DNA from: Bolinopsis microptera
Taxonomy: Eukaryota; Ctenophora; Tentaculata; Lobata; Bolinopsidae
NCBI RefSeq assembly: GCF_026151205.1
Contig: NC_087075.1
Coordinates: forward strand, 9,041,303-9,105,302
Direction of reading: 5' to 3'
DNA length: 64,000 bases
Shown piece by piece: positions 1-64,000 of this stretch. The translations under genes and the position numbers were made by a program. The stretch's first letter is position 1, and every line of letters starts with the position of its first letter. Below the pieces are notes generated by a model, which was given only the letters and a program-made list of their open reading frames with translations, was not told the origin of the DNA and made no database searches.

Positions 1-409
1 CAATTATTTTCATCTACGAAAGAGAGCTATAATGCTATCAAACAAGTTTTATCTTTACACCCTAAACAACTGTAATACGATTTGAAACCTAATTTCCAGC
101 TAGTTACACATACATTTGGGGACGTTTAGTAAGTCAGATGTCCACTTTAATCATGGCTGTTTTGTAGAAATAATGGCAATCTATTCCAAACCCCCTCCCC
201 TATACTAGCTGTACTACTACTGAATATTTGTTTGAAATCGTATTACTATTAGCGTCCAATTATTGCACACATGTCTTATCATTATTAATACTTTTACATG
301 AGGAGAAATCAGAACCAGGAACATCATTTGGTAAAATAGCCTTTGAGTCTATGTCTTGTAAAAGTAGTAATTGCAGCAGCAGATCTTTAAATACAACAAT
401 TTCAGAAGT
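1..409. other. Intergenic, downstream of the nuclease-helicase gene
   Basis: AT-rich sequence with no gene I can support. It lies 3' of the minus-strand nuclease-helicase gene, so it should hold that gene's 3' UTR and polyadenylation signals, but no clear one was identified. Confidence 0.4.
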
Positions 410-2764
410 TTAAGGTGGTTCTATGTCTATTATTTTACACACATCACCACGTTCTCTTAGTTCATCTAAAAGTTTATCATCATAGTCACATCGTTCATCG
501 TTTTGTCTGTAATCAAATAGGATCACTGTTGAGTACACTCTAGCTCTGGATATGACATTGTAAAGTTCAGGAATAAAGTAACTGGGTGATACCTCCTTCT
601 CACTGTTATCAGGTAGTGTAACTGTAGTGCTATATGTACTGTATCTGCGGATACAGATAACAGCAGCCCACTCTGCTGACACACAGCTCCATGTAGTTTT
701 CACCGGTATTGTGTTGTCAGTAGTGGTAAATCTCTCTACCACACTGTTAACAGTATCCCTCATATGTTTCCACTCATCAGCATCCTCTGCACTGACTAAA
801 ACTGTGATATCCTTGTTTTTAAGGCAGCTGTTAGATCCTCTTAGTTTATCCAGCTCTCTGATCAGAATATCTGTCCAGGTAGTAGTTTCATTACCTTTTA
901 ACAGATAGATGACAGGTTTACTACCACGAAGAAAATGGCCTTTCTTGTGTTCTGGTAACTTTACTGACCGGGTCCCGGTATAATCGATTTTCTCGTAGTG
1001 TTCCCTTATGATTGACAACACCTCTGATATTTCATATGTGTTTCTCAGGTTAACTGATAATTGAGAGTTAACAAAATAATTTCTGAATTCATCATCACTC
1101 GTTTTAACTGCAATAAATTCAGGTCTCGCATGTTTAAGCTTATCATAGAAAGATTGTCCGTCATCACACAATATCCAGATACTAGTATTATTTGTATCAC
1201 TGTTTTTTAAAACAGGAATTAGTCCTTCAGATATGATATTTTTATGAGCAGTTCCTGGTTCTGATACAGTATCCCTTACGATATAATCAAAGATTTTCTG
1301 ATAATCATCACAGAAAACGTAATCATATGTCGTTATCAAATCGTGCATACTTTCAGTCAAACAATCGTCAAATATCAATAAAATGATTTTACTGGTGCTA
1401 TCAGACAGCTGTTTTGATAATAATACGTGTGCTTTCACCAACCTATCACTGATATCACCTTCTTCTTTGCTCGCTCTGTACGTTATTGTCTCACACGTAA
1501 TATGTGTGATATCGTTCAATAGTTGCATGTGATATTCAAATGCTGGATCGGAATCCTCTCCTACTAACAAAATAAGTATCCTCTTCTCTGGTGATGTGAG
1601 AGCGAGGTTAATCACTTTTCCCATCATTGCAATAGTCTTTCCAGATCCTGCAGGACCGTTAACAAAAAGAAATCTCTCGTTACTATTAAATACTCCCAGC
1701 TGATCTTTCGTCACACTCTTGACTCTTAGGTACTTCTTGAATATGTCAGGTGCATCCACCATCTCATTATTTTCAGGGTAATTCTTCTCTTTCACCTGTT
1801 TTTTCTTTTGTTTCCTATTTTTACCACACGATCGGCTTTGTTCAGTTACCTCCTCATCAACTAACTTCTTGGTTACAAGAGCTCTTCTGAGTTTATCATT
1901 AATATCGTTGATACAATAGGACAAGCTACATGTTGTATCTGTCCACTTGTTATCTGCGTTTATACACCACAATCCGAGGAGGCAGCATTTAACTGCCACC
2001 ATGTCTCTGTTCACATCTTCATCACCGACTTGTGGGGGAATGTTAGTGTCAAACCATGCCGTAAAATTGTTCAGATCTCCACTGAACAGCAGAGTTTTAT
2101 CTGACAAATATTGTTCGTCAACTTCGTCTTGATTGATGTTACTGAAAATAGTAAACTCGTACACGTCCAGTGTCGAGTCCACTGATTTTACGAGTTCCAC
2201 TATTCTTTTTCTTTGTCGCAACCCATCGTCACGACAAGCCTCGAATTTGTCAGTATTCTTATTCTGCACGGAGGAAGAAATATCGCTTCTCCGGATACTG
2301 CACTCAGAAATTAACTTTGAACAGCAAGTCTCATATTTGGCAACAGAGAGTCCTTTCACCTCAAAAACTGCTATGAAATACTCGCCTAAAACCACAAAAT
2401 CGGTTTCTCCTTCATCATTTTTCTTCATTAGATGACACGGATGCTTATCTAACCCCCAACAATTCTTCTGGTTACACTGGTGATCAGGCTTGAATGCTGA
2501 GTACTGTTCATGCGTGTACTCCACATGATGCAGCACAGTAAAGGGCCTCTTAATCTCCTCGAAACATCTGAATACCTTGACTTCTTCTTCGTATCCATCT
2601 TGTCCTCGTAACACAACATCTTCTGGGAGCTTGTCTATAAATCTAGAGTCTGGTATGGGTGGTACCATCATTGGTTTACAAGTATCATCTTTGTTCTGGA
2701 AATGTTTCTCCAAAATCTTCCTTCCGATGTTTTCTATGTATTTCTTACGTGATCCAGGAGACAT
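410..2764 (-). CDS. PD-(D/E)XK (NERD-like) nuclease fused to SF1 helicase
   Basis: An uninterrupted 784-residue frame with two parts. The N-terminal part (about 55-300) has a nuclease-like core: GETDF at 119-123, then FEVKG at 134-138, giving the D...ExK pattern of PD-(D/E)XK/NERD nucleases. It is preceded by a Cys/His-rich stretch (about 95-111) that could bind a metal. The C-terminal part (about 345-770) is a superfamily 1 helicase or ATPase: Walker A GPAGSGKT at 370-377, Walker B YVFCDDYQK at 482-490, and a motif VI-like ISRARVYS near 738-745. NERD plus UvrD-like helicase is a known bacterial pairing, often linked to nucleic-acid processing or defence; animal members are poorly characterised. 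A lysine-rich linker (about 310-330) separates the halves. An acceptor-like CATTAG stands 3 bases before the ATG, so a 5' UTR intron is possible. It is head-to-head with the CaMKII hub gene about 1.1 kb away. The function in the animal is inference. Confidence 0.75.
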   Translation of the reverse strand: MSPGSRKKYIENIGRKILEKHFQNKDDTCKPMMVPPIPDSRFIDKLPEDVVLRGQDGYEEEVKVFRCFEEIKRPFTVLHHVEYTHEQYSAFKPDHQCNQKNCWGLDKHPCHLMKKNDEGETDFVVLGEYFIAVFEVKGLSVAKYETCCSKLISECSIRRSDISSSVQNKNTDKFEACRDDGLRQRKRIVELVKSVDSTLDVYEFTIFSNINQDEVDEQYLSDKTLLFSGDLNNFTAWFDTNIPPQVGDEDVNRDMVAVKCCLLGLWCINADNKWTDTTCSLSYCINDINDKLRRALVTKKLVDEEVTEQSRSCGKNRKQKKKQVKEKNYPENNEMVDAPDIFKKYLRVKSVTKDQLGVFNSNERFLFVNGPAGSGKTIAMMGKVINLALTSPEKRILILLVGEDSDPAFEYHMQLLNDITHITCETITYRASKEEGDISDRLVKAHVLLSKQLSDSTSKIILLIFDDCLTESMHDLITTYDYVFCDDYQKIFDYIVRDTVSEPGTAHKNIISEGLIPVLKNSDTNNTSIWILCDDGQSFYDKLKHARPEFIAVKTSDDEFRNYFVNSQLSVNLRNTYEISEVLSIIREHYEKIDYTGTRSVKLPEHKKGHFLRGSKPVIYLLKGNETTTWTDILIRELDKLRGSNSCLKNKDITVLVSAEDADEWKHMRDTVNSVVERFTTTDNTIPVKTTWSCVSAEWAAVICIRRYSTYSTTVTLPDNSEKEVSPSYFIPELYNVISRARVYSTVILFDYRQNDERCDYDDKLLDELRERGDVCKIIDIEPP

Positions 2765-3860
2765 TATCTAATGAAAGAATGAAGATCATTGTAGAAGTTT
2801 TAGAAATTTAAAACAAATCAAAGGTACAAGCGACTAATTAACAATATCCCATTGATTCAACTTGATTTAATTAGTTTATTAATGGTATGCAGATTACCCC
2901 TCCCTCCCAACCTCCCCTCCTGCTTATAACGCTTCCTGGCAGGGTATTTGTTACTTACCTCTCCTGCGTATAACAGGGTATTTGCACCCCAACCGCGGGA
3001 AAAATGTCGTCAAAACAAAGGTTCAGAAATCGAAGATTAGTCTTTTATGATCATCGAATACAAAACGTTAACTTTCTTTTCACCACATAAATAAAAAAGG
3101 GAGTAGAGTAAAACTATCGACAGATCTCCTACTAAAAAACTAATGTCCCTAATTACGAAACACAACACAGCAGCTCTCACAACAAAAGCACAGTCCTAAT
3201 TCACAATATTAGGTCACCCTCTGGTATGTGCTGTGTGTAACATGAGCTCGGACAGTAATTCAATGTGGAATGTTCTTGAACGAGCAATAGGAGGAAGAAA
3301 AATAAACCCACCGTCCCAACGTGATGTGTTAAATGTTAATACAAGAGTGATTATGATAACTCCACTCTATAACGTAATTGTGCAATTATGTGATCGAGTA
3401 CTTACTTAATTTGCACCAAAGAGTTACACTAAAGAGCTTGTGTTTTGCGATCACTGTGTAAATGTTCTGTGACAGTAGACACATGATTTAATTATACGAT
3501 AGCAAGGCAATGTTTGCAGAGCTTATTTTAATTCTTATTTTAATTCTCGTTGCCTACAATATAACTATCAGTCTAATATAAACGTTACACTTACACAGTT
3601 ATTGTGCTTTATCAAACGAACTGTAGCAGTATTTAATACCAATTAAAATTACAGTAATCAATTAATTCATATACCAATTAATAATTCAATTGTTGAGACT
3701 TGAAAGTTAGTTAATTCCACTAGCAGATGGTCTATTGAACAACACGTTACTTATAATATGTGACTAACAAACAATCTCCAAATCATTCAACGTAATGACT
3801 CAATTAGTTTATTAATCAAATATTAGTTTATTGATAAACTAACTAATTGATGATATACAG
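2765..3860. other. Intergenic between divergent genes; possible first exon at 3242
   Basis: This 1.1 kb separates the nuclease-helicase start from the first certain exon of the CaMKII hub gene and may act as a shared promoter region. A plus-strand ATG at 3242 opens a frame beginning MSSDSNSMWNVLERAIGG. A weak donor (CAAC/GTGATG, cut after 3326 or so) would leave the single base needed to join in frame with exon 3861-3960. This is a tentative first exon. The rest is AT-rich with many TTAATTA-type runs and no other gene. Confidence 0.3.
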
Positions 3861-6168
3861 GTTCGTTTGCGGGAGAAGATAGCCCGGAAGCAGCTGAGAT
3901 ACAACACCTCACACAACAGTTGTTAGACTACGAGGTTAAGAGAGACTGGATCAATTACTCGTAAGTGTTAATTATTTGTTAATTACTCGTTAATTTCTCA
4001 TAAATTAACCTTAACACACTGCTGTGACACTGTTGTGATACTGTTGTAACACTGTTGTGACAATGTTGTGACACTGTTGTGACACTGTTGTGACACTGTT
4101 GTCATACTGTTGTGACACTGTTGTCACACTGTTGTCACACTGTTGTCACACTGTTGTCACACTGTTGTCACACTGTTGTCACACTGTTGTGACACTGTTG
4201 TGACATTGTTGTGACAATGTTGTGACACTGTTGTGACAATGTTGTGACACTGTTGTGACACTGTTGTGACACTGTTGTGACACTGTTGTGACACTGTTGT
4301 GACACTGTTGTGACACTGTTGTGACACTGTTGTGACACTGTTGTGACACTGTTGTGACACTGTTGTGACACTGTTGTGACACTGTTGTGACACTGTTGTG
4401 ACACTGTTGTGACAATGTTGTGACACTGTTGTGACACTGTTGTGACACTGTTATGACACTGTTGTGACACTGTTGTGACACTGTTGTGACACTGTTGTGA
4501 CACTGTTGTGATACTGTTGTCACACTGTTGTCACACTGTTGTGACACTGTTGTGATACTGTTGTGACACTGTTGTGACACTGTTGTGACACTGTTGTGAC
4601 ACTGTTGTGACACTGTTGTGACACTGTTGTGACACTGTTGTGACACTGTTGTGACACTGTTGTGACACTGTTGTGACACTGTTGTGACACTGTTGTGACA
4701 CTGTTGTGATACTGTTGTGACACTGTTGTGACACTGTTGTGACACTGTTGTGACACTGTTGTGACACTGTTGTGACACTGTTGTCACACTGTTGTGACAA
4801 TGTTGTGACACTGTTGTGACACTGTTGTGACACTGTTGTGACACTGTTGTGACACTGTTGTGACACTGTTGTGACACTGTTGTGACACTGTTGTCACACT
4901 GTTGTGACACTGTTGTCACACTGTTGTGACACTGTTGTCACACTGTTGTAATACCGTTGATAAGGACCTATTTCAGGAAGCTGTGTCACCCTAGTATAAC
5001 AGGGTTTGAGCCGCAAGGCCACGGTCACATGATCAAAGGCTTGGAGTTCCAGCGCTTTTATTTTGAAAGTAAGTTAAACAATTAATTAATTAATTAATTA
5101 CACTATCATATTTTCAAAACAATCTTACCCCTAGTAGATAATGCTAGCTACTGATCTAGACTACTATCTGAAAATATGGGTGCAGTGTAAAAGGTTCCCA
5201 AATTTAAAGTAGCACTCAATGACACTTATATTAGTAACATGAACAGTTACTGATAATTACTGACATTTAGTAACAATTAGCAACACTAATTATTAACACT
5301 TTAAGTACAGCTCGGTTACACTTAAAGTAACACTTTAAGTAACACCTTGTAACACTCCAGCTACGACTACTTCACCTCACAAGACCCTCATAATGGATCC
5401 ACAAGTCACGATGCTGAGCCCCGAGTCTGCTGTTATCGCCTACGTTAGGATATGCCAGAAAGCTGATACTTCGTGAGTAGAATAGATAATATAAAGCAGT
5501 AATTAAGTAGTGATTAATAATAAAAACAGTGAAAAAGTAGTTAATTATTTATTAAGTACATAGTATTGCGATGTTTTTATTGTCAGCATATTTTTGTCCA
5601 ATTACTTTTTGTTTCATTTCACCCCTGTTTCACTATAAATTTAGTGTTTTTTATTTCTTATGTACTGTAATATTCTCTGGTCCTAGCTAGACGACACGTA
5701 ACACATTACGTGACGTGTTACACACCGTATATCTAGGGCCTTAATTGTTACATAATACATATTACTGAAGTTAATATCATCTACAGGAAAACTTCCATTT
5801 ATCATACTCTGAACTACTGCAAATCCCGATTTACCGCGCGATAATCTTCTTTCCCAAAATGAGGGCTTTAAGTACATTATGTGAACAATCAAAAACCCGA
5901 TTTACCGCAAAACCCGATTTACCGCAAATTTTTCATTTCCCCAAATTCCGCTTTAAATCTGGGTTTACTGTATTATTATTGAAATGTTATACATCATTTA
6001 GATGTTATCTATAAGTTAAGCTATTAATTTTCCAATTTCCTTCACCTCAGGACCAATACAATCTACTCAATACACTCTAACGAAAGCAGAGTTTGGAAAC
6101 GAATAGGAGAGACATGGCTCAACATTCACTACCATAAATCTAACACTACCAAAGTAGCGACACCGTAA
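3861..6168 (+). CDS. CaMKII association (hub) domain protein, spliced
   Basis: Four exons with GT-AG borders and matching phases: 3861-3960, 4977-5068, 5361-5472 and 6051-6168 (stop TAA). The spliced product ends in about 139 residues matching the association domain of Ca2+/calmodulin-dependent kinase II. Landmarks are EIQHLTQQLLDYEVKRDW, KLCHPSITGFEPQGHG, LEFQRFYFE, SPHKTLIMDPQVTML, AVIAYVRICQ and SRVWKRIGETWLNIHYH. These align with the family's FEP, HRFYFEN, AYIRLTQ and TRVWHRRDGKWQNVHFH. In CaMKII this domain builds the 12-14-subunit hub. No kinase domain is present from the opposite-strand gene to here, so this is either a stand-alone hub protein or the 3' end of a kinase gene whose start lies outside the window. 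The first intron is almost filled by an 11-bp minisatellite. Domain identity is strong; gene extent 5' of 3861 is open. Confidence 0.85.
4013..4955. repeat. 11-bp minisatellite (ACACTGTTGTG), about 85 copies
   Basis: Nearly pure tandem copies of ACACTGTTGTG with a few one-base variants such as TCACACTGTTG and ACAATGTTGTG. It fills most of the intron between hub-domain exons 3861-3960 and 4977-5068. Because 11 is not divisible by 3, all three minus-strand frames stay open and encode the same 11-residue cycle (SQQCHNSVTTV). These frames are products of the repeat, not genes. Confidence 0.97.
5473..6050. other. Last intron of the hub-domain gene
   Basis: Begins GTGAGT and ends TTCACCTCAG. Inside, at about 5886-5940, the phrase 'aacccgatttaccgc' occurs twice, a small internal duplication that resembles the 'accgcgataaaccggg' stretch near 7190. 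No coding exon was found. Confidence 0.6.
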
Positions 6169-6178
6169 CACTTCCAAC

Positions 6179-6375
6179 ACTTAGTGACTCTTAGTGACTC
6201 TTAGTGACTCTTAGTGACTCTTAGTGATTCTTAGTGACTCTTAGTGATTCTTAGTGACACTGAGTGACACTTAGTACCACTTAGTGACTCTTAGTGACAC
6301 TTAGTGACACTTAGTGACACTTAGTGACACTGAGTGACTCTTAGTGACTCTTAGCTTCTTAGTGACTCTTAGTAA
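6179..6375. repeat. 10-bp minisatellite (TTAGTGACTC)
   Basis: About 18 copies of TTAGTGACTC and variants (TTAGTGACAC, TGAGTGACAC) starting 11 bases after the stop codon of the hub-domain gene, hence probably in its 3' UTR or just beyond. A second short run of GTGTCACAAGA units follows at about 6455-6525. Confidence 0.92.
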
Positions 6376-6879
6376 CTCTTACGAACACGCATCAACAATT
6401 GGAAGCAAAATGAAACTTAACAACTCTGAATAACAGCTAATAGATGCGTTACAAGAGTGTCACAAGAGTGTCACAAAAGTGTCACAAGAGTGTCAAAACA
6501 GTGTCACAAGAGTGTTACAACAATGTCACACTTTGAAATCTTCGCAAATGTGTAATTAATGTTTAGCACTTGTATTCAGACATTATAAAACTGGTTAAAT
6601 GTGTGGTATGCTTAAGCTTTACAGCTAAAGTTATACGGACGGTTCCCGTATTGATAAACTCCTCCTTTTAGCTTTGTTACAGATCGAGATGCTTGTGGAA
6701 ATGTTTACTGACACGTGAAAGGTATTAACCAATCAGCTTCCAGCATTGACCAATCGAATCCCAGAATCACTGTCACGTGTCAAAGCAAATACAACCCCCA
6801 CTAGTATCCAGATCTATTATAGTATTAGCTAACCCGTTATGTGTGTGGTTTTACAATTTATTGACAATATCAATATACT

Positions 6880-7172
6880 AGTGGCAGGATTATGTGTATA
6901 CTAGTGGCAGGATTATGTGTATACTAGTGGCAGGATTATGTGTATACTAGTGGCAGGATTATGTGTATACCAGTGGCAGGATTATGTGTATACTAGTGGC
7001 AGGATTATGTGTATACTAGTGGCATGATTGTTTGTATACTAGTGGCAGGATTATGTGTATACCAGTGGCAGGATTATGTGTATACTAGTGGCAGGATTAT
7101 GTGTATTGTGTGTATACTTGTGGCAGGATTATGTGTATACTAGTGGCAGGATTATGTGTATACTAGTGTCAG
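6880..7172. repeat. 23-bp tandem repeat (ATACTAGTGGCAGGATTATGT core)
   Basis: About 12-13 units whose core is ACTAGTGGCAGGATTATGTG, with single-base variants and one shortened unit near 7101-7110. The unit contains ACTAGT and TGGCAGG. It is flanked on the right by a stretch rich in 'ccgggttt' motifs. No gene is associated. Confidence 0.93.
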
Positions 7173-9060
7173 GATTATACAGTTTAACCGCGATAAACCG
7201 GGTTTTCCGGGGAAGAGAATTTACCACGTGGTTTTGATTTGCAGTAAATGCATGTAAATTATCACTATCGGGGTATCTGAGAAAAAGCCCGGTGAGTCGG
7301 GTTTTAACTGTTATAGTGGACTGTATGTGTAGACCATGTAGAGGTCAGGGCAGGTCCGTCAGATTTCGGGTTTTATCCATAATTAGAGAAAAGGTCTTTA
7401 CTAGAATATGAACTTTGAGATTATTATCGGCTAACAAACAGTCAGTTTGAAATTAAAGCATTTTTGATCAATCTGTTTCAAGTGACTTATCTTTGGGTCG
7501 ATAATACGGATTTAAGAATTTCAATTAACGGATGTTGGTTGCTGAGGGCTAATATCGATATTTAAACAGAGATTATTTGTTATTTGACTCAGGTTGTTCA
7601 TTGAATAACTTTCTAGTTTTGGTTATTCTATGGGGATTATGTGAAGGTTATTAGATTGATTATTTAACCAATTAATTATTTAACTAATTCATTTATTATG
7701 TAATTAATTGATTGCAGCTGTAAATTCACCTATCAAATATCACACATTAAAACCATATGTGAAAATCCCATAACGATTACAGTCAAACTGTGTAGAATAA
7801 AATAAAATAAATAATAATATGTAACTATTTGTGATTATTTGTGATGTTATGTGTGTATATAAGAGGTTTAACATAATTATAATATTTCCCAACATTTCCT
7901 GACATTATTGAATTTCACTGTATCGCCATATTTGCATTTTGCAAGATATAATATCACTACATTTATTCATGAACTTAACAATAGGAGTTTTAGCTTATTG
8001 ACTGAATTAACCTCTCCACTGAAGCTGCTTGAACCGAACCTAAATAAAATATATAGCGGAAATATATAATATGGTGCTATTTCCTTTATCTGCACTATAT
8101 AGTATATATCAATATGCAGTGGAAATACATATTATATAGTGGAATATATAATATGGTGCTATTTCATTTATCTGCACTATATATGCAGTGGAAATACATA
8201 TTATATAGTGGAATGAATGTTGAGCTAAACGAGCACCAGCTTGCAGTGGCATTACCTGGCGCGCCATTCCCTCTGCACGGTGCTCTTTCCACTTCTTTCA
8301 CTATCCGTGAGATAAGCAAGCAATAGAATACTACTAGCAAGCTAGGTAAGTAGATACTTCTAGCAAGCTAGTAGTAAATAGTAAAGCTAGTAAATAGCAA
8401 GCTAGGTAAATGAGCACCAGGTTGCAGTGCTTCATTATCAACTCTAACTAAAGCATCCTATTTCCATCATACCTACTATCACACCAGATCACACCATTCA
8501 CAATGTCATTTTGAACGGTTCTTTGTAAATCATGAGCTACAACTTCGCCACAATCACCATGGTGACGTAACACCATGGTGACGTAACACCATGGTGATGT
8601 AACACCATGGTGTTACTAACACTGTGTCAGCGTGGTTACATTTAAAAAGTGTTCTTAATGATGGGATTTCATGAACACTTACTGTCACAGTTCCTCGTTA
8701 GCGAACTTGAACGACTGCACTTTCTGGTTTCCATGACAACGAGTCACTCAGTCACTTGGTCAATTTGTCGTTTCACTCTTCTCCTATTCTCATTGTCATC
8801 TATTTTTCTCATTTCAATATGTCAGTGAAATTTTTTCTCTTTATTTTGCATTATGTCACCATTTCAGTATTTCACCGCTTATTCCAATCAACCTCGCCAT
8901 TTCTCCAAAAGAACAGCATATTTTTTGTGTGGATCGAATGGATTTGTTAATAAGATGTTTAATGTTTATTTCATTTATAATGTTCTATTTCATTTTTGAA
9001 CCGTGAATTTAATAATTTAAATTTCGCGTTTTCTTTAGTTCTACTTGATTCGAATATCAT
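7173..9060. other. Gene-poor stretch with small duplications
   Basis: No convincing gene. Visible structure: direct repeats of 'aatatggtgctatttc' plus 'tctgcactatata' (8050-8215, about 2.5 copies); repeats of 'ctagcaagctaggtaa' (8335-8410); and three to four copies of 'accatggtgacgtaac' (8566-8618), each holding the palindrome CCATGG. Confidence 0.6.
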
Positions 9061-9074
9061 ACATAAGGTCTATA

Positions 9075-9760
9075 TAGGGTACGCGTCGCACTACAGTACA
9101 TATCGCACTACAGTACGTGTCGCACTACAGTACGTGTCGCACTACAGTACGTGTCGCACTACAGTACGTGTCGCACTACAGTACGTGTCGCACTACAGTA
9201 CGTGTCGCACTACAGTACATGTCGCACTACAGTACGTGTCGCACTACAGTACGTGTCGCACTACAGTACGTGTCGCACTACAGTACGTGTCGCACTACAG
9301 TACGTGTCGCACTACAGTACGTGTCGCACTACAGTACGTGTCGCACTACAGTACGTGTCGCACTACAGTACGTGTCGCACTACAGTACGTGTCGCACTAC
9401 AGTACGTGTCGCACTACAGTACGTGTTGCACTACAGTACGTGTCGCACTACAGTACGTGTCACACTACAGTACGTGTCGCACTACAGTACGTGTCGCACT
9501 ACAGTACGTGTCGCACTACAGTACGTGTTGCACTACAGTACGTGTCACACTACAGTACGTGTCGCACTACAGTACGTGTCGCACTACAGTACGTGTTGCA
9601 CTACAGTACGTGTCGCACTACAGTACGTGTCGCACTACAGTACGTGTCGCACTACAGTACGTGTTGCACTACAGTACGTGTCGCACTACAGTACGTGTCG
9701 CACTACAGTACGTGTCGCACTACAGTACGTGTCGCACTACAGTACGTGTCCTCTAACAGT
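9075..9760. repeat. 17-bp minisatellite (GTACGTGTCGCACTACA), about 40 copies
   Basis: Very homogeneous tandem copies of the 17-mer; most variants are C/T transitions at the CpG positions (TGTTGCAC, TGTCACAC), as expected from decay of methylated CpG. As with the 11-bp array, 17 is not a multiple of 3, so all three plus-strand frames stay open and give the same 17-residue cycle (HYSTCRTTVRVALQYVS). These are not genes. Confidence 0.97.
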
Positions 9761-10270
9761 GTCCTCTAACAAGTCTCCTCAGTATCCTCTGATTATTCGC
9801 TATCAGAGGTAAAAGCTCTTGAGTCACTGCACACAGCTTGAAGTCACTGTCACGTGATCACCTGTAACTCCACCAGAAGGTGTCACTTAACTCGCCAGGG
9901 GGTCTACACCAACTTATTTCATTGTCACCTTGACAGTCATCTCAGACGTTTTGTCACCTCGCTTACAGCAGCTCTTTTCGTGTGCCTGTTAAGTTTTTTA
10001 AAGACAAAAGCTGCGTTTAACGTTGGAGAGGGTATAAAATGGCTGACATCTGAATTACGTTATATGTAAATGATCCTTCTACCAAATCTTAGTTTACTTG
10101 TTAATTTCCTCTTTGGTGTTTTTTTGGTGATAATTGGGTGATTTGGGAGCAATTAATTAGCAACGAATTAACTAATTAACTAATAAACTTCAAGTTTTGA
10201 TATTTAGTTATTTGTTTTAGGGAAAGATTAGACTTTGGCGTTGTTTTTAGTTTTACCTATCCCTTGTTTA
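9761..10270. other. Intergenic, no gene recognised
   Basis: An open plus-strand stretch at 9854-10069 (71 residues) has no recognisable domain and no splice context I trust. The remainder is AT-rich spacer before the first copy of the terminal-hairpin element. Confidence 0.4.
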
Positions 10271-10400
10271 GAACTTTTATTTAATCACAGTGCTGGCAAG
10301 CACGACCGGTGCATTTATTGTGGGTATACTATGTACCCCCTTTACTATTATACCCCCTTTACTATCATACCCCCTTTGGTACACGTTACAAGCCTCTTTC

Positions 10401-10457
10401 GTGCACGCGAAGCGTGCACTCCGGCCGGAGGCGGCGGCCGAAGGCCGCCGCCTCCGG
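10401..10457. repeat. Two adjacent GAA-triloop GC-rich hairpins (copy 1)
   Basis: Hairpin one is an 8-bp stem (GTGCACGC) closed by GAA at 10401-10419. Hairpin two is a perfect 15-bp stem (CCGGAGGCGGCGGCC) closed by GAA at 10425-10457. Both loops sit in a C-GAA-G context, and the first contains GCGAAGC, known in vitro as an exceptionally stable DNA mini-hairpin. The same pair occurs at 14029-14085. Confidence 0.95.
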
Positions 10458-11864
10458 CAGGAGTTTTTCAGGCATTAAGACTCATAGGAAGTCGTTCAGC
10501 AGATTTATTTTTAGTTCAAAACATTCTAATTTGATGTCAAAGATGACAGGAATAAAAAATAGTTATGTTGAGATTTTTAAGAAATTTGCATAAAATACTC
10601 GCCAGCACTGTTATACGAAATTCGGTAAAAAACCCAAAATCGCCATATTCAGGTGCCTTAAAAACCATGTTAAAATCGAGTTAGAGATCTGAAATTTTTC
10701 AGGGCGTCTAGACGTTGACCAAATCGACTGCAAAAAAAGTTTCAGGTTTCAGGAACATCGGGAAGTGGGTTTTCTAGAACCCCTGTTTTACGACAGATTG
10801 TCGTGATATCTATCTATATATATACATATATATATATATATTCAGGGATAGACGCTTTGCCAGTCAATTGTAGCCTGTATTTAATTGTCCATAGATTCAA
10901 AAGTATAAAAGATACAGCCATTTCCGACCACAGGTCTTGAAAATCATTGTTTACACTTTAGTTTACATTGTATAAACAAATTATTTGACGTCATGAACAC
11001 CCCTTGATGACGTCATCAAATTAACCGTTTTTAAAACTTGATTTTTGACAAAGTAATAACTTTTAAAAATGATTTTACACCATTAAAAAGTAATTGTATT
11101 CAAAATCTGAGGAAATTTTTATCTTAGATAATTGTTCAAGCATTCTGAAAATCTACCGGAAAATTTTTCTAGCTTGCTCCTTCATAAAGATATTCGTCAT
11201 TGAAGTTTGTGCTTTTTTGAAGAATTATTTTATAAAAACGTCAATTTTGCGATTTAGTATTCTCTGGTGTTGGGCCATGCCTTGGGTTGTGGAGCTCAGT
11301 TCTGCTTCTTATAGGTATAAATTGTGCATTAGGCTAGTTTTAAAGTTAAAAATCGAAAAGTTGCACACGTGGGGACACGCCCAAATTGATAGAAAATTGC
11401 TAAAATCACTGAAAATTGCTGTTTTCGTCATTTTCTGTCAACTTTAGAGTGCCGTTGTGATAACAGTTCTTCTTGAAATACTTTGAAACTTTGCGTGCTT
11501 ATCAAGCTATATATAAAACAATTACATGCAAAAATTTACGGCGATTCAATATTGGATGCGCACGCAACGTCCGCTCAAAGTTTGCACGTGCGAAAGGTGA
11601 GAATTTTGCTCATTCGTGATTTCCAACAAATTCTGCTTTGCCACGACAGTTTAATGTCATTATAAATGAATTTAATGCCAACTTGAATGAGTATTAAGTG
11701 GCATATTCAGTCAGTGATCGACCGATATGCTTACCTAAACACAAGGAAATGTTTTTAAAGGAAAAATTTCGAAATTGTTGAAACTTCCTCCTTATTAATG
11801 AAGATATCAGTTTATATTTCGACTTTATAAAGTACCCTGACATTATAATCAAAAAGAGATGATA

Positions 11865-12372
11865 TTTGACCAAAACCCATAATCATGGGTAGAGTGGACC
11901 GCTGCCAGTGTCTCTCTTTCCCAAACAAAAGGAAATGATATTAATTTGATTGACCGTTCTCAAATGCAAAATGATACCGAGAATGAAATCGGTCGCTCGC
12001 TTTTCCCATTCATTTACAATTGTAATAGATTAAGAAGAACTACCCAAAGGCAGCTGTACTCGGCAATAAAGATTCAATAAACTTCAGCTAATTCAATAAG
12101 TAATAACTACCACCCTTACCCCGAAATACTAGGTATCGACCCGAACGCAACCCAAAGAGATTTTTACAGCATCTGATTGATGTACCTAATCAATCGAAAC
12201 TTATTACAATTCGTAAGCCGTGAATGAATGGGAAAAGCGAGCGACCGATTTCATTCTCGGTATCATTTTGCATTTGAGAACGGTCAATCAAATTAATATC
12301 ATTTCCTTTTGTTTGGGAAAGAGAGACACTGGCAGCGGTCCACTCTACCCATGATTATGGGTTTTGGTCAAA
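11865..12372. repeat. Terminal hairpin of the element, copy 1
   Basis: Arms of about 165 bp start TTTGACCAAAACCCATAATC and end in the reverse complement GATTATGGGTTTTGGTCAAA. Conserved blocks within each arm include 'ggtagagtggaccgctgcca' and 'aatgaaatcggtcgctcgct'. The spacer is about 180 bp. Equivalent hairpins: 16011-16487, 17514-17840 and 48183-48455. Confidence 0.93.
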
Positions 12373-13485
12373 TAGTAATATAATAATAATAGCAATTAAT
12401 TAACCTTAGCTTGTAACCAGCTCAACCTCCACAATACAAATATACAAAATAATAAAAATAAACTTAAATAAGCAAATATTCACCCCTAAAAACCTCTAGA
12501 TACTATTTTAATTGACATAAGCGAGTCCAGCTCAGCTCAATTTAACCATGTTATTCCGGAGAGAGATATGTTGGAGCAGATAAACAGATCATCGGATGTA
12601 AGATGTTAAATATGATATAGCTTTTACACAATTAGTCACTGAGCCTCTGATGGGAGTGCAAGTGCTTTTTGAAGTTAGTTTCAATGGTTATACCTATCGA
12701 GGCTATAATGAATATTGTATTTTTATCACATCATGTTTTAACAACATGGGGAATGAGATCGCATTCCATTTCCACATTCTGGTAGATAATAGGAGCTAGG
12801 CAGATAAGAGGTGAGGGATATATAATCTAACTCTGAACAGTAATGGTACGAGCAATCAAAGCTTGTCATTTTGAGCAGAGTTTGATCATATTTTTGATGG
12901 ATATGAAATGTAAGAATTTTGAATAATTCCATAAATGAATGACAAATGATGTACAGATTTCCCAAAAATGTTCCGCGCTTGAACAGCGGTTTCGGGTTTA
13001 GTTTGTTTTTACCTGGGGACCCAGGCTGAGCACCGCCGCCCCGACCATAGCCCAGTAAGTTTTGCAAGACAGTAGTTCTTCCTAGCCATAGTAAGTAAAG
13101 TACTAGGGAGACATAATCTTAGGCTCTTAAATTAACACACATGTTGGGTAGCATTGTTAATATGGTCAAAAACAAAATCAGGGATATTTACAAACAGCAA
13201 TCTTATGAGCCGTTACTAGTTGGTAACACTAACCACAGGAGGGCTAAAGTGGAAAGAAACTGTGACCACTAACTCAGATGAATAAGCTAATAAGGTAACA
13301 AATTAAGCAACTTTCACTTCCAAGGTGCTAATAATAAATCGGTGTTTTAAACTAAATGCGATCCTACACATCGGTTAAATTTGTTGGTATAATATTATTG
13401 TATTTGCAATTAATCCAGATCGGAACATCATTTATTAGTCGCATAGTTGTAATGTCTCTGCGGCAAAATTTGTATTATCCCGTAT
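12373..13485. other. Spacer between elements with a shortened TTAC-MITE
   Basis: No gene recognised. At about 13016-13066 there is a 50-bp, internally deleted relative of the TTAC/GTAA MITE seen elsewhere: it begins TTACCTGGGGACCCAGGCTG and ends AGCCCAGTAAG. The rest is AT-rich. Confidence 0.5.
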
Positions 13486-14028
13486 CACAATGCTGGCAAG
13501 CATTACCGTCGCCCTTATATTCACAATACTATTTACCCCCTATACTATTATATCCCCTTTATTGTTTTCCAGGCATTAAGACTTTTTCGAAAGTAGTTCA
13601 GCAGGTACATTTAAGTTCAAAACATTCTAATTCAATGTTAAAGATGACAGGAATAAGAAATAGTTATATGGAGGTTTTTAAGAAATTTGCGCATGATACG
13701 CGCCAGCATGTTATACGAAATTAGGTAAAAAACCCAAAATCGCCATATTCAGGTGCCTTAAAAACCATGTTAAAATTGAGTTAGAGATCTGAAACTTTGC
13801 AGGGCGTCTAGACCTTGTCCAAGTCGACAGTAAACAAAAATTTCATGTTTCAGGAGTATCGGGAAGTGGGTTTTCTAGAACCCCTGTTTTACAACAGATA
13901 TTGTCGTGAAGATCACAGTGCTGGCAAGCACGACCGGTGCATTTATTGTGGGTATACTATGCACCCCCTTTACTATTATACCCCCTTTACTATTATACCC
14001 CCTTTGGTACACGTTACAAGCCTCTTTC

Positions 14029-14085
14029 GTGCACGCGAAGCGTGCACTCCGGCCGGAGGCGGCGGCCGAAGGCCGCCGCCTCCGG
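14029..14085. repeat. Two adjacent GAA-triloop GC-rich hairpins (copy 2)
   Basis: Identical to the pair at 10401-10457: an 8-bp stem with GAA loop (14029-14047) and a 15-bp stem with GAA loop (14053-14085). The upstream sister module at 13486 lacks it and instead reads straight from 'cccctttattg' to 'ttttccaggcattaag'. Confidence 0.95.
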
Positions 14086-14768
14086 CAGGAGTTTTTCAGG
14101 CATTAAGACTCATCGGAAGTCGTTCAGCAGATTTATTTTTAGTTCAAAACATTCTAATTTGATGTCAAAGATGACAGGAATAAAAAATAGTTATGTTGAG
14201 ATTTTTAAGAAATTTGCATAAAATACTCGCCAGCACTGTTATACGAAATTCGGTAAAAAACCCAAAATCGCCATATTCAGGTGCCTTAAAAACCATGTTA
14301 AAATCGAGTTAGAGATCTGAAATTTTTCAGGGCGTCTAGACGTTGACCAAATCGACTGCAAAAAAGTTTCAGGTTTCAGGAGCATCGGGAAATGGGTTTT
14401 CTAGAACCCCTGTTTTACGACAGATTGTCGTGATACATACATATTCAGGGATAGACGCTTTGACAGTCAAATGTAGTCAATTGTATCCTAAATTTAAGTG
14501 TCCATAGATTCAAAAGTATAAAAGATACAGCCATTTCCGACCACAGATCTTGAAAATAATTGTTTACACTTTAGTTTATATTGTATAAAAAAATTATTTG
14601 ACGTCATAAACACCCCTTGATGACGTCATCAAGTTAACCGTTTTTAAAACTTGATTTTCGACAAAGTAATAACTTTTAAAATTGATTTTACACCATTTAA
14701 AAGTAATTTTTTTCAACATCTGAGGAAATTTTTATCTTAGATAATTGTTCAAGCATTCTGAAAATCTG

Positions 14769-15299
14769 GTAATCTTGTTTTGCTCTTATGAGTGGGTCAA
14801 TCATTTATTTTTAATTGTAGTTGACGAAATGAGAGTCTCCACTCAGTGTGTTAAAACATAATTCTTTGTCGACGTTTCGGCTACATGCCTTTTTCATAAA
14901 CAGGACGTACTGAAAACTTACATAGCTGCAAAGATACAATGTTAAAATAATCTATTAATACTACGAAATATAACAACAACAAATAACATTTTGAAACCCA
15001 ACCACGATCACAAATTTTTTCCAAAAGAAACATAAAATATAACGGCTAAAAGAATCCACAACGCAACAAGCCGTGAATAATTCCTCATAGTACTACAAAC
15101 ATTTTAACAAGATAGCTCCTTCATAAAACTGAGTAATCAAAATTTATTTAGGTTAATAAGTTCAATATTACATTAACTTCCAAGTATATTTTATCCAATC
15201 ACCTTCATTTACGGACTCAGACAATTGAGTATTAATTTCTGGGTTTTCACGTTTTATTAGAACCGACTGCCACAATTGACGGTCCACATAGTTTTTACA
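14769..15299. mobile_element. Insertion with hammerhead-like core, possibly Penelope-related
   Basis: This insert in copy 2 has, on the minus strand around 14867-14913, the boxes CTG-TTT-ATGA, a GGC/GCC stem II with loop ATGTA, GAAAC and GTCGAC. They are in the order of the minimal hammerhead ribozymes carried by Penelope-like retroelements. The CTGATGA box is split by three extra Ts, so activity is doubtful. No RT frame is present. Assignment is inference. Confidence 0.4.
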
Positions 15300-16492
15300 T
15301 CTACCGGAAAGTTTTCTTATCTTACTCCTTCATAAAGATATTTGCCTTTGAAGTTAGTGCTTTTTTGAAAAATTATTTTATAAAAACGTCAATTTTGCGA
15401 TTTAGTATTCTCTGGTGTTGGGCTATCCCTTGGGTTGTGGAGCTCAGTTATGCTTTCTATAGGTATAAATTGTGCATTAGGCTAGTTTTAAAGTTGAAAA
15501 TCGAAAAGTTGCACACGTGGGGACACGCCCAAATTGATTAAAAATTGCTAAAATCACTGAAAATGGGTGTTTTCACGATTTTATCAACTTTGGAGTCCCG
15601 CTGTGATCCAAGTTCTATTTGAAATCTTTTGAAACTTTGCACTCTTATCAAACTATATATAAAATACCGCTATGCAAAAATTTACGGCGATTCAGTATTG
15701 GATGCGCACGCAACAACCGCTCAAAGTTTGCACGTGCGAACGGTGAGAATTTTGCTCATTCGTGATTTCGAACAAATTCTGCTTTACCACGACAGTTCAA
15801 TGTCATTATATATGAATTTAATGGCAACTTGAATGATTATAATGTTTTATGTTCAGTCAGTGATAGACCGATATGCTTACCTAAACACAAGGAAATGTTT
15901 TTAAAGGAAAAATTTCGAAATCGTTGAAACTTCCTCCTTATTAATGAAGACATCAGTTTATATTTCGACTTTATAAAGTACCCTGACAATATAATCAAAA
16001 AGAGATGATATTTGACCAAAACCCATAATCATGGGTAGAGTGGACCGCTGCCAGTGTCTCTTTCCCAAACAAAAGGAAATGATATTAATTTGATTGACCG
16101 TTCTCAAATGCAAAATGATACCGAGAATGAAATCGGTCGCTCGCTTTTCCCATTAATTTACAATTGTAATAGATTAAGAAGAACTACCCGAAGGCAGCTG
16201 TACTCAGCAATAAAGAATCAATAAACTTCAGCTAATTCACTAACTACCAGTACCACCCTTATTCCGAAATACTAGGTATATCGACCCGAACGCAACCCAA
16301 AGGAATTTTTACAACATGTGATTGATTGTAAGCCGTGAATGAATGGGAAAAGCGAGCGACCGATTTCATTCTCGGTATCATTTTGCATTTGAGAACGGTC
16401 AATCAAATTAATATCATTTCTTTTTGTTTGGGAAAGAGAGACACTGGCAGCGGTCCACTCTACCCATGATTATGGGTTTTGGTCAAATATAT

Positions 16493-17840
16493 ATATAATA
16501 ATATGTATAGACGCTTTTTGCAGTCAATTGTAGCCTACATTTAAGTGTCCGTAGATTCAAAAGTATAAAAGATACAGTCATTTCGAACCACAGGTTTTAA
16601 AGATAATCGTTTATACTTTAGTTTACTTTATATTGAAAAATAATTTATCATCATCATCATCACTTGATGACGTCATCAATTTAAGTGTTTTTAAAACTTG
16701 ATTTTTGACAAAACAACAACTTTTCAAATCGATTTTACACCATTAAAGAGTAATTTTATTCAAAATCTGAGGACATTTTTACCTTAGATAATTGTTCAAG
16801 CATTCTAAAAATCTACCGGAAAAGTTTCCTACCTTACTCCTTCATAAAGATATTTGCTATTGAAGTTAGTGCTTTTTTGAAGAATAATTTTATAAAAACA
16901 CAAAAGTTGTGAATTAGTATTCTCTGGTGTTGGGCTATCCCTTGGGTTGTGGAGCTCAATTTTGCTTCTCAAAGGTGTAAATTGTTTTATAGGCTAGTTT
17001 TAAAGTTAAAAATCGAAAAGTTGCACACGTGGGGACACGCCCAAATTCATTTAAAATAGCTAAAATCACTAAAAATTTTGATTTTCACGATTTTTATCAA
17101 CTTTGGAGTCCCGTTGTGATCCAAGTTCTTTTTGAAATCTTCTGAAACTTTGCATGCTTATCAAACTATATATTAAATACCACTATGCAAAAATTTACGG
17201 TGATTCAATATTGGATGCGCACGCAACGTCCGCTCAAAGTTTGCACGTGCGAAAGGTGAGAATTTTGCTCATTCGTGATTTCGAATATATTCTGCTTTCC
17301 ACGATATTTAAATGGCATTATATATGAATTTAATGCCAACTTGAATGAGTAAAAAGTGCCATATTCAGTCGGTTATCGACAGATATACCTAACTAAACAC
17401 AAGGAAACGTTTTCAAAGGCAGAATTTCGAAATCGTCGAAATTACCTCCTTGTTAATGAAGTTTCGACTAGCTGTGTAAATTATCCTGACATTATAATCA
17501 AAAAGAGATGATATTTGACCAAAACCCATAATCATGGGTAGAGTGTACCGCTGCCAGTGTCTCTCTTTTCCAAACAAAAGGAAATGATATTAATTTGAGG
17601 AACAGTCCGCTAATGCAAATTGATACCGAGAATGAAATCGGTCGCTCGCTTTTTCCATTCGATCACGGCTCACGAATTGTAATAAAGCTTATTGATTTGA
17701 AAAAGCGAGCGACCGATTTCATTCTCGGTATCAATTTGCATTAGCGGACTGTTCCTCAAATTAATATCATTTCCTTTTGTTTGGAAAAGAGAGACACTGG
17801 CAGCGGTACACTCTACCCATGATTATGGGTTTTGGTCAAA
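16493..17840. mobile_element. Terminal-hairpin element, copy 3 (5'-truncated)
   Basis: Starts inside the body ('tatagacgctttttgcagtc') and lacks the 5' module and GC-rich hairpins. It ends in the hairpin 17514-17840, whose loop is shorter than in copies 1 and 2. It lies directly behind copy 2, separated only by a short AT run, so the pair is nearly tandem. Confidence 0.8.
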
Positions 17841-18296
17841 TTATTAATATAATATTATTTGTAGGAACAGGAGAAACACAATTTTTGGACGCGACCGAGA
17901 GGATAAGGATTCTTTGAGCTACGTTAAATCTAAATATACCACCTCCGTAACATCCACAATAAATTGAATAAATTTGTATGATCGTAATTAGCTATATATA
18001 TAGGTCACCGTACCAATGTCCTATTATTAGTAATATTAATAAACGAAACAGAACTAGGACTTTGGTAAACGATCGGTTTAAATCTAAGTAGTCGAAATTG
18101 TAATTCTATTAGCTCGGTATGATTTTCATATTTGAGTACGGAAGGATGTTACCGTTACGATGTTATAAGTAAGTTCCTAGTGCCAATATGAAATTAGCTG
18201 CTTTTATTGCAGTAATAATTAGTCAAGCTTATAAGTCGCGACGGAATCAAATAATATGAAACTAAAATTGTTACGAACTTAAGGACACGATTTAAA
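17841..18296. other. No gene recognised
   Basis: AT-rich spacer between the third terminal-hairpin element and the retrotransposon remnant; nothing identifiable. Confidence 0.4.
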
Positions 18297-19015
18297 GTTA
18301 TTATGGTTAAATAGCATATTTAGTCTTTTAAATGTCCTCGCTTTGCAGTATGGAACAACATAAATTTAGCTTATTCAAGGTCAAATAACACTATTTTGTG
18401 TTTCATTATTTTAGCTATTATGGTGTTTTAGCTACACCTCCGAAGAATCCTCAACATCAGATGGCCTACTGGGGTTATTTCTAATGAGGCACTCTATGCT
18501 CGTTGTTATGTCACTCCCTTGTCTGTGAGAGTCTCTAAGTTTCGATGGAGAATGTTAGGACATATCTTAAGAGGACAGGAAGACTCACCAGCATACACCT
18601 CTATGTTATTTGCTATAAATTCTGATATTTTTATGGAAGGGAGACGAGGTAGACCATGTTTAAACTTATTAGATGTTATTAGAAAAGACTTGACTAGTAG
18701 AAATCTTGATATTAGACTTAAGAATTTGACTGATTTCGAAGACCTTAGATTTTTAGCTTTAGATAGGGAGGAGTGGAAGAAGTTAGAAGATGGTTGATGT
18801 TTTGTTTTCTTTTTTATGCGTTTTGATATCTATAAGGTGCCTAGGATGCTCTTTTAAAGAGATATTTCGTACTTTGAAAGATTTTCTACTACTATTATGG
18901 TTAAATAGCATATTTAGTCTTATACGTCTTCGCTTTTGCAGTATGGAACAACATAAATTAAGCTTATTCAAAGTCAAATAACACTATTTTGTGTTTCATT
19001 ATTTTAGCTATCGCA
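18297..19015 (+). pseudogene. Non-LTR RT C-terminal remnant between 120-bp direct repeats
   Basis: The plus-strand frame 18519-18797 reads VSKFRWRMLGHILRGQED...GRRGRPCLNLLDVIRKDL, the conserved tail after the RT domain in RTE-like retrotransposons (R-x-L-GH-x-R and RGRP). The RT core is missing. The stretch is bracketed by direct repeats of about 120 bp (18297-18420 and 18893-19015) that share 'ggttaaatagcatatttagt' and 'cactattttgtgtttcatta'. The repeats could be a local duplication or the 3' UTRs of two tandem copies. Confidence 0.6.
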
Positions 19016-19419
19016 AATAACATATAAAGTCTTTAGGCGTCTTGATGTGTGTTTTTTATAAAGTTTTGCCTTCATCTTGGATTGAACGATAAACGATTTT
19101 TCAGTCATTTTTAAATACTTATCTGCAGATGATATTGATCACGATAGGATAAAAAACCTTCTTGAAAATAACCCTAAACTTTATTTTGCGATTGCAACGA
19201 TTTTGCGGTCAGCAAAAGGTTTAGATAGAATTTGTCAATTTTGCCACCTTGGTCGAATTTCTACCTGAACTTCGTTTAAAGGCCTTATCCGACATATCTT
19301 CATTTTGTTTATAAACACTAAAGCCTGAGATCCCCAAGTAATTTACCCTCAGCCTACAGCTACCTCCAAACTTCACCAGCTCCCAAACCTACAGCTGTCC
19401 AGAGTCAAATAAATATAAG

Positions 19420-20076
19420 TGTACATTTTTTGGAGTCATTATTAATTATAATTTAACGTGGAATGATCATAATATTACCAATGTAATAACGCGCCAGTTT
19501 CAAAATCTTGCGGATCACTTTACTCCATAAGTTCTATAGTACCAGCCAAAGTGTTAAGACAAGTATATATTTCACTTGTTCAACCATATTTAATGTATTG
19601 TATACGGATACCACTGGGGTGCTGTTTTTCACCATCCTTTGCTGCAAAAACTGTTTGTGTTGCAGAAAAAATGTATTTGTATTGTGAGTAGAAAAACAAT
19701 AAAGATTAATCACAAGTTTCAACATACGAAACCAATGTTCTTTCGTTTGAAATTATTAACCTTGTTTCACTTATTTACATACTTTACAGGATGTATTGTA
19801 ATGAGGCTACTTGAAGAACAAATTCCTGTTGATGTTTATCACCGGTTTAGCAAGTCAAAGAGATCATGCAGACTTCTATATCCTAAATTCTCAATGTCTA
19901 AGACCAAGAATAGTAATTTTGTTTTTAATGCATCAAAAATTTTAAATTATCTTCTTGATCATGATGTACCGTATCATCTTTTGTCAATTTCACTATTTAA
20001 AAAGAGATTTAAGAACCATTTGCTTCATATACAAAACCTAGGACTTAATGAGGACCATGTAATCACGATATCTTAA
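19420..20076 (+). pseudogene. CR1/jockey-type non-LTR RT C-terminal fragment
   Basis: The best-preserved part (19639-20076) reads LLQKLFVLQKKCICIVSRK...HTKPMFFRLKLLTLFHLFTY...FKKRFKNHLL. This is the helical region following the RT catalytic core in CR1/jockey-like elements. The stretch just before it (about 19420-19640) still reads FFGVIINYNLTWNDH and YGYHWGAVF but contains stops. Catalytic motifs are absent. Decayed. Confidence 0.65.
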
Positions 20077-20170
20077 TCTCGAATGTATCAATTTTATAAA
20101 ATAAGTTAGTTACAACTAGTTTGCACTTTAACCGATATAATAGCCCCACCCTTTAAGTGTTAAACAGATC

Positions 20171-20286
20171 TTCTGGGGACCCCAGGCTATTAATATGCTT
20201 ATGTTCATTATTATATTTATGTTCATATTTATGTTCATAATTCAAATAGAAATTCGGCGGAATGACAGGCTGAGCGCCGCCCAGTA
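20171..20286 (-). mobile_element. TTAC/GTAA MITE, copy
   Basis: About 115 bp running from GGGGACCCCAGGCTATTAAT through 'tatgttcat' repeats to 'aggctgagcgccgcccagtaa'. The same layout occurs at 41053-41148 and 48683-48767 and, split, at 43699-44556. The palindrome TGGGGACCCCA is diagnostic of one end. Confidence 0.8.
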
Positions 20287-20450
20287 AAGATTTTCATGTC
20301 ACGATGTATAATGATTTAGCCCTAAGGTGCTCGGTTTTATTTAATATTTCCTAATTAATGAAACGCTCAGCTAGGTCCTTTACATTCAAATGAACTGCTA
20401 TATACGGGGCTAAGGGTTGCTACATGCATTGTCTATTTAGTTTGATATTA

Positions 20451-21313
20451 GTAGAGGCTCTTACGGGCATTGTCTGCTCGATACGCTAGGGACCCCAAAT
20501 ACACCTTACTAGACGTATTTTTGACCGTAGAATCGATTAAAAGTGGTTTTAAGATGATTGGACTGACTTTTTGGGGGTAAAATCGCAAAAAACCGATTTT
20601 TGGGCAAAAAATAGGCCAAAAAACCATGTTTTTTGATATTTTGAACAAGTTAATTTTGTTGGCATGTCGGCAAAACTTGCATGGAGATAGTTAAAACTCA
20701 GCCGCACAAGATGGTTTAAAAATTTGAAAAATCCCTCTATTTTTTTGGGGGTAAAAATCCAAAAAAGTGGTAAAAATTTTGACTTTTTTGCTTGAAGTTT
20801 GAATAATTTTTTGCAGTTGTATTAAATCAACCCAAAAATAGTCACATCGTGTTTGCCTAAATTTTTCCTTTCCGAGAAGTACCCACTTCATATACTTTAT
20901 CGAAGTTTGAATATTGTCACTCCGCAAGCGTTTTTGCCAAATTTTTGACGCGCACTACGCGTACGCGCAAAAGCATTTAGTTGTTATCAATTGGCATCCG
21001 CGCGTTCATCATAAATTTCAAACAGCTATAACTCAGCGAGATTATGTCCGTTCTAGCTCATATTTTCACACCAAATAGAAAACAATGTGATCTTATTGCT
21101 GACAAAATATGAATATAATTACTTTATTTGCCTTAGAGTAATAGACTGTCAAAGTTTAAAACGCGCATTGGTATAGCACGTGACTAATAAGGCCAAATTT
21201 ATACTTCTTAACATATTATCGATCCTTAGACATCATACCATTGTGTCCAATTAGCGGTAAGGTCTCTAAACTCGTAGCAGAAAACACGTCTTTTTGCCCG
21301 TAAGAGCCTCTAC
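20451..21313. mobile_element. TA-flanked MITE (Tc1/mariner-like) with 20-bp TIRs
   Basis: Terminal inverted repeats GTAGAGGCTCTTACGGGCA / TGCCCGTAAGAGCCTCTAC with TA on both sides (20449-20450 and 21314-21315). The element is 863 bp. The interior has A/T runs and a GC-rich patch 'gcgcactacgcgtacgcgc' at 20949-20967. No transposase. Confidence 0.85.
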
Positions 21314-21315
21314 TA

Positions 21316-21763
21316 TATCGTTACGTTCAATATATTGTCGAGTCACTTGCACAGTTGCACTTGTGTTTTTACATTTGCAAATTAAACGCGTGCTCCCACA
21401 AATCAAACTGTTCAGCTGTTGTAATTAATCACAGCACGCATGACGGCAATATACGAGCTGAATAGGAGTATACACAGGAAATTTCCAAATTATATTTATA
21501 CCACTACTAGTACTACATGACTGCAGTTGTGCTTATTTCAATATTCAACTTTTATTATCATTTTAGGAGTATAGGGCACTCGACACTGTCTTGTCCTAGA
21601 CAACAGTGAACCGCTCAACCACTTTCAACCGCAAGTTAATACATATCTAATCTAAATCCACAAAACTAGTATAGCTGGCTGCTGGAATACCTTGATACGT
21701 AAAAAAGGGCCGATATCTTGCCAAGTCCTCCTCACAGCTTTGAGTCTGCCCCGGATATTTAAA
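21316..21763. other. Upstream region of the small membrane-protein gene
   Basis: No gene recognised. An acceptor-like CTCCTCACAG ends at 21737, 27 bases upstream of the ATG at 21764, so a 5' UTR intron is possible. Confidence 0.35.
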
Positions 21764-23641
21764 ATGGATGACGTGATGTCGGTGGTGGGGGCGGTGGTGG
21801 CGGTTCTGATTCTCTCCACCGGTCTGATTATAGCCCTCATATTCCTATGTTTCTGTTGTAGGACTCACTGTGGAGGGGTCGGCTCCAACCAGGTCACTAA
21901 CTCGAATTTTCATGTTATTCGTTTGAACCTGTTTTATGCCGGGTTTCCAAATACATGTCTTCAGTAGTTTTGGCAAGTTTGACGGTGTAACTTAGTAACT
22001 AATGAATTTGTTCGGGCATATTAAATTCCCCAACTTGTGGTCTCATGAGAATTATTTCATCTCCTTCGTGTTACAGGTGACACCTGTAACTCTAACCAAA
22101 GTGGTGTGAGGAAACAGTGCAGATATGGGGGGTTTTGTTGAAAATTGTAATACAAGCTTGTGATCAGAAAGATAATAAACGGGGGTTTTACTTAACGGGT
22201 GCTAAAGTTTCCTGGATTTAACTCAATAGCAAGGTTTGTTCTGTAAACTTTTAAAACTTAACTAACTATGGTATCGTTCACATATTACGTAATAACTTCT
22301 TGGCCAATTGTTAATCCTCCTCAGTATTACACATAGCTATCCTGTTAAAGTTGCGCAAGCGTAATCACTTAGGGGGAGGGAGTGTTGATAGTGATAACGT
22401 AATATGCGAAAGACCCCTTACACCCTGAATTAATTAGTTTTAGTTTGCTATGATATCTTGACCATTGTTAATGATCTGGCCCGGCGCGCGTTGATTCACG
22501 ATGTCAATCCTTCGCAGCTCGGTGAGGCACAGTGGTGCACCTCGCCGATCTAGCGAAGAGTGGTTGCGAGAAGCATTATTTGATGCGCGCGCGACCCAGT
22601 AGTGCATCGCGCTACAAGCTACTTCGTAGCTCTTGCCATCGGGCAGAAAGCGGCGCGCGCTACTTCGAAGAAATTTAGACGAGTAACATCCTATCCGTCA
22701 ATATAGTCAGTGTAATAAGCGCCAAGCGCGAGCACAGAACTTTTTTTCTCCGATTTCGATAAATTTGGTACCAAAAGTTGTCTAAAAATGTGAATAAAAT
22801 AAATCCACCGTGTAGCAATTTTCGGAAAAAATGCTACACGGCGCTTGTTCGCCGCGCGTGCTTTTTTCGCGCAAATTTTTAGTTTTTGGCCTATAACTTT
22901 CATATTTTCAATTATTATCACATAGTTATTATGGTATCGTAATCAGCTCATCAAGACGAAACTTTTAGTACTAATATTTTAAGATTTAAAGGAATTTTTT
23001 TTCAAAAGTTTTTAATCTGAACACAAGGTAAAATTTTGTCATACGTTGTATGACCCGCCGCGCACGAAGTGCGCGGCTCCCCCTGTAGCGACCGTGGGGG
23101 TCACCACGTGATACAAGTAAAATTTTGAAAGAATTTTCGAAATTTTGGTGCTTTAAATATTATAATTTTGGTATCAAAAGTTGCGTCTGATTAAGCTTAT
23201 TACGATTCTGTAAGAATTATTTCAAAATATTCAATATTTTAGGAGTTATAGGCATTTTAAGCAATGAATTAACCATTTTTGTCCATATTACACTTTTGCA
23301 ATGCACAGGAGGCACACATACATCTCAACGAATCGTGCTACACGGTGAATTTTCATTATTCATAGTTAAAGGCAACTTTTGGTACCAAATTTATCAAAAT
23401 CAGAGACAAAAAATTCTGTGCCAACTCATGGCGCTTATTACATAGACTAATATGATATCTTACGTGCAGACTGCAGCTCAGACATCCTTTGTAATAATTA
23501 TTCCATGTTCTCCTTAAAAATGAGCAGGTTTGATATCATATCATTTTATATCAACTTCAGGGCAAGAAATTTGAGCAGCTTAGACGAGCTTATAACGACT
23601 TGATACGACACAACGAGGAGGTACTACGCTGCTTAACTTAA
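21764..23641 (+). CDS. Small single-pass membrane protein, two exons
   Basis: Exon 1 (21764-21892) codes for MDDVMSVVGA, a hydrophobic segment of about 20 residues (positions 6-30) and a cysteine-rich juxtamembrane stretch (FCCRTHCGG), ending SNQ at a GT donor. Exon 2 (23561-23641), after TTCAACTTCAG, continues in phase with GKKFEQLRRAYNDLIRHNEE and ends VLRCLT-stop. The product is 69 residues: N-terminus out or lumenal, one TM helix, and a short charged amphipathic cytosolic tail. An alternative acceptor at 22076 (TTACAG) would give a different tail, VTPVTLTKVV-stop, also in phase. The intron holds a 750-bp MITE. I do not recognise the family; the CC-rich post-TM segment recalls Shisa-like proteins only loosely. 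Confidence 0.55.
22480..22680. repeat. Dispersed GC-rich repeat, related to 42110-42240
   Basis: CGCGCG-rich tract with 'cagctcggtgaggcacagt', 'cgccgatctagcgaag' and 'gagaagcattatttgatgcg'. A reverse-complement relative is seen at about 42110-42235 ('cttctcgcaacgctagatcg', 'gtgccttgccgagctgcga'). It is in the intron of the small membrane-protein gene. Confidence 0.65.
22703..23451. mobile_element. MITE with about 115-bp imperfect terminal inverted repeats
   Basis: Left end 'tagtcagtgtaataagcgcc' and right end (reverse complement) 'tagtctatgtaataagcgcc'. The inverted similarity extends through 'ataaatttggtaccaaaagt' and 'accgtgtagca'. The interior is non-coding and contains a GC island at 23051-23105. 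A decayed relative of the same ends lies at 40960-41215. It is inserted in the intron of the 21764-23641 gene. Confidence 0.75.
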
Positions 23642-24215
23642 TCTGGATAGGTTCGGATTGCCACATTACAAGGTCATGCAATGGAACTGAACCTTAACTA
23701 CAGTTCAACAGTGTGAGCGGTTAATATCTATTTGAGGGATCAGTGCGGGGAAGGCCCCCTTTTTTAACAGCTGAAAAGTTTTCATGCGCAGTGTAATCAG
23801 TTAATGTTGAATGAAAGTAATGAGACGAGGGCATATTTTGTCTGATTAGGATGGGGACCCATCACCTAATTTGCGATTAAGGCTGTTGTTAAAACTTTTA
23901 ATATTTTATACTCGAGATTTTTAATCATTTTAATAATCCACTTGAAATAAAACGGATCGTTTTGAGTACAATTGATTAAGTTTCTAATTTATCACAGATC
24001 ATATTAATAATAACTTAGTGTGTATTCATTAATGAATTACGTTCACGATATTGGATAATCCGCCATCCGGATTCCGGTGTACTTCAATCTAATCTAAATA
24101 CAAAATTGTTCGCCCAGTAATCAAAAGCCTAGAAGTAGAATAACTTAATAACAATTAATAATGTCCACAACTCATACGCTATCTCTTGATCCTGGTACTT
24201 TAAATCTATCCTTCA
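23642..24215. other. Intergenic, no gene recognised
   Basis: AT-rich; it separates the plus-strand small membrane gene from a run of minus-strand exons. Nothing identifiable. Confidence 0.4.
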
Positions 24216-24600
24216 GCGAGTTTATAGTCTAAACTTCTACTTGAGCTTCAGCCATACGTCTCCGAATTGGTCTACCGCGGATATCGTATCCGAACTGCCA
24301 ACCTGAAAGAATCGTTTAGTTTGAAGATGAATTTAGTAATCATCCAAAACGGTTGCAATAGATGCTGGGAAATAAAGCAATAAAAGCATACGTTTTTTGT
24401 TATTTTTCAAGCTGAACTCCGTCTTCTGAAGCCCCTTCAATATTGAAAATGTCGACCACTTCGCTTGGAATAGCAACTGTCAGAATGATAATGGTGTTCG
24501 TATTATAGGAACTTGCATCTACGAATTCTCCAAATATCACAAATTTATGATGAACATAAAATGCAGTTGTAAAATTCCAGGGCGATAATATAGCGATTAC
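24216..24600 (-). CDS. Unassigned exon-like open stretches downstream of NDUFB7
   Basis: Two minus-strand stretches look coding. About 24407-24600 reads VIAILSPWNFTTAFYVHH, KFVIFGEFVDASSYNTNT and IIILTVAIPSEVVDIFN. About 24230-24305, after GATTCTTTCAG, is open to a stop in two frames: WQFGYDIRGRPIRRRMAEAQ in one, GSSDTISAVDQFGDVWLKLK in the other. A donor-like GGA/GTTCAG at the end of the first would fit the second reading. They could be the 3' exons of a separate gene or of a longer NDUFB7 transcript. I do not recognise the protein. Confidence 0.35.
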
Positions 24601-25691
24601 GCGCGCTGTTTATGCGCGCGTTTTGCGCATAAAAGTGGTGCACTACCATACAAAAATATACAAAAAAAGCTAGTAAAAAGTTCGCGCGTACCGCTGTCAT
24701 TCGCCATTAGCTTGTCCCTCTTATTGTCGAATATCTCAGCAGAAAATGGAACTTTTCTCCACAATCCCTCTTTCTTCAGACATTTCTTCTCCGCTACTCG
24801 ATCCAGGTTGTCTCTTATCTGGCACTGGTCCCAACCCTCCTTCCAGCGCTGAAAAAGTGGAGGGTATATCAAACATTCATAATGCATAATATTATATACT
24901 ATTATGTATATTATAAATTATATTATACAAGGGATTGTTCGCATGTTGCGTCAGCCATATTTTGGCTATTTTATACCATCTCCTTTCAGCTTGAGGTTCA
25001 TCACGAAGAAGTTGTAAACTACACACGTGACTTAACTTGCACGTGTGACTTCAACACGTGACTTACATGACAGACACGTGACTTACATGACAGACACGTG
25101 ACTTACATGACAGACACGTGACTTACATGACAGACACGTGACTTACATGACAGACACGTGACTTACATGACAGACAGTTTTATGAGCTTTGCGGGTCCAG
25201 TTGTTGTCAACAAGACAGTTCCTCCAGGGGATAAACCAGTGAGCACAATAGTCCCTGTAAATAAACTACAATTGATTTTACTGATTATTAATAAATTGAT
25301 GATAAAGTACAGTTAATTTTACTGATACTTACTGCGTTTTACAACTGTACATCTTATGATATAATATGGAAACTTTTAACAAGATAGTGGGAGTGCAAAT
25401 TAAGTGGATTTAGGATATAATACTACTCTTTAACTGATTAACTAATTAACTGACTATTTAGCTGACTAATTACCTGTAATAAAGGGGCACTTTCTGTCGG
25501 TGCATTTCTTCCTGGCTGACCCACATTTTCTTGGTCCGTTGTCTGCACGGATTCTCAAGTCCGCGGCGCTCGTGCGCTTCTTTTTCCTCGAGCGCGCGGT
25601 CCTTCATCACGCGCCATGGTCCTACGAAGGGCGTGTACTTTTCATTGGCCGGTACGTTGGACGTTGACTCATTCAACACCTCCTCAGACAT
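24597..25691 (-). CDS. NDUFB7: NADH dehydrogenase 1 beta subcomplex subunit 7 homologue
   Basis: Three exons with consistent phases: 25691-25474, 25254-25167 and 24848 to 24692 (GT donor) or to the stop at 24597 if unspliced. The product has the twin CX9C signature: first C-AHWFIPWRN-C, then C-HRWKEGWDQ-C, the latter created exactly by the exon 2/3 junction. The preceding VSQEEMHRQ...YYRDYCAH matches the family's TQQEMM...LRDYCAH. NDUFB7 is an intermembrane-space accessory subunit of respiratory complex I, imported by the MIA40 disulfide relay. A charged helical tail (NLDRVAEKKCLKKEG) follows, as usual. The N-terminus carries FVGPWRVMKDRALEEKEAHE. The donor of intron 2 is repeated six times in a 20-bp minisatellite. 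Identity is strong; the C-terminal end is uncertain. Confidence 0.8.
25055..25172. repeat. 20-bp minisatellite made of duplicated 5' splice sites
   Basis: Six copies of ACACGTGACTTACATGACAG. On the gene's strand each copy reads CTGTCAT/GTAAGTCACGTG, repeating the end of NDUFB7 exon 2 plus its GTAAGT donor. Donors fall at 25166, 25146, 25126, 25106, 25086 and 25066. Each unit also has the E-box CACGTG. Two diverged half-units follow at 25021-25054. Confidence 0.95.
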
Positions 25692-26482
25692 TGGCTGTTC
25701 ATTGTAGTGGTCATGTTTACATTGTAAGTGATCATATTATGTATGATACAGAAATATTATATATGCCGTATAGACTACAGTTAGTGATCAAATGTAAAAT
25801 GAATATTTGGTTTTTAAATGTAACCAGATGTATTGACAAATTTAAATTTCACGAGGGATACCAATTGGAAATTAACATAGATTTTAGACCTAGTGTGATC
25901 TATATTATAGGTTAACTAGACTGCTGAAGGAAATATTCTGTAGTTTCACTTTCATCGATTATATTTAATAGACACTTAATATTATAATTTTATTTTATCA
26001 AGTAAATAAGCGATGTAAAAAAGACAAATAGTATCATTAAAATATATATATATTGGTTACAAGTATGAAAACACACTAAAAAGGACATTAATGCCGCCTG
26101 AAAAGCTGTTTATAATACTATTCAACACAATGATTAACTGTTACATTGCCATAGTCTATCCAACAACACATGAATACTTAGCGACAGGTAATGTAACAAG
26201 AAAAAACGTTCGTACAATTATAATAAAGTCTTGCTCCTTTATTTCAGTCCCTAATGTATCTGTGTCGGGGATCATGGTAAGATTGTTTCATTTCTAGTCA
26301 GCTGATTAAGTTTCACAGAATCGAGCTGTAATTACCCACATTAGAACACTTCATATCATGACATGACGACACGTGACGTCACACCACGTGCCGTGACGTC
26401 ACACCACGTGCCGTGACGTCACGTGACATGACGTCACACCACTTGCCATGACGTTAAACCACCGTGCCATGACGTCGTACCT
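25692..26482. other. Intergenic region with CRE/E-box minisatellite
   Basis: No gene supported in 25692-26355. From 26362 to 26478 there are five to six units of about 21 bp containing TGACGTCA-type and CACGTG motifs ('catgacgtcacaccacgtgc'). These end right at the stop of the 52-residue gene on the minus strand. Confidence 0.6.
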
Positions 26483-26641
26483 CTAACTATAACCCTGATC
26501 GAGCGCATCAGCTTTATCCATAAGTTCAACCTTCTCCGTTTTGAGTCTGTAGAACAAAGTCCCAGATACAGCAGTCAATATCGCTGCAGCTACCAGTCTC
26601 CAGTTCTTGTCTTTCATTGGTATTGGAGAGTATCTCACCAT
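26483..26641 (-). CDS. 52-residue single-pass membrane protein
   Basis: ATG at 26641, stop TAG at 26483-26485. The product starts MVRYSPIPMKDKNWR, then has one hydrophobic helix (LVAAAILTAVSGTLFY, about 16-31) and a charged tail ending DKADALDQGYS. Short basic N-terminus, single helix and acidic/basic tail are typical of small inner-mitochondrial-membrane or ER proteins. I do not recognise the family. It is unspliced as read. Its 3' flank is the CRE/E-box minisatellite. Support is the clean frame, the TM segment and its position among small mitochondrial-type genes; it could be one exon of something larger. Confidence 0.45.
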   Translation of the reverse strand: MVRYSPIPMKDKNWRLVAAAILTAVSGTLFYRLKTEKVELMDKADALDQGYS

Positions 26642-27255
26642 GTTAACTGGGCTGGTGAGTCAGTTACTTGTAGGAAACTTTGGGGGACTGTTGTGGAATT
26701 ATATAGTATTAAGGTGGTTCGGTGCAAATGTGATTCAGGACACTTTGTGTCGACACTTGATTATACGTATTTGGTGAGCAAATAATTAGCTTGTGATGGT
26801 GTGTAGTGCTAAAGGCAGCATAATTTACACACAATTGTTAACTACTTTGGCTATGAGGACAAGTCCGACCAAGTGAAAATATTGTAAAACAGTGGAACAG
26901 TGGCTGAAAACATTGCAATTATTACATATAAAACAGTGATCATCTTGATCAAAATGTAAAATTTCAAAGTGAAAATTTGGGGAAAATTTTAATGTGTGAT
27001 GTTGTTACCGTTACAATTTAAATATGTGGGTGATATCACATGGTTATATTAAGATGTACCGTTGAAAACAGTATCTCAAATTACAATAACTACAATAATT
27101 ACTCATTGTTGAAGATAATTTAAATAACTTAGGCTCTCTACTGCGTCTCTAGGGGATAAAAATTATCTTGAGGCTGACAACAAATCAGGCTGCATAACGT
27201 AACAGCCAAACGTTATCATGACATGACGTCACACCACGTGACATAACGTCACACC
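26642..27255. other. Intergenic; short CRE/E-box repeat at its right end
   Basis: AT-rich, no gene. At 27218-27254 there are two units of 'catgacgtcacaccacgtga', directly abutting the stop of WDR45B. Confidence 0.5.
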
Positions 27256-28672
27256 TCAATCATCCGACAACAACATGAACTTAAACTGCTCCTCCTTGAA
27301 AGTCTCCCCCTTATCATTCCACCTTATCTTAAAATAATACCCCGAACTACTAATAACAATGACAGTATTCTCATCATTCCCAAAACAGCAGACAGACGGT
27401 AGCCCCTGGGACAAAGTGTGCTTAGTAACAGACCTGCTCTTGCTCTTCCCATCCAGTGAGAAGATATGGAGGGTCTTGGTATCTGAGGTCACACACAAAA
27501 GATTGGATAGTCTGTTGAAGGCTACACTGGAAATGTGAGCTTTGTTAGTGCCCCGCCGTAACTCGTACAACAACAAGCACGTATGTGTGTCAAATATTCT
27601 GATGAGCGTCCCTTTGTCGGACGCGGTGGCGAGCATGGTGCCCTGCATGTTTAGGGAGAGTATAGCGAGTGGGCCCGTGTGCGCGGGGATCATCCGCATC
27701 TGACTCTGGGAATCCTCCGCTATGTTAACCAGGGAGACCTGCCCTTTGTCCACCCCAGGGAACGCTAAGAGTGAGGTGGTGGTGCACAGTTCTGTTAACC
27801 CAGCAGGGTTGACACTAGTAGAGTAACACAGCAGTAGGACAGGGTTGTGATCCAATGTGTACACGTACACTTCCTCTAAAGTCACTACAACTATCCGGTC
27901 CCTCTTCAGCTTCACGCTCAGTACGGGGTGGGACATCTCTATCTCGCAGACTGGACGCTGGATCTGGTCCTCCCATACTACTACCTTGGTGGTGTCCCAC
28001 GTGGGGTCCTGTCCTGGGGAGAGAGGAGTGTTAGTGGCTGCTGGTCACACCACGTGGCATGACGTCACACCACGTGACATGACGCCATACCACGTGACTA
28101 TTTTATACAGTGAACATGATATCATAAAACATAATATAATTTGAAGGAAATTTTCCGCCATAAGGAATAAATGTCATTCTACCTGTACCTCTTAGAAGCT
28201 GATTGATCTATAGAAACACTTTTAAACTGAAAGTAACTGAAAGTAACTGAAAGTAACTGAAACTAAACCTCCACCGACGAGTGCGAGATAACAACACCTA
28301 AACAGCATCTCCACGTGACCAATACCATGATTAAAATTCTGAAACTGCAGCTGTTTTACAGGATCACAGTTGAAGATCCGCACACCAACCTCATCACCAC
28401 ACGCAAAACAGCTGTGATCCTGGTTCAGTCCTACAAGAGTTACAAGACTTACAAGAGTTACAAGAGTTACAAGAGTTACAAAAATTACAAGAGTTACAAG
28501 AGTTATGAATTAGAATTTTGAATTTCGATCGTAAAATTAATAATCTTTTTTATTGTTATCCTGTATAATAGATTTAATATTAATACAATTTAAAAGAAAA
28601 AGAAAGATCTTGAAAAGAATGATTTATGTAACCTATGAAGAGTAACCCATCTCTGTTGCCGTCGACTTTCAT
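27256..28672 (-). CDS. WDR45B: WIPI3/WDR45B-like autophagy beta-propeller protein
   Basis: Three exons with GT-AG borders: 28672-28633 ([13 protein letters not shown]), 28430-28269 ([20 protein letters not shown] to YLALVGG) and 28013-27256. All junctions split a glycine codon (G/GA). The protein is 319 residues, near the 344 of human WDR45B. It shows the PROPPIN signature LRRG at about 219-222 (phosphoinositide-binding FRRG-type motif), [36 protein letters not shown] and [16 protein letters not shown]3/4 proteins bind PI3P on autophagic membranes and link to ATG2. The N-terminal [16 protein letters not shown] favours WDR45B over WDR45. A 9-bp repeat forms the intron 1 acceptor, and a 10-bp repeat lies behind the exon 2 donor. 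No break seen; complete in the window. Confidence 0.92.
28045..28108. repeat. CRE/E-box minisatellite in WDR45B intron 2
   Basis: Three units of 'caccacgtggcatgacgtca' type, homologous to 26362-26478 and 27218-27254. Each unit combines a TGACGTCA-like and a CACGTG palindrome. Confidence 0.85.
28226..28264. repeat. 10-bp repeat (AACTGAAAGT) behind the WDR45B exon 2 donor
   Basis: Three and a half copies. On the gene strand they read TTACTTTCAG, each ending in an acceptor-like CAG, placed within 45 bases of the GT donor at 28268. Confidence 0.9.
28431..28505. repeat. 9-bp repeat forming the WDR45B intron 1 acceptor
   Basis: Eight copies of ACAAGAGTT and variants. On the gene strand the unit is AACTCTTGT; the last copy reads CTCTTGTAG and supplies the AG acceptor at 28431-28432. 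Confidence 0.9.
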
Positions 28673-28841
28673 CAAGGTTTGGGGCTACATGTTACAACTA
28701 CAGCTACATGATCTGTTAAAATAGTTGTGTTAGATTGTTGAACAATTATTATGCTATCTTGATTGGTAGTGTTAAGTGTATAGTTTGAAATCATGTATTT
28801 TAGTTATTATTAGTTATTAAGATTCAAAATTTTCAATTTAA

Positions 28842-31521
28842 CCCATTAGGGACGATAGGGTCGTTTACGACCCACCTTTTCTAGAGGCTATAGAGGACAA
28901 ACCATAATACTAAACGCAACGAATCTTTCGCACATATGCTCAAAATTTATTGGGCTACATTATTGACTTTCCAGTCGAGACCCAATTAATTACTAACAAC
29001 TAAATAATTAGGCTAATTAGTCGTCATAATTGGAAAATATTTCACTTTACTTCTTGCCTTGATTGGGACATTAAAACTTTATGTAGGCTTATTTTGTTGA
29101 GGACAAAATAGTTGCGGGCAACGATTTCCTTGAGACATATGAAAAGCCCGTGATAATCAGATGTTCACAAACAGAGCTAGACGCTGTTTACTAACTGCAG
29201 TCGCATACGACCCACTCGTCCGGGTCGCAAACGACCCATCACGGTTTTTCGGCTTTAACTTCTGAAACAAAGACGTTAGGATAAAATAAAAACTGTAGCA
29301 TAAGTTAAAAACATATGGTCAATACTGTGTAACTCTAACTTTTTAAAAATAAAGAATTTGGGTCATTAACGACCCACTCGGCTCACTTGCTTATTACTAC
29401 ATATGTCCATGTAACTTCTTGAATTCAGCCTAAAGCATGACATCATAAGTTCAAAATCGCCTCTCAGCAAGTGATAATCATCATAAACTGCGAAAAATCG
29501 GTTAAATGGGTCATTAGCGACCCACTAGGACCACAAAATTGATTAATTAAATATAATGTTGTCAAACTTTTACAAATATTAGTATAAAAACATGTTATAT
29601 CTTGGTCATTACTCCTGTACGTTGATTTAACTTTTAAAATCGATCAACTGGGTCAATAACGACCCACTCGGAAGTTGAACCACCTCATCAATTATTATCA
29701 GTATCATGCTGTTCCACCATCAAGAAAGACACTCGTAGGTCTTAATTCCACGCAAACCACGGGTGGCTGACTACTAGCCCTTCTGAGATCCAGGGCCAAC
29801 TGAAGGGCCGTCATCACTCATCAAAGAGCTGCGAGAATAACACTACTGCATATGCCTGGAGTTGCGTCCTGACTATAATACTATGGTGCGTGAAAATCTG
29901 TACCGAAAGGACCGTGGCCGTGCCGCAAAAGAAAAGGAATCGGCCCTCGTTCCTAACTTGCTAGGTAATAGCCATGCTGTTGTTGTTGCTTATTAGATTC
30001 TGTTACCTTTTTCGTCAATTTCGAATCTTGGTAAACGACCTGCTACAACCCACCGCTTGAGACCCAGGGTCCCACGGTGATCAGATCATGTCACTCAAGA
30101 AAAATCCCCTGAACGAAGTATACGAGATATCATGTAACCTTGGGTAAATACTGAAAGACGAGTGGTCAAATTGCATATTCTAATCCAACATGCCAGTATG
30201 TTTTTTTCATTCCTAGAAAGTACGAGAATAACTAAACAACTGCTGCATTCAGATGGCTACATCTACAGCTCTGTGAAGAAGGACAAGGAAAAAGCCCCCC
30301 CCCCCCCCCCCCCCCATTTGGCTGGCGGTGCTGCAACCTGCAATCTCTCAGACAACTACCTCGTTTTGGGTAACAAACCCCGCAACAACGAGGCAGCTTT
30401 CAAAACGAAAACAAGTATTACGTAATCGGCCGAGAGGGAGGGGAGTTTCCAAATGATTAAGCTTGTGTAATTTTGACATAATAGCTATGTGGTGGGGGGG
30501 GGGGGGGGGGGGCGTAAAAATTGTCCAATAAGTGATTACGTAATATATGAACGGCCCCTAAGAAGTAAAAAAAGGGAGCTGCGAAGAGAGTAGATGCAGC
30601 CATCTGAAATCTGAATCCAGCAGTTGTATAGTTCTTCTTGGACGTTCTAGGAATCGGGAAAAGATAGGCATGTTGTTTGCTGTCTCACGACATTACGGTC
30701 GTGTACTAACAGCTGATAAACTCACCTACCTATCAATCCAATTCTGCCCATTATTCGTCAGTCATTGGGTGACGTGATCTGCAGATTACCGTGAGACTCC
30801 AGATCTCAGAAGGGCTAGTAGTCAGCCACCCGTGGTTTGCGTGGAATTAAGACCTACGAGTGTCTTTCTTGATGGTAGAACAACATGATACTGATAATTA
30901 ATGTCGTGGTTCAACTTCCGAGTGGGTCGTTATTGACCCAGTTGATCGATTTTAAAATTTAAATCAACGTACAGGAGTAATGACCAAGATATAACATGTT
31001 TTTATACTAATATTTGTAAAAGTTTGACAACATTATATTTAATTAATCAATTTTGTGGTCTTAGTGGGTCGCTAATGACCCATTTAACCGACTTTTCGCA
31101 GTTTATGATGATTATCACTTGCTGAGAGGCGATTTTGAACTTATGATGTCATGCTTTAGGCTGAATTCAAGAAGTTACATGGACATATGTAGTAATAAGC
31201 AAGTGAGCCGAGTGGGTCGTTAATGACCCAAATTCTTTATTTTAAAAAAGTTAGAGTCACACAGTATTGACCATATGTTTTTAACTTATGCTTTTTATTT
31301 TATTTTATCCTAACGTCTTTGTTTCAGAAGTTAAAGCCGAAAAACCGTGATGGGTCGTTTGCGACCCGGACGAGTGGGTCGTATGCGACCATAGCTGTAT
31401 CTTTTAAAGTAAACGAGATACAGATTAGCTTTTTTGGATATCTCATTTTTGCTGTAAAGTGACCTAGTGTGTTAAACGGCATCAAAATCGGCAAACTTTA
31501 AAACTCGTCGTCCCTAATGGG
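28842..31521. mobile_element. TTAA-flanked foldback element, piggyBac-like ends
   Basis: Both ends are flanked by TTAA (28838-28841 and 31522-31525) and start with the inverted repeat CCCATTAGGGACGA, the pattern of piggyBac elements. From about 29208 and 31390 inward, long inverted arms of about 600 bp match closely. Weaker inverted similarity continues to C21 (30295-30315) and G19 (30494-30512) tracts that face each other. Each arm carries several GGGTCGT..ACGACCC palindromes at roughly 100-180-bp spacing. No transposase frame is present, so it is non-autonomous. Confidence 0.85.
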
Positions 31522-31525
31522 TTAA

Positions 31526-31810
31526 AGCTTTAGCAACTCATTTATTTTTGGGACGATTGATAAAATGAATAGGCCAAGTGAATAATTTACAAAATCTAAA
31601 CCAACTTGACAAGGGTGCATGTTCACAAATCAAAATGTATGTAATATAATACCCATGAAAATCGTCTATTTCTGTGAAACACAGTAATACTTTCATTTCA
31701 ATCTTACATTCTGTGTTTCAGTAACATAATATGTAGACCACCAATTAACATACTGTTTTAAATTTATATGTTTTGGCAGTTAAATTAATAAATGCAATCA
31801 CAATATTATG
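31526..31810. other. AT-rich spacer, no gene
   Basis: Nothing recognised between the TTAA foldback and the next minus-strand frame. Confidence 0.4.
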
Positions 31811-32014
31811 TTATTTAGATTTAATGAGTATAGCTCTTGATGCTGTCAACACTGCAGTCGAAATGATAATAGGATAATGTTGTGATAACAAACAAGCTAT
31901 TTCTCTTATTGGTTGTTTTACTTTTCTACTTGATCTCCCAATATTTTTCAATAATTTAACAGTTTCCTCCACCAAGTATCCTCTATTGATATGATGCAAT
32001 AATCCAGAACACAA
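31811..32014 (-). CDS. Short open frame just downstream of the 129-residue gene
   Basis: A 67-residue frame (GLLHHINRGYLVEETVKLLK through TASRAILIKSK) begins 19 bases after the stop of the preceding gene on the same strand. It is helical with a hydrophobic C-terminal stretch (YPIIISTAVLTASRAILI). It could be a terminal exon of another gene, a downstream reading frame in the same mRNA, or chance. Not recognised. Confidence 0.25.
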   Translation of the reverse strand: MCSGLLHHINRGYLVEETVKLLKNIGRSSRKVKQPIREIACLLSQHYPIIISTAVLTASRAILIKSK

Positions 32015-32033
32015 CTAAGTAGATTGATAGGCG

Positions 32034-32423
32034 CTACTCTGATTTCTTGTAGTAGATGATTTTGTTATACTCATCATTACTCCAAATAGGAGCACCTTCC
32101 ACATCTTCAATTCCACGTATTGGTCGCACAGTATCAGATGTTATTTCAGTTGCCTTATGTCCCAATGGCTCAAACTTTCTCATTGGAATGTTTCTCTTGA
32201 TATGTTCGTCCCAAACATCTGGAACATCTGTCAGGGGATAAAGATGAATATCACCAGTGTCTAGTTCGAATTTCTGCATCATTTTCTCCCAGTGCATGTC
32301 ATATGCATAAAGACCAGAAACGAACGCTGTTATACCACAAACAGTCACTTTCCACATTTTTGGTAGAGGATGTCGGGAGTACCTCATTCCATTACGAGGT
32401 GTAAAGGCTTTAGCCAACGACAT
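32034..32423 (-). CDS. 129-residue single-pass, probably mitochondrial, membrane protein
   Basis: ATG at 32423, stop at 32034. An acceptor-like CTTACAG lies about 10 bases upstream of the ATG, suggesting a 5' UTR intron and making this Met a sensible start. The product begins MSLAKAFTPRNGMRYSRHPL (basic, presequence-like), has a hydrophobic helix (VTVCGITAFVSGLYAY, about 27-42), then a soluble tail with VPDVWDEHIKRNIPMRKF and ending NKIIYYKKSE. Small basic N-terminus, one helix and a Trp-Asp-rich tail resemble accessory subunits of respiratory complexes. A weak P-x-x-W-x-x-x-x-K/R-x-P-x-x-R pattern recalls NDUFB5, but this is not enough to name it. No second exon is needed. Confidence 0.6.
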   Translation of the reverse strand: MSLAKAFTPRNGMRYSRHPLPKMWKVTVCGITAFVSGLYAYDMHWEKMMQKFELDTGDIHLYPLTDVPDVWDEHIKRNIPMRKFEPLGHKATEITSDTVRPIRGIEDVEGAPIWSNDEYNKIIYYKKSE

Positions 32424-32549
32424 AATCTTAACCTGTAAGATATTATCAAAGCAATTGAATAATTGTAGTATAACAATTATTGTATTTATAAATATAAACA
32501 GCTTAAAACATAAACTAGACTGTGTCTTGAAAAATGATATATTACAGTT

Positions 32550-32690
32550 AGTAAAACAAAGTATTTTTTTAGTAAAACAAAGTATTTTTTTAGTAAAACA
32601 AAGTATCTTATTTATTAGCAGTGCAATCAATTCATATGATATTGATTGAAATAAATTTTCGTGCACATACAGAATGAATGGTTAATAATT
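32550..32690. repeat. Dispersed repeat with triplicated 19-bp unit
   Basis: Three copies of 'agtaaaacaaagtattttt' followed by 'cttatttattagcagtgcaa' and 'tgaaataaattttcgtgcac'. Parts recur at 37060-37135 and 63590-63655, so it is a dispersed family and may mark retroelement boundaries. Confidence 0.75.
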
Positions 32691-33513
32691 TAATACATAT
32701 GTAGACCAAGGTCTGTGCACGGGATGCTTCCTGGAAGAATCCAGTTCTTTTAGCGGGGCACCCTACCTAAAGCCAAATTGAGATATGATAATCATATTCC
32801 TAGAGAAATAATCAGAAATCGAATACCAATCAAATAATATGATATATAGGAGTAGTAACCATATTTACTATGCAAAATGCCCCAACCACATAGTGTAAAT
32901 TTATATAGAATTCAAATTCCATATCATCATTAAACCTCAATAGTCAATATAATAGCCCAAGCAAAATTAAATAACTTCTTATATACCTTACTGTCATACT
33001 ACAAATTAATTAAACATTTGAAATCTGTTAACCAGAGAATAAATTTCTAAACCTAATGCAAGTGAAATAATTTAGATGCAATAATGAATGCCTAATGTGA
33101 GTATCATCTGTCAATGTCCTTGTAAAAAAGTCTGTAAAAGTAACTAATATAGAAGAAAAAACAGGAAGTTGTCGTCTGTTGAGAAATAAATAAAATATCT
33201 AGAATATAAATTAGAATATAAAATAACATTCAGTCAATGTGTCGTCAATAAACTGTACAATTATCAAATGTTAAAACTGGGTGATACAGTCACCAAAAAT
33301 AAATACTAAGTATAATAAGTAAATAAATTAAATGTGGTCTATAAAACTACCACTAGGTATAATAGGTCAATAAATTAAAAGTGGTTTATAAAACTACCAC
33401 TGTGCGAACCCTTTCTCCAGTTAAAACATGTCAGTCATGTGCAAAATCAATCAAAATGGTAAGGTGGTAAAAAAAGGGAAAATCCTTTCGATACATCAAT
33501 TATATACCTCAGA
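32691..33513. other. No gene; 46-bp tandem duplication
   Basis: AT-rich. At about 33310-33402 a unit of about 46 bp ('taaataaattaaatgtggtc', then 'tataaaactaccact') is present twice in tandem. No gene recognised. Confidence 0.5.
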
Positions 33514-34244
33514 TTTAAGGGGGCCGGGGGGGGGGGTCTTCATCAAAATTCTCTCGAAATCGACTTTATAGTTGTTTCTGATAGAGGGGAGTGATATCAA
33601 TCAGCTGCTTTTGGTCCCATGAAAAAATATTGTTCCTAGCCGAAATTATCGCCGGTCAAAGGTCAGCGCTTATGTGTAATTGTATTGCGCGAGCGATTTT
33701 CAATCGCGCGTTCTGAAAATCGAGTCTAAAAATCTATCTTCTCCTACATTTTTTGAGCAATCACCCTCAAACTTTCAGGATATGTTCTTAGGATCAGTTA
33801 GAAGAGAACTCTAGAGCCAGAATTTTGAGATAGGCCTTTAAAGATTTTTAATTCGATTTTGAAAATCTTGGACCTTGATTTTTAGAGGTCCAAGATTTTC
33901 AAAATCGAATTAAAAATCTTTAAAGGCCTATCTCAAAATTCTGGCTCTAGAGTTCTCTTCTGACTGATCCTAAGAACATATCCTGAAAGTTTGAGGGTGA
34001 TTGCTCAAAAAATTTAGGAGAAGATAGATTTTTAGACTCGATTTTCAGAACGCGCGATTGAAAATCGCTCGCACAATACAATTACACATAAGCGCTGACC
34101 TTTGACCGGCGATAATTTCGGCTAGGAACAATATTTTTCCATGGGACCAAAAGCAGCTGATAGATATCACTCCCCTCTATCAGAAACAATTATAAAGTCG
34201 ATTTCGAGAGAATTTTGATGAAGACCCCCCCCGGCCCCCTTAAA
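33514..34244. mobile_element. Near-perfect 0.73-kb palindrome (foldback element)
   Basis: Arms of about 360 bp (33514-33874 and 33887-34244) around a 12-base loop. They match almost base for base, and the few differences include the length of a G/C homopolymer. The ends read TTTAAGGGGGCCGGGG and CCCCGGCCCCCTTAAA, so TTAA sits at both borders. No coding capacity. It lies directly 3' of the retrotransposon at 34260-36612. Confidence 0.93.
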
Positions 34245-34259
34245 AGAATTAGAAGATAC

Positions 34260-36612
34260 TTAGTTATCGTCGACTATGATTGCAGTGTAAAATTTGTCAT
34301 ATGAATTGTCGACGGTATAATTAGGGTCTGTTGTTATAGATGAGAGTAGCTGTTTCTTATACGAATCACTAAAGCTTTTAACATCGGGCAGATTTCGTAG
34401 ATCTGTTGGAACATTATTCCAACATTTTGCCCCCAAGTATTGAAAGTTTTTATGTGATGTTGATCTATTAACATATAGGTTGCAGCTTTCGCCGCTCCTA
34501 CTACCTCCTGATATGTAACTAAATTTGTTCATAAAGTTTGTAGGACAATTGTCATGGATGATTCTAAACATATAATTTGACAGATGGAGTTGTCGTCTAA
34601 GATGGAGTGGTAACCATTTCATGTCTCTATAAACATTAAGGCTGCTCTCTGTTTGTCGAACGTTGAGAGCTATTTTGGCTACCTTTTTGTACAGAGTGTC
34701 AAGTTCAGCAAGTTTTGTCTTGCCAGCTCTACAATAGATCGTGTCTAAATAATCGAATTGTGGCAACATGAGTGCATTGGCAAACATTTTCCTATATTTA
34801 ATGGGTAGCAGTGCTTTACTTCTATACATGGCACCAATTATCTTCATGACCTTCTTAATAATATAATCTACATGGCTTTTGAAGTTTAATTTACTATCTA
34901 GAATGAGGCCAAGATATTTTGTCTCTTTGCACTCCTTGATTGTGAAAGTTACCTCATTACATTCAATGGTTAATTCATCATGTTGATCAACAGAATCAAA
35001 CAATAGGAATTCAGTCTTCTTTTCATTGAATGATAATTTATTTACACTGAGCCATTTAAAGATTGTCATAAGTTCTATTTTCATGTTTATAAATGTGCTT
35101 CTGCAGGTTTGATCAAAGAATAGTGCACCATCATCTGCAAATAGAAAGGGCTTAGATAGGTTACAGGCATAAATTATGTCATTTATGAAGATACTAAATA
35201 ATATAGGCCCAATGATGCTTCCTTGTGGTACACCACTCAGAACTTCTAAAAATGAGCTTAGATTGCCATTGATCCTAGTGCATTGATATCTACAAGATAA
35301 GAAGTTCTTAAACCAGGTTAAAGCAATGCCACCAATTCCATAATATGCCAATTTTTGAAGCAATATTTCATGATTCACTGTGTCAAAGGCCTTCTTAAGA
35401 TCAAGAAAGATGATTCCTGGTTTATAAGACTTAGATTTACTCATATATATTTCGTCCATCAGATCGTACATCAGATAAGTTGTGGAGTGATTTTTCCGAA
35501 AGCCATATTGATGCCGGATGAAAAGTTTGTTCTCTTCCATGTAATCAGTGAGTTGCTTGCCGACAAAGTATTCTATAAGTTTTCCTACAAGTGGAAGGAT
35601 GGATATTGGCCTGTAATTATTAGGATCATCTTTCATTCCTGCCTTATGGATGGGATTTACTCTAGCTTTTTTACAAAGGGTTGGTACAACACCTGTATTA
35701 AGGCTCAGATTGACTATGTGGGTCAGTGGCTCAACTATGTGCGGTACAGCTTGCTTAAGTAAAAATAGAGGCACATTGTCATATGAGGCCTTGTCATTCT
35801 TGAGCGTTTCGACATACATTAGGATATCAGTTTCATTTATTTCTTGGAATCTATCAAATGAGATATTAGAAGTTCTAGGAGGTAAAAAATCAGTAAAACT
35901 AACTCTTTCAATATTGGGGGCCTGATTTTGTAATCTTGATCCAACATTTGCAAAATGAAAGTTAAATAGCTCAGGATCATTCTCATTGATAGTTTGACAA
36001 TTAGTTGTACCAGGGGTCATATTTGATGCCAGTTTGATAGTTTTCCATATCCCTTTAAGATCATTCTTGGCACTTTTAACTTGTAGATCATCGATTACAA
36101 TAGCCTTTTTGCAGGTTTTAGCTAATTTATTTCTAATATTTCTCTGAATCTTGTAGCAATCCCAGGCCTCATTACACTTTATACATTTGCTACATGTACC
36201 ACATTCATTGCAATTTCCATTGTCTCTCTTATCCTTCTTTTTACGGAATTTCTTTAGAAGAAAATGTGTATGATTAATGGCATTTAAAAGTTCAGTAGAA
36301 GGTTTATGTATGAACTTTTCATGCCTTTCTATGGTCTTGCAAGGGAAGAAGGTTGCATATGCCTGTTCAATATGATGACAAAGGCCAGCAGTGATAGCTT
36401 CAACATCTGTACTTTCCAATAGTGGACTGTAATCAGAACAGGTATCTAGATAGTCTAAGAATTGTTTAACATTACGTTTACAATGATTTCTAATTTCAAC
36501 CTTCTCAAATTTAGGAGCTATAGGTACTTTACAATCTATCTCACACATAATAGCTTGATGATCTCCTATACGTTCATCAAGAACAGAAGATTGGACAAAA
36601 TCTGCATAACAG
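34260..36612 (-). mobile_element. Non-LTR retrotransposon, 5'-truncated, long intact RT frame
   Basis: A 762-residue frame (36548-34260) begins just after the end of an endonuclease domain: upstream bases still read VLDERIGDHQAI, the catalytic GDHxxI box of APE-type endonucleases. RT motifs in order: NNYRPISILPLVGKLIEYFV, HQYGFRKNHSTTY, FLDLKKAFDTVNHEIL, GVPQGSIIGPILF, FLFADDGALFFD (catalytic ADD) and NEKKTEFLLF. A Cys-rich stretch (CNECGTCSKCIKC) precedes the RT. Type is CR1/jockey-like. It is 5'-truncated near 36612, as target-primed insertion often leaves. The RT itself shows no stop or frameshift. Confidence 0.88.
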
Positions 36613-36615
36613 TTA

Positions 36616-37060
36616 GTGAATATTAGTTAACAGCATGGCTAGTAGAATGGGACTTGCGGAATCCAAATTGGTTTTCACCAAGGATATTTTGTGACAAAGC
36701 GAAACTATAGATACGGCTGTATATCACTTTTTCAAATATCTTACCAAATATGGGCAGAGTAGAGACAGGTCTGTAGTTTCCTACATCCTCTTCGTTTCCT
36801 TTCTTAAATATAGGAGTAACTTTCCCAACTTTCAATACATCGGGAAATACCCCGCTCATCATCAGTTTGTTGAAATGTTGGGCTAAAACAGGGCAGATTA
36901 GATGAGCTGACTTTTTGATCACACGGATTGGGATATCACTAGATTTGCCATTTTCCAACTTGGAAATTATTTCCATGAGCTCAGTATGTGAACAGTCAGT
37001 TAGGAATATAGAGTTGTTGTTGGATGGCAGGAGGTAGTCTTCAAATGTTGAAAATTCAGA
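36616..37060 (-). pseudogene. Non-LTR RT N-terminal fragment
   Basis: Reads LMEIISKLENGKSSDIPIRV, FNKLMMSGVFPDVLKVGKVT, GNYRPVSTLPIFGKIFEKVI and GFRKSHSTSHAVN, then stops at the junction with the 5' end of the next element. It is closely related to the RT at 37656-39401. The catalytic ADD half is missing. Its upstream side joins the dispersed repeat at 37060-37135. Confidence 0.8.
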
Positions 37061-37153
37061 GTAAAACAAAGTATTAGTAAAACAAAGTATTTTATTTATT
37101 AGCAGTGCAATCAATTCATATGATATAATTATAAGAATATAATAGTATGTCAC

Positions 37154-37655
37154 ACCTATTTAACTGTTACGTTCGAGTAGTCGTGCCATGGCTAAATTTA
37201 ACTAGGACCAGTGGTGTCGATTAACATTTTTAAAAGGTGATTCTAAGTGACACAAATGGAAAATTTTAAGAAAAGACGGATCAAAACACAGATCCTAGGA
37301 CAAGGAGACCCCACTGCAGGACCATACATGCTATTGGCTTGTGCATGGCCCAAAAGGTTCCAGTTGTCCAGGAAACTGTACGTAGCTGGTCAACTAGTTT
37401 TGAATTCAGACTAGGCTTGATGAGTTCTGGGGTTTCTAGAGTAAGATTTGATGGTGCCAGGTTTGTTCAGGCGGACATGGAAATTATGCGAGGAATATAT
37501 AGGTATATAAAAATTATATCAATATAAAAATAGATCCAAAAATAGATCCAAAGATTCACACGGCAGTCAGGGAACTTCCAGACAGGATGCTTTTGAAACA
37601 GGTATAATTAGCGCTTTTGTAATTAATTGTATGCAAGGGATGGGATGCTGATTGA
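37154..37655. other. No gene recognised
   Basis: Spacer between two retrotransposon fragments on the same strand; a short plus-strand frame at 37339 has no recognisable feature. Confidence 0.4.
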
Positions 37656-40313
37656 CTAAGCTGGTTCAATGCCCCAGCTATTTAGGGGGAGCCACTCAAT
37701 TTCACGCCCAGGTGTTGTCAATTGCTGGGTTTCAAGTAAGAGCTTTTTGATACGGCTCTTGATAATTGAGATGGGGGAGGAAAGGTCGGAAAATTTACTA
37801 GAGCCAGGGACCATGACATTGTTTTCATTAGGAGTGCATTTGTCGAATATTTTATCAACCAAACTGTTCCATATAGTCGTACCTTTGGAGACAAAATTGT
37901 GTTTAGAAATTTCAAGTTTGAGTCGGGGGACCCGCATAGTTTGGCTACATGCTCTGGAACTTGTTTGGAATAAACTTGTCAGAGAGATAGGTTGATGCAG
38001 TTTCAAGATTTTAAACAGTTCAGTGGATATATGTTGGGTGTACAGGTTGTGGATTGACATGATTTTCTCGGTATTGAATATTGGCTTAGTGTTTTCCAAA
38101 GCAAAGCTCCTTTTTGCGATGTGTTCACTGTATGGTCTTGCACGTGCACATGTTTCATAATACTCTGCCCGGTCAAAGCTTGGTTTGCTTCCAAATAGAA
38201 GGCGTACACATCTTTTTTGGATGGAGAACAGTTTAGATAGTCTATAAGGTGTGACACCACCCCAGCTACTGATACAGTAGCTCATATGAGACTTGAATAA
38301 GGAGTCATACAGCTTATGGTACTCTGTTTCTGGAATAAACTTCATAATACGTTTAATTATAGCTATACTTGTAGTTAGTTTACTTTTTATGTTATCTAGT
38401 TGGGGTTCCCAGGATAGTTCATGGTCTATGATAACACCAAGGAATCTCACTTTATCTACTCGTGTAAGCGTGTTGCCTGATAACGTGAGTGAGTTCTCAG
38501 AGCCATATTCACGAGCACGTGCACAGGACGAGTACCGGCCAGGTCTGAATAACATGTAGACCGATTTGCTTTGGTTAATGTGCAGCAAGTTAGATTCCAT
38601 ATAGTCATTTACAGATTCAAGTACTTTATTAGCATTCAAATAGGCTTCTTGTTCAGTTTTTCCAGCAACAAATATGTTCGTGTCATCTGCAAACAGTATG
38701 AAGTGTCCAAGTTTGCTAGAGTTGGTAATGTCATTAATGTAGAGTAAGAAGAGGAGAGGGCCTAGAACTGATCCCTGTGGTACCCCATATTCAATTTTGC
38801 AGTGATCAGAGTGTGTATTTTGGAAATCAACATACTGCTGTCGGTTACACAAATAGCTTTCAATTAGGTCAAGACAGGGCCCTCTTATGCCATAGTGTTC
38901 AAGTTTGACAAGTAATTTTCTGTGGTCGATTGTGTCAAACGCTTTGCTTAAGTCAATGAATATGCCAATTACGTGATTCTTACTTTCTAGGTTTTTAAGA
39001 ATGTGGTCAATGGAGTAATTGATGGCATGTGCCGTTGAGTGGTTGGATCTGAATCCAAACTGTTTATCGTATATGACCATATGTGAAGTAAAGAAGCTAT
39101 ATAATCGGCAGTAAATTACTTTTTCAAATATCTTACCAAAGATAGGTAGAATGGATATAGGCCTGTAGTTATCAAACAGCTGTGGGTCTCCTTTCTTAAA
39201 TACGGGGGTGACCTTACCTATTTTGAGAATATTTGGAAATAGACCCAGCTTCATGAATGAGTTTAGGAAACCAGCTAGGTGCTTAGAGATTGTAGTGCAA
39301 CATTTCTTAAGAACAGCTATTGATATGTCACTAGCCTTGTCACCCTGGAAGGTTTTAACAATTTTTTCGATTTCCTCAGAATCACAGGGGTTTAAGAACA
39401 TACTGTTGGTAACTCTTGTATAGGCAGGTCAGCTATTGATTCATTTAGAGTGGAGGCAATGGAGTTAAAGTATTTGTTGAACTCGTTTGCAATAACCCTT
39501 CTATCTGTTATTTTTCTGTTGTCGATTATAAATGAGGGTTTGATACTCTTTTTACACTTCCCTCTGAGTTCATTAATGATTTGCCATGTCTTCTTACGGT
39601 CGTGCTTATTTTCTATGATTTGGTTGCAAGAGTAAGTATTTTTTGCAGTGTTAATTACAGATTTGAGGATCCTTCGGTATACCTTGAAGGTTTGCTCGAG
39701 ATCCTGGTTTCCTTCAGGGTTTGCCTTAGTTTTAGATGTAATCCAGGCATCTTTTAATTCATGTTTTTTTTTCAACGGCTGATGAAAGACTATCTGTTAT
39801 CCTGGGGTTATTGATAGGATTCCGTTTAGTAGTTTTTGGCTTTACAAGTTTGCATGTTGAATCAAGTACATGATCAAATAATTTAGTAAAATCCGAGAAT
39901 TCATGAGAAGTGTGGAGCTTTGAGAGGTCAGTGTTCAGTAGGGTTAGGAATTTATTAAGGTTGGCATTGCTGAAGTCGTAGTACTGGACATGTTTTTCAC
40001 TTTTTGGACCAACCTCGAATTCGATGTCAGTGAATTCAAATGTTGGAGCATGGTCACCAATTCTATCTGTTATACAACCTGAGAGAACACAGTTACCAGG
40101 GTCATTTGTGAGGATGTTGTCAATACAAGATGGTTTGCAATTTGGTCTCTCATGTGTAGGTATCGAAATAACAGGAGCGAAACCATTTCTAAATAAGCAT
40201 TCTTCAAAAAGAGTATAGTTGCCATGACCAGCGTCACCATTCACTTTAAGAAGGTCAACATTAAAGTCCCCCATTATACGTACACCAGATTTAGGGAGGA
40301 GTTTACATACATT
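37656..40313 (-). mobile_element. CR1/jockey-like retrotransposon, 5'-truncated, two frame breaks
   Basis: Three overlapping minus-strand frames make one decayed ORF2. First, 40274-39759: end of the APE endonuclease (MGDFNVDLL, SCIDNILTND, DRIGDHAPTF). Second, 39775-39392: linker (TWQIINELRGKCKK, FNKYFNSIAS). Third, 39401-37656: RT (FDNYRPISILPIFGKIFEKV, FGFRSNHSTAHAIN, FIDLSKAFDTIDHRKLL, YGVPQGSVLGPLLFLLYIND, HFILFADDTNIFV), followed by the C-terminal helical region. The frame changes fall near 39765 and 39395. The 5' end at about 40313 abuts a different RT family. The frame breaks indicate it is dead, though the catalytic residues remain. Confidence 0.85.
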
Positions 40314-40985
40314 GTCTTATCTCATGTTCTAGCGGCTCCATGGCTTCAGAGATGTGAGGAACAGTCCTTTGAACAAACTTCCATCTGTGTTGGATGCCAG
40401 AGATGTAGGCTGAGTAGGCTGCTTGAGGCTCAGATTCTGCAATATCAGCTAGCATCTTGATGTCTTTACACCACCCTTGGACCTTATCGGAAATGTACTG
40501 ATCTTTGACACCTGTATTGCCAAGTACTGCACCAAGATGCCGTGTGCCTGATGTTATTTGCATATTGAACTCCCCAAACAATGCCTTGGCCTGGTCGATC
40601 ATCTGTGGGTCTTTTACTACTAAAATGCTCTTAGATGGGTTAGGAAAATAACCATACTTAGGTCCAACTTGGAGCAACTCCTTCCACCACTTATACACGG
40701 CCTCCAATTTCCCACCAGCAGCACTATCATCTGCAAACCACACCTGTTTGATGATGTTTCTCAGGTGGTCGATAAGTGGCTTGGTGCTAAGAGCATATCC
40801 ACCAGTAGCAATATTGTCTCCTTGAGTGAAACCTTCACTGCTCTTGATGATCACTCCCTCACTATTAGCTACATAGAGGTCTGTTGGTTCCCTATAGGTG
40901 TTTTCAAAGTATTTGGCAAGCGGTGGGCAAACATACTGCATTAATCGAGTCTTAATCAGCTTAACGAGACGAAACTTTCAATACT
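40303..40985 (-). pseudogene. RT fragment of the nuclease-tailed retroelement family
   Basis: Reads SSEGFTQGDNIATGGYALST, KQVWFADDSAAGGKLEAVYKW and HLGAVLGNTGVKDQYI, ending where the CR1-like element begins. WFADDSAAGG is the catalytic box; GFTQGDN replaces the usual GxPQG. The last part (SGIQHRWKFVQRTVPHISEA) matches the start of the fragment at 60857-62095, so the two are pieces of one family. N- and C-terminal parts are missing here. Confidence 0.75.
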
Positions 40986-41052
40986 GATATCGGGGCCTGC
41001 TGTAGTAAATGCAGGGGGTACAGGTAAGTGTTCTTTACGTTATATATTTGTT

Positions 41053-41148
41053 ACCTGGGGCCCGACCGGGACCCCAGGCTATAATTTTCATAAAAATAGA
41101 ATAAAAATTCGGCGAAATAACAAACTAGCTGAACGCTGCCCAGTAACA
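41053..41148. mobile_element. TTAC/GTAA MITE, copy
   Basis: Starts TTACCTGGGGCCCGACCGGG, continues ACCCCAGGCTATAATTTTCA, and ends 'ctgaacgctgcccagtaa'. The terminal palindrome carries an extra GCCCGACCGG compared with the other copies. Confidence 0.75.
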
Positions 41149-42680
41149 TTTGGTACCAAATTGGTAAAAATCGGAAAAATAGAACTTTGTCTCAACTTTT
41201 TGGCGTTAGTTCAACTTTCAAATAACCATAAGCCTTCAGCGGGCGCGCTACTGCAAGCGATGATCTGATTAGAGCAAATTCATTTTACAATGTACGCGTG
41301 TACATAGCCATGTGTATACAGTATACGCGTACTGCGTGACGCGCTTGTTTCACAATTATATTTGCCGCCTTCGGCGGTCGCGCGCTACTGCAAGCGAGAT
41401 GGCTCTGGTTAGAGCAAATGTGCGCGCATTATACTAATGCAAGCCTGATCAGTTAGAGCATGCTCCATTCTCCAATGAGTAATATGTGTACTGTATAAAC
41501 ATTATAGCTTGTAGCACGATGCGTTACTGTGCCGCGCTTGCTCTATCCAGAGCCCTTGCGCTTGCAGTAGCGCGCGCCCGCCTCACGGCGGTAAAAAGGG
41601 CTCTAGCCATGAACCCACCCAACGATTTTGGCACCACTCTACAGTGGTGCCAAAATTTCCCGCGCTTTTTTCCTCATATGCGACGTGTGTAGCCTTTCAG
41701 ACATTGATTGCATAAACGAGGTGTCGTTCGTCACTTCAAGATCGAGTGACAGGGTGCTGACCATGCCCGAACCTAATTGATCATTGATTGGGTCTGAGGT
41801 CACGTGATTATGAGCCTATGAGGTCACGTGACTATGACGTCACCAGACCTTGTCCTCCGTTTCCCGCTCATTGGACCAGGTGAGCTTGCATGCTTGTGAA
41901 TGTAGGTGTAAGTACAGCTGTACTGTAGTTTATACCTAATTAACCCCTATACACTGTCACTATGCACTATAGAAACATGAAAAGTGGTTACTGCATACTG
42001 GAGGGAGAAGTGCCAAGACTACCTGCGCTACATAGACGCTGTTGTCAGCACTGCGCACGCGCGCACGAACCTTCCCATCGGGGTTCGTGGATAGGTGCTT
42101 TTCTTGACTTGTGAAACAAGCGCGCCCGAAGTGGCGCGAAAGCACATGGTTAGGTGAATGCCGCGCCGCGCATTCAATTATGCTTCTCGCAACGCTAGAT
42201 CGGTGAAATGTGCTACTGTGCCTTGCCGAGCTGCGATGAATTGATATTATATATCGTCGATTAACATTATAGCCTGTGCAGCAACACGCGCGTTCACATA
42301 ACCATGTGCTTTTGAGCCACTGCAGCGTGCAGGCGCGCTCGTTTCACACGGGAGGCGAGAGGAAAAGAGTTTAAAGATAAAATAGAGATAAGGATAAAAT
42401 ACATATATAAATAGATAAAGATAGCGATTAGAATATTAGATAGAGATTTTACAGCAATTTTACAAAAATGACACACATGGGCCACCTAATGATATACATG
42501 ATAAACCTGCTAGCGCATGTGCATCATTATTTTTTGACACATAATATAAAATATTTGTTTCAAATTTTAGTCCGTCGACGAGTCCAACTCGGCGCGCGTC
42601 TTAGTAGGTTATAAACCTACAAGGTACGAGGCAAGTGCTACGAAGTAGCGCGCTCTGGGCTAGTAGTACTAGTAGTATTC
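41149..42680. repeat. Patchwork of dispersed repeats, no gene
   Basis: Contains two inverted GC-rich blocks (41225-41430 versus 41525-41605, sharing 'cgcgctactgcaagcg' and its complement). It also has a 265-bp diverged copy (about 41690-41955) of part of the arm of the 57109-60040 element, including 'gaggtcacgtgactatgacg' and 'ctcattggaccaggtgagct', a relative of the 22480 repeat (42110-42240), and the 'taggttataaacctac' palindrome (42604-42619), also found in that arm. No coding region supported. Confidence 0.7.
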
Positions 42681-42729
42681 CATTAACTTGATACATGTTT
42701 CGTATCCCAATATCAGAGATATACTTCGG

Positions 42730-43062
42730 CGCGCGAAAAGTGGCATGCAACGTATGTCAAGGAAATCACATACACCTAACTCCGTTCTTTACGGAAAGAT
42801 TCCATCGGTGACAGATACTATAAAGACACGAAGACTTCGTTTTGCAGGACATGTCTACCGTCTACAGGACCAACCTGCTCAACAACTCCTTTTTTGGCAA
42901 CCATCCTATGGCCAGCGTTATCGAGGACGACCACATAAGACCTTCCCGGACGTCCTACTTGAAGACACTGGAATGGAACCTGACCAGCTGCGTTTACTCA
43001 TGTGTGATAGGGATAAATGGAGAGAAGCGTTGACACGAAACTCGTTCCAGATTTCATCCTGA
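42730..43062 (+). pseudogene. RTE-type retrotransposon C-terminal fragment
   Basis: Reads KIPSVTDTIKTRRLRFAGHV, LLFWQPSYGQRYRGRPHKTF and DTGMEPDQLRLLMCDRDKWR, then stops. This is the tail after the RT in RTE elements (RRLRxAGHxxR, RGRP, W-R). It is related to the tail of 52703-53757. The RT core is missing. Confidence 0.75.
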
Positions 43063-43084
43063 TCGACCTAGGCAGGTACTTACT

Positions 43085-43663
43085 TCAGGTTGGTTTAACA
43101 GGGAGTGCTTCCGGACAACAGTAACTAGTACGTCCTCCATTCATTCCTGGTTCAGATCTTTCTGTAGATTCCATTCCAGGAGTGAGTTGTTGGTGATGGC
43201 GGTGTATCCTTTGGTTGGCGGGGTATCGGGAAACGTCTCCAAAAATCGAGCAAGTGATATCTTGAAGGGTCCTAGAGCAGTTAAACTGTTCACTTGTCGT
43301 GGGAGGAGGTTCCATAGTCTCGCTGCATTCACTCCAAAGGAATTCTCGTAATGAGTGGCCAGTGGCCACTGATCGTTGCGATTTGTTGTTCAGTGGTGGG
43401 ACTATGGCTTTTATGCCATGTCGAGCGTTTTCCTTGAATACCATGTTGATGTCATTTGGAGCAAGGTCGTTTGCCATCTTCCATGTATGGATCAGGATGT
43501 ATCGCTCTCTCCGCCTCTGCAGGGAGAGCAGGTCCAGCTTCTTAAGACGGTCCCAATAGTCCAATTGCTGACAACCTAAGATACGGCGAGTGTAGTTCCT
43601 CTGAACATTTTCAATTGCTTCTATATCGGTGATTTTGCTGGGGTTCCAGACAGGGACGATCAG
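43085..43663 (-). pseudogene. CR1/jockey-like RT C-terminal fragment with frameshift
   Basis: Begins with IVPVWNPSKITDIEAIENVQ and continues YWDRLKKLDLLSLQRRRERY and ILIHTWKMANDLAPNDINM. After about 43330 the reading continues in another frame (ARLWNLLPRQVNSLTALGPF, KISLARFLETFPDTPPTKGY). The one-frame shift and the missing RT core show it is dead. Confidence 0.75.
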
Positions 43664-43698
43664 AGTATTTTACCCATCAACGGATGGTACCCTTAATC

Positions 43699-44556
43699 TT
43701 ACTGGGCGGCGCTCAGCCTGTATATCCACCAGCGTGCGCTTTTTTGCATAGCGGGCTCTCGCCAGCCCGCTGTCAAAGGGCCCGATATCTCTACAGCCCG
43801 CTCATGATATAGCCCGCTAACAAGTGACATTTAATTTGACCAGTAGCAATATAGCCCGGAGTTCTCTAAAATATTTTCAGTTTCTGTATCGTCTCCATGT
43901 GAAATTCCTTATTACACTGACTATATATACATTTTATTTTTGTGTCCGGTAGGGCTGCTCATGCAGCTCGTGAGCAGATGACATGATACTTTGATTTATA
44001 TCAAAGTTATACTGTCAGCAATACTCATAACACACTACATAATACACATCAGCACTATAATCCCCCTATATTATTGATATTCATCGTCACTGACATTACA
44101 TTCATTATTCCCACGGCCCAGGAATGCAGTGCATCTCCAGCCCCTATATACGACACAGCCCTTTATGATTGGCTTACATTGAATTAACACGTGACGTGTT
44201 ACCATGGTTACAACAATTAGTGGCGACCTTTTCTAGAGTTGACTTTTATACAAGCTCCATTGTTTATTTATAAAATTATATATTAACTGTAATACGCCCG
44301 CTGGTGGATATAATCCACATCACCTCGACCCGCGGGCGGAAAAATCGTATAGCACTCGGGCCCGATGGGCCCTCCGTGCTATACGAAAATATGTCCTCCT
44401 CGGGCTAGCGCCCTCGGGGACATATGAAATATTGCACGCGCGTGCGCGTGCAATATTTTGTTCCGCCCGCGAGTCTCCGGTGATATGTATATATATCTTT
44501 CCGCCGAATCTCTATGATTATGAACATAAATATAATAGCCTGGGGTCCCCAGGTAA
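43699..44556. mobile_element. TTAC-MITE split by two nested hairpin elements
   Basis: The outer ends are those of the short TTAC/GTAA MITE: TTACTGGGCGGCGCTCAGCC at 43699 and GGGGTCCCCAGGTAA at 44542-44556. Instead of about 60 bp between them there are about 820 bp. First comes an element with 14-bp TIRs TATATCCACCAGCG (43721-44312), holding several AGCCCGCT direct and inverted copies. Then comes a multi-hairpin block (44313-44490). Insertion into the MITE is the simplest reading. Confidence 0.75.
44313..44490. repeat. Multi-hairpin block, copy 1
   Basis: An outer stem (CCCGCGGGCGGAA with TTCCGCCCGCGAG) encloses three hairpins in a row: CGTATAGCAC with GTGCTATACG; ATATGTCC plus CTCGGGC with GCCCTCGG plus GGACATAT; and AATATTGCACGCGC with CGCGTGCAATATT. 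A reverse-orientation copy is at 53758-53930. Confidence 0.92.
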
Positions 44557-45460
44557 CCCGTAATCAAAATGGTTAATATTTGATTTAATTGTTCATGTTT
44601 CAGAAATTAGAACCGGCAACGAGACGCATCTCATTCTCAGCATGTTATAAACATTTAAATGTAAATTCATATGCTCTGTCAATGTGTTGAGTTCAGCTTT
44701 TATGGTTAAGGTTATCTAGGCTAGCTTCAAGCTTGCTGGTCTCTTGCTCGCTTCTCAGCAAAAAAGACTAGCAAGCTAGGTAACTATAAACTTAAACCGT
44801 ATTACTCCAAACTCTGGCCATAAACAGTAGAATTTGCTGTTTGCGTTTAACTGGTATTTAACGTGTCCAAAATAAGAAAATAGCAGTGTTTTTGTTAATC
44901 AACAATAACAAATAAACTATTAGGGAAGCAATGTCATAGAGGGATTTCAGATTTGAAATCAGTGTCCAAAATACATCGATTTGCAATTTGGGTCACTTTG
45001 ATATCATCGCAGGGCCCTATATGCACCTACAGTCTACACTGTTATACACGGATAGGTCCAATTCTAATCCCCACCAGACTGCTCTATTATATTTGTCGCG
45101 ACATAGTATCCTCTGCCCTGTGATATTAATAGTATCTAGTAGCGAACAAAAAATTACTCTGGGATCTATACTAGGAATACAATAACCAATTCATCATTTA
45201 TAACATCTATATTATAACTTATTAATACTAACATTAAAAGACAATGCCATTACAATAAGGGACCGTTCACATGACACATATTACGTCTGCAAAAATCCAA
45301 CCTAGAATTCTGACATCATATGTTATACGTAAAAGATCCCTCATTTAAGATTTATCAAATTCCACTAATTTTCTAAGTAAATATAATTGAAAGGAGCGAC
45401 ATGACTGACTAAACCAGAATGCTCAAAACATCTTCCGGTTAGTTAAGAATCCCAGCGGGG
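44557..45460. other. No gene recognised
   Basis: AT-rich spacer. 'Gctagcaagctaggtaa'-like words near 44725-44785 recall those at 8335-8410. Nothing else seen. Confidence 0.4.
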
Positions 45461-45688
45461 ATGTGGGGCAAGACTCAGTTCATGCCGGAAGAAGTAGCAG
45501 CCAGCAGAAAATTCAGCATCGCCCGCATCCACGTGGAACGCTCCATTGGCTATCTGAAGCGGTACAAGATTTTGGGAAACAAAGTTGTGGCGAAGATGTT
45601 GCCTTATCACTTATCTGAGCGACATCGCATTCGGGTGTGCCCAACTTGTCAACTTGAACCCTGTTTTTTTAAGGGAGTTGGAAAGTGA
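45461..45688 (+). pseudogene. Harbinger/DDE_4-type transposase C-terminal fragment
   Basis: Reads EEVAASRKFSIARIHVERSI and GYLKRYKILGNKVV, the E-containing ARIHVERxIGxxK box of PIF/Harbinger (DDE superfamily 4) transposases, then CPTCQLEPCFFKGVGK and a stop. Upstream DD residues are absent. Remnant. Confidence 0.65.
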
Positions 45689-46767
45689 TTTTTAAAAAAT
45701 GACCAGGTCTACTTAAATAACTAAATTATGTTAATATTCTGTTCATGACTGGACGATAAGTTCCTACACCACCCCCCCCAACAGTTTGCATTGTTTATGG
45801 GCAGTGGGCACAGTTACATTATAACGATCACGGATCACACAATTTTTAGTTCTGCATGACGTAATCATGGCGTGTGTACCTCGGTGCAGATAGGAGCACC
45901 TTGAAATTGCCAAGCTGTAGTAGAGATAACAATGTCAACAGAGGGTAAAATACAGATAAGGAAAGTAAACATACGATATAATATCCGTCTGATCACTCTT
46001 CCTGTTCGTGATTGGACGGATCATCGTCACGCGACAGGACACTTTTATTACAAATGGTCGGGATCACGGAGCGCATGGCTGCCCGTACGTTCAGAATAAA
46101 TATAATTGAGTTGATAGTTCGATTGTTCTATCATGGTGTTGGTCACCTACCTTTATTGTGTTTCTTTTGACTTTGCTATCGTAGTATCGTGCTCTGCTCT
46201 GAAAATTGTGATAGAACCTGTTCGAGTTGTTAACAAGACAATCACCTTGTTCTTTGGTTGCAGAATCAACATGTTCTTTGTTTGAGCAACACAAGAATTT
46301 TGAGGAACAAGGAAGCGTTATTGGGCTGTAAAACCAACTCAAATCGATTTCTCGTGCAACGTTGTACAGGTGAGGAACAGTCACAAAAATGAGTTGCTTA
46401 CCTGCTGTGTTTTGTCGTACTCTGCTCTTCGCTCAAGTTCGATCAGTTAAGGTGAGGATTGCCTCGATCTTTCGGTTTCAGCCCTAGATCAAGAGCTGCA
46501 GAACCGAAGGATTAAAATATATGTTGCTTAACTTAAGTTGCTCGCATTCTAAACTATAAAACATCGATTTTGAGGGATAAGGAAGTGTTCATTATAGGTT
46601 CTGAAACCTAGCTAAATCGATTTTTCGTGCAATTTTAGGTTAGAAACGGTCATCAAAATGAGTTAATAAAAAGGTCGATTTCTCGGTTATTTTTGAGCTT
46701 TCGTTCAGAAAATAATTCGGGGCCCTCACAGGGGGGTAACAAGAAGGCGTTACAAGCGTCTCTTAAT
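45689..46767. repeat. Gene-free; decayed copies of a foldback-arm sequence
   Basis: At about 46300-46390 and 46560-46665 the sequence resembles part of the arm of the 57109-60040 element: 'gattttgagg.ataaggaag', 'aaatcgatttctcgtgca' and 'acggtcatcaaaatgagtt'. These are two old tandem-like copies. No gene. Confidence 0.55.
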
Positions 46768-46985
46768 CCTCCTGAACATGTGCTCGCCCTAAAATGTAAA
46801 CAAGCAATTATCACCTCATCAGCCTCCTGAACATGTGCTCGCCCTAAAATGTAAACAAGCAATTATCACCTCATCAGCCTCCTGAACATGTGCTCGCCCT
46901 AAAATTTTAACAAAAAATTATCACCTCCTCAGCCTCCTGAACATGTGCTCACTATTAATGTAAACAAACAATTATCACCTCCCCG
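46768..46985. repeat. 55-bp tandem repeat, four copies
   Basis: Unit CCTCCTGAACATGTGCTCGC followed by 'cctaaaatgtaaacaagcaa' and 'ttatcacctcatcag'. The first two copies are almost identical; the last has drifted. Confidence 0.92.
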
Positions 46986-47985
46986 CCAGTATCAACATCT
47001 ATAATTTAGCTAATCATTGAGATAGCAAGCTACAATTTTTCAAAAAATCTGTTTCTGTACTGTTCTACATGGGTGTAAGATTTCATTACCCTATCTCAAA
47101 AGGCTGGTGTATTAAATAACCTAGACCTTTTAAAGTCAAAAAAGCTGAAATTGTCCTTTTCAGGCTCATTTTGATCAAACGTCAGTCAGGGAACATAGGG
47201 TTGTTTTTGATGCTTGACTGCTTGACATAAAATCGTTCTCTTGAATTCTTGTGTAGTTTTTAATGACATCAAAAATGCGTTTATTCATTTTTATTTATAT
47301 TTATTGGATCTCAAAGTTACAAAAAAGTAGTTATAATATTGCTATTTTTTGTCGTAAAAATGTTTCTGAAACCACAGAAACGAAGCTTGGACATTCTGGC
47401 GAACAAAAAACCTGTATTTTTCCCCTTAGTGATACTGAATACTGATTGTAAGATATTTGGTATGTTTTCCCCAAACGTCTAAAGTTACTCGGTTTGAGGC
47501 TAATATATTATGCTGGAGTTGTTAACAGATAAGGCATGCTTTTAATACATTTCTGGACATCAATTTGTACTCAACATCGAGAAAGAAACTAATATAAGCT
47601 TTGTGCTTTGATTATAAACTATTAAAAACATCAGAAATATAATTGAAATTAAAACTGTATATCATTGATTCGAATTTCTTGTAGTTATGTAATGGCTACT
47701 GCCTACGTTTATTCAAACACATTTTTATGGAAGCTTGACAAACACCCAGAGTTAAAAACATCTTGGTTACTTCCTCATCACTCATACTGAGGTAATTGTC
47801 ACATGACAATTTTAAAGTAATTTTTAATGCGACAGTATCAGTGATGAGACCCGCTTTTAGGATTGGATTAGTACAACTGCAACGCTGAATAACGCAGAAC
47901 GCTCTCTAAAGAGCGGCAGCTAGAGCTCATAAAGTCACTTCCAAAGTGCTCATTATCTTTTCCAAAGCCGTGCAATCATAAAAAG
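46986..47985. other. No gene recognised
   Basis: AT-rich spacer before the fourth terminal-hairpin copy; short frames at 47263 show no domain. Confidence 0.4.
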
Positions 47986-47987
47986 CA

Positions 47988-48455
47988 TTGAATGAGTAAA
48001 AAGTGCCATATTCAGTCAGTTATCAACAGATATGCCTACACAAGGAAATGTTTCTAAAGGTAAAATTTCGAAATCTTTTACCTCCTTATTAATATTAATA
48101 TTAATGAAGTGATGAGTTTACATTTCGACTTTGTGAATTATAATTATCCTGACATTATATTTATAATAAAAAAGAGATGATATTTGACCAAAACCCATAA
48201 TCATGGGTAGATATAAAGTGGACCGTTGCTAGTGTCTCTCTTTTCCAAATTCAATAAGCTGTATTACAATTCGTAAGCCGTGAATCAATGTGGAATGCAG
48301 AATGGGAAAAGCGAGCGACCGATTTCATGATTATCGGTATCAATTTGCATTTGCGGACGATTATTCAAATTAATATCATTTCCTTTTGTTTGGAAAAGAG
48401 AGACACTGGAAACGCCAACGGTCCACTCTACCCATGATTATGGGTTTTGGTCGAA
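47988..48455. mobile_element. Terminal-hairpin element, copy 4 (3' end only)
   Basis: Starts 'ttgaatgagtaaaaagtgcc', as in copy 3, and ends in a shortened, more diverged hairpin (48183-48455), with small insertions such as 'atataa' in 'gggtagatataaagtggacc'. Confidence 0.8.
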
Positions 48456-48476
48456 TTGAATAACACAAAAATAATA

Positions 48477-50185
48477 AAACAACTGACTAACAAAACGGAA
48501 CATAAAAACTTAAAATAATATAATTATACAGCAGTTTTATCATAACCTAATCATATCCAAAAACTAACTCTAAGTACGCTGTCAAATTTTTTTCTGATTT
48601 TTTTGTTCAATTTTATAAAACTCTCCAGCAAATACAAAATAAAAAGAGCAAAAATTTAACAGGTGAATGGTATATAAATATATACTGGGCGGCGCTCAGC
48701 CTGTCATTCCACCAAATTTCCATTCGGATTATGAACATAAATATAATAGCCTGGGGTCCCCAGGTTAATAAATATTAGCAACATAAATATTGAACAACAT
48801 ATATTCACGCAATTAATAAAAAAACTGACTAACAAAACGGAACATAAAAACTAACATACAGCAGCTTTATGATTTATCATATCCCAAAACTGAATACGTT
48901 GTCAAATTTGTTTTCTCTCTTTCTTTATTCTATTTTTTTGTTAAATTTATTGCAATGTGCTCATCCAACACACAATTAATAAAACAACTGACTAGTAATA
49001 GTGACTAACAAAACGGAACATAAAAACTAATATACAGCAGTTTTATCATATCCCAAAACTGAATAATATGTTGTAAATTTTTTTTTCTTTTTCTGTATTC
49101 TGTTTTTTGTTAAATTTTACTCTTAAGCAAATAAAAAGAACAAAAATTCAACAGCTGAATAGGTATATAGATATTAGCAGCATGAATATTGAATAACACA
49201 CAATTAATTAAACAACTGACTAACAAAACGGAACATAAAACAAATATACAGCAGCTTAATCATATCCCAAAACTGAATACGTTGCCAATTTTTTTTTTCT
49301 CTTTCTTTATTCTGATTTTTTTGTTAAATTTTATTCTGAAGCAAATAAAATGAGCAAAAATTTAACAGCTGAATAGTATATAAGTATTAGCAACATGAAT
49401 ATTGAATAACACACAATTAATAAAACAATTGACTAACAAAACGGAACATAAAAACTTATATACAGCAGCTTTATCATATCCCAAAACTGAATATGTTTTT
49501 TTTTCTTTATTCTGATTTTTTTGTTCAATTTTATTCTGAAGCAAATAAAATGAGCAAAAATTTAACAGCTGAATAGTATATAAATATTAGCAGCATGAAT
49601 ATTGAATAACACATAATTAATTAAACAACTGACTAACAAAACGGAACATAAAACAAATATACAGCAGCTTAATCATATCCCAAAACTGAATACGTTGCCA
49701 ATTTTTTTCTTCTCTTTCTTTATTCTGATTTTTTTGTTCAATTTTATTCTGAAGCAAAAAAATGAGCAAAAATTTAGCAGCTGAATAGTATATTAATATT
49801 AGCAGCATGAATATTGAATAACACACAATTAATTAAACAACTGACTAACAAAACGGAACATAAAACAAATATACAGCAGCTTAATCATATCCCAAAACTG
49901 AATATGTATTCAATTTTTTTTTCTCTTTTTCTTCATTCTGCTTTGATTTTTTGTTAAATTTTATTTTTAAACAACAAAAAAAAAAGCGAAAATTTAACAG
50001 CTGAATAGTATAAAAGTATTCGCAACATGAATATTGAATAACACACAATTAATAAAACAGCTGACTAACAAAACGAACATAAAAACTAACATACAGCAGC
50101 TTAATCATATCCCAAAACTGAATACGTTGTCAAATTTGTTTTCTCTTTTTCTTTATTCTATTTTTTTGTTAAAATTACTGCAATG
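48477..50185. repeat. Satellite-like array of about 210-bp units, eight copies
   Basis: Each unit starts 'aacaactgactaacaaaacg', then 'acagcagctttatcatatcc', 'caaaactgaatacgttg', a T-rich run and 'aatattagcagcatgaatat'. Starts fall near 48479, 48824, 48984, 49213, 49424, 49625, 49838 and 50056. A TTAC-MITE is inserted at 48683-48767. The array ends about 260 bp from the 3' end of the receptor gene. Confidence 0.88.
48683..48767. mobile_element. TTAC/GTAA MITE, copy
   Basis: From TACTGGGCGGCGCTCAGCCT through 'attatgaacataaatataat' to AGCCTGGGGTCCCCAGGTTA. This is the most compact intact copy in the window, about 85 bp. Confidence 0.85.
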
Positions 50186-50449
50186 TGCTTATCCTTGGCA
50201 TAAACCCTCTTGAGCAGATAAAAGGCTCCACAGTGTATAATATCAGCAGCATGAATAGCACACGATTACTGATGTTATTCAAGGTAAATATTGATAGAAA
50301 AACAAGTTACATTTTGTTTATTTTACATTTTACGGTCATAGCGGTAAATGCTTTTACCTATATTTGTGTCAATACTTCTGACCCATATTATTCATATAAT
50401 ATGTTAATGTTATGAGGTATATTCGTCAGCTTTCCTCAGTCTGTTAAAT

Positions 50450-52174
50450 TCATGGCCGATTGATATTGTTCATTTCATACTCTGCTGTTTGGTCAGATGG
50501 ATTAACTCTTTTGTTAATTCTATTAACAATAGCACTAATAATATATGAACCTTTCTGCTTGACAATTTTATACATATCACTGTAAAATATTGGGTTAAGC
50601 AAACTGTTGATGGGTATCACAAACAGGGCGAAAACTTCAAATACATATTCTGGTACAGAACTTCCGTCAGCGCCGATGAAATAGTTAGCGGTTATTATTA
50701 GGGACACCCAGCTTACCAGTTGAGATCCGATCATCAAGCAAACCTTGATAAGGAGGTCGTTGTTTTGCTGATGATCTTCCTGGTTGTCGTTTGCAATTGC
50801 TGCTGACTTGTTATGCTTCACCACTATTAAAATATATGATACTGAAACTACAGCTAACAGCACAGATATGGCAGTACAATATCCAATTTTAAAAGCTCGG
50901 TAAGATTCCTGATCCTTGAATATATTGCTTATGCAAATTGGCGTGGTCCCATAATACCCAATCATTCTGAAGTCGAAGATCTCAGGCATGCTCGTTATTT
51001 GCTTCAAATCATCCAGCATCGTTGTAATGTACTCAGTAGTCCGGTTTGGAAAGAATTTGTTATGCAGATCTGTTATCTTCTGTTCATCAAAGGAGCTCAA
51101 CAAGGGATTTTCGGCAATGTTCTCCATGAAGATTTTCGATTTGAAGATGTGTTCAATTAGGGGAAGCTTTACAACTGGAAGTATTGCATGAATCAAGTTG
51201 AGGGTGAAAATGATGCAGGAACTTAAAATTATGGCTTTATAAGGAATCCTGATAAATGATACAGTGCACTGAATGCTCCTTACAATACTCATCAAAGAAA
51301 CTATCAAGAGAGATCCGTGACTTGCAAAAGAGAAGATTACCCCAAAAATATCGCAGTAAACGCTCGACCTCCACCAGTCAGAGCGTACACAATAGCCTCC
51401 AGTATATCGGAGAACGAGGGATGCCAGTACGATGAAGCAAAGATAAATTCCCATAATAAAGTCATATGCAAATATTTGTATGCAAAGAAGTCTATCAGTT
51501 TTCGCAATAACATTAGTGGCTGTGCGTTTCATTGCTTTATAACCGTTCCTTACATTCAGAATCAAAACAGCTAATCCAAAGATGAGATTTAAACACGAGA
51601 GAGCGTTCGATTTTATGAGGGATTTTGGAGAAGCTATGTTACCTAGGTCACAGTCAATATTACACTCATCAATATTATTTGGGCAATCTTTAACTTGATC
51701 GCATTTCTTATCCGGTGAAACCGACATTGTCCTTTCGCTTGTGGACACATTTTCAAGGTGGTTATAGCAGTAGAATCTGCCCGGACATCCAACTTCATCT
51801 GCACCATTTGTACAGTCTATTTCATTGTCACAAATTGATTCCAGGCTGGGCATAGAAGAACCATCAGGGCTTTGACAAAAAGATAGTGCAGGAATTTGCA
51901 TAAATTCCGAATTATAGTTAAAGCCTAGGAGCTTGCAAAACTTATACCATTGATCTGATTTTGAAAAATAACTGCTGCAATTATTTTCACAGAACATTAT
52001 TAATTGCTGGTCTTGGTTAAGGTAACTATACACTATTTTATTTTCAAAATGACTGTTGTATATGCATTGCGCAACTGGATTGTCCCTTATTAAACTATTC
52101 TGTTCTATCTGATCGTTGTTTGAACAGAAACTCTCGTCACTACCGTCTAAACAGTCTTCTTTGTTATCGCAAAT
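50450..52174 (-). CDS. LDLa-repeat rhodopsin-class GPCR (3' exon)
   Basis: One large exon: acceptor CCCACCTCAG then 52174, stop at 50450. It encodes about 574 residues. N-terminal extracellular part: a partial LDL-receptor class A repeat (ICDNKEDCLDGSDESFC), a second (ICDNEIDCTNGADEVGC) and a third, looser one (KKCDQVKDCPNNIDEC). Then seven hydrophobic segments: TM2 region FAYDFIMGIYLCFIV, an SDWWRSSVYCDIFG loop with the conserved Cys, MSIVRSIQC in place of DRY, and LLNPIFYS as the TM7 NPxxY-type box. This arrangement is that of LDLa-bearing leucine-rich/relaxin-type and GRL101-like receptors. No leucine-rich repeats are in this exon. The tail is short (about 45 residues). Upstream exons (signal peptide, more LDLa) were not found. 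Confidence 0.82.
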   Translation of the reverse strand: MCDNKEDCLDGSDESFCSNNDQIEQNSLIRDNPVAQCIYNSHFENKIVYSYLNQDQQLIMFCENNCSSYFSKSDQWYKFCKLLGFNYNSEFMQIPALSFCQSPDGSSMPSLESICDNEIDCTNGADEVGCPGRFYCYNHLENVSTSERTMSVSPDKKCDQVKDCPNNIDECNIDCDLGNIASPKSLIKSNALSCLNLIFGLAVLILNVRNGYKAMKRTATNVIAKTDRLLCIQIFAYDFIMGIYLCFIVLASLVLRYTGGYCVRSDWWRSSVYCDIFGVIFSFASHGSLLIVSLMSIVRSIQCTVSFIRIPYKAIILSSCIIFTLNLIHAILPVVKLPLIEHIFKSKIFMENIAENPLLSSFDEQKITDLHNKFFPNRTTEYITTMLDDLKQITSMPEIFDFRMIGYYGTTPICISNIFKDQESYRAFKIGYCTAISVLLAVVSVSYILIVVKHNKSAAIANDNQEDHQQNNDLLIKVCLMIGSQLVSWVSLIITANYFIGADGSSVPEYVFEVFALFVIPINSLLNPIFYSDMYKIVKQKGSYIISAIVNRINKRVNPSDQTAEYEMNNINRP

Positions 52175-52545
52175 CTGAGGTGGGAGGTGCAGTCATATTC
52201 ATAAAACAAACAGGAATATGTTTATAATTATCAGAAACGTGCGATAAACAAGTGGGGAGTTAGTAATCTGTCGATGATCGTTTAAATTTAAGAGTCGTTT
52301 AAATGTAAATTATCAGTGACTGTTGACCCTTCGATCACTTACACACAAAACTAAAGGGTTGCTTAAGGATTCTTAAGCATGCTGAATGCACGAAATTATA
52401 TAAGGGCCGATTATGGATTGACCACAATGAGACACAATTGGTAATCTACCGATGAACGGAAGTTAAGGGCGATACGGTTTGTCATTAAATTTGGTTAATT
52501 TTCGAACTTTGTTGACAGTGACAAATTTAAACGCCGTAGTATTAT
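52175..52545. other. Upstream of the receptor exon, no further exon found
   Basis: Starts with the intron 3' end. No signal peptide exon or extra LDLa repeat could be identified before the transposable elements begin. Confidence 0.4.
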
Positions 52546-52690
52546 ATCCACCAGCGGGCTATATTTTCGCCAGCAGGACCGTGCAGCCCGCTAGTTAGAA
52601 CTAAAAAACATGATATATCCCGGCCCGCTCTCACAGCCCGCTGATATAGCGGTAGCCCGCTATACCATCGGGCGATATAATAATATAGCC
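52546..52690. mobile_element. AGCCCGCT-rich MITE
   Basis: Starts TATATCCACCAGCGGGCTA and ends near 'cgggcgatataataatatag'. Inside are at least four AGCCCGCT/AGCGGGCT words in both orientations, like those at 43730-43860. Confidence 0.65.
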
Positions 52691-52702
52691 TGACTTACTG
52701 AC

Positions 52703-53757
52703 TTAAGGCGGCTTCAGCGTCCGAGTATTGATGCGCTGTCTCCATAAAACTCTATCCGCCATAAGTCCGCCTATTTCTCCAGTGTCGTTGAGACCCGTGT
52801 CAGCTCGTAGGCTGTCAACATAGGTCATGGCTGGTCTCCCCCTACTCCGCACCCCATGAGTTGGTTCCCAAAGTAGCAAGCGGTTTGCGACTAGTTCTGG
52901 GTGCCGGTGGATATGGCCTGCTAGACGCATCCTGCGCTCTTGGATCTTCATGGTTGCTCTCGGTAGGTTGCCATAGACTTCTTTGTTGGTTTTTCGCTGC
53001 TTCCAATCCACATTAAGTGCCATCCTTAGCATTCTAGTGTAGCAGCCATCAATGCGTTTCTTCAATTGCTCTGTCAACGTCCACGTCTCAGAACCATAAA
53101 GAAGTATTGACTCTACAGTAGCAACAAATAGACGGATCTTTAGTCCTCTTCTAAGGTCAGACTTCCACATCTTCTTTAGCTTGTGGCAGGCTGCCCAAGC
53201 CTTAGCTTTTCTGACCCGCAGGTCCCTCTCTGTTGTTGCTATCCAAGCTCCAAGGTAAACAAAGTCTGTCACCTTTTCCAGCTGGTTTCCAGAACAGCTA
53301 TTAAGACTGCTCGCCTCCTCTGTCATGTTCAGAGTCATGAACTTAGTTTTAGTGCCGTTCATGGCTAGCCCAACACTCAGTGCTGCTTTCTCAAGCCTGT
53401 CCAGGAGTAGTTTTGCCCCTTCAATGGTATCAGTGATAAGGGCAACATCATCTGCAAACTCGACGTCTGCGATCTTCTCGGCACCAATCCTTCTACTCCG
53501 TGCAGGCCTGAGAGTGAACCCAGAGTCCGAGTCATCATCGTCTATACTCACTGTCATGATATAGTCAATCACGATAATGAACAAGTACGGGGCAAGAGTG
53601 TCTCCTTGCAGTACTCCAGCCAGGATATCAAAAATGTCTGTTATACCATCGGCTGTAACTACTTTAGCCTTTGTGCTCGTATAGATACCCTCAATGAGCC
53701 GCACTATGGCTTCTGGTATGCCATATGCTTTCAATATCTTCATGAGCAAACCTCTAT
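52703..53757 (-). mobile_element. RTE-type non-LTR retrotransposon, 3' half of RT
   Basis: The frame (plus about 58 residues from an adjacent element) reads KILKAYGIPEAIVRLIEGIY, GVLQGDTLAPYLFIIVIDYI, VEFADDVALITD (catalytic ADD), VTDFVYLGAWI, YGSETWTLTEQLKKRIDGCY, RRMRLAGHIHRHPELVANRL and RSRGRPAMTYVDSL. These are characteristic of RTE/BovB-like elements. No internal stop. The 5' half of the RT and the endonuclease are missing because the sequence joins a multi-hairpin element at about 53757. Confidence 0.85.
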
Positions 53758-53945
53758 ATAGCCTGGAGATATATATACATATCACCGGAGACTCGCGGGC
53801 GGAACAAAATATTGCATATGTCCCCGAGGGCTCTAGCCCGAGGAGGACATATTTTCGTATAGCACGGAGGGCCCAATTGGGCCCGAGTGCTATACGATTT
53901 TTCCGCCCGCGGGTCGAGGTGATGTGGATTATATCCACCAGCGTG
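53758..53945. mobile_element. Multi-hairpin block, copy 2, at the RT break
   Basis: Reverse-orientation copy of 44313-44490: CTCGCGGGCGGAAC...CCGCCCGCGGGTC outer stem, ATATGTCC...GGACATAT and CGTATAGCAC...GTGCTATACG inner stems. The third, alternating CG hairpin is lost. It ends 'tatatccaccagcgtgagc', matching the TIR of the 43721 element. Confidence 0.9.
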
Positions 53946-54308
53946 AGCTTTTTCTTACAGATATTAGTTTTTACTTTAGTTTCTTCAAGAGATCCGTTTT
54001 TAATTTAGTTTCACTTTTACTTTCAACATGTTTTTAATACGATAGTTCCGCCCTCGTCCCTCGAGGCGAGGAATGATATCATGTATATCCATCAGCGGGC
54101 GTTTATCACGAAGCTTCAGTTTGCAACAATCACAGCAAATCAATGTACAAGATTTCAGAAAAGTTACGAAAAAATCATGTTGCTTTTGGTTTAAGATGTA
54201 AAACAGGCCAAAATGACTGACTATAGAACGAAAAACCGGCTGCTATCAAATAATGTTTCAGCTCATTGTTTCAGCTACATATTTTAATGTAAACGATCAA
54301 AATATAGG
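53946..54308. other. No gene; further hairpin-element end
   Basis: A second TATATCCATCAGCGGGCG end lies at about 54083-54100, preceded by 'ccctcgaggcgagg'. Nothing else recognised. Confidence 0.5.
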
Positions 54309-54535
54309 CCCTCTCTCCCTCTCTCCCTCTATCCCTCTCTCCCTCTATCCCTCTATCCCTCTATCCCTCTATCCCTCTCTCACACTCTCCCTATCTTCCT
54401 TTCTCCTTCTCCCACTCTCCTTACGTCCCGCTCTCCCTCTATCCCTCTCTCTTTATCTCCCTCTCTCCTCCTCTCCCTCTCTTTCTCTCCTACTCTTCCT
54501 CTATACTTCTCTACCTCTCTCCCCTCTCCCTCCCT
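54309..54535. repeat. CT-rich low-complexity tract
   Basis: Imperfect repeats of CCCTCTCT and CCCTCTAT (polypyrimidine on the plus strand). Open frames here (plus PLSLS-type, minus RE-rich) come from the repeat. Confidence 0.95.
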
Positions 54536-54749
54536 GGAACCAGAACAAGCACCACCAGTCGCCACAGAGCCCTCTACTGCCAAGTTAGTTGTCATTATCA
54601 TGTCAGTTACCTGGGTAACCAGGGTTACCCGGGTAACCAGTTACTACAGTTTCTGTAGCAGCTACTGAGTGGCTGGACACTTAAAAGTAGTAACCCAGAG
54701 AGCTCGAGATCACAATCTGATCATGGACATTTAATATGAAAGTTAAAGA
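54536..54749. other. 3' flank of the CPEB-like gene
   Basis: Contains 'ggttacccgggtaaccag' (54623-54640), a perfect 14-bp palindrome GGTTACCCGGGTAACC with flanks repeating the same motif. No gene. Confidence 0.5.
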
Positions 54750-56036
54750 TCAAATTCTTAACATCAATTTAAATGGCAGTTTCAAAACAAAAACAGGGCA
54801 AAATATCTTTTTGCAATTGGCATTGATTGCTTTTATGTAACTTTTTCTGCTACTGAATCTTAAACTACCAGACCCAGTTGGGTAATTATATTCATCTGTG
54901 TCAATTTTAACAGAAATAACGTTGTTGAACAAATTGTTAAAAATGGCAAAAAGAGCTTGTGCATACAACTTGCCATGTAACCCACCGACAAATATAGTCC
55001 AGATCTTTTCCTCTAAATCAAAACACCTCTCCTCCCAAAAGTTATCAGAAATTATCCAAGGAACTATTTGTACATGCTTATTGCGGTTGCATTTTATCCT
55101 GAAATTGAAGGTCACTGACCCCCCATTGCTTTCTGCTCCAACTTCCTTGATCTGCTCAACAAGATTCCACACACTATCTTTGTTGTCGAAAATCAGATAC
55201 AAATAACCTTTGATGCGAACGTTGGAGGCACTAGCTGAATCCCTAGTAGGCCATTGGACCATGAAACTCCCAAACTTGGCAAAAGCAGTCCTGAGCTGTT
55301 CCTCAGTTATATCCCATGGTACCCCTCCAACAAATACCTTTCTGCTATAAACTGGAGGGTTCGCCTCACCAGATAATTTCTTTCTTTTGGGTAAAACTCC
55401 CTCCCAGTATTCACACGACCTCTGTTGATTGAATTTGGACACTTGCTTCAGTGGTTTCGGAGCTTCTTGATGGTACACAGGCACACTTACGTCGCAAGAT
55501 TCGTGATCAAATGACACATTCTGATTGACATTCTGATTGACAGTAATACCTCCATTGTATGAAGAGGGAAACCTGTTATTTCCATTGTATAATTCAAGAT
55601 ACTGATAGTATTGCGTTAAAGAATTTTCCCTCAGGTCATAGTAATAAGATATGTAACTGTCACAATGTCCTATAATTTCATGTAGTCTCCATAATTCATA
55701 TAGGTTCTCATTTGCACCCTCAGCAGTCAGGGGTAACAGGTTCTTCTCTATGTCGGATACCATCAAAGGAGCATCATTACCGTGATTATTATGATAAGCA
55801 ATGTCTTTGTTAGAAGCTTTAACTGATCTAGTTTCAGGTAATTCCTCGTAGTATTCGACTTGGCTAGAGCAATTGTTATCAGTCTTCACCCAATTCTCAT
55901 TCCTTAATTGCTCATTGCGATGGTATGAATTGACAAATTTGAGAGTATCCCCATTTTTCAGTCTCTGAATTAAACTTATGTCGTTGCCATTATCCTCATT
56001 TTTGAGTTTATTCATTGGCAGAGCGATGGCTGCCAT
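54750..56036 (-). CDS. CPEB1-like RNA-binding protein without ZZ domain
   Basis: 428 residues, one open exon; an acceptor (CATTTCAG) lies about 10 bases before the ATG, so there is probably a 5' UTR intron. The N-terminal 225 residues are low-complexity and Asn/Tyr-rich. RRM1 (about 229-325) has SRKVFVGGVPWDITEEQL and KGYLYLIFD; the RRM2 region (about 346-420) has WTIFVGGLHGKLYAQALFAI and TDEYNYPTGSGSLRFSS. These match CPEB1 (KVFLGGVPWDITE, VFVGALHGMLNAEALA, DKHKYPIGSGRVTF). CPEB proteins bind U-rich elements in 3' UTRs and control cytoplasmic polyadenylation and translation. The family's C-terminal ZZ zinc-binding domain is absent: after RRM2 it ends KLPFKLMLRI and stops. Either a truncated paralogue or the last exon lies elsewhere; no good donor was seen. 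Confidence 0.85.
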   Translation of the reverse strand: MAAIALPMNKLKNEDNGNDISLIQRLKNGDTLKFVNSYHRNEQLRNENWVKTDNNCSSQVEYYEELPETRSVKASNKDIAYHNNHGNDAPLMVSDIEKNLLPLTAEGANENLYELWRLHEIIGHCDSYISYYYDLRENSLTQYYQYLELYNGNNRFPSSYNGGITVNQNVNQNVSFDHESCDVSVPVYHQEAPKPLKQVSKFNQQRSCEYWEGVLPKRKKLSGEANPPVYSRKVFVGGVPWDITEEQLRTAFAKFGSFMVQWPTRDSASASNVRIKGYLYLIFDNKDSVWNLVEQIKEVGAESNGGSVTFNFRIKCNRNKHVQIVPWIISDNFWEERCFDLEEKIWTIFVGGLHGKLYAQALFAIFNNLFNNVISVKIDTDEYNYPTGSGSLRFSSRKSYIKAINANCKKIFCPVFVLKLPFKLMLRI

Positions 56037-56756
56037 TTTGATAATCCTGAAATGATGAATTGTTAGGATAAAGTTTGTGCTGTAATCCTCAGCAGAGGAT
56101 TGAATATTTTCCCCATCTCTGCATCTAAATATAACAATTGTGATTTATACACATAGCCATGTTTCATATTTGAGACTTGTAACTTGGCTGGTTACACACT
56201 TGTGTAACAATGTGGCTGTTGGAATGTCTGAAGTAAAATAAGTGTTGAGATTTTTTTAAACTTTGCAGATGGCATACCGCAGTCCATTTTAACATGTTGC
56301 AATAGCTAATGTGCAGTGTGATCCAAAAACATGATGTAAAACGGATTTGAAATGATGTAGTTATCAAGCAATTTGTCTTTTTAGCAAAGTGGGATTTAGT
56401 GTTAAAACTTAACCCAAGACATGAAAAAACCCAACAATCAATATGCTTGATATCTTGGTCAACTGAGCATCGAAAGCTCCAATTTTTCGGTAGAAATCAA
56501 CGTTTTCCACAACTATAGTTTTTAAGTTAATAAAACGTTTCTTACAACATGGAGACAATTCAAGTGCATTTTAAAAGGCCAAACAAGATGCATTGTAATT
56601 TAACTCAATTCCATCATTCTAGATATCTGAAAAATGAGGTTTGATTCAGAAAAAATAGCATCATTGTTGCTCTTTGATTAAATATATTCCGAAAAAATTG
56701 GGGAAAGGGAGGAGGGGGAAGGGGGAAGGGGGACCCCCAACCCATGTAGCTGAGAC
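56037..56756. other. 5' region of the CPEB-like gene, no other gene
   Basis: AT-rich, likely 5' UTR intron and promoter of the CPEB-like gene. G-rich tract at 56699-56735. The 8-bp hAT target duplicate GCTGAGAC ends this stretch. Confidence 0.45.
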
Positions 56757-57050
56757 CAGTGGCGTAACAAAGGGCCCTGCTGACCCCGCTGTGCAGGGGG
56801 GCGCCGTCTTAGGGGGGGCGCCAAATCGTCGTTTGAATGTGGGACAATTTCGAAAACTTAACTAAAGTACTAGCAAAACTGCGCGTTTTGCTCTAGATAC
56901 ACACTTTTTTAGAGATTTTACCGGCGTATCCTCTAAAATCACCTATTTTGTTCAATTTTAGGGAGGGGCACCAAAAGGGGAGGGGGCGCCAACAGGGCCA
57001 GGGGGGCGCCTTTTCGGCAGGGGGCGCCAACAGGCAACGTTACGCCACTG
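56757..57050. mobile_element. hAT MITE with perfect 8-bp target duplication
   Basis: TIRs CAGTGGCGTAAC / GTTACGCCACTG, typical of hAT elements, flanked on both sides by GCTGAGAC (56749-56756 and 57051-57058). 294 bp, non-coding, with several GGGGGCGCC words inside. Confidence 0.95.
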
Positions 57051-57108
57051 GCTGAGACATGTGTACACCTCACAGCAAGTAGACGAAATTGGGTCTAACT
57101 TGTGGAAG

Positions 57109-60040
57109 TAGGGCCTGTCGTGATATCATGGATCGCTTAGGTTCCACCAGGATCTGGTAGTCCTCATAATTCTGCGGCCTCTATGTGTCGTCATCTCGCA
57201 CAACTCTTTAAGAATCTTGTGGATTTGGCATGTGAAAATTTGCAGCCCTCCAGACATTGATTGGGTTAACGAGGTGTCGTACGTCACCTCAAGATCGGGT
57301 GACAGGGGGCTGACCAGGCCAGAACCCAATTGATTGGGCCTGAGGTCACGTGATTATGAGCCTGAGGTCACGTGACTATGACGTCACCAGACCTTCCTCT
57401 CCGTTTCCCGCTCATTGGACCAGGTGAGCTTGCATGCATGTGAATGTGGGTGTAAGTATAGCTGTACTGTAGTTTATACCTAATTAAACCCCTATAGAAA
57501 CCGACAATTTATTTTCTGGCAGAAAGCTAGAAATTTACCAAAATATCGTCATTGTTTTAAATTTATTTTGATGACCATTCCTGACCTAAAATCGCACGAG
57601 AAATCGATTAAACTTGGTTTCAGAACTCAACAATGCTTCCTTATGCCTCAAAATCCATGTTTTATCGATACAATCAACATATCGATCCTGTAGTTCAACT
57701 TATTACTTAAAGGGTTCAAGTATAGTTACGCGGTAGACAAACTAAAACAAAATTGTAGGTTTATAACCTACCAGGACGTGTGCCGAGTTAAGCTCGAGTC
57801 GAAGGTAATATTTGGAACAAATATTTTACGAGTATCACCCGTTAAAAACAAAACACCAGTTTAATTGTCCTTTTGTCTGAACCATATGGTTAAGTGTTAG
57901 CTGTATACAATACGTCAAAAAATCATATCAACGAATCGTATCAAAGTCCATCATCAGTTAGTAACAGAGTAGAGATCAGAGCAGAACGAAGGAACATGCT
58001 TGCTTGCGGGAATCTTTTCTGAAATATTGTCGACAGGTTAAAATCAATTGCATTTCTGTTACTCTAAAAAGTACTTTTCTAAAAGTAAAATATGAATGAA
58101 TAAAAACCTCCGAAATAAGTGATACATCATAAACAAACAAAGTCCGTAATTTGCTGATACGTGTTCTATGCTCACACTCCGTCAACTTCTGTCTTAATCT
58201 ACGGATATTGAACGAATTGTAACAAAAAGAATAAAAAATTCACGTGTAAAGTTGCAAGTAATAATATATCTAATAGCTTGATCATATATTCAGCGACAAT
58301 ATTTACAAGGGAAATCGAAACTACATACTTGAAGATGTTGGCTTTACTGTTAAGAGATATCAATAATTCCGATTCAGCATAAAATTGAACAAGTTCCTCA
58401 GCCACCAAGGTCAGAATTCTGTTAATCTGTACCTTCGGTTGCTGGTCACTTCTAAGAAGTAATAACTGAAGCACTCTCCTAGTCGAAGGAATCGTTTGAG
58501 GTAACTCAAGTGGCTCTCCAATAAGAGAGGAAAACTTCATTTTTGAATGGAAAATTGTAACGAATTGAAAATGTAACGATTAAAATAATGCTTGCATTTC
58601 TTGCGTAATTTAGCAGCCTTTTTTAGCGTAATCTTAATTAAAACTGCTGCCATTGGTCGATATATTCTATCAGTAGATAAGCTGTTGCAATTGGCCACAC
58701 ATTGTTAACTAATGCACCCTACTAACGCGTGTCTTACTCCGCAAAAGCATCCAAAAGCTATACACTAATCCTACCTAATCTTACACTCAGCTCTTATGGC
58801 TATTCTACACTCATACTAGAACATTCTAAAAGATCGATTATTACGCTAAAACCCTGCTGTGTACAGCTTATTGGCCACTGTGTATGTGCTCGTAGTCATA
58901 TAATATATATGTGTGAAAAGATGCCGATAATACTTCCAGATTATTTCTCGAATAAATTCATAAATAACCTTATAAAATAAAACATTATATTAATATAAAA
59001 AGTAGTTGTCTTTTCCATTTATACTGTACCAATCGCCGACTCACTTTTAGCATTTAGCCTCACCAGCGCAACTTGAATTATATTAGAAATCGTTAACAAA
59101 ATATTTTACGAAAGTAGATCTGCTGGATTTGCAAAGTGCTAGTAATAACCAAAGATGGTCACCTTTTTATTTCATTACATTCCCAGGTAGTAGGTTTACG
59201 AAAATTGAAATACCAGACACTTTAAAAAAGCTGCCCAACTGAAATTGCACAAATTGCAATACAACTGCCACATAACACAAGGTTTTTATACATATAAGTT
59301 TATTTAACGGGTGATACTCGTACAATATTTGTTCCAAATATTACCTTCGACTCGAGCTTAACTCGGCACACGTCCTGGTAGGTTATAAACCTACAATTTT
59401 GTTTTAGTTTGTCTACCGCGTAACTATACTTGAACCCTTTAAGTAATAAGTTGAACTACAGGATCGATATGTTGATTGTATCGATAAAACATGGATTTTG
59501 AGGCATAAGGAAGCATTGTTGAGTTCTGAAACCAAGTTTAATCGATTTCTCGTGCGATTTTAGGTCAGGAATGGTCATCAAAATAAATTTAAAACAATGA
59601 CGATATTTTGGTAAATTTCTAGCTTTCTGCCAGAAAATAAATTGTCGGTTTCTATAGGGGTTTAATTAGGTATAAACTACAGTACAGCTATACTTACACC
59701 CACATTCACATGCATGCAAGCTCACCTGGTCCAATGAGCGGGAAACGGAGAGGAAGGTCTGGTGACGTCATAGTCACGTGACCTTAGGCTCATAATCACG
59801 TGACCTCAGGCCCAATCAATTGGGTTCTGGCCTGGTCAGCCCCCTGTCACCCGATCTTGAGGTGACGTACGACACCTCGTTAACCCAATCAATGTCTGGA
59901 AGGCTGCAAATTTTCACATGCCAAATCCACAAGATTCTTAAAGAGTTGTGCGAGATGACGACACATAGAGGCCGCAGAATTATGAGGACTACCAGATCCT
60001 GGTGGAACCTAAGCGATCCATGATATCACGACAGGCCCTA
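57109..60040. mobile_element. Mutator-like foldback, 737-bp arms, 9-bp target duplication
   Basis: The arms 57109-57846 and 59304-60040 are inverted copies with few differences. The element ends TAGGGCCTGTCGTGATATC and its complement. It is flanked by the same 9 bases, TTGTGGAAG, at 57100-57108 and 60041-60049. Long TIRs with 9-bp duplications fit Mutator-like or foldback transposons. The 1.46-kb interior carries a spliced minus-strand gene (58064-58540) unlike a transposase. Arms contain GGTCACGTGACTATGACGTC and a 'taggtttataaccta' palindrome. Each arm includes an identical-looking 67-codon open stretch (MGSGLVSPLSPDLEVTYDTS), not thought to be coding. Confidence 0.88.
58064..58540 (-). CDS. 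Spliced 105-residue protein inside the foldback element
   Basis: Three exons with good splice signals and matching phases: 58540-58329 (donor GTATGT), 58198-58108 (acceptor CGTAG, donor GAG/GTTTTT) and 58078-58064 (acceptor CTTTTAG). The product begins MKFSSLIGEPLELPQTIPST and continues RRVLQLLLLRSDQQPKVQIN, RILTLVAEELVQFYAESELL, KLRQKLTECEHRTRISKLRT and LFVYDVSLISEKSTF. It is helical and leucine-rich; no domain recognised. No signal peptide or TM segment. It is the only gene in the element and could be a captured host gene or an accessory gene of the transposon. Confidence 0.5.
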
Positions 60041-60049
60041 TTGTGGAAG

Positions 60050-60856
60050 GTGGATCAACTTATTAAGTATTAAGTATTTTTTTGTATTTATAATATTTGT
60101 ATAATTTCATTACCTAAATATGCAAAAATTAAATGGAAATTTCATTTGTCAAAAAAATTAGAGCCATTTACATTTTACACACTGTTTTCAACTCACCCTG
60201 TATATGGTTTCAAACGTAAAGTGTTTATTTTCTATGAATTTCTTTTTGAGATGCCCAGAGAGGCATTATTTATAATGTTATGTTACCCGCCGAATCGGTG
60301 GGTTGGGATTCCCCACTGGGATCATTTCGTCCATAAAATGTTACACAACATCAAATAATACAATAAACGATCTAGAAGATTTGCATTAAAACAAATCTAG
60401 GAATCTCAAAGCTTGTCTTCTGTGCAATGAGGTTGAAGGATACATCATTCAATTCAAAATGCTGGGCTGTTTGTCTTCCTCTGATTTCCCTCATTGCTGA
60501 GCTAAAGCAGTAGAGGGGATGGCGGCTTTTCTAGGATCTAACACGTCCTGAAGCAGACCAACACTATGTCCCAACGCACTGGTGTTGGGATGTCTGCCCC
60601 TGGTGCCTGTCCGGGTCAATAAAGCAGTCAAGCATCATGTATGTTATGTTGAGTATTCTCAACCAACAAATGTGGGAACTCCCACGAAAGACCAAAACAG
60701 ATCTAAAGAGACACTTAACAACATTGGACAAATTTTTTAACAAATGAAAATTTTTCAAACAATATACACATAATATAACAATTACCCTATATAAAATTCA
60801 ATATAAATTCAATAGAAAACCCTTGAACACCCTTTAAGTAGTATAAGTAAGCCAGT
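60050..60856. other. No gene recognised
   Basis: Short frames at 60146-60358 show nothing identifiable. The part 60390-60640 is less AT-rich and may be retroelement 3' sequence, but no motif supports it. Confidence 0.4.
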
Positions 60857-62095
60857 TTAAAGAACTGGCTCCAAATTTATATCTAATTCTGCTATTTTTA
60901 CTGCACTACTACTTTTAAACCCTCTCTCTCCTCTAAGAGCTATGATTGTTGTTCTCAATAGGTCAAATCTTACTCTCTTCCTAATAAATGTCATTGCCTC
61001 ACTATATCGTTGGCCTGATTTCCTAGATAGTTTATCCGCTAACTTCTTGAAGAACTTATTTGCTTCCCTTCCCATACCCCCAGTGGTTGATAGGACTATC
61101 GGTGTAAACGTCCCATGTTCGACTTCTACAATCCTTTTATTGTATAAATTCTTTTTCTGTCTCTCATGGCTATTGTACATAGTGGTTGGAGATCCAAGAG
61201 CCTTATTGGAAGGAGCTTGAGCATGAAATACTCTTACATCTAAAAATGCCCTTTCCAATGGGTTCCATACACTCCTAGCACTAACATCTAATCTAGCTCC
61301 ATCTGCTTTGTTGGCCCCTGCAGGAAGTTCTCTCCCGTTGACAGGAATGAGGAGAGGTTCAGTGGTAACATCTTTACAGCCAGCAGTTTCTAATAGCTCT
61401 GCTATCACATCTCTCAATGAATTGTGGCGGAGAGATACATACCCACCCCTTTTGCATATCAATGAGTGGTTTATTGAGTTGTCACTTCCACATACACCTT
61501 TTCTTGCAGCATCTTTTATTCCAAAGTTGTACCTAAGGGCTAGGGCGTCATTGAATTCTTGTTTGTTGAGACAGAATCCAAATGATTTGAGTGGGAGTGA
61601 TGAAAGCCAGGAACTTGCCCCTTTCTCTGATGTAAGATCTAATTGCAATTTTTGGGTTTCATTTAGGTCTTTTGTAACCTCTTCTTTTCTCTCTTTGAAA
61701 AACTCTATCCTTGATTTTCGGATTTGGGTCTTGATCTCGACAAGTTTTTCCTGATCGTCATAAAAATCTGGGTTTTGTTTGTATATTGCTTCTGTCAGAT
61801 CTGATGTTACTTGGCATGAGTACTTGTACTCTAGGTCAGACATCAAACTTAGGTCATATATACCAAGACCTCCTTCTTTGACTGGTAATGCAAAGAGTTT
61901 TCTGCTTGTTTCGTTGGTTCCAAAAGATCTATCTAATATTGCTGGTATAAAGGATTCTTGAATTTTGTATTCTAGTCTTTTAAGGTATTGACTGATGCCA
62001 GGTGTTGTTCGGCATACATAATTCCATCTTTTAGATAACCCATAGATAATTCCATTAATAACCATTAAAAGTTGCTTTGTCATTTGTAAAATCAA
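60857..62095 (-). mobile_element. C-terminal part of a retroelement with nuclease-like tail
   Basis: A 412-residue frame. The start (SKRWNYVCRTTPGISQYLKR, FALPVKEGGLGIYDLSLMSD) follows on from the RT in the family seen at 40303-40985. After a Cys-containing segment comes RLDVSARSVWNPLERAFLDV, RVFHAQAPSN, RIVEVEHGTFTPIVLSTTGG and MGREANKFFKKLADKLS. The D-x(n)-DVRVF, EVEH and TTGGMG blocks look like a restriction-type (PD-(D/E)XK-like) endonuclease, as some non-LTR retrotransposons carry at the C-terminus. The RT core is missing. Stop codon intact; no internal break. Family name uncertain. Confidence 0.65.
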
Positions 62096-62384
62096 AAACG
62101 AAAAGCCCTACGCTTAACGCGCGCGGCATTTTTTCTGCAGCTGCCTAGCTTCAAGCTTGTAGCCGCTAACATCAAAGCCGCCGCGCGCGCCCAGTGCTGG
62201 GGTGCATTCTCATTAACAATTAAACTTGGTCAAAGATATTTATATACAATTCCTAAATTAAATCAATAATCATGTTAATATGAGTATTCAACACTACTCG
62301 ACAACAAATATTTGCCGGCCCATCAACGATTCAGTCGCCGAAACAAAAATCAAATGTTTGCTTTTTCGTTTCGGGGACTGTTTT

Positions 62385-62465
62385 TGTAGGTTTACAACCT
62401 ACCAGGACGCGCGCCGAGTTGGACTCGTCGGAACAGATATTTTACGAGTATCACCCGTTAAGGAC
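62385..62465. repeat. Fragment of the Mutator-like arm
   Basis: Reads 'gtaggtttacaacctaccag', 'gacgcgcgccgagttggact' and 'attttacgagtatcacccgt', matching the inner end of the 57109-60040 arm. A reverse copy is at about 42555-42625. Confidence 0.8.
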
Positions 62466-62614
62466 TGTTTGAACTCAGTACTATATCCGACTAATCACAC
62501 TTTATAATGGTTAAAATACAAAGTAAAAAGATTTTCCTCGATGGGCCGGCATTCGCAACCGCGAAACGTTTTGAGTACGACAAACGATGACACCACCACC
62601 AGCCGTTAATTGAT

Positions 62615-63520
62615 AAGTCCATGGGTGAGTCAGAGTTTGCAGAGTTAGATATTTCTGTTTGAACTTTGTTTATTTTCTCAAAAAGGGGTTTAAGTTCTTC
62701 TGGAATGGGAGGGACATTATCAGATGATTTTGATCCCATGTATTCATAAGGGACACCTACTGAGTGAACTGAGTGGCCATTTTCAGGCTTGAATGAGCAG
62801 GATTCAAGAAAGGTAGTAAGTGTATTGGCCTCCTCTGTTGTAATGAAGTCTGACATATTGTCTGAAGCATGAATCTGGCTATGAGGAATAGACTGCTCTG
62901 GGACAGGTGGGATTGGAGGACACGTTATTTGTGCAGGACAAGGAAGCAATGATGGGGTAGGGGTGATGGAGGGGCCAGGATGCTGCAAGGATTGGATGGA
63001 GCTGATGGACTCTTTAAGTTCATTAATGCCTGCAGTTACATGAGGTTCATTTGCACTGAGGGCTGTTAGTTGCCCAGAGATGTTCGCTAGAAGATTCTCA
63101 GATGACTTAGATGCATGTACTGGCTCTGGAGTTGGTCGTGATGTAAGGAGTTTGAGGTCATGCTGAAGTTCATTAATCTTGACATTGAGTGCATCTAATG
63201 ATTTGTCACAGGAGATGATATCAGTGTTGTGGCCTTTGAGGGAGTTCTCATGGAGCAGTAGGTGCTGAAGACGTGTGTCAAACTGAGAGAGTGTCTCGAT
63301 GTGGTTACTGAACTGTTCAAAATTGATTTTGTCAAGTTGAGCACAACATTTTGACATATCTTGGAGTTTAGATTGTGCCAAGCTTGATTCGCACTCTATA
63401 TTCGTCTGTTGAAGGGAAAGAGTGTTACGACAGATGTGACAGACATCCACAACCGTAGAAATTATTAATAATAATAATAAAGTTATTGCAATGAGTGTGC
63501 TTTGCAGCAGATCAAATCTG
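62615..63520 (-). pseudogene. Retrotransposon ORF1 with AlkB-like domain start, truncated
   Basis: The frame (63450-62491; homologous sequence to about 62620) begins VDVCHICRNTLSLQQT, a C-x2-C pair that may start a zinc-binding unit. It then has a helical, coiled-coil-like region (LDALNVKINELQHDLKLLTS) and a Pro-rich linker. Near residues 200-275 it reads TTFLESCSFKPENGHSVHSV, GVPYEYMGSKSSDNVPPIPE and ELKPLFEKINKVQTEI, resembling the N-terminal part of AlkB-like 2OG-Fe(II) dioxygenases found in ORF1 of some non-LTR elements. The HxD and His/Arg catalytic motifs would follow but are lost: after SANSDSPMD the sequence switches to unrelated bases. In-frame readthrough to 62491 is artefactual. 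Confidence 0.5.
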
Positions 63521-63589
63521 AATCATGTTCTGATGTGATTGTTGACCTGGCTCTAAGCTCCTTTTTGTAGTCAGATATCATCTCAGAGA

Positions 63590-63655
63590 TTGATTGAAAT
63601 AAATTTTCGTGCACATACAGAATGAATGGTTAATAATTTAATATATATGTAGATG
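63590..63655. repeat. Dispersed repeat copy (also 32636-32700)
   Basis: 'gattgattgaaataaatttt' then 'cgtgcacatacagaatgaat' and 'ggttaataatttaata', nearly identical to 32636-32700. It marks a junction upstream of the ORF1 fragment. Confidence 0.85.
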
Positions 63656-63779
63656 CGATCTACCAACACAGTGCAGAGCGGTCCCATACATCCAGATGCT
63701 GTGAAGACTAATGGGACAAAGGGCCCTTTCTCTGATTGATGTATCCTCTCCTAATTTTTTCTCCTTTCCATACAGACCA

Positions 63780-63867
63780 ACAGCAGCTATATCAAAATGG
63801 GCTTATCCCGAGTGTTGACCTTCTTTGAGAATGACGTTGGTTGGACTGGCAGGAGTGCAGGTTCTAT
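63780..63867 (+). CDS. Possible internal exon at the window edge
   Basis: Preceded by CTTTCCATACAG and followed by GCAG/GTTCTA, the stretch reads TNSSYIKMGLSRVLTFFEND and VGWTGRSA in one frame. Not recognised; the 88-nt size and splice signals are the only support. Confidence 0.25.
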
Positions 63868-64000
63868 CCTTAGATGGAGAAAAAGGTTATACCTATGTAA
63901 TCAATGGATTTATGCAGTATAACTGATTAAGTAAGTAAAAGAGTGGTGGGAATTTTGTCTATCACTACTAAAACAATCGAAAATTATTAAATGCTCATTG

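Follow-up and report, generated by a model that had tools for sequence, protein, structure and literature searches.

A 2,932-bp element in the genome of the ctenophore Bolinopsis microptera is, taken as a whole, probably a non-autonomous Mutator/Foldback-type DNA transposon, apparently young, with mosaic arms and no recognisable transposase. It occupies positions 57109-60040 of the 64,000-nucleotide stretch that we analysed (contig NC_087075.1, positions 9,041,303 to 9,105,302; hereafter the window, to which all coordinates refer). The long, near-identical arms and the exact 9-bp duplication that flanks them give good support to one transposition event by a Mutator/Foldback-like element, in agreement with a first-pass annotation that had proposed one transposition by a Mutator-like mechanism.

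The left arm lies at 57109-57846 on the plus strand and starts with TAGGGCCTGTCGTG, and the right arm lies at 59303-60040 on the minus strand. Each is 738 bp long, 1 bp more than first described, and they differ at 3 positions (57248, 57364 and 57826 in left-arm coordinates) and enclose an interior of 1,456 bp (57847-59302). The 9-bp duplication TTGTGGAAG, which had also been noticed at first pass, can be read directly from the sequence on both sides of the element (57100-57108 and 60041-60049, plus strand). These two flanking copies are the only ones on the plus strand of the window, and the minus strand has none. At the spacing of the element, a 9-bp match is found at 2 of 61,028 positions in the unmasked window and at 2 of 51,411 positions when 17 tandem-repeat stretches are masked, the element itself being one of the two in each case. 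The exact repeat is above chance and marks one insertion. The two arms have symmetric ends, with the terminal sequence TAGGGCCTGTCGTGATATCATGGATC as an inverted pair. The 24-base terminus occurs at no other place in the window, and when 19 bases were searched with as many as 5 mismatches allowed, three further sites came up, all of them weak. No second complete copy of the element was found within the window, the arm and terminus patterns had no matches in three viral scans and one genome scan, and Rfam returned no family at gathering score over the window.

Mutator-like elements (MULEs) make target-site duplications of 8-11 bp, and their terminal inverted repeats often reach hundreds of bp (PMC6446971). 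The present element, with its exact 9-bp duplication and its 738-bp arms that differ at 3 positions, falls within this description. The very long modular inverted arms, with little or no coding interior, are likewise what characterizes Foldback elements. Arthropod MULE arms, as described in PMC13359780, measure 20-95 bp in most species, with extremes of 13-1193 bp, and most carry a conserved G/C within the first three bases; this is a tendency rather than a definition, and the ends of the present element, which open with TAGGGCC and have one G/C in the first three bases, fit it only partly. Eukaryotic MULE transposases are mostly longer than 300 aa according to the same source. The sole frame of at least 100 aa inside the element has 126 aa and is without a Pfam match, which supports the earlier statement that the interior has no transposase. 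In animals MULEs are rare, with a median of 0 (PMC8277862). The small divergence between the arms may reflect youth or recent gene conversion. On the preferred reading, a transposase supplied from elsewhere would bind the long arms and move the whole 2.9-kb unit, and a 9-bp staggered cut would leave the observed TTGTGGAAG on either side.

Two other accounts of the arms have to be weighed against this. Assembly errors are a possible source of long near-perfect inverted repeats, yet it is scarcely credible that the structure is an artefact of this kind or a chance inverted repeat, given that the arms differ at 3 positions, that their inner flanks differ and that the exact 9-bp duplication lies immediately outside them. 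The arms could also derive from another superfamily with 8-9-bp duplications, among which is Merlin, or the foldback could have a different origin, like that of Galileo, which belongs to the P superfamily. No recognisable transposase identifies the family, and the foldback form has been suggested to have arisen independently from different lineages (PMC4079207), but a MULE is the best fit for a 9-bp duplication combined with arms of hundreds of bp (PMC8277862, PMC6446971), and we consider such an origin quite unlikely.

Both arms are made up, mosaic-like, of short modules, which can also be found by themselves in the neighbouring DNA. In a BLAST search of the arm against the window, the matching fragments fall in three parts of the arm (positions 133-388, 401-582 and 645-737), leaving the outer 132 bp without a match. 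Arm positions 133-388 have a copy at 41688-41951 (plus strand, 89% identity). Positions 401-582 have two tandem-like copies at 46261-46715 (minus strand), in which arm positions 401-557 match 46556-46715 at 79% and arm positions 457-582 match 46261-46390 at 72%; the two pieces are similar to one another as well. One of them overlaps a minus-strand frame of 113 aa, measured from stop to stop (46091-46432). Fragment limits are those of BLAST, as a more permissive local alignment extended two of the fragments over long stretches of low identity. Within the left arm itself, two tandem 22-bp units lie at 57335-57378 (plus strand, 91% identity). Since the fragments match only parts of the arm, they show no other whole copies of the element; rather, the arms contain modules that are found elsewhere.

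The innermost module, here called module M, occupies the inner end of the arm, reads TTGTAGG at one end and CCCGTTAA at the other, and is 93 bp long in the left arm (57753-57845, plus strand). It is repeated in the right arm (59304-59396, minus strand), and in both arms it ends 1 bp short of the inner end of the arm. Arm positions 645-737 match a solo copy of 78 bp at 62384-62461 (plus strand), and positions 645-720 match a degenerate copy at 42547-42622 (minus strand), around which no duplication was seen. The solo copy looks like a separate small insertion because an exact 9-bp duplication of its own, GGACTGTTT, flanks it at 62375-62383 and 62462-62470; once tandem arrays are masked, the same test at this spacing is passed by 1 of 57,463 positions. 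It has no clear terminal inverted repeat, and it possibly represents a separate family of mobile elements of very small size. When folded as RNA, module M gave z-scores of -1.45, -0.59 and -0.94, with hairpins no better than those of shuffles, and this comparison thus yielded no evidence of selected RNA structure. The first-pass annotation had taken the arm fragments for an older family. The four fragments do exist, but the one at 62384-62461, with its own duplication, is better read as an independent module insertion. We rejected a reading in which every fragment is a broken copy of the element, given that each is a partial arm match and that this copy has a 9-bp duplication of its own.

Module M in the left arm has AAACAAAA on both sides, whereas in the right arm the same sequence stands on the outer side only and the inner side is without a duplication. 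As evidence of an insertion duplication the left-arm bracket is only suggestive and may be chance, because it is an 8-bp match in A-rich DNA and 5 of 57,268 positions pass at the same spacing, as do 4 of 5,740 tests where the surroundings are comparably rich in A. The presence of module M in both arms, bracketed by AAACAAAA on the left and ending 1 bp before the inner ends, suggests that the arms were copied onto each other. On the simplest account, module M, as a small mobile insertion, would have entered one arm; it could then have reached the other by arm-to-arm conversion, or the inverted duplication could have formed after its arrival.

Other repeats and coding remains surround the element. 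About 50 bp to the left of its left duplication lies a short element of 294 bp (56757-57050), which we take to be hAT-like, with the ends CAGTGGCGTAAC and GTTACGCCACTG and an exact 8-bp duplication, GCTGAGAC. Long tandem arrays are found at 4016-4949 (period 11 bp), 9079-9750 (17 bp) and 49002-50173 (about 212 bp). Long minus-strand frames at 34260-40977, 52703-54004 and 60857-62107 resemble pieces of non-LTR retrotransposons, mostly as judged by eye; among them, only 52703-54004 matched the reverse transcriptase family RVT_1 in Pfam, and the frames at 60857-62107 and 40303-40977 had no Pfam match. Across the window, Pfam gave eukaryotic families, with PROPPIN, RRM_7 and reverse transcriptase above cut-off and 7tm_1 and LDL-receptor below it, which make an animal host probable.

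A spliced gene inside the element is weakly supported. The interior has a GC content of 0.337, against 0.421 in the left arm, and no second copy in the window. It had been annotated as holding a three-exon minus-strand gene with clean splice sites, namely exon 1 at 58329-58540 (ATG at 58540, donor GTATGT at 58328), exon 2 at 58139-58198 (60 nt) and exon 3 to the stop at 57976-58018, its end derived from the product; the introns are then 58328-58199 and 58138-58019 and the spliced reading gives 104 aa plus a stop. The GT/AG sites are indeed there, and for exons 2 and 3 they are the only signal, but the gene is not established by them. The frame of exon 1 stays open past the donor to 58199, so that a stop-to-stop frame of 126 aa (58199-58579, minus strand) continues through the proposed intron 1. 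Many rival splice models, at least 25, fit the interior, and dinucleotide shuffling of the interior produced, under our own splice-site rules, a model with two introns and 105 aa or more in 13 of 300 cases. With models of this kind in shuffled DNA, we rejected the splice sites as proof of a gene.

What the interior derives from can be read in more than one way, and it may hold a short coding remnant. That it is a captured host gene or gene fragment, now expressed as a putative spliced transcript in the manner of a Pack-MULE, is compatible with the Mutator/Foldback reading of the element but rather unlikely. In its favour, the 126-aa stop-to-stop frame was reached by 8 of 1,000 interior shuffles and the longest two-intron model, of 128 aa, by 2 of 300, and Ssk-FB4 in flies offers a precedent (PMC8277862). 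Against it stand, besides the frame that runs on across intron 1, searches that recovered no homologue. The 126-aa frame had no Pfam match at E 0.1 and a one-intron reading had none up to E 10; the PDB gave two chance-level matches (E 0.81 and 0.84), and the lone NCBIfam match, at 16.3 of 570 bits, was far below cut-off. Pattern searches with the peptide of exon 1 gave 32 stretches in viral contigs, and those with the exon-1+2 peptide gave 258 in bacterial and archaeal genomes, with no relative confirmed in these collections, which would not be expected to contain an animal parent gene. Exon 1 had an ordinary codon score, which 10 of 70 stop-free control stretches and 3 of the 5 alternative reading frames of this DNA exceeded, with a small training set. 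Predicted by AlphaFold from the single sequence, exon 1 was helical, and the model was poor (mean pLDDT 63.1, pTM 0.43).

Alternatively, the coding stretch could be the remnant of an accessory gene of the transposon, or of a multi-copy gene of another mobile element, and not a captured host gene, a reading that we consider less likely than not. Its N-terminal pattern may resemble that of multi-copy uncharacterised proteins of invertebrates; however, the same searches retrieved no homologue, with nothing beyond the NCBIfam match below cut-off, and the stretch has no second copy in the window. Decidedly unlikely is the most elaborate reading, a young Pack-MULE of an animal in which a small, new spliced gene is carried and expressed, while the arms preserve a nested insertion, module M with a duplication of 8-9 bp of its own, that was later copied from one arm to the opposite one.

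The closest known elements are Ssk-FB4 in Drosophila (PMC8277862) and Tm1/Cg-1 in nematodes (PMC3169594), and foldback elements carrying genes or transcripts are thus already described from flies and nematodes in these two sources. The first-pass remark that gene capture of the Pack-MULE type is described mainly in plants was fair but incomplete in view of both. According to PMC8277862, no Pack-MULE was found in the reference genomes, and the Ssk-FB4 elements of Drosophila populations are named Pack-MULEs. Fly FB4 has arms of about 700 bp and 9-10-bp duplications, given there as grounds for its assignment to MULEs, and it shares both traits, and its non-autonomous state, with the present element. 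FB4 arms are described as repetitive, whereas the present arms have one 22-bp tandem pair and mosaic modules. Ssk-FB4 further carries a spliced gene with a known parent, Ssk; in the present element the gene itself is doubtful and no parent gene is known. Tm1 of root-knot nematodes resembles the element in its composite arms and mostly 9-bp duplications, and holds inside it the Cg-1 transcript with exons and introns (PMC3169594). Its arms differ in consisting mostly of 13-15-bp tandem repeats with asymmetric end motifs, where the present ends are symmetric, and that source reports no obvious protein-coding potential for Cg-1-type elements. The Drosophila virilis foldback Tetris, as presented in PMC4079207, has 8-10-bp duplications, complete copies without conserved ORFs and no autonomous copy found, much as here; its TIR-220 repeats are linked to satellite DNA, and nothing of that kind was seen in the present element. 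Rehavkus and other animal MULEs share the 9-bp duplication, but Rehavkus has arms of 26-400 bp and a transposase ORF with a PHD finger (PMC6446971), in contrast to the 738-bp arms without such an ORF described here.

As the evidence stands, the element is an ordinary non-autonomous transposon. Should its gene prove real and expressed, the short list of Pack-MULEs reported from animals would grow by one. Regardless of the gene, a module that occurs solo with a 9-bp duplication and also inside both arms provides a case in which the growth of foldback arms, and the maintenance of their similarity, can be tested, and the nested insertion of module M, if true, would directly record how the arms of a foldback element become homogenised.
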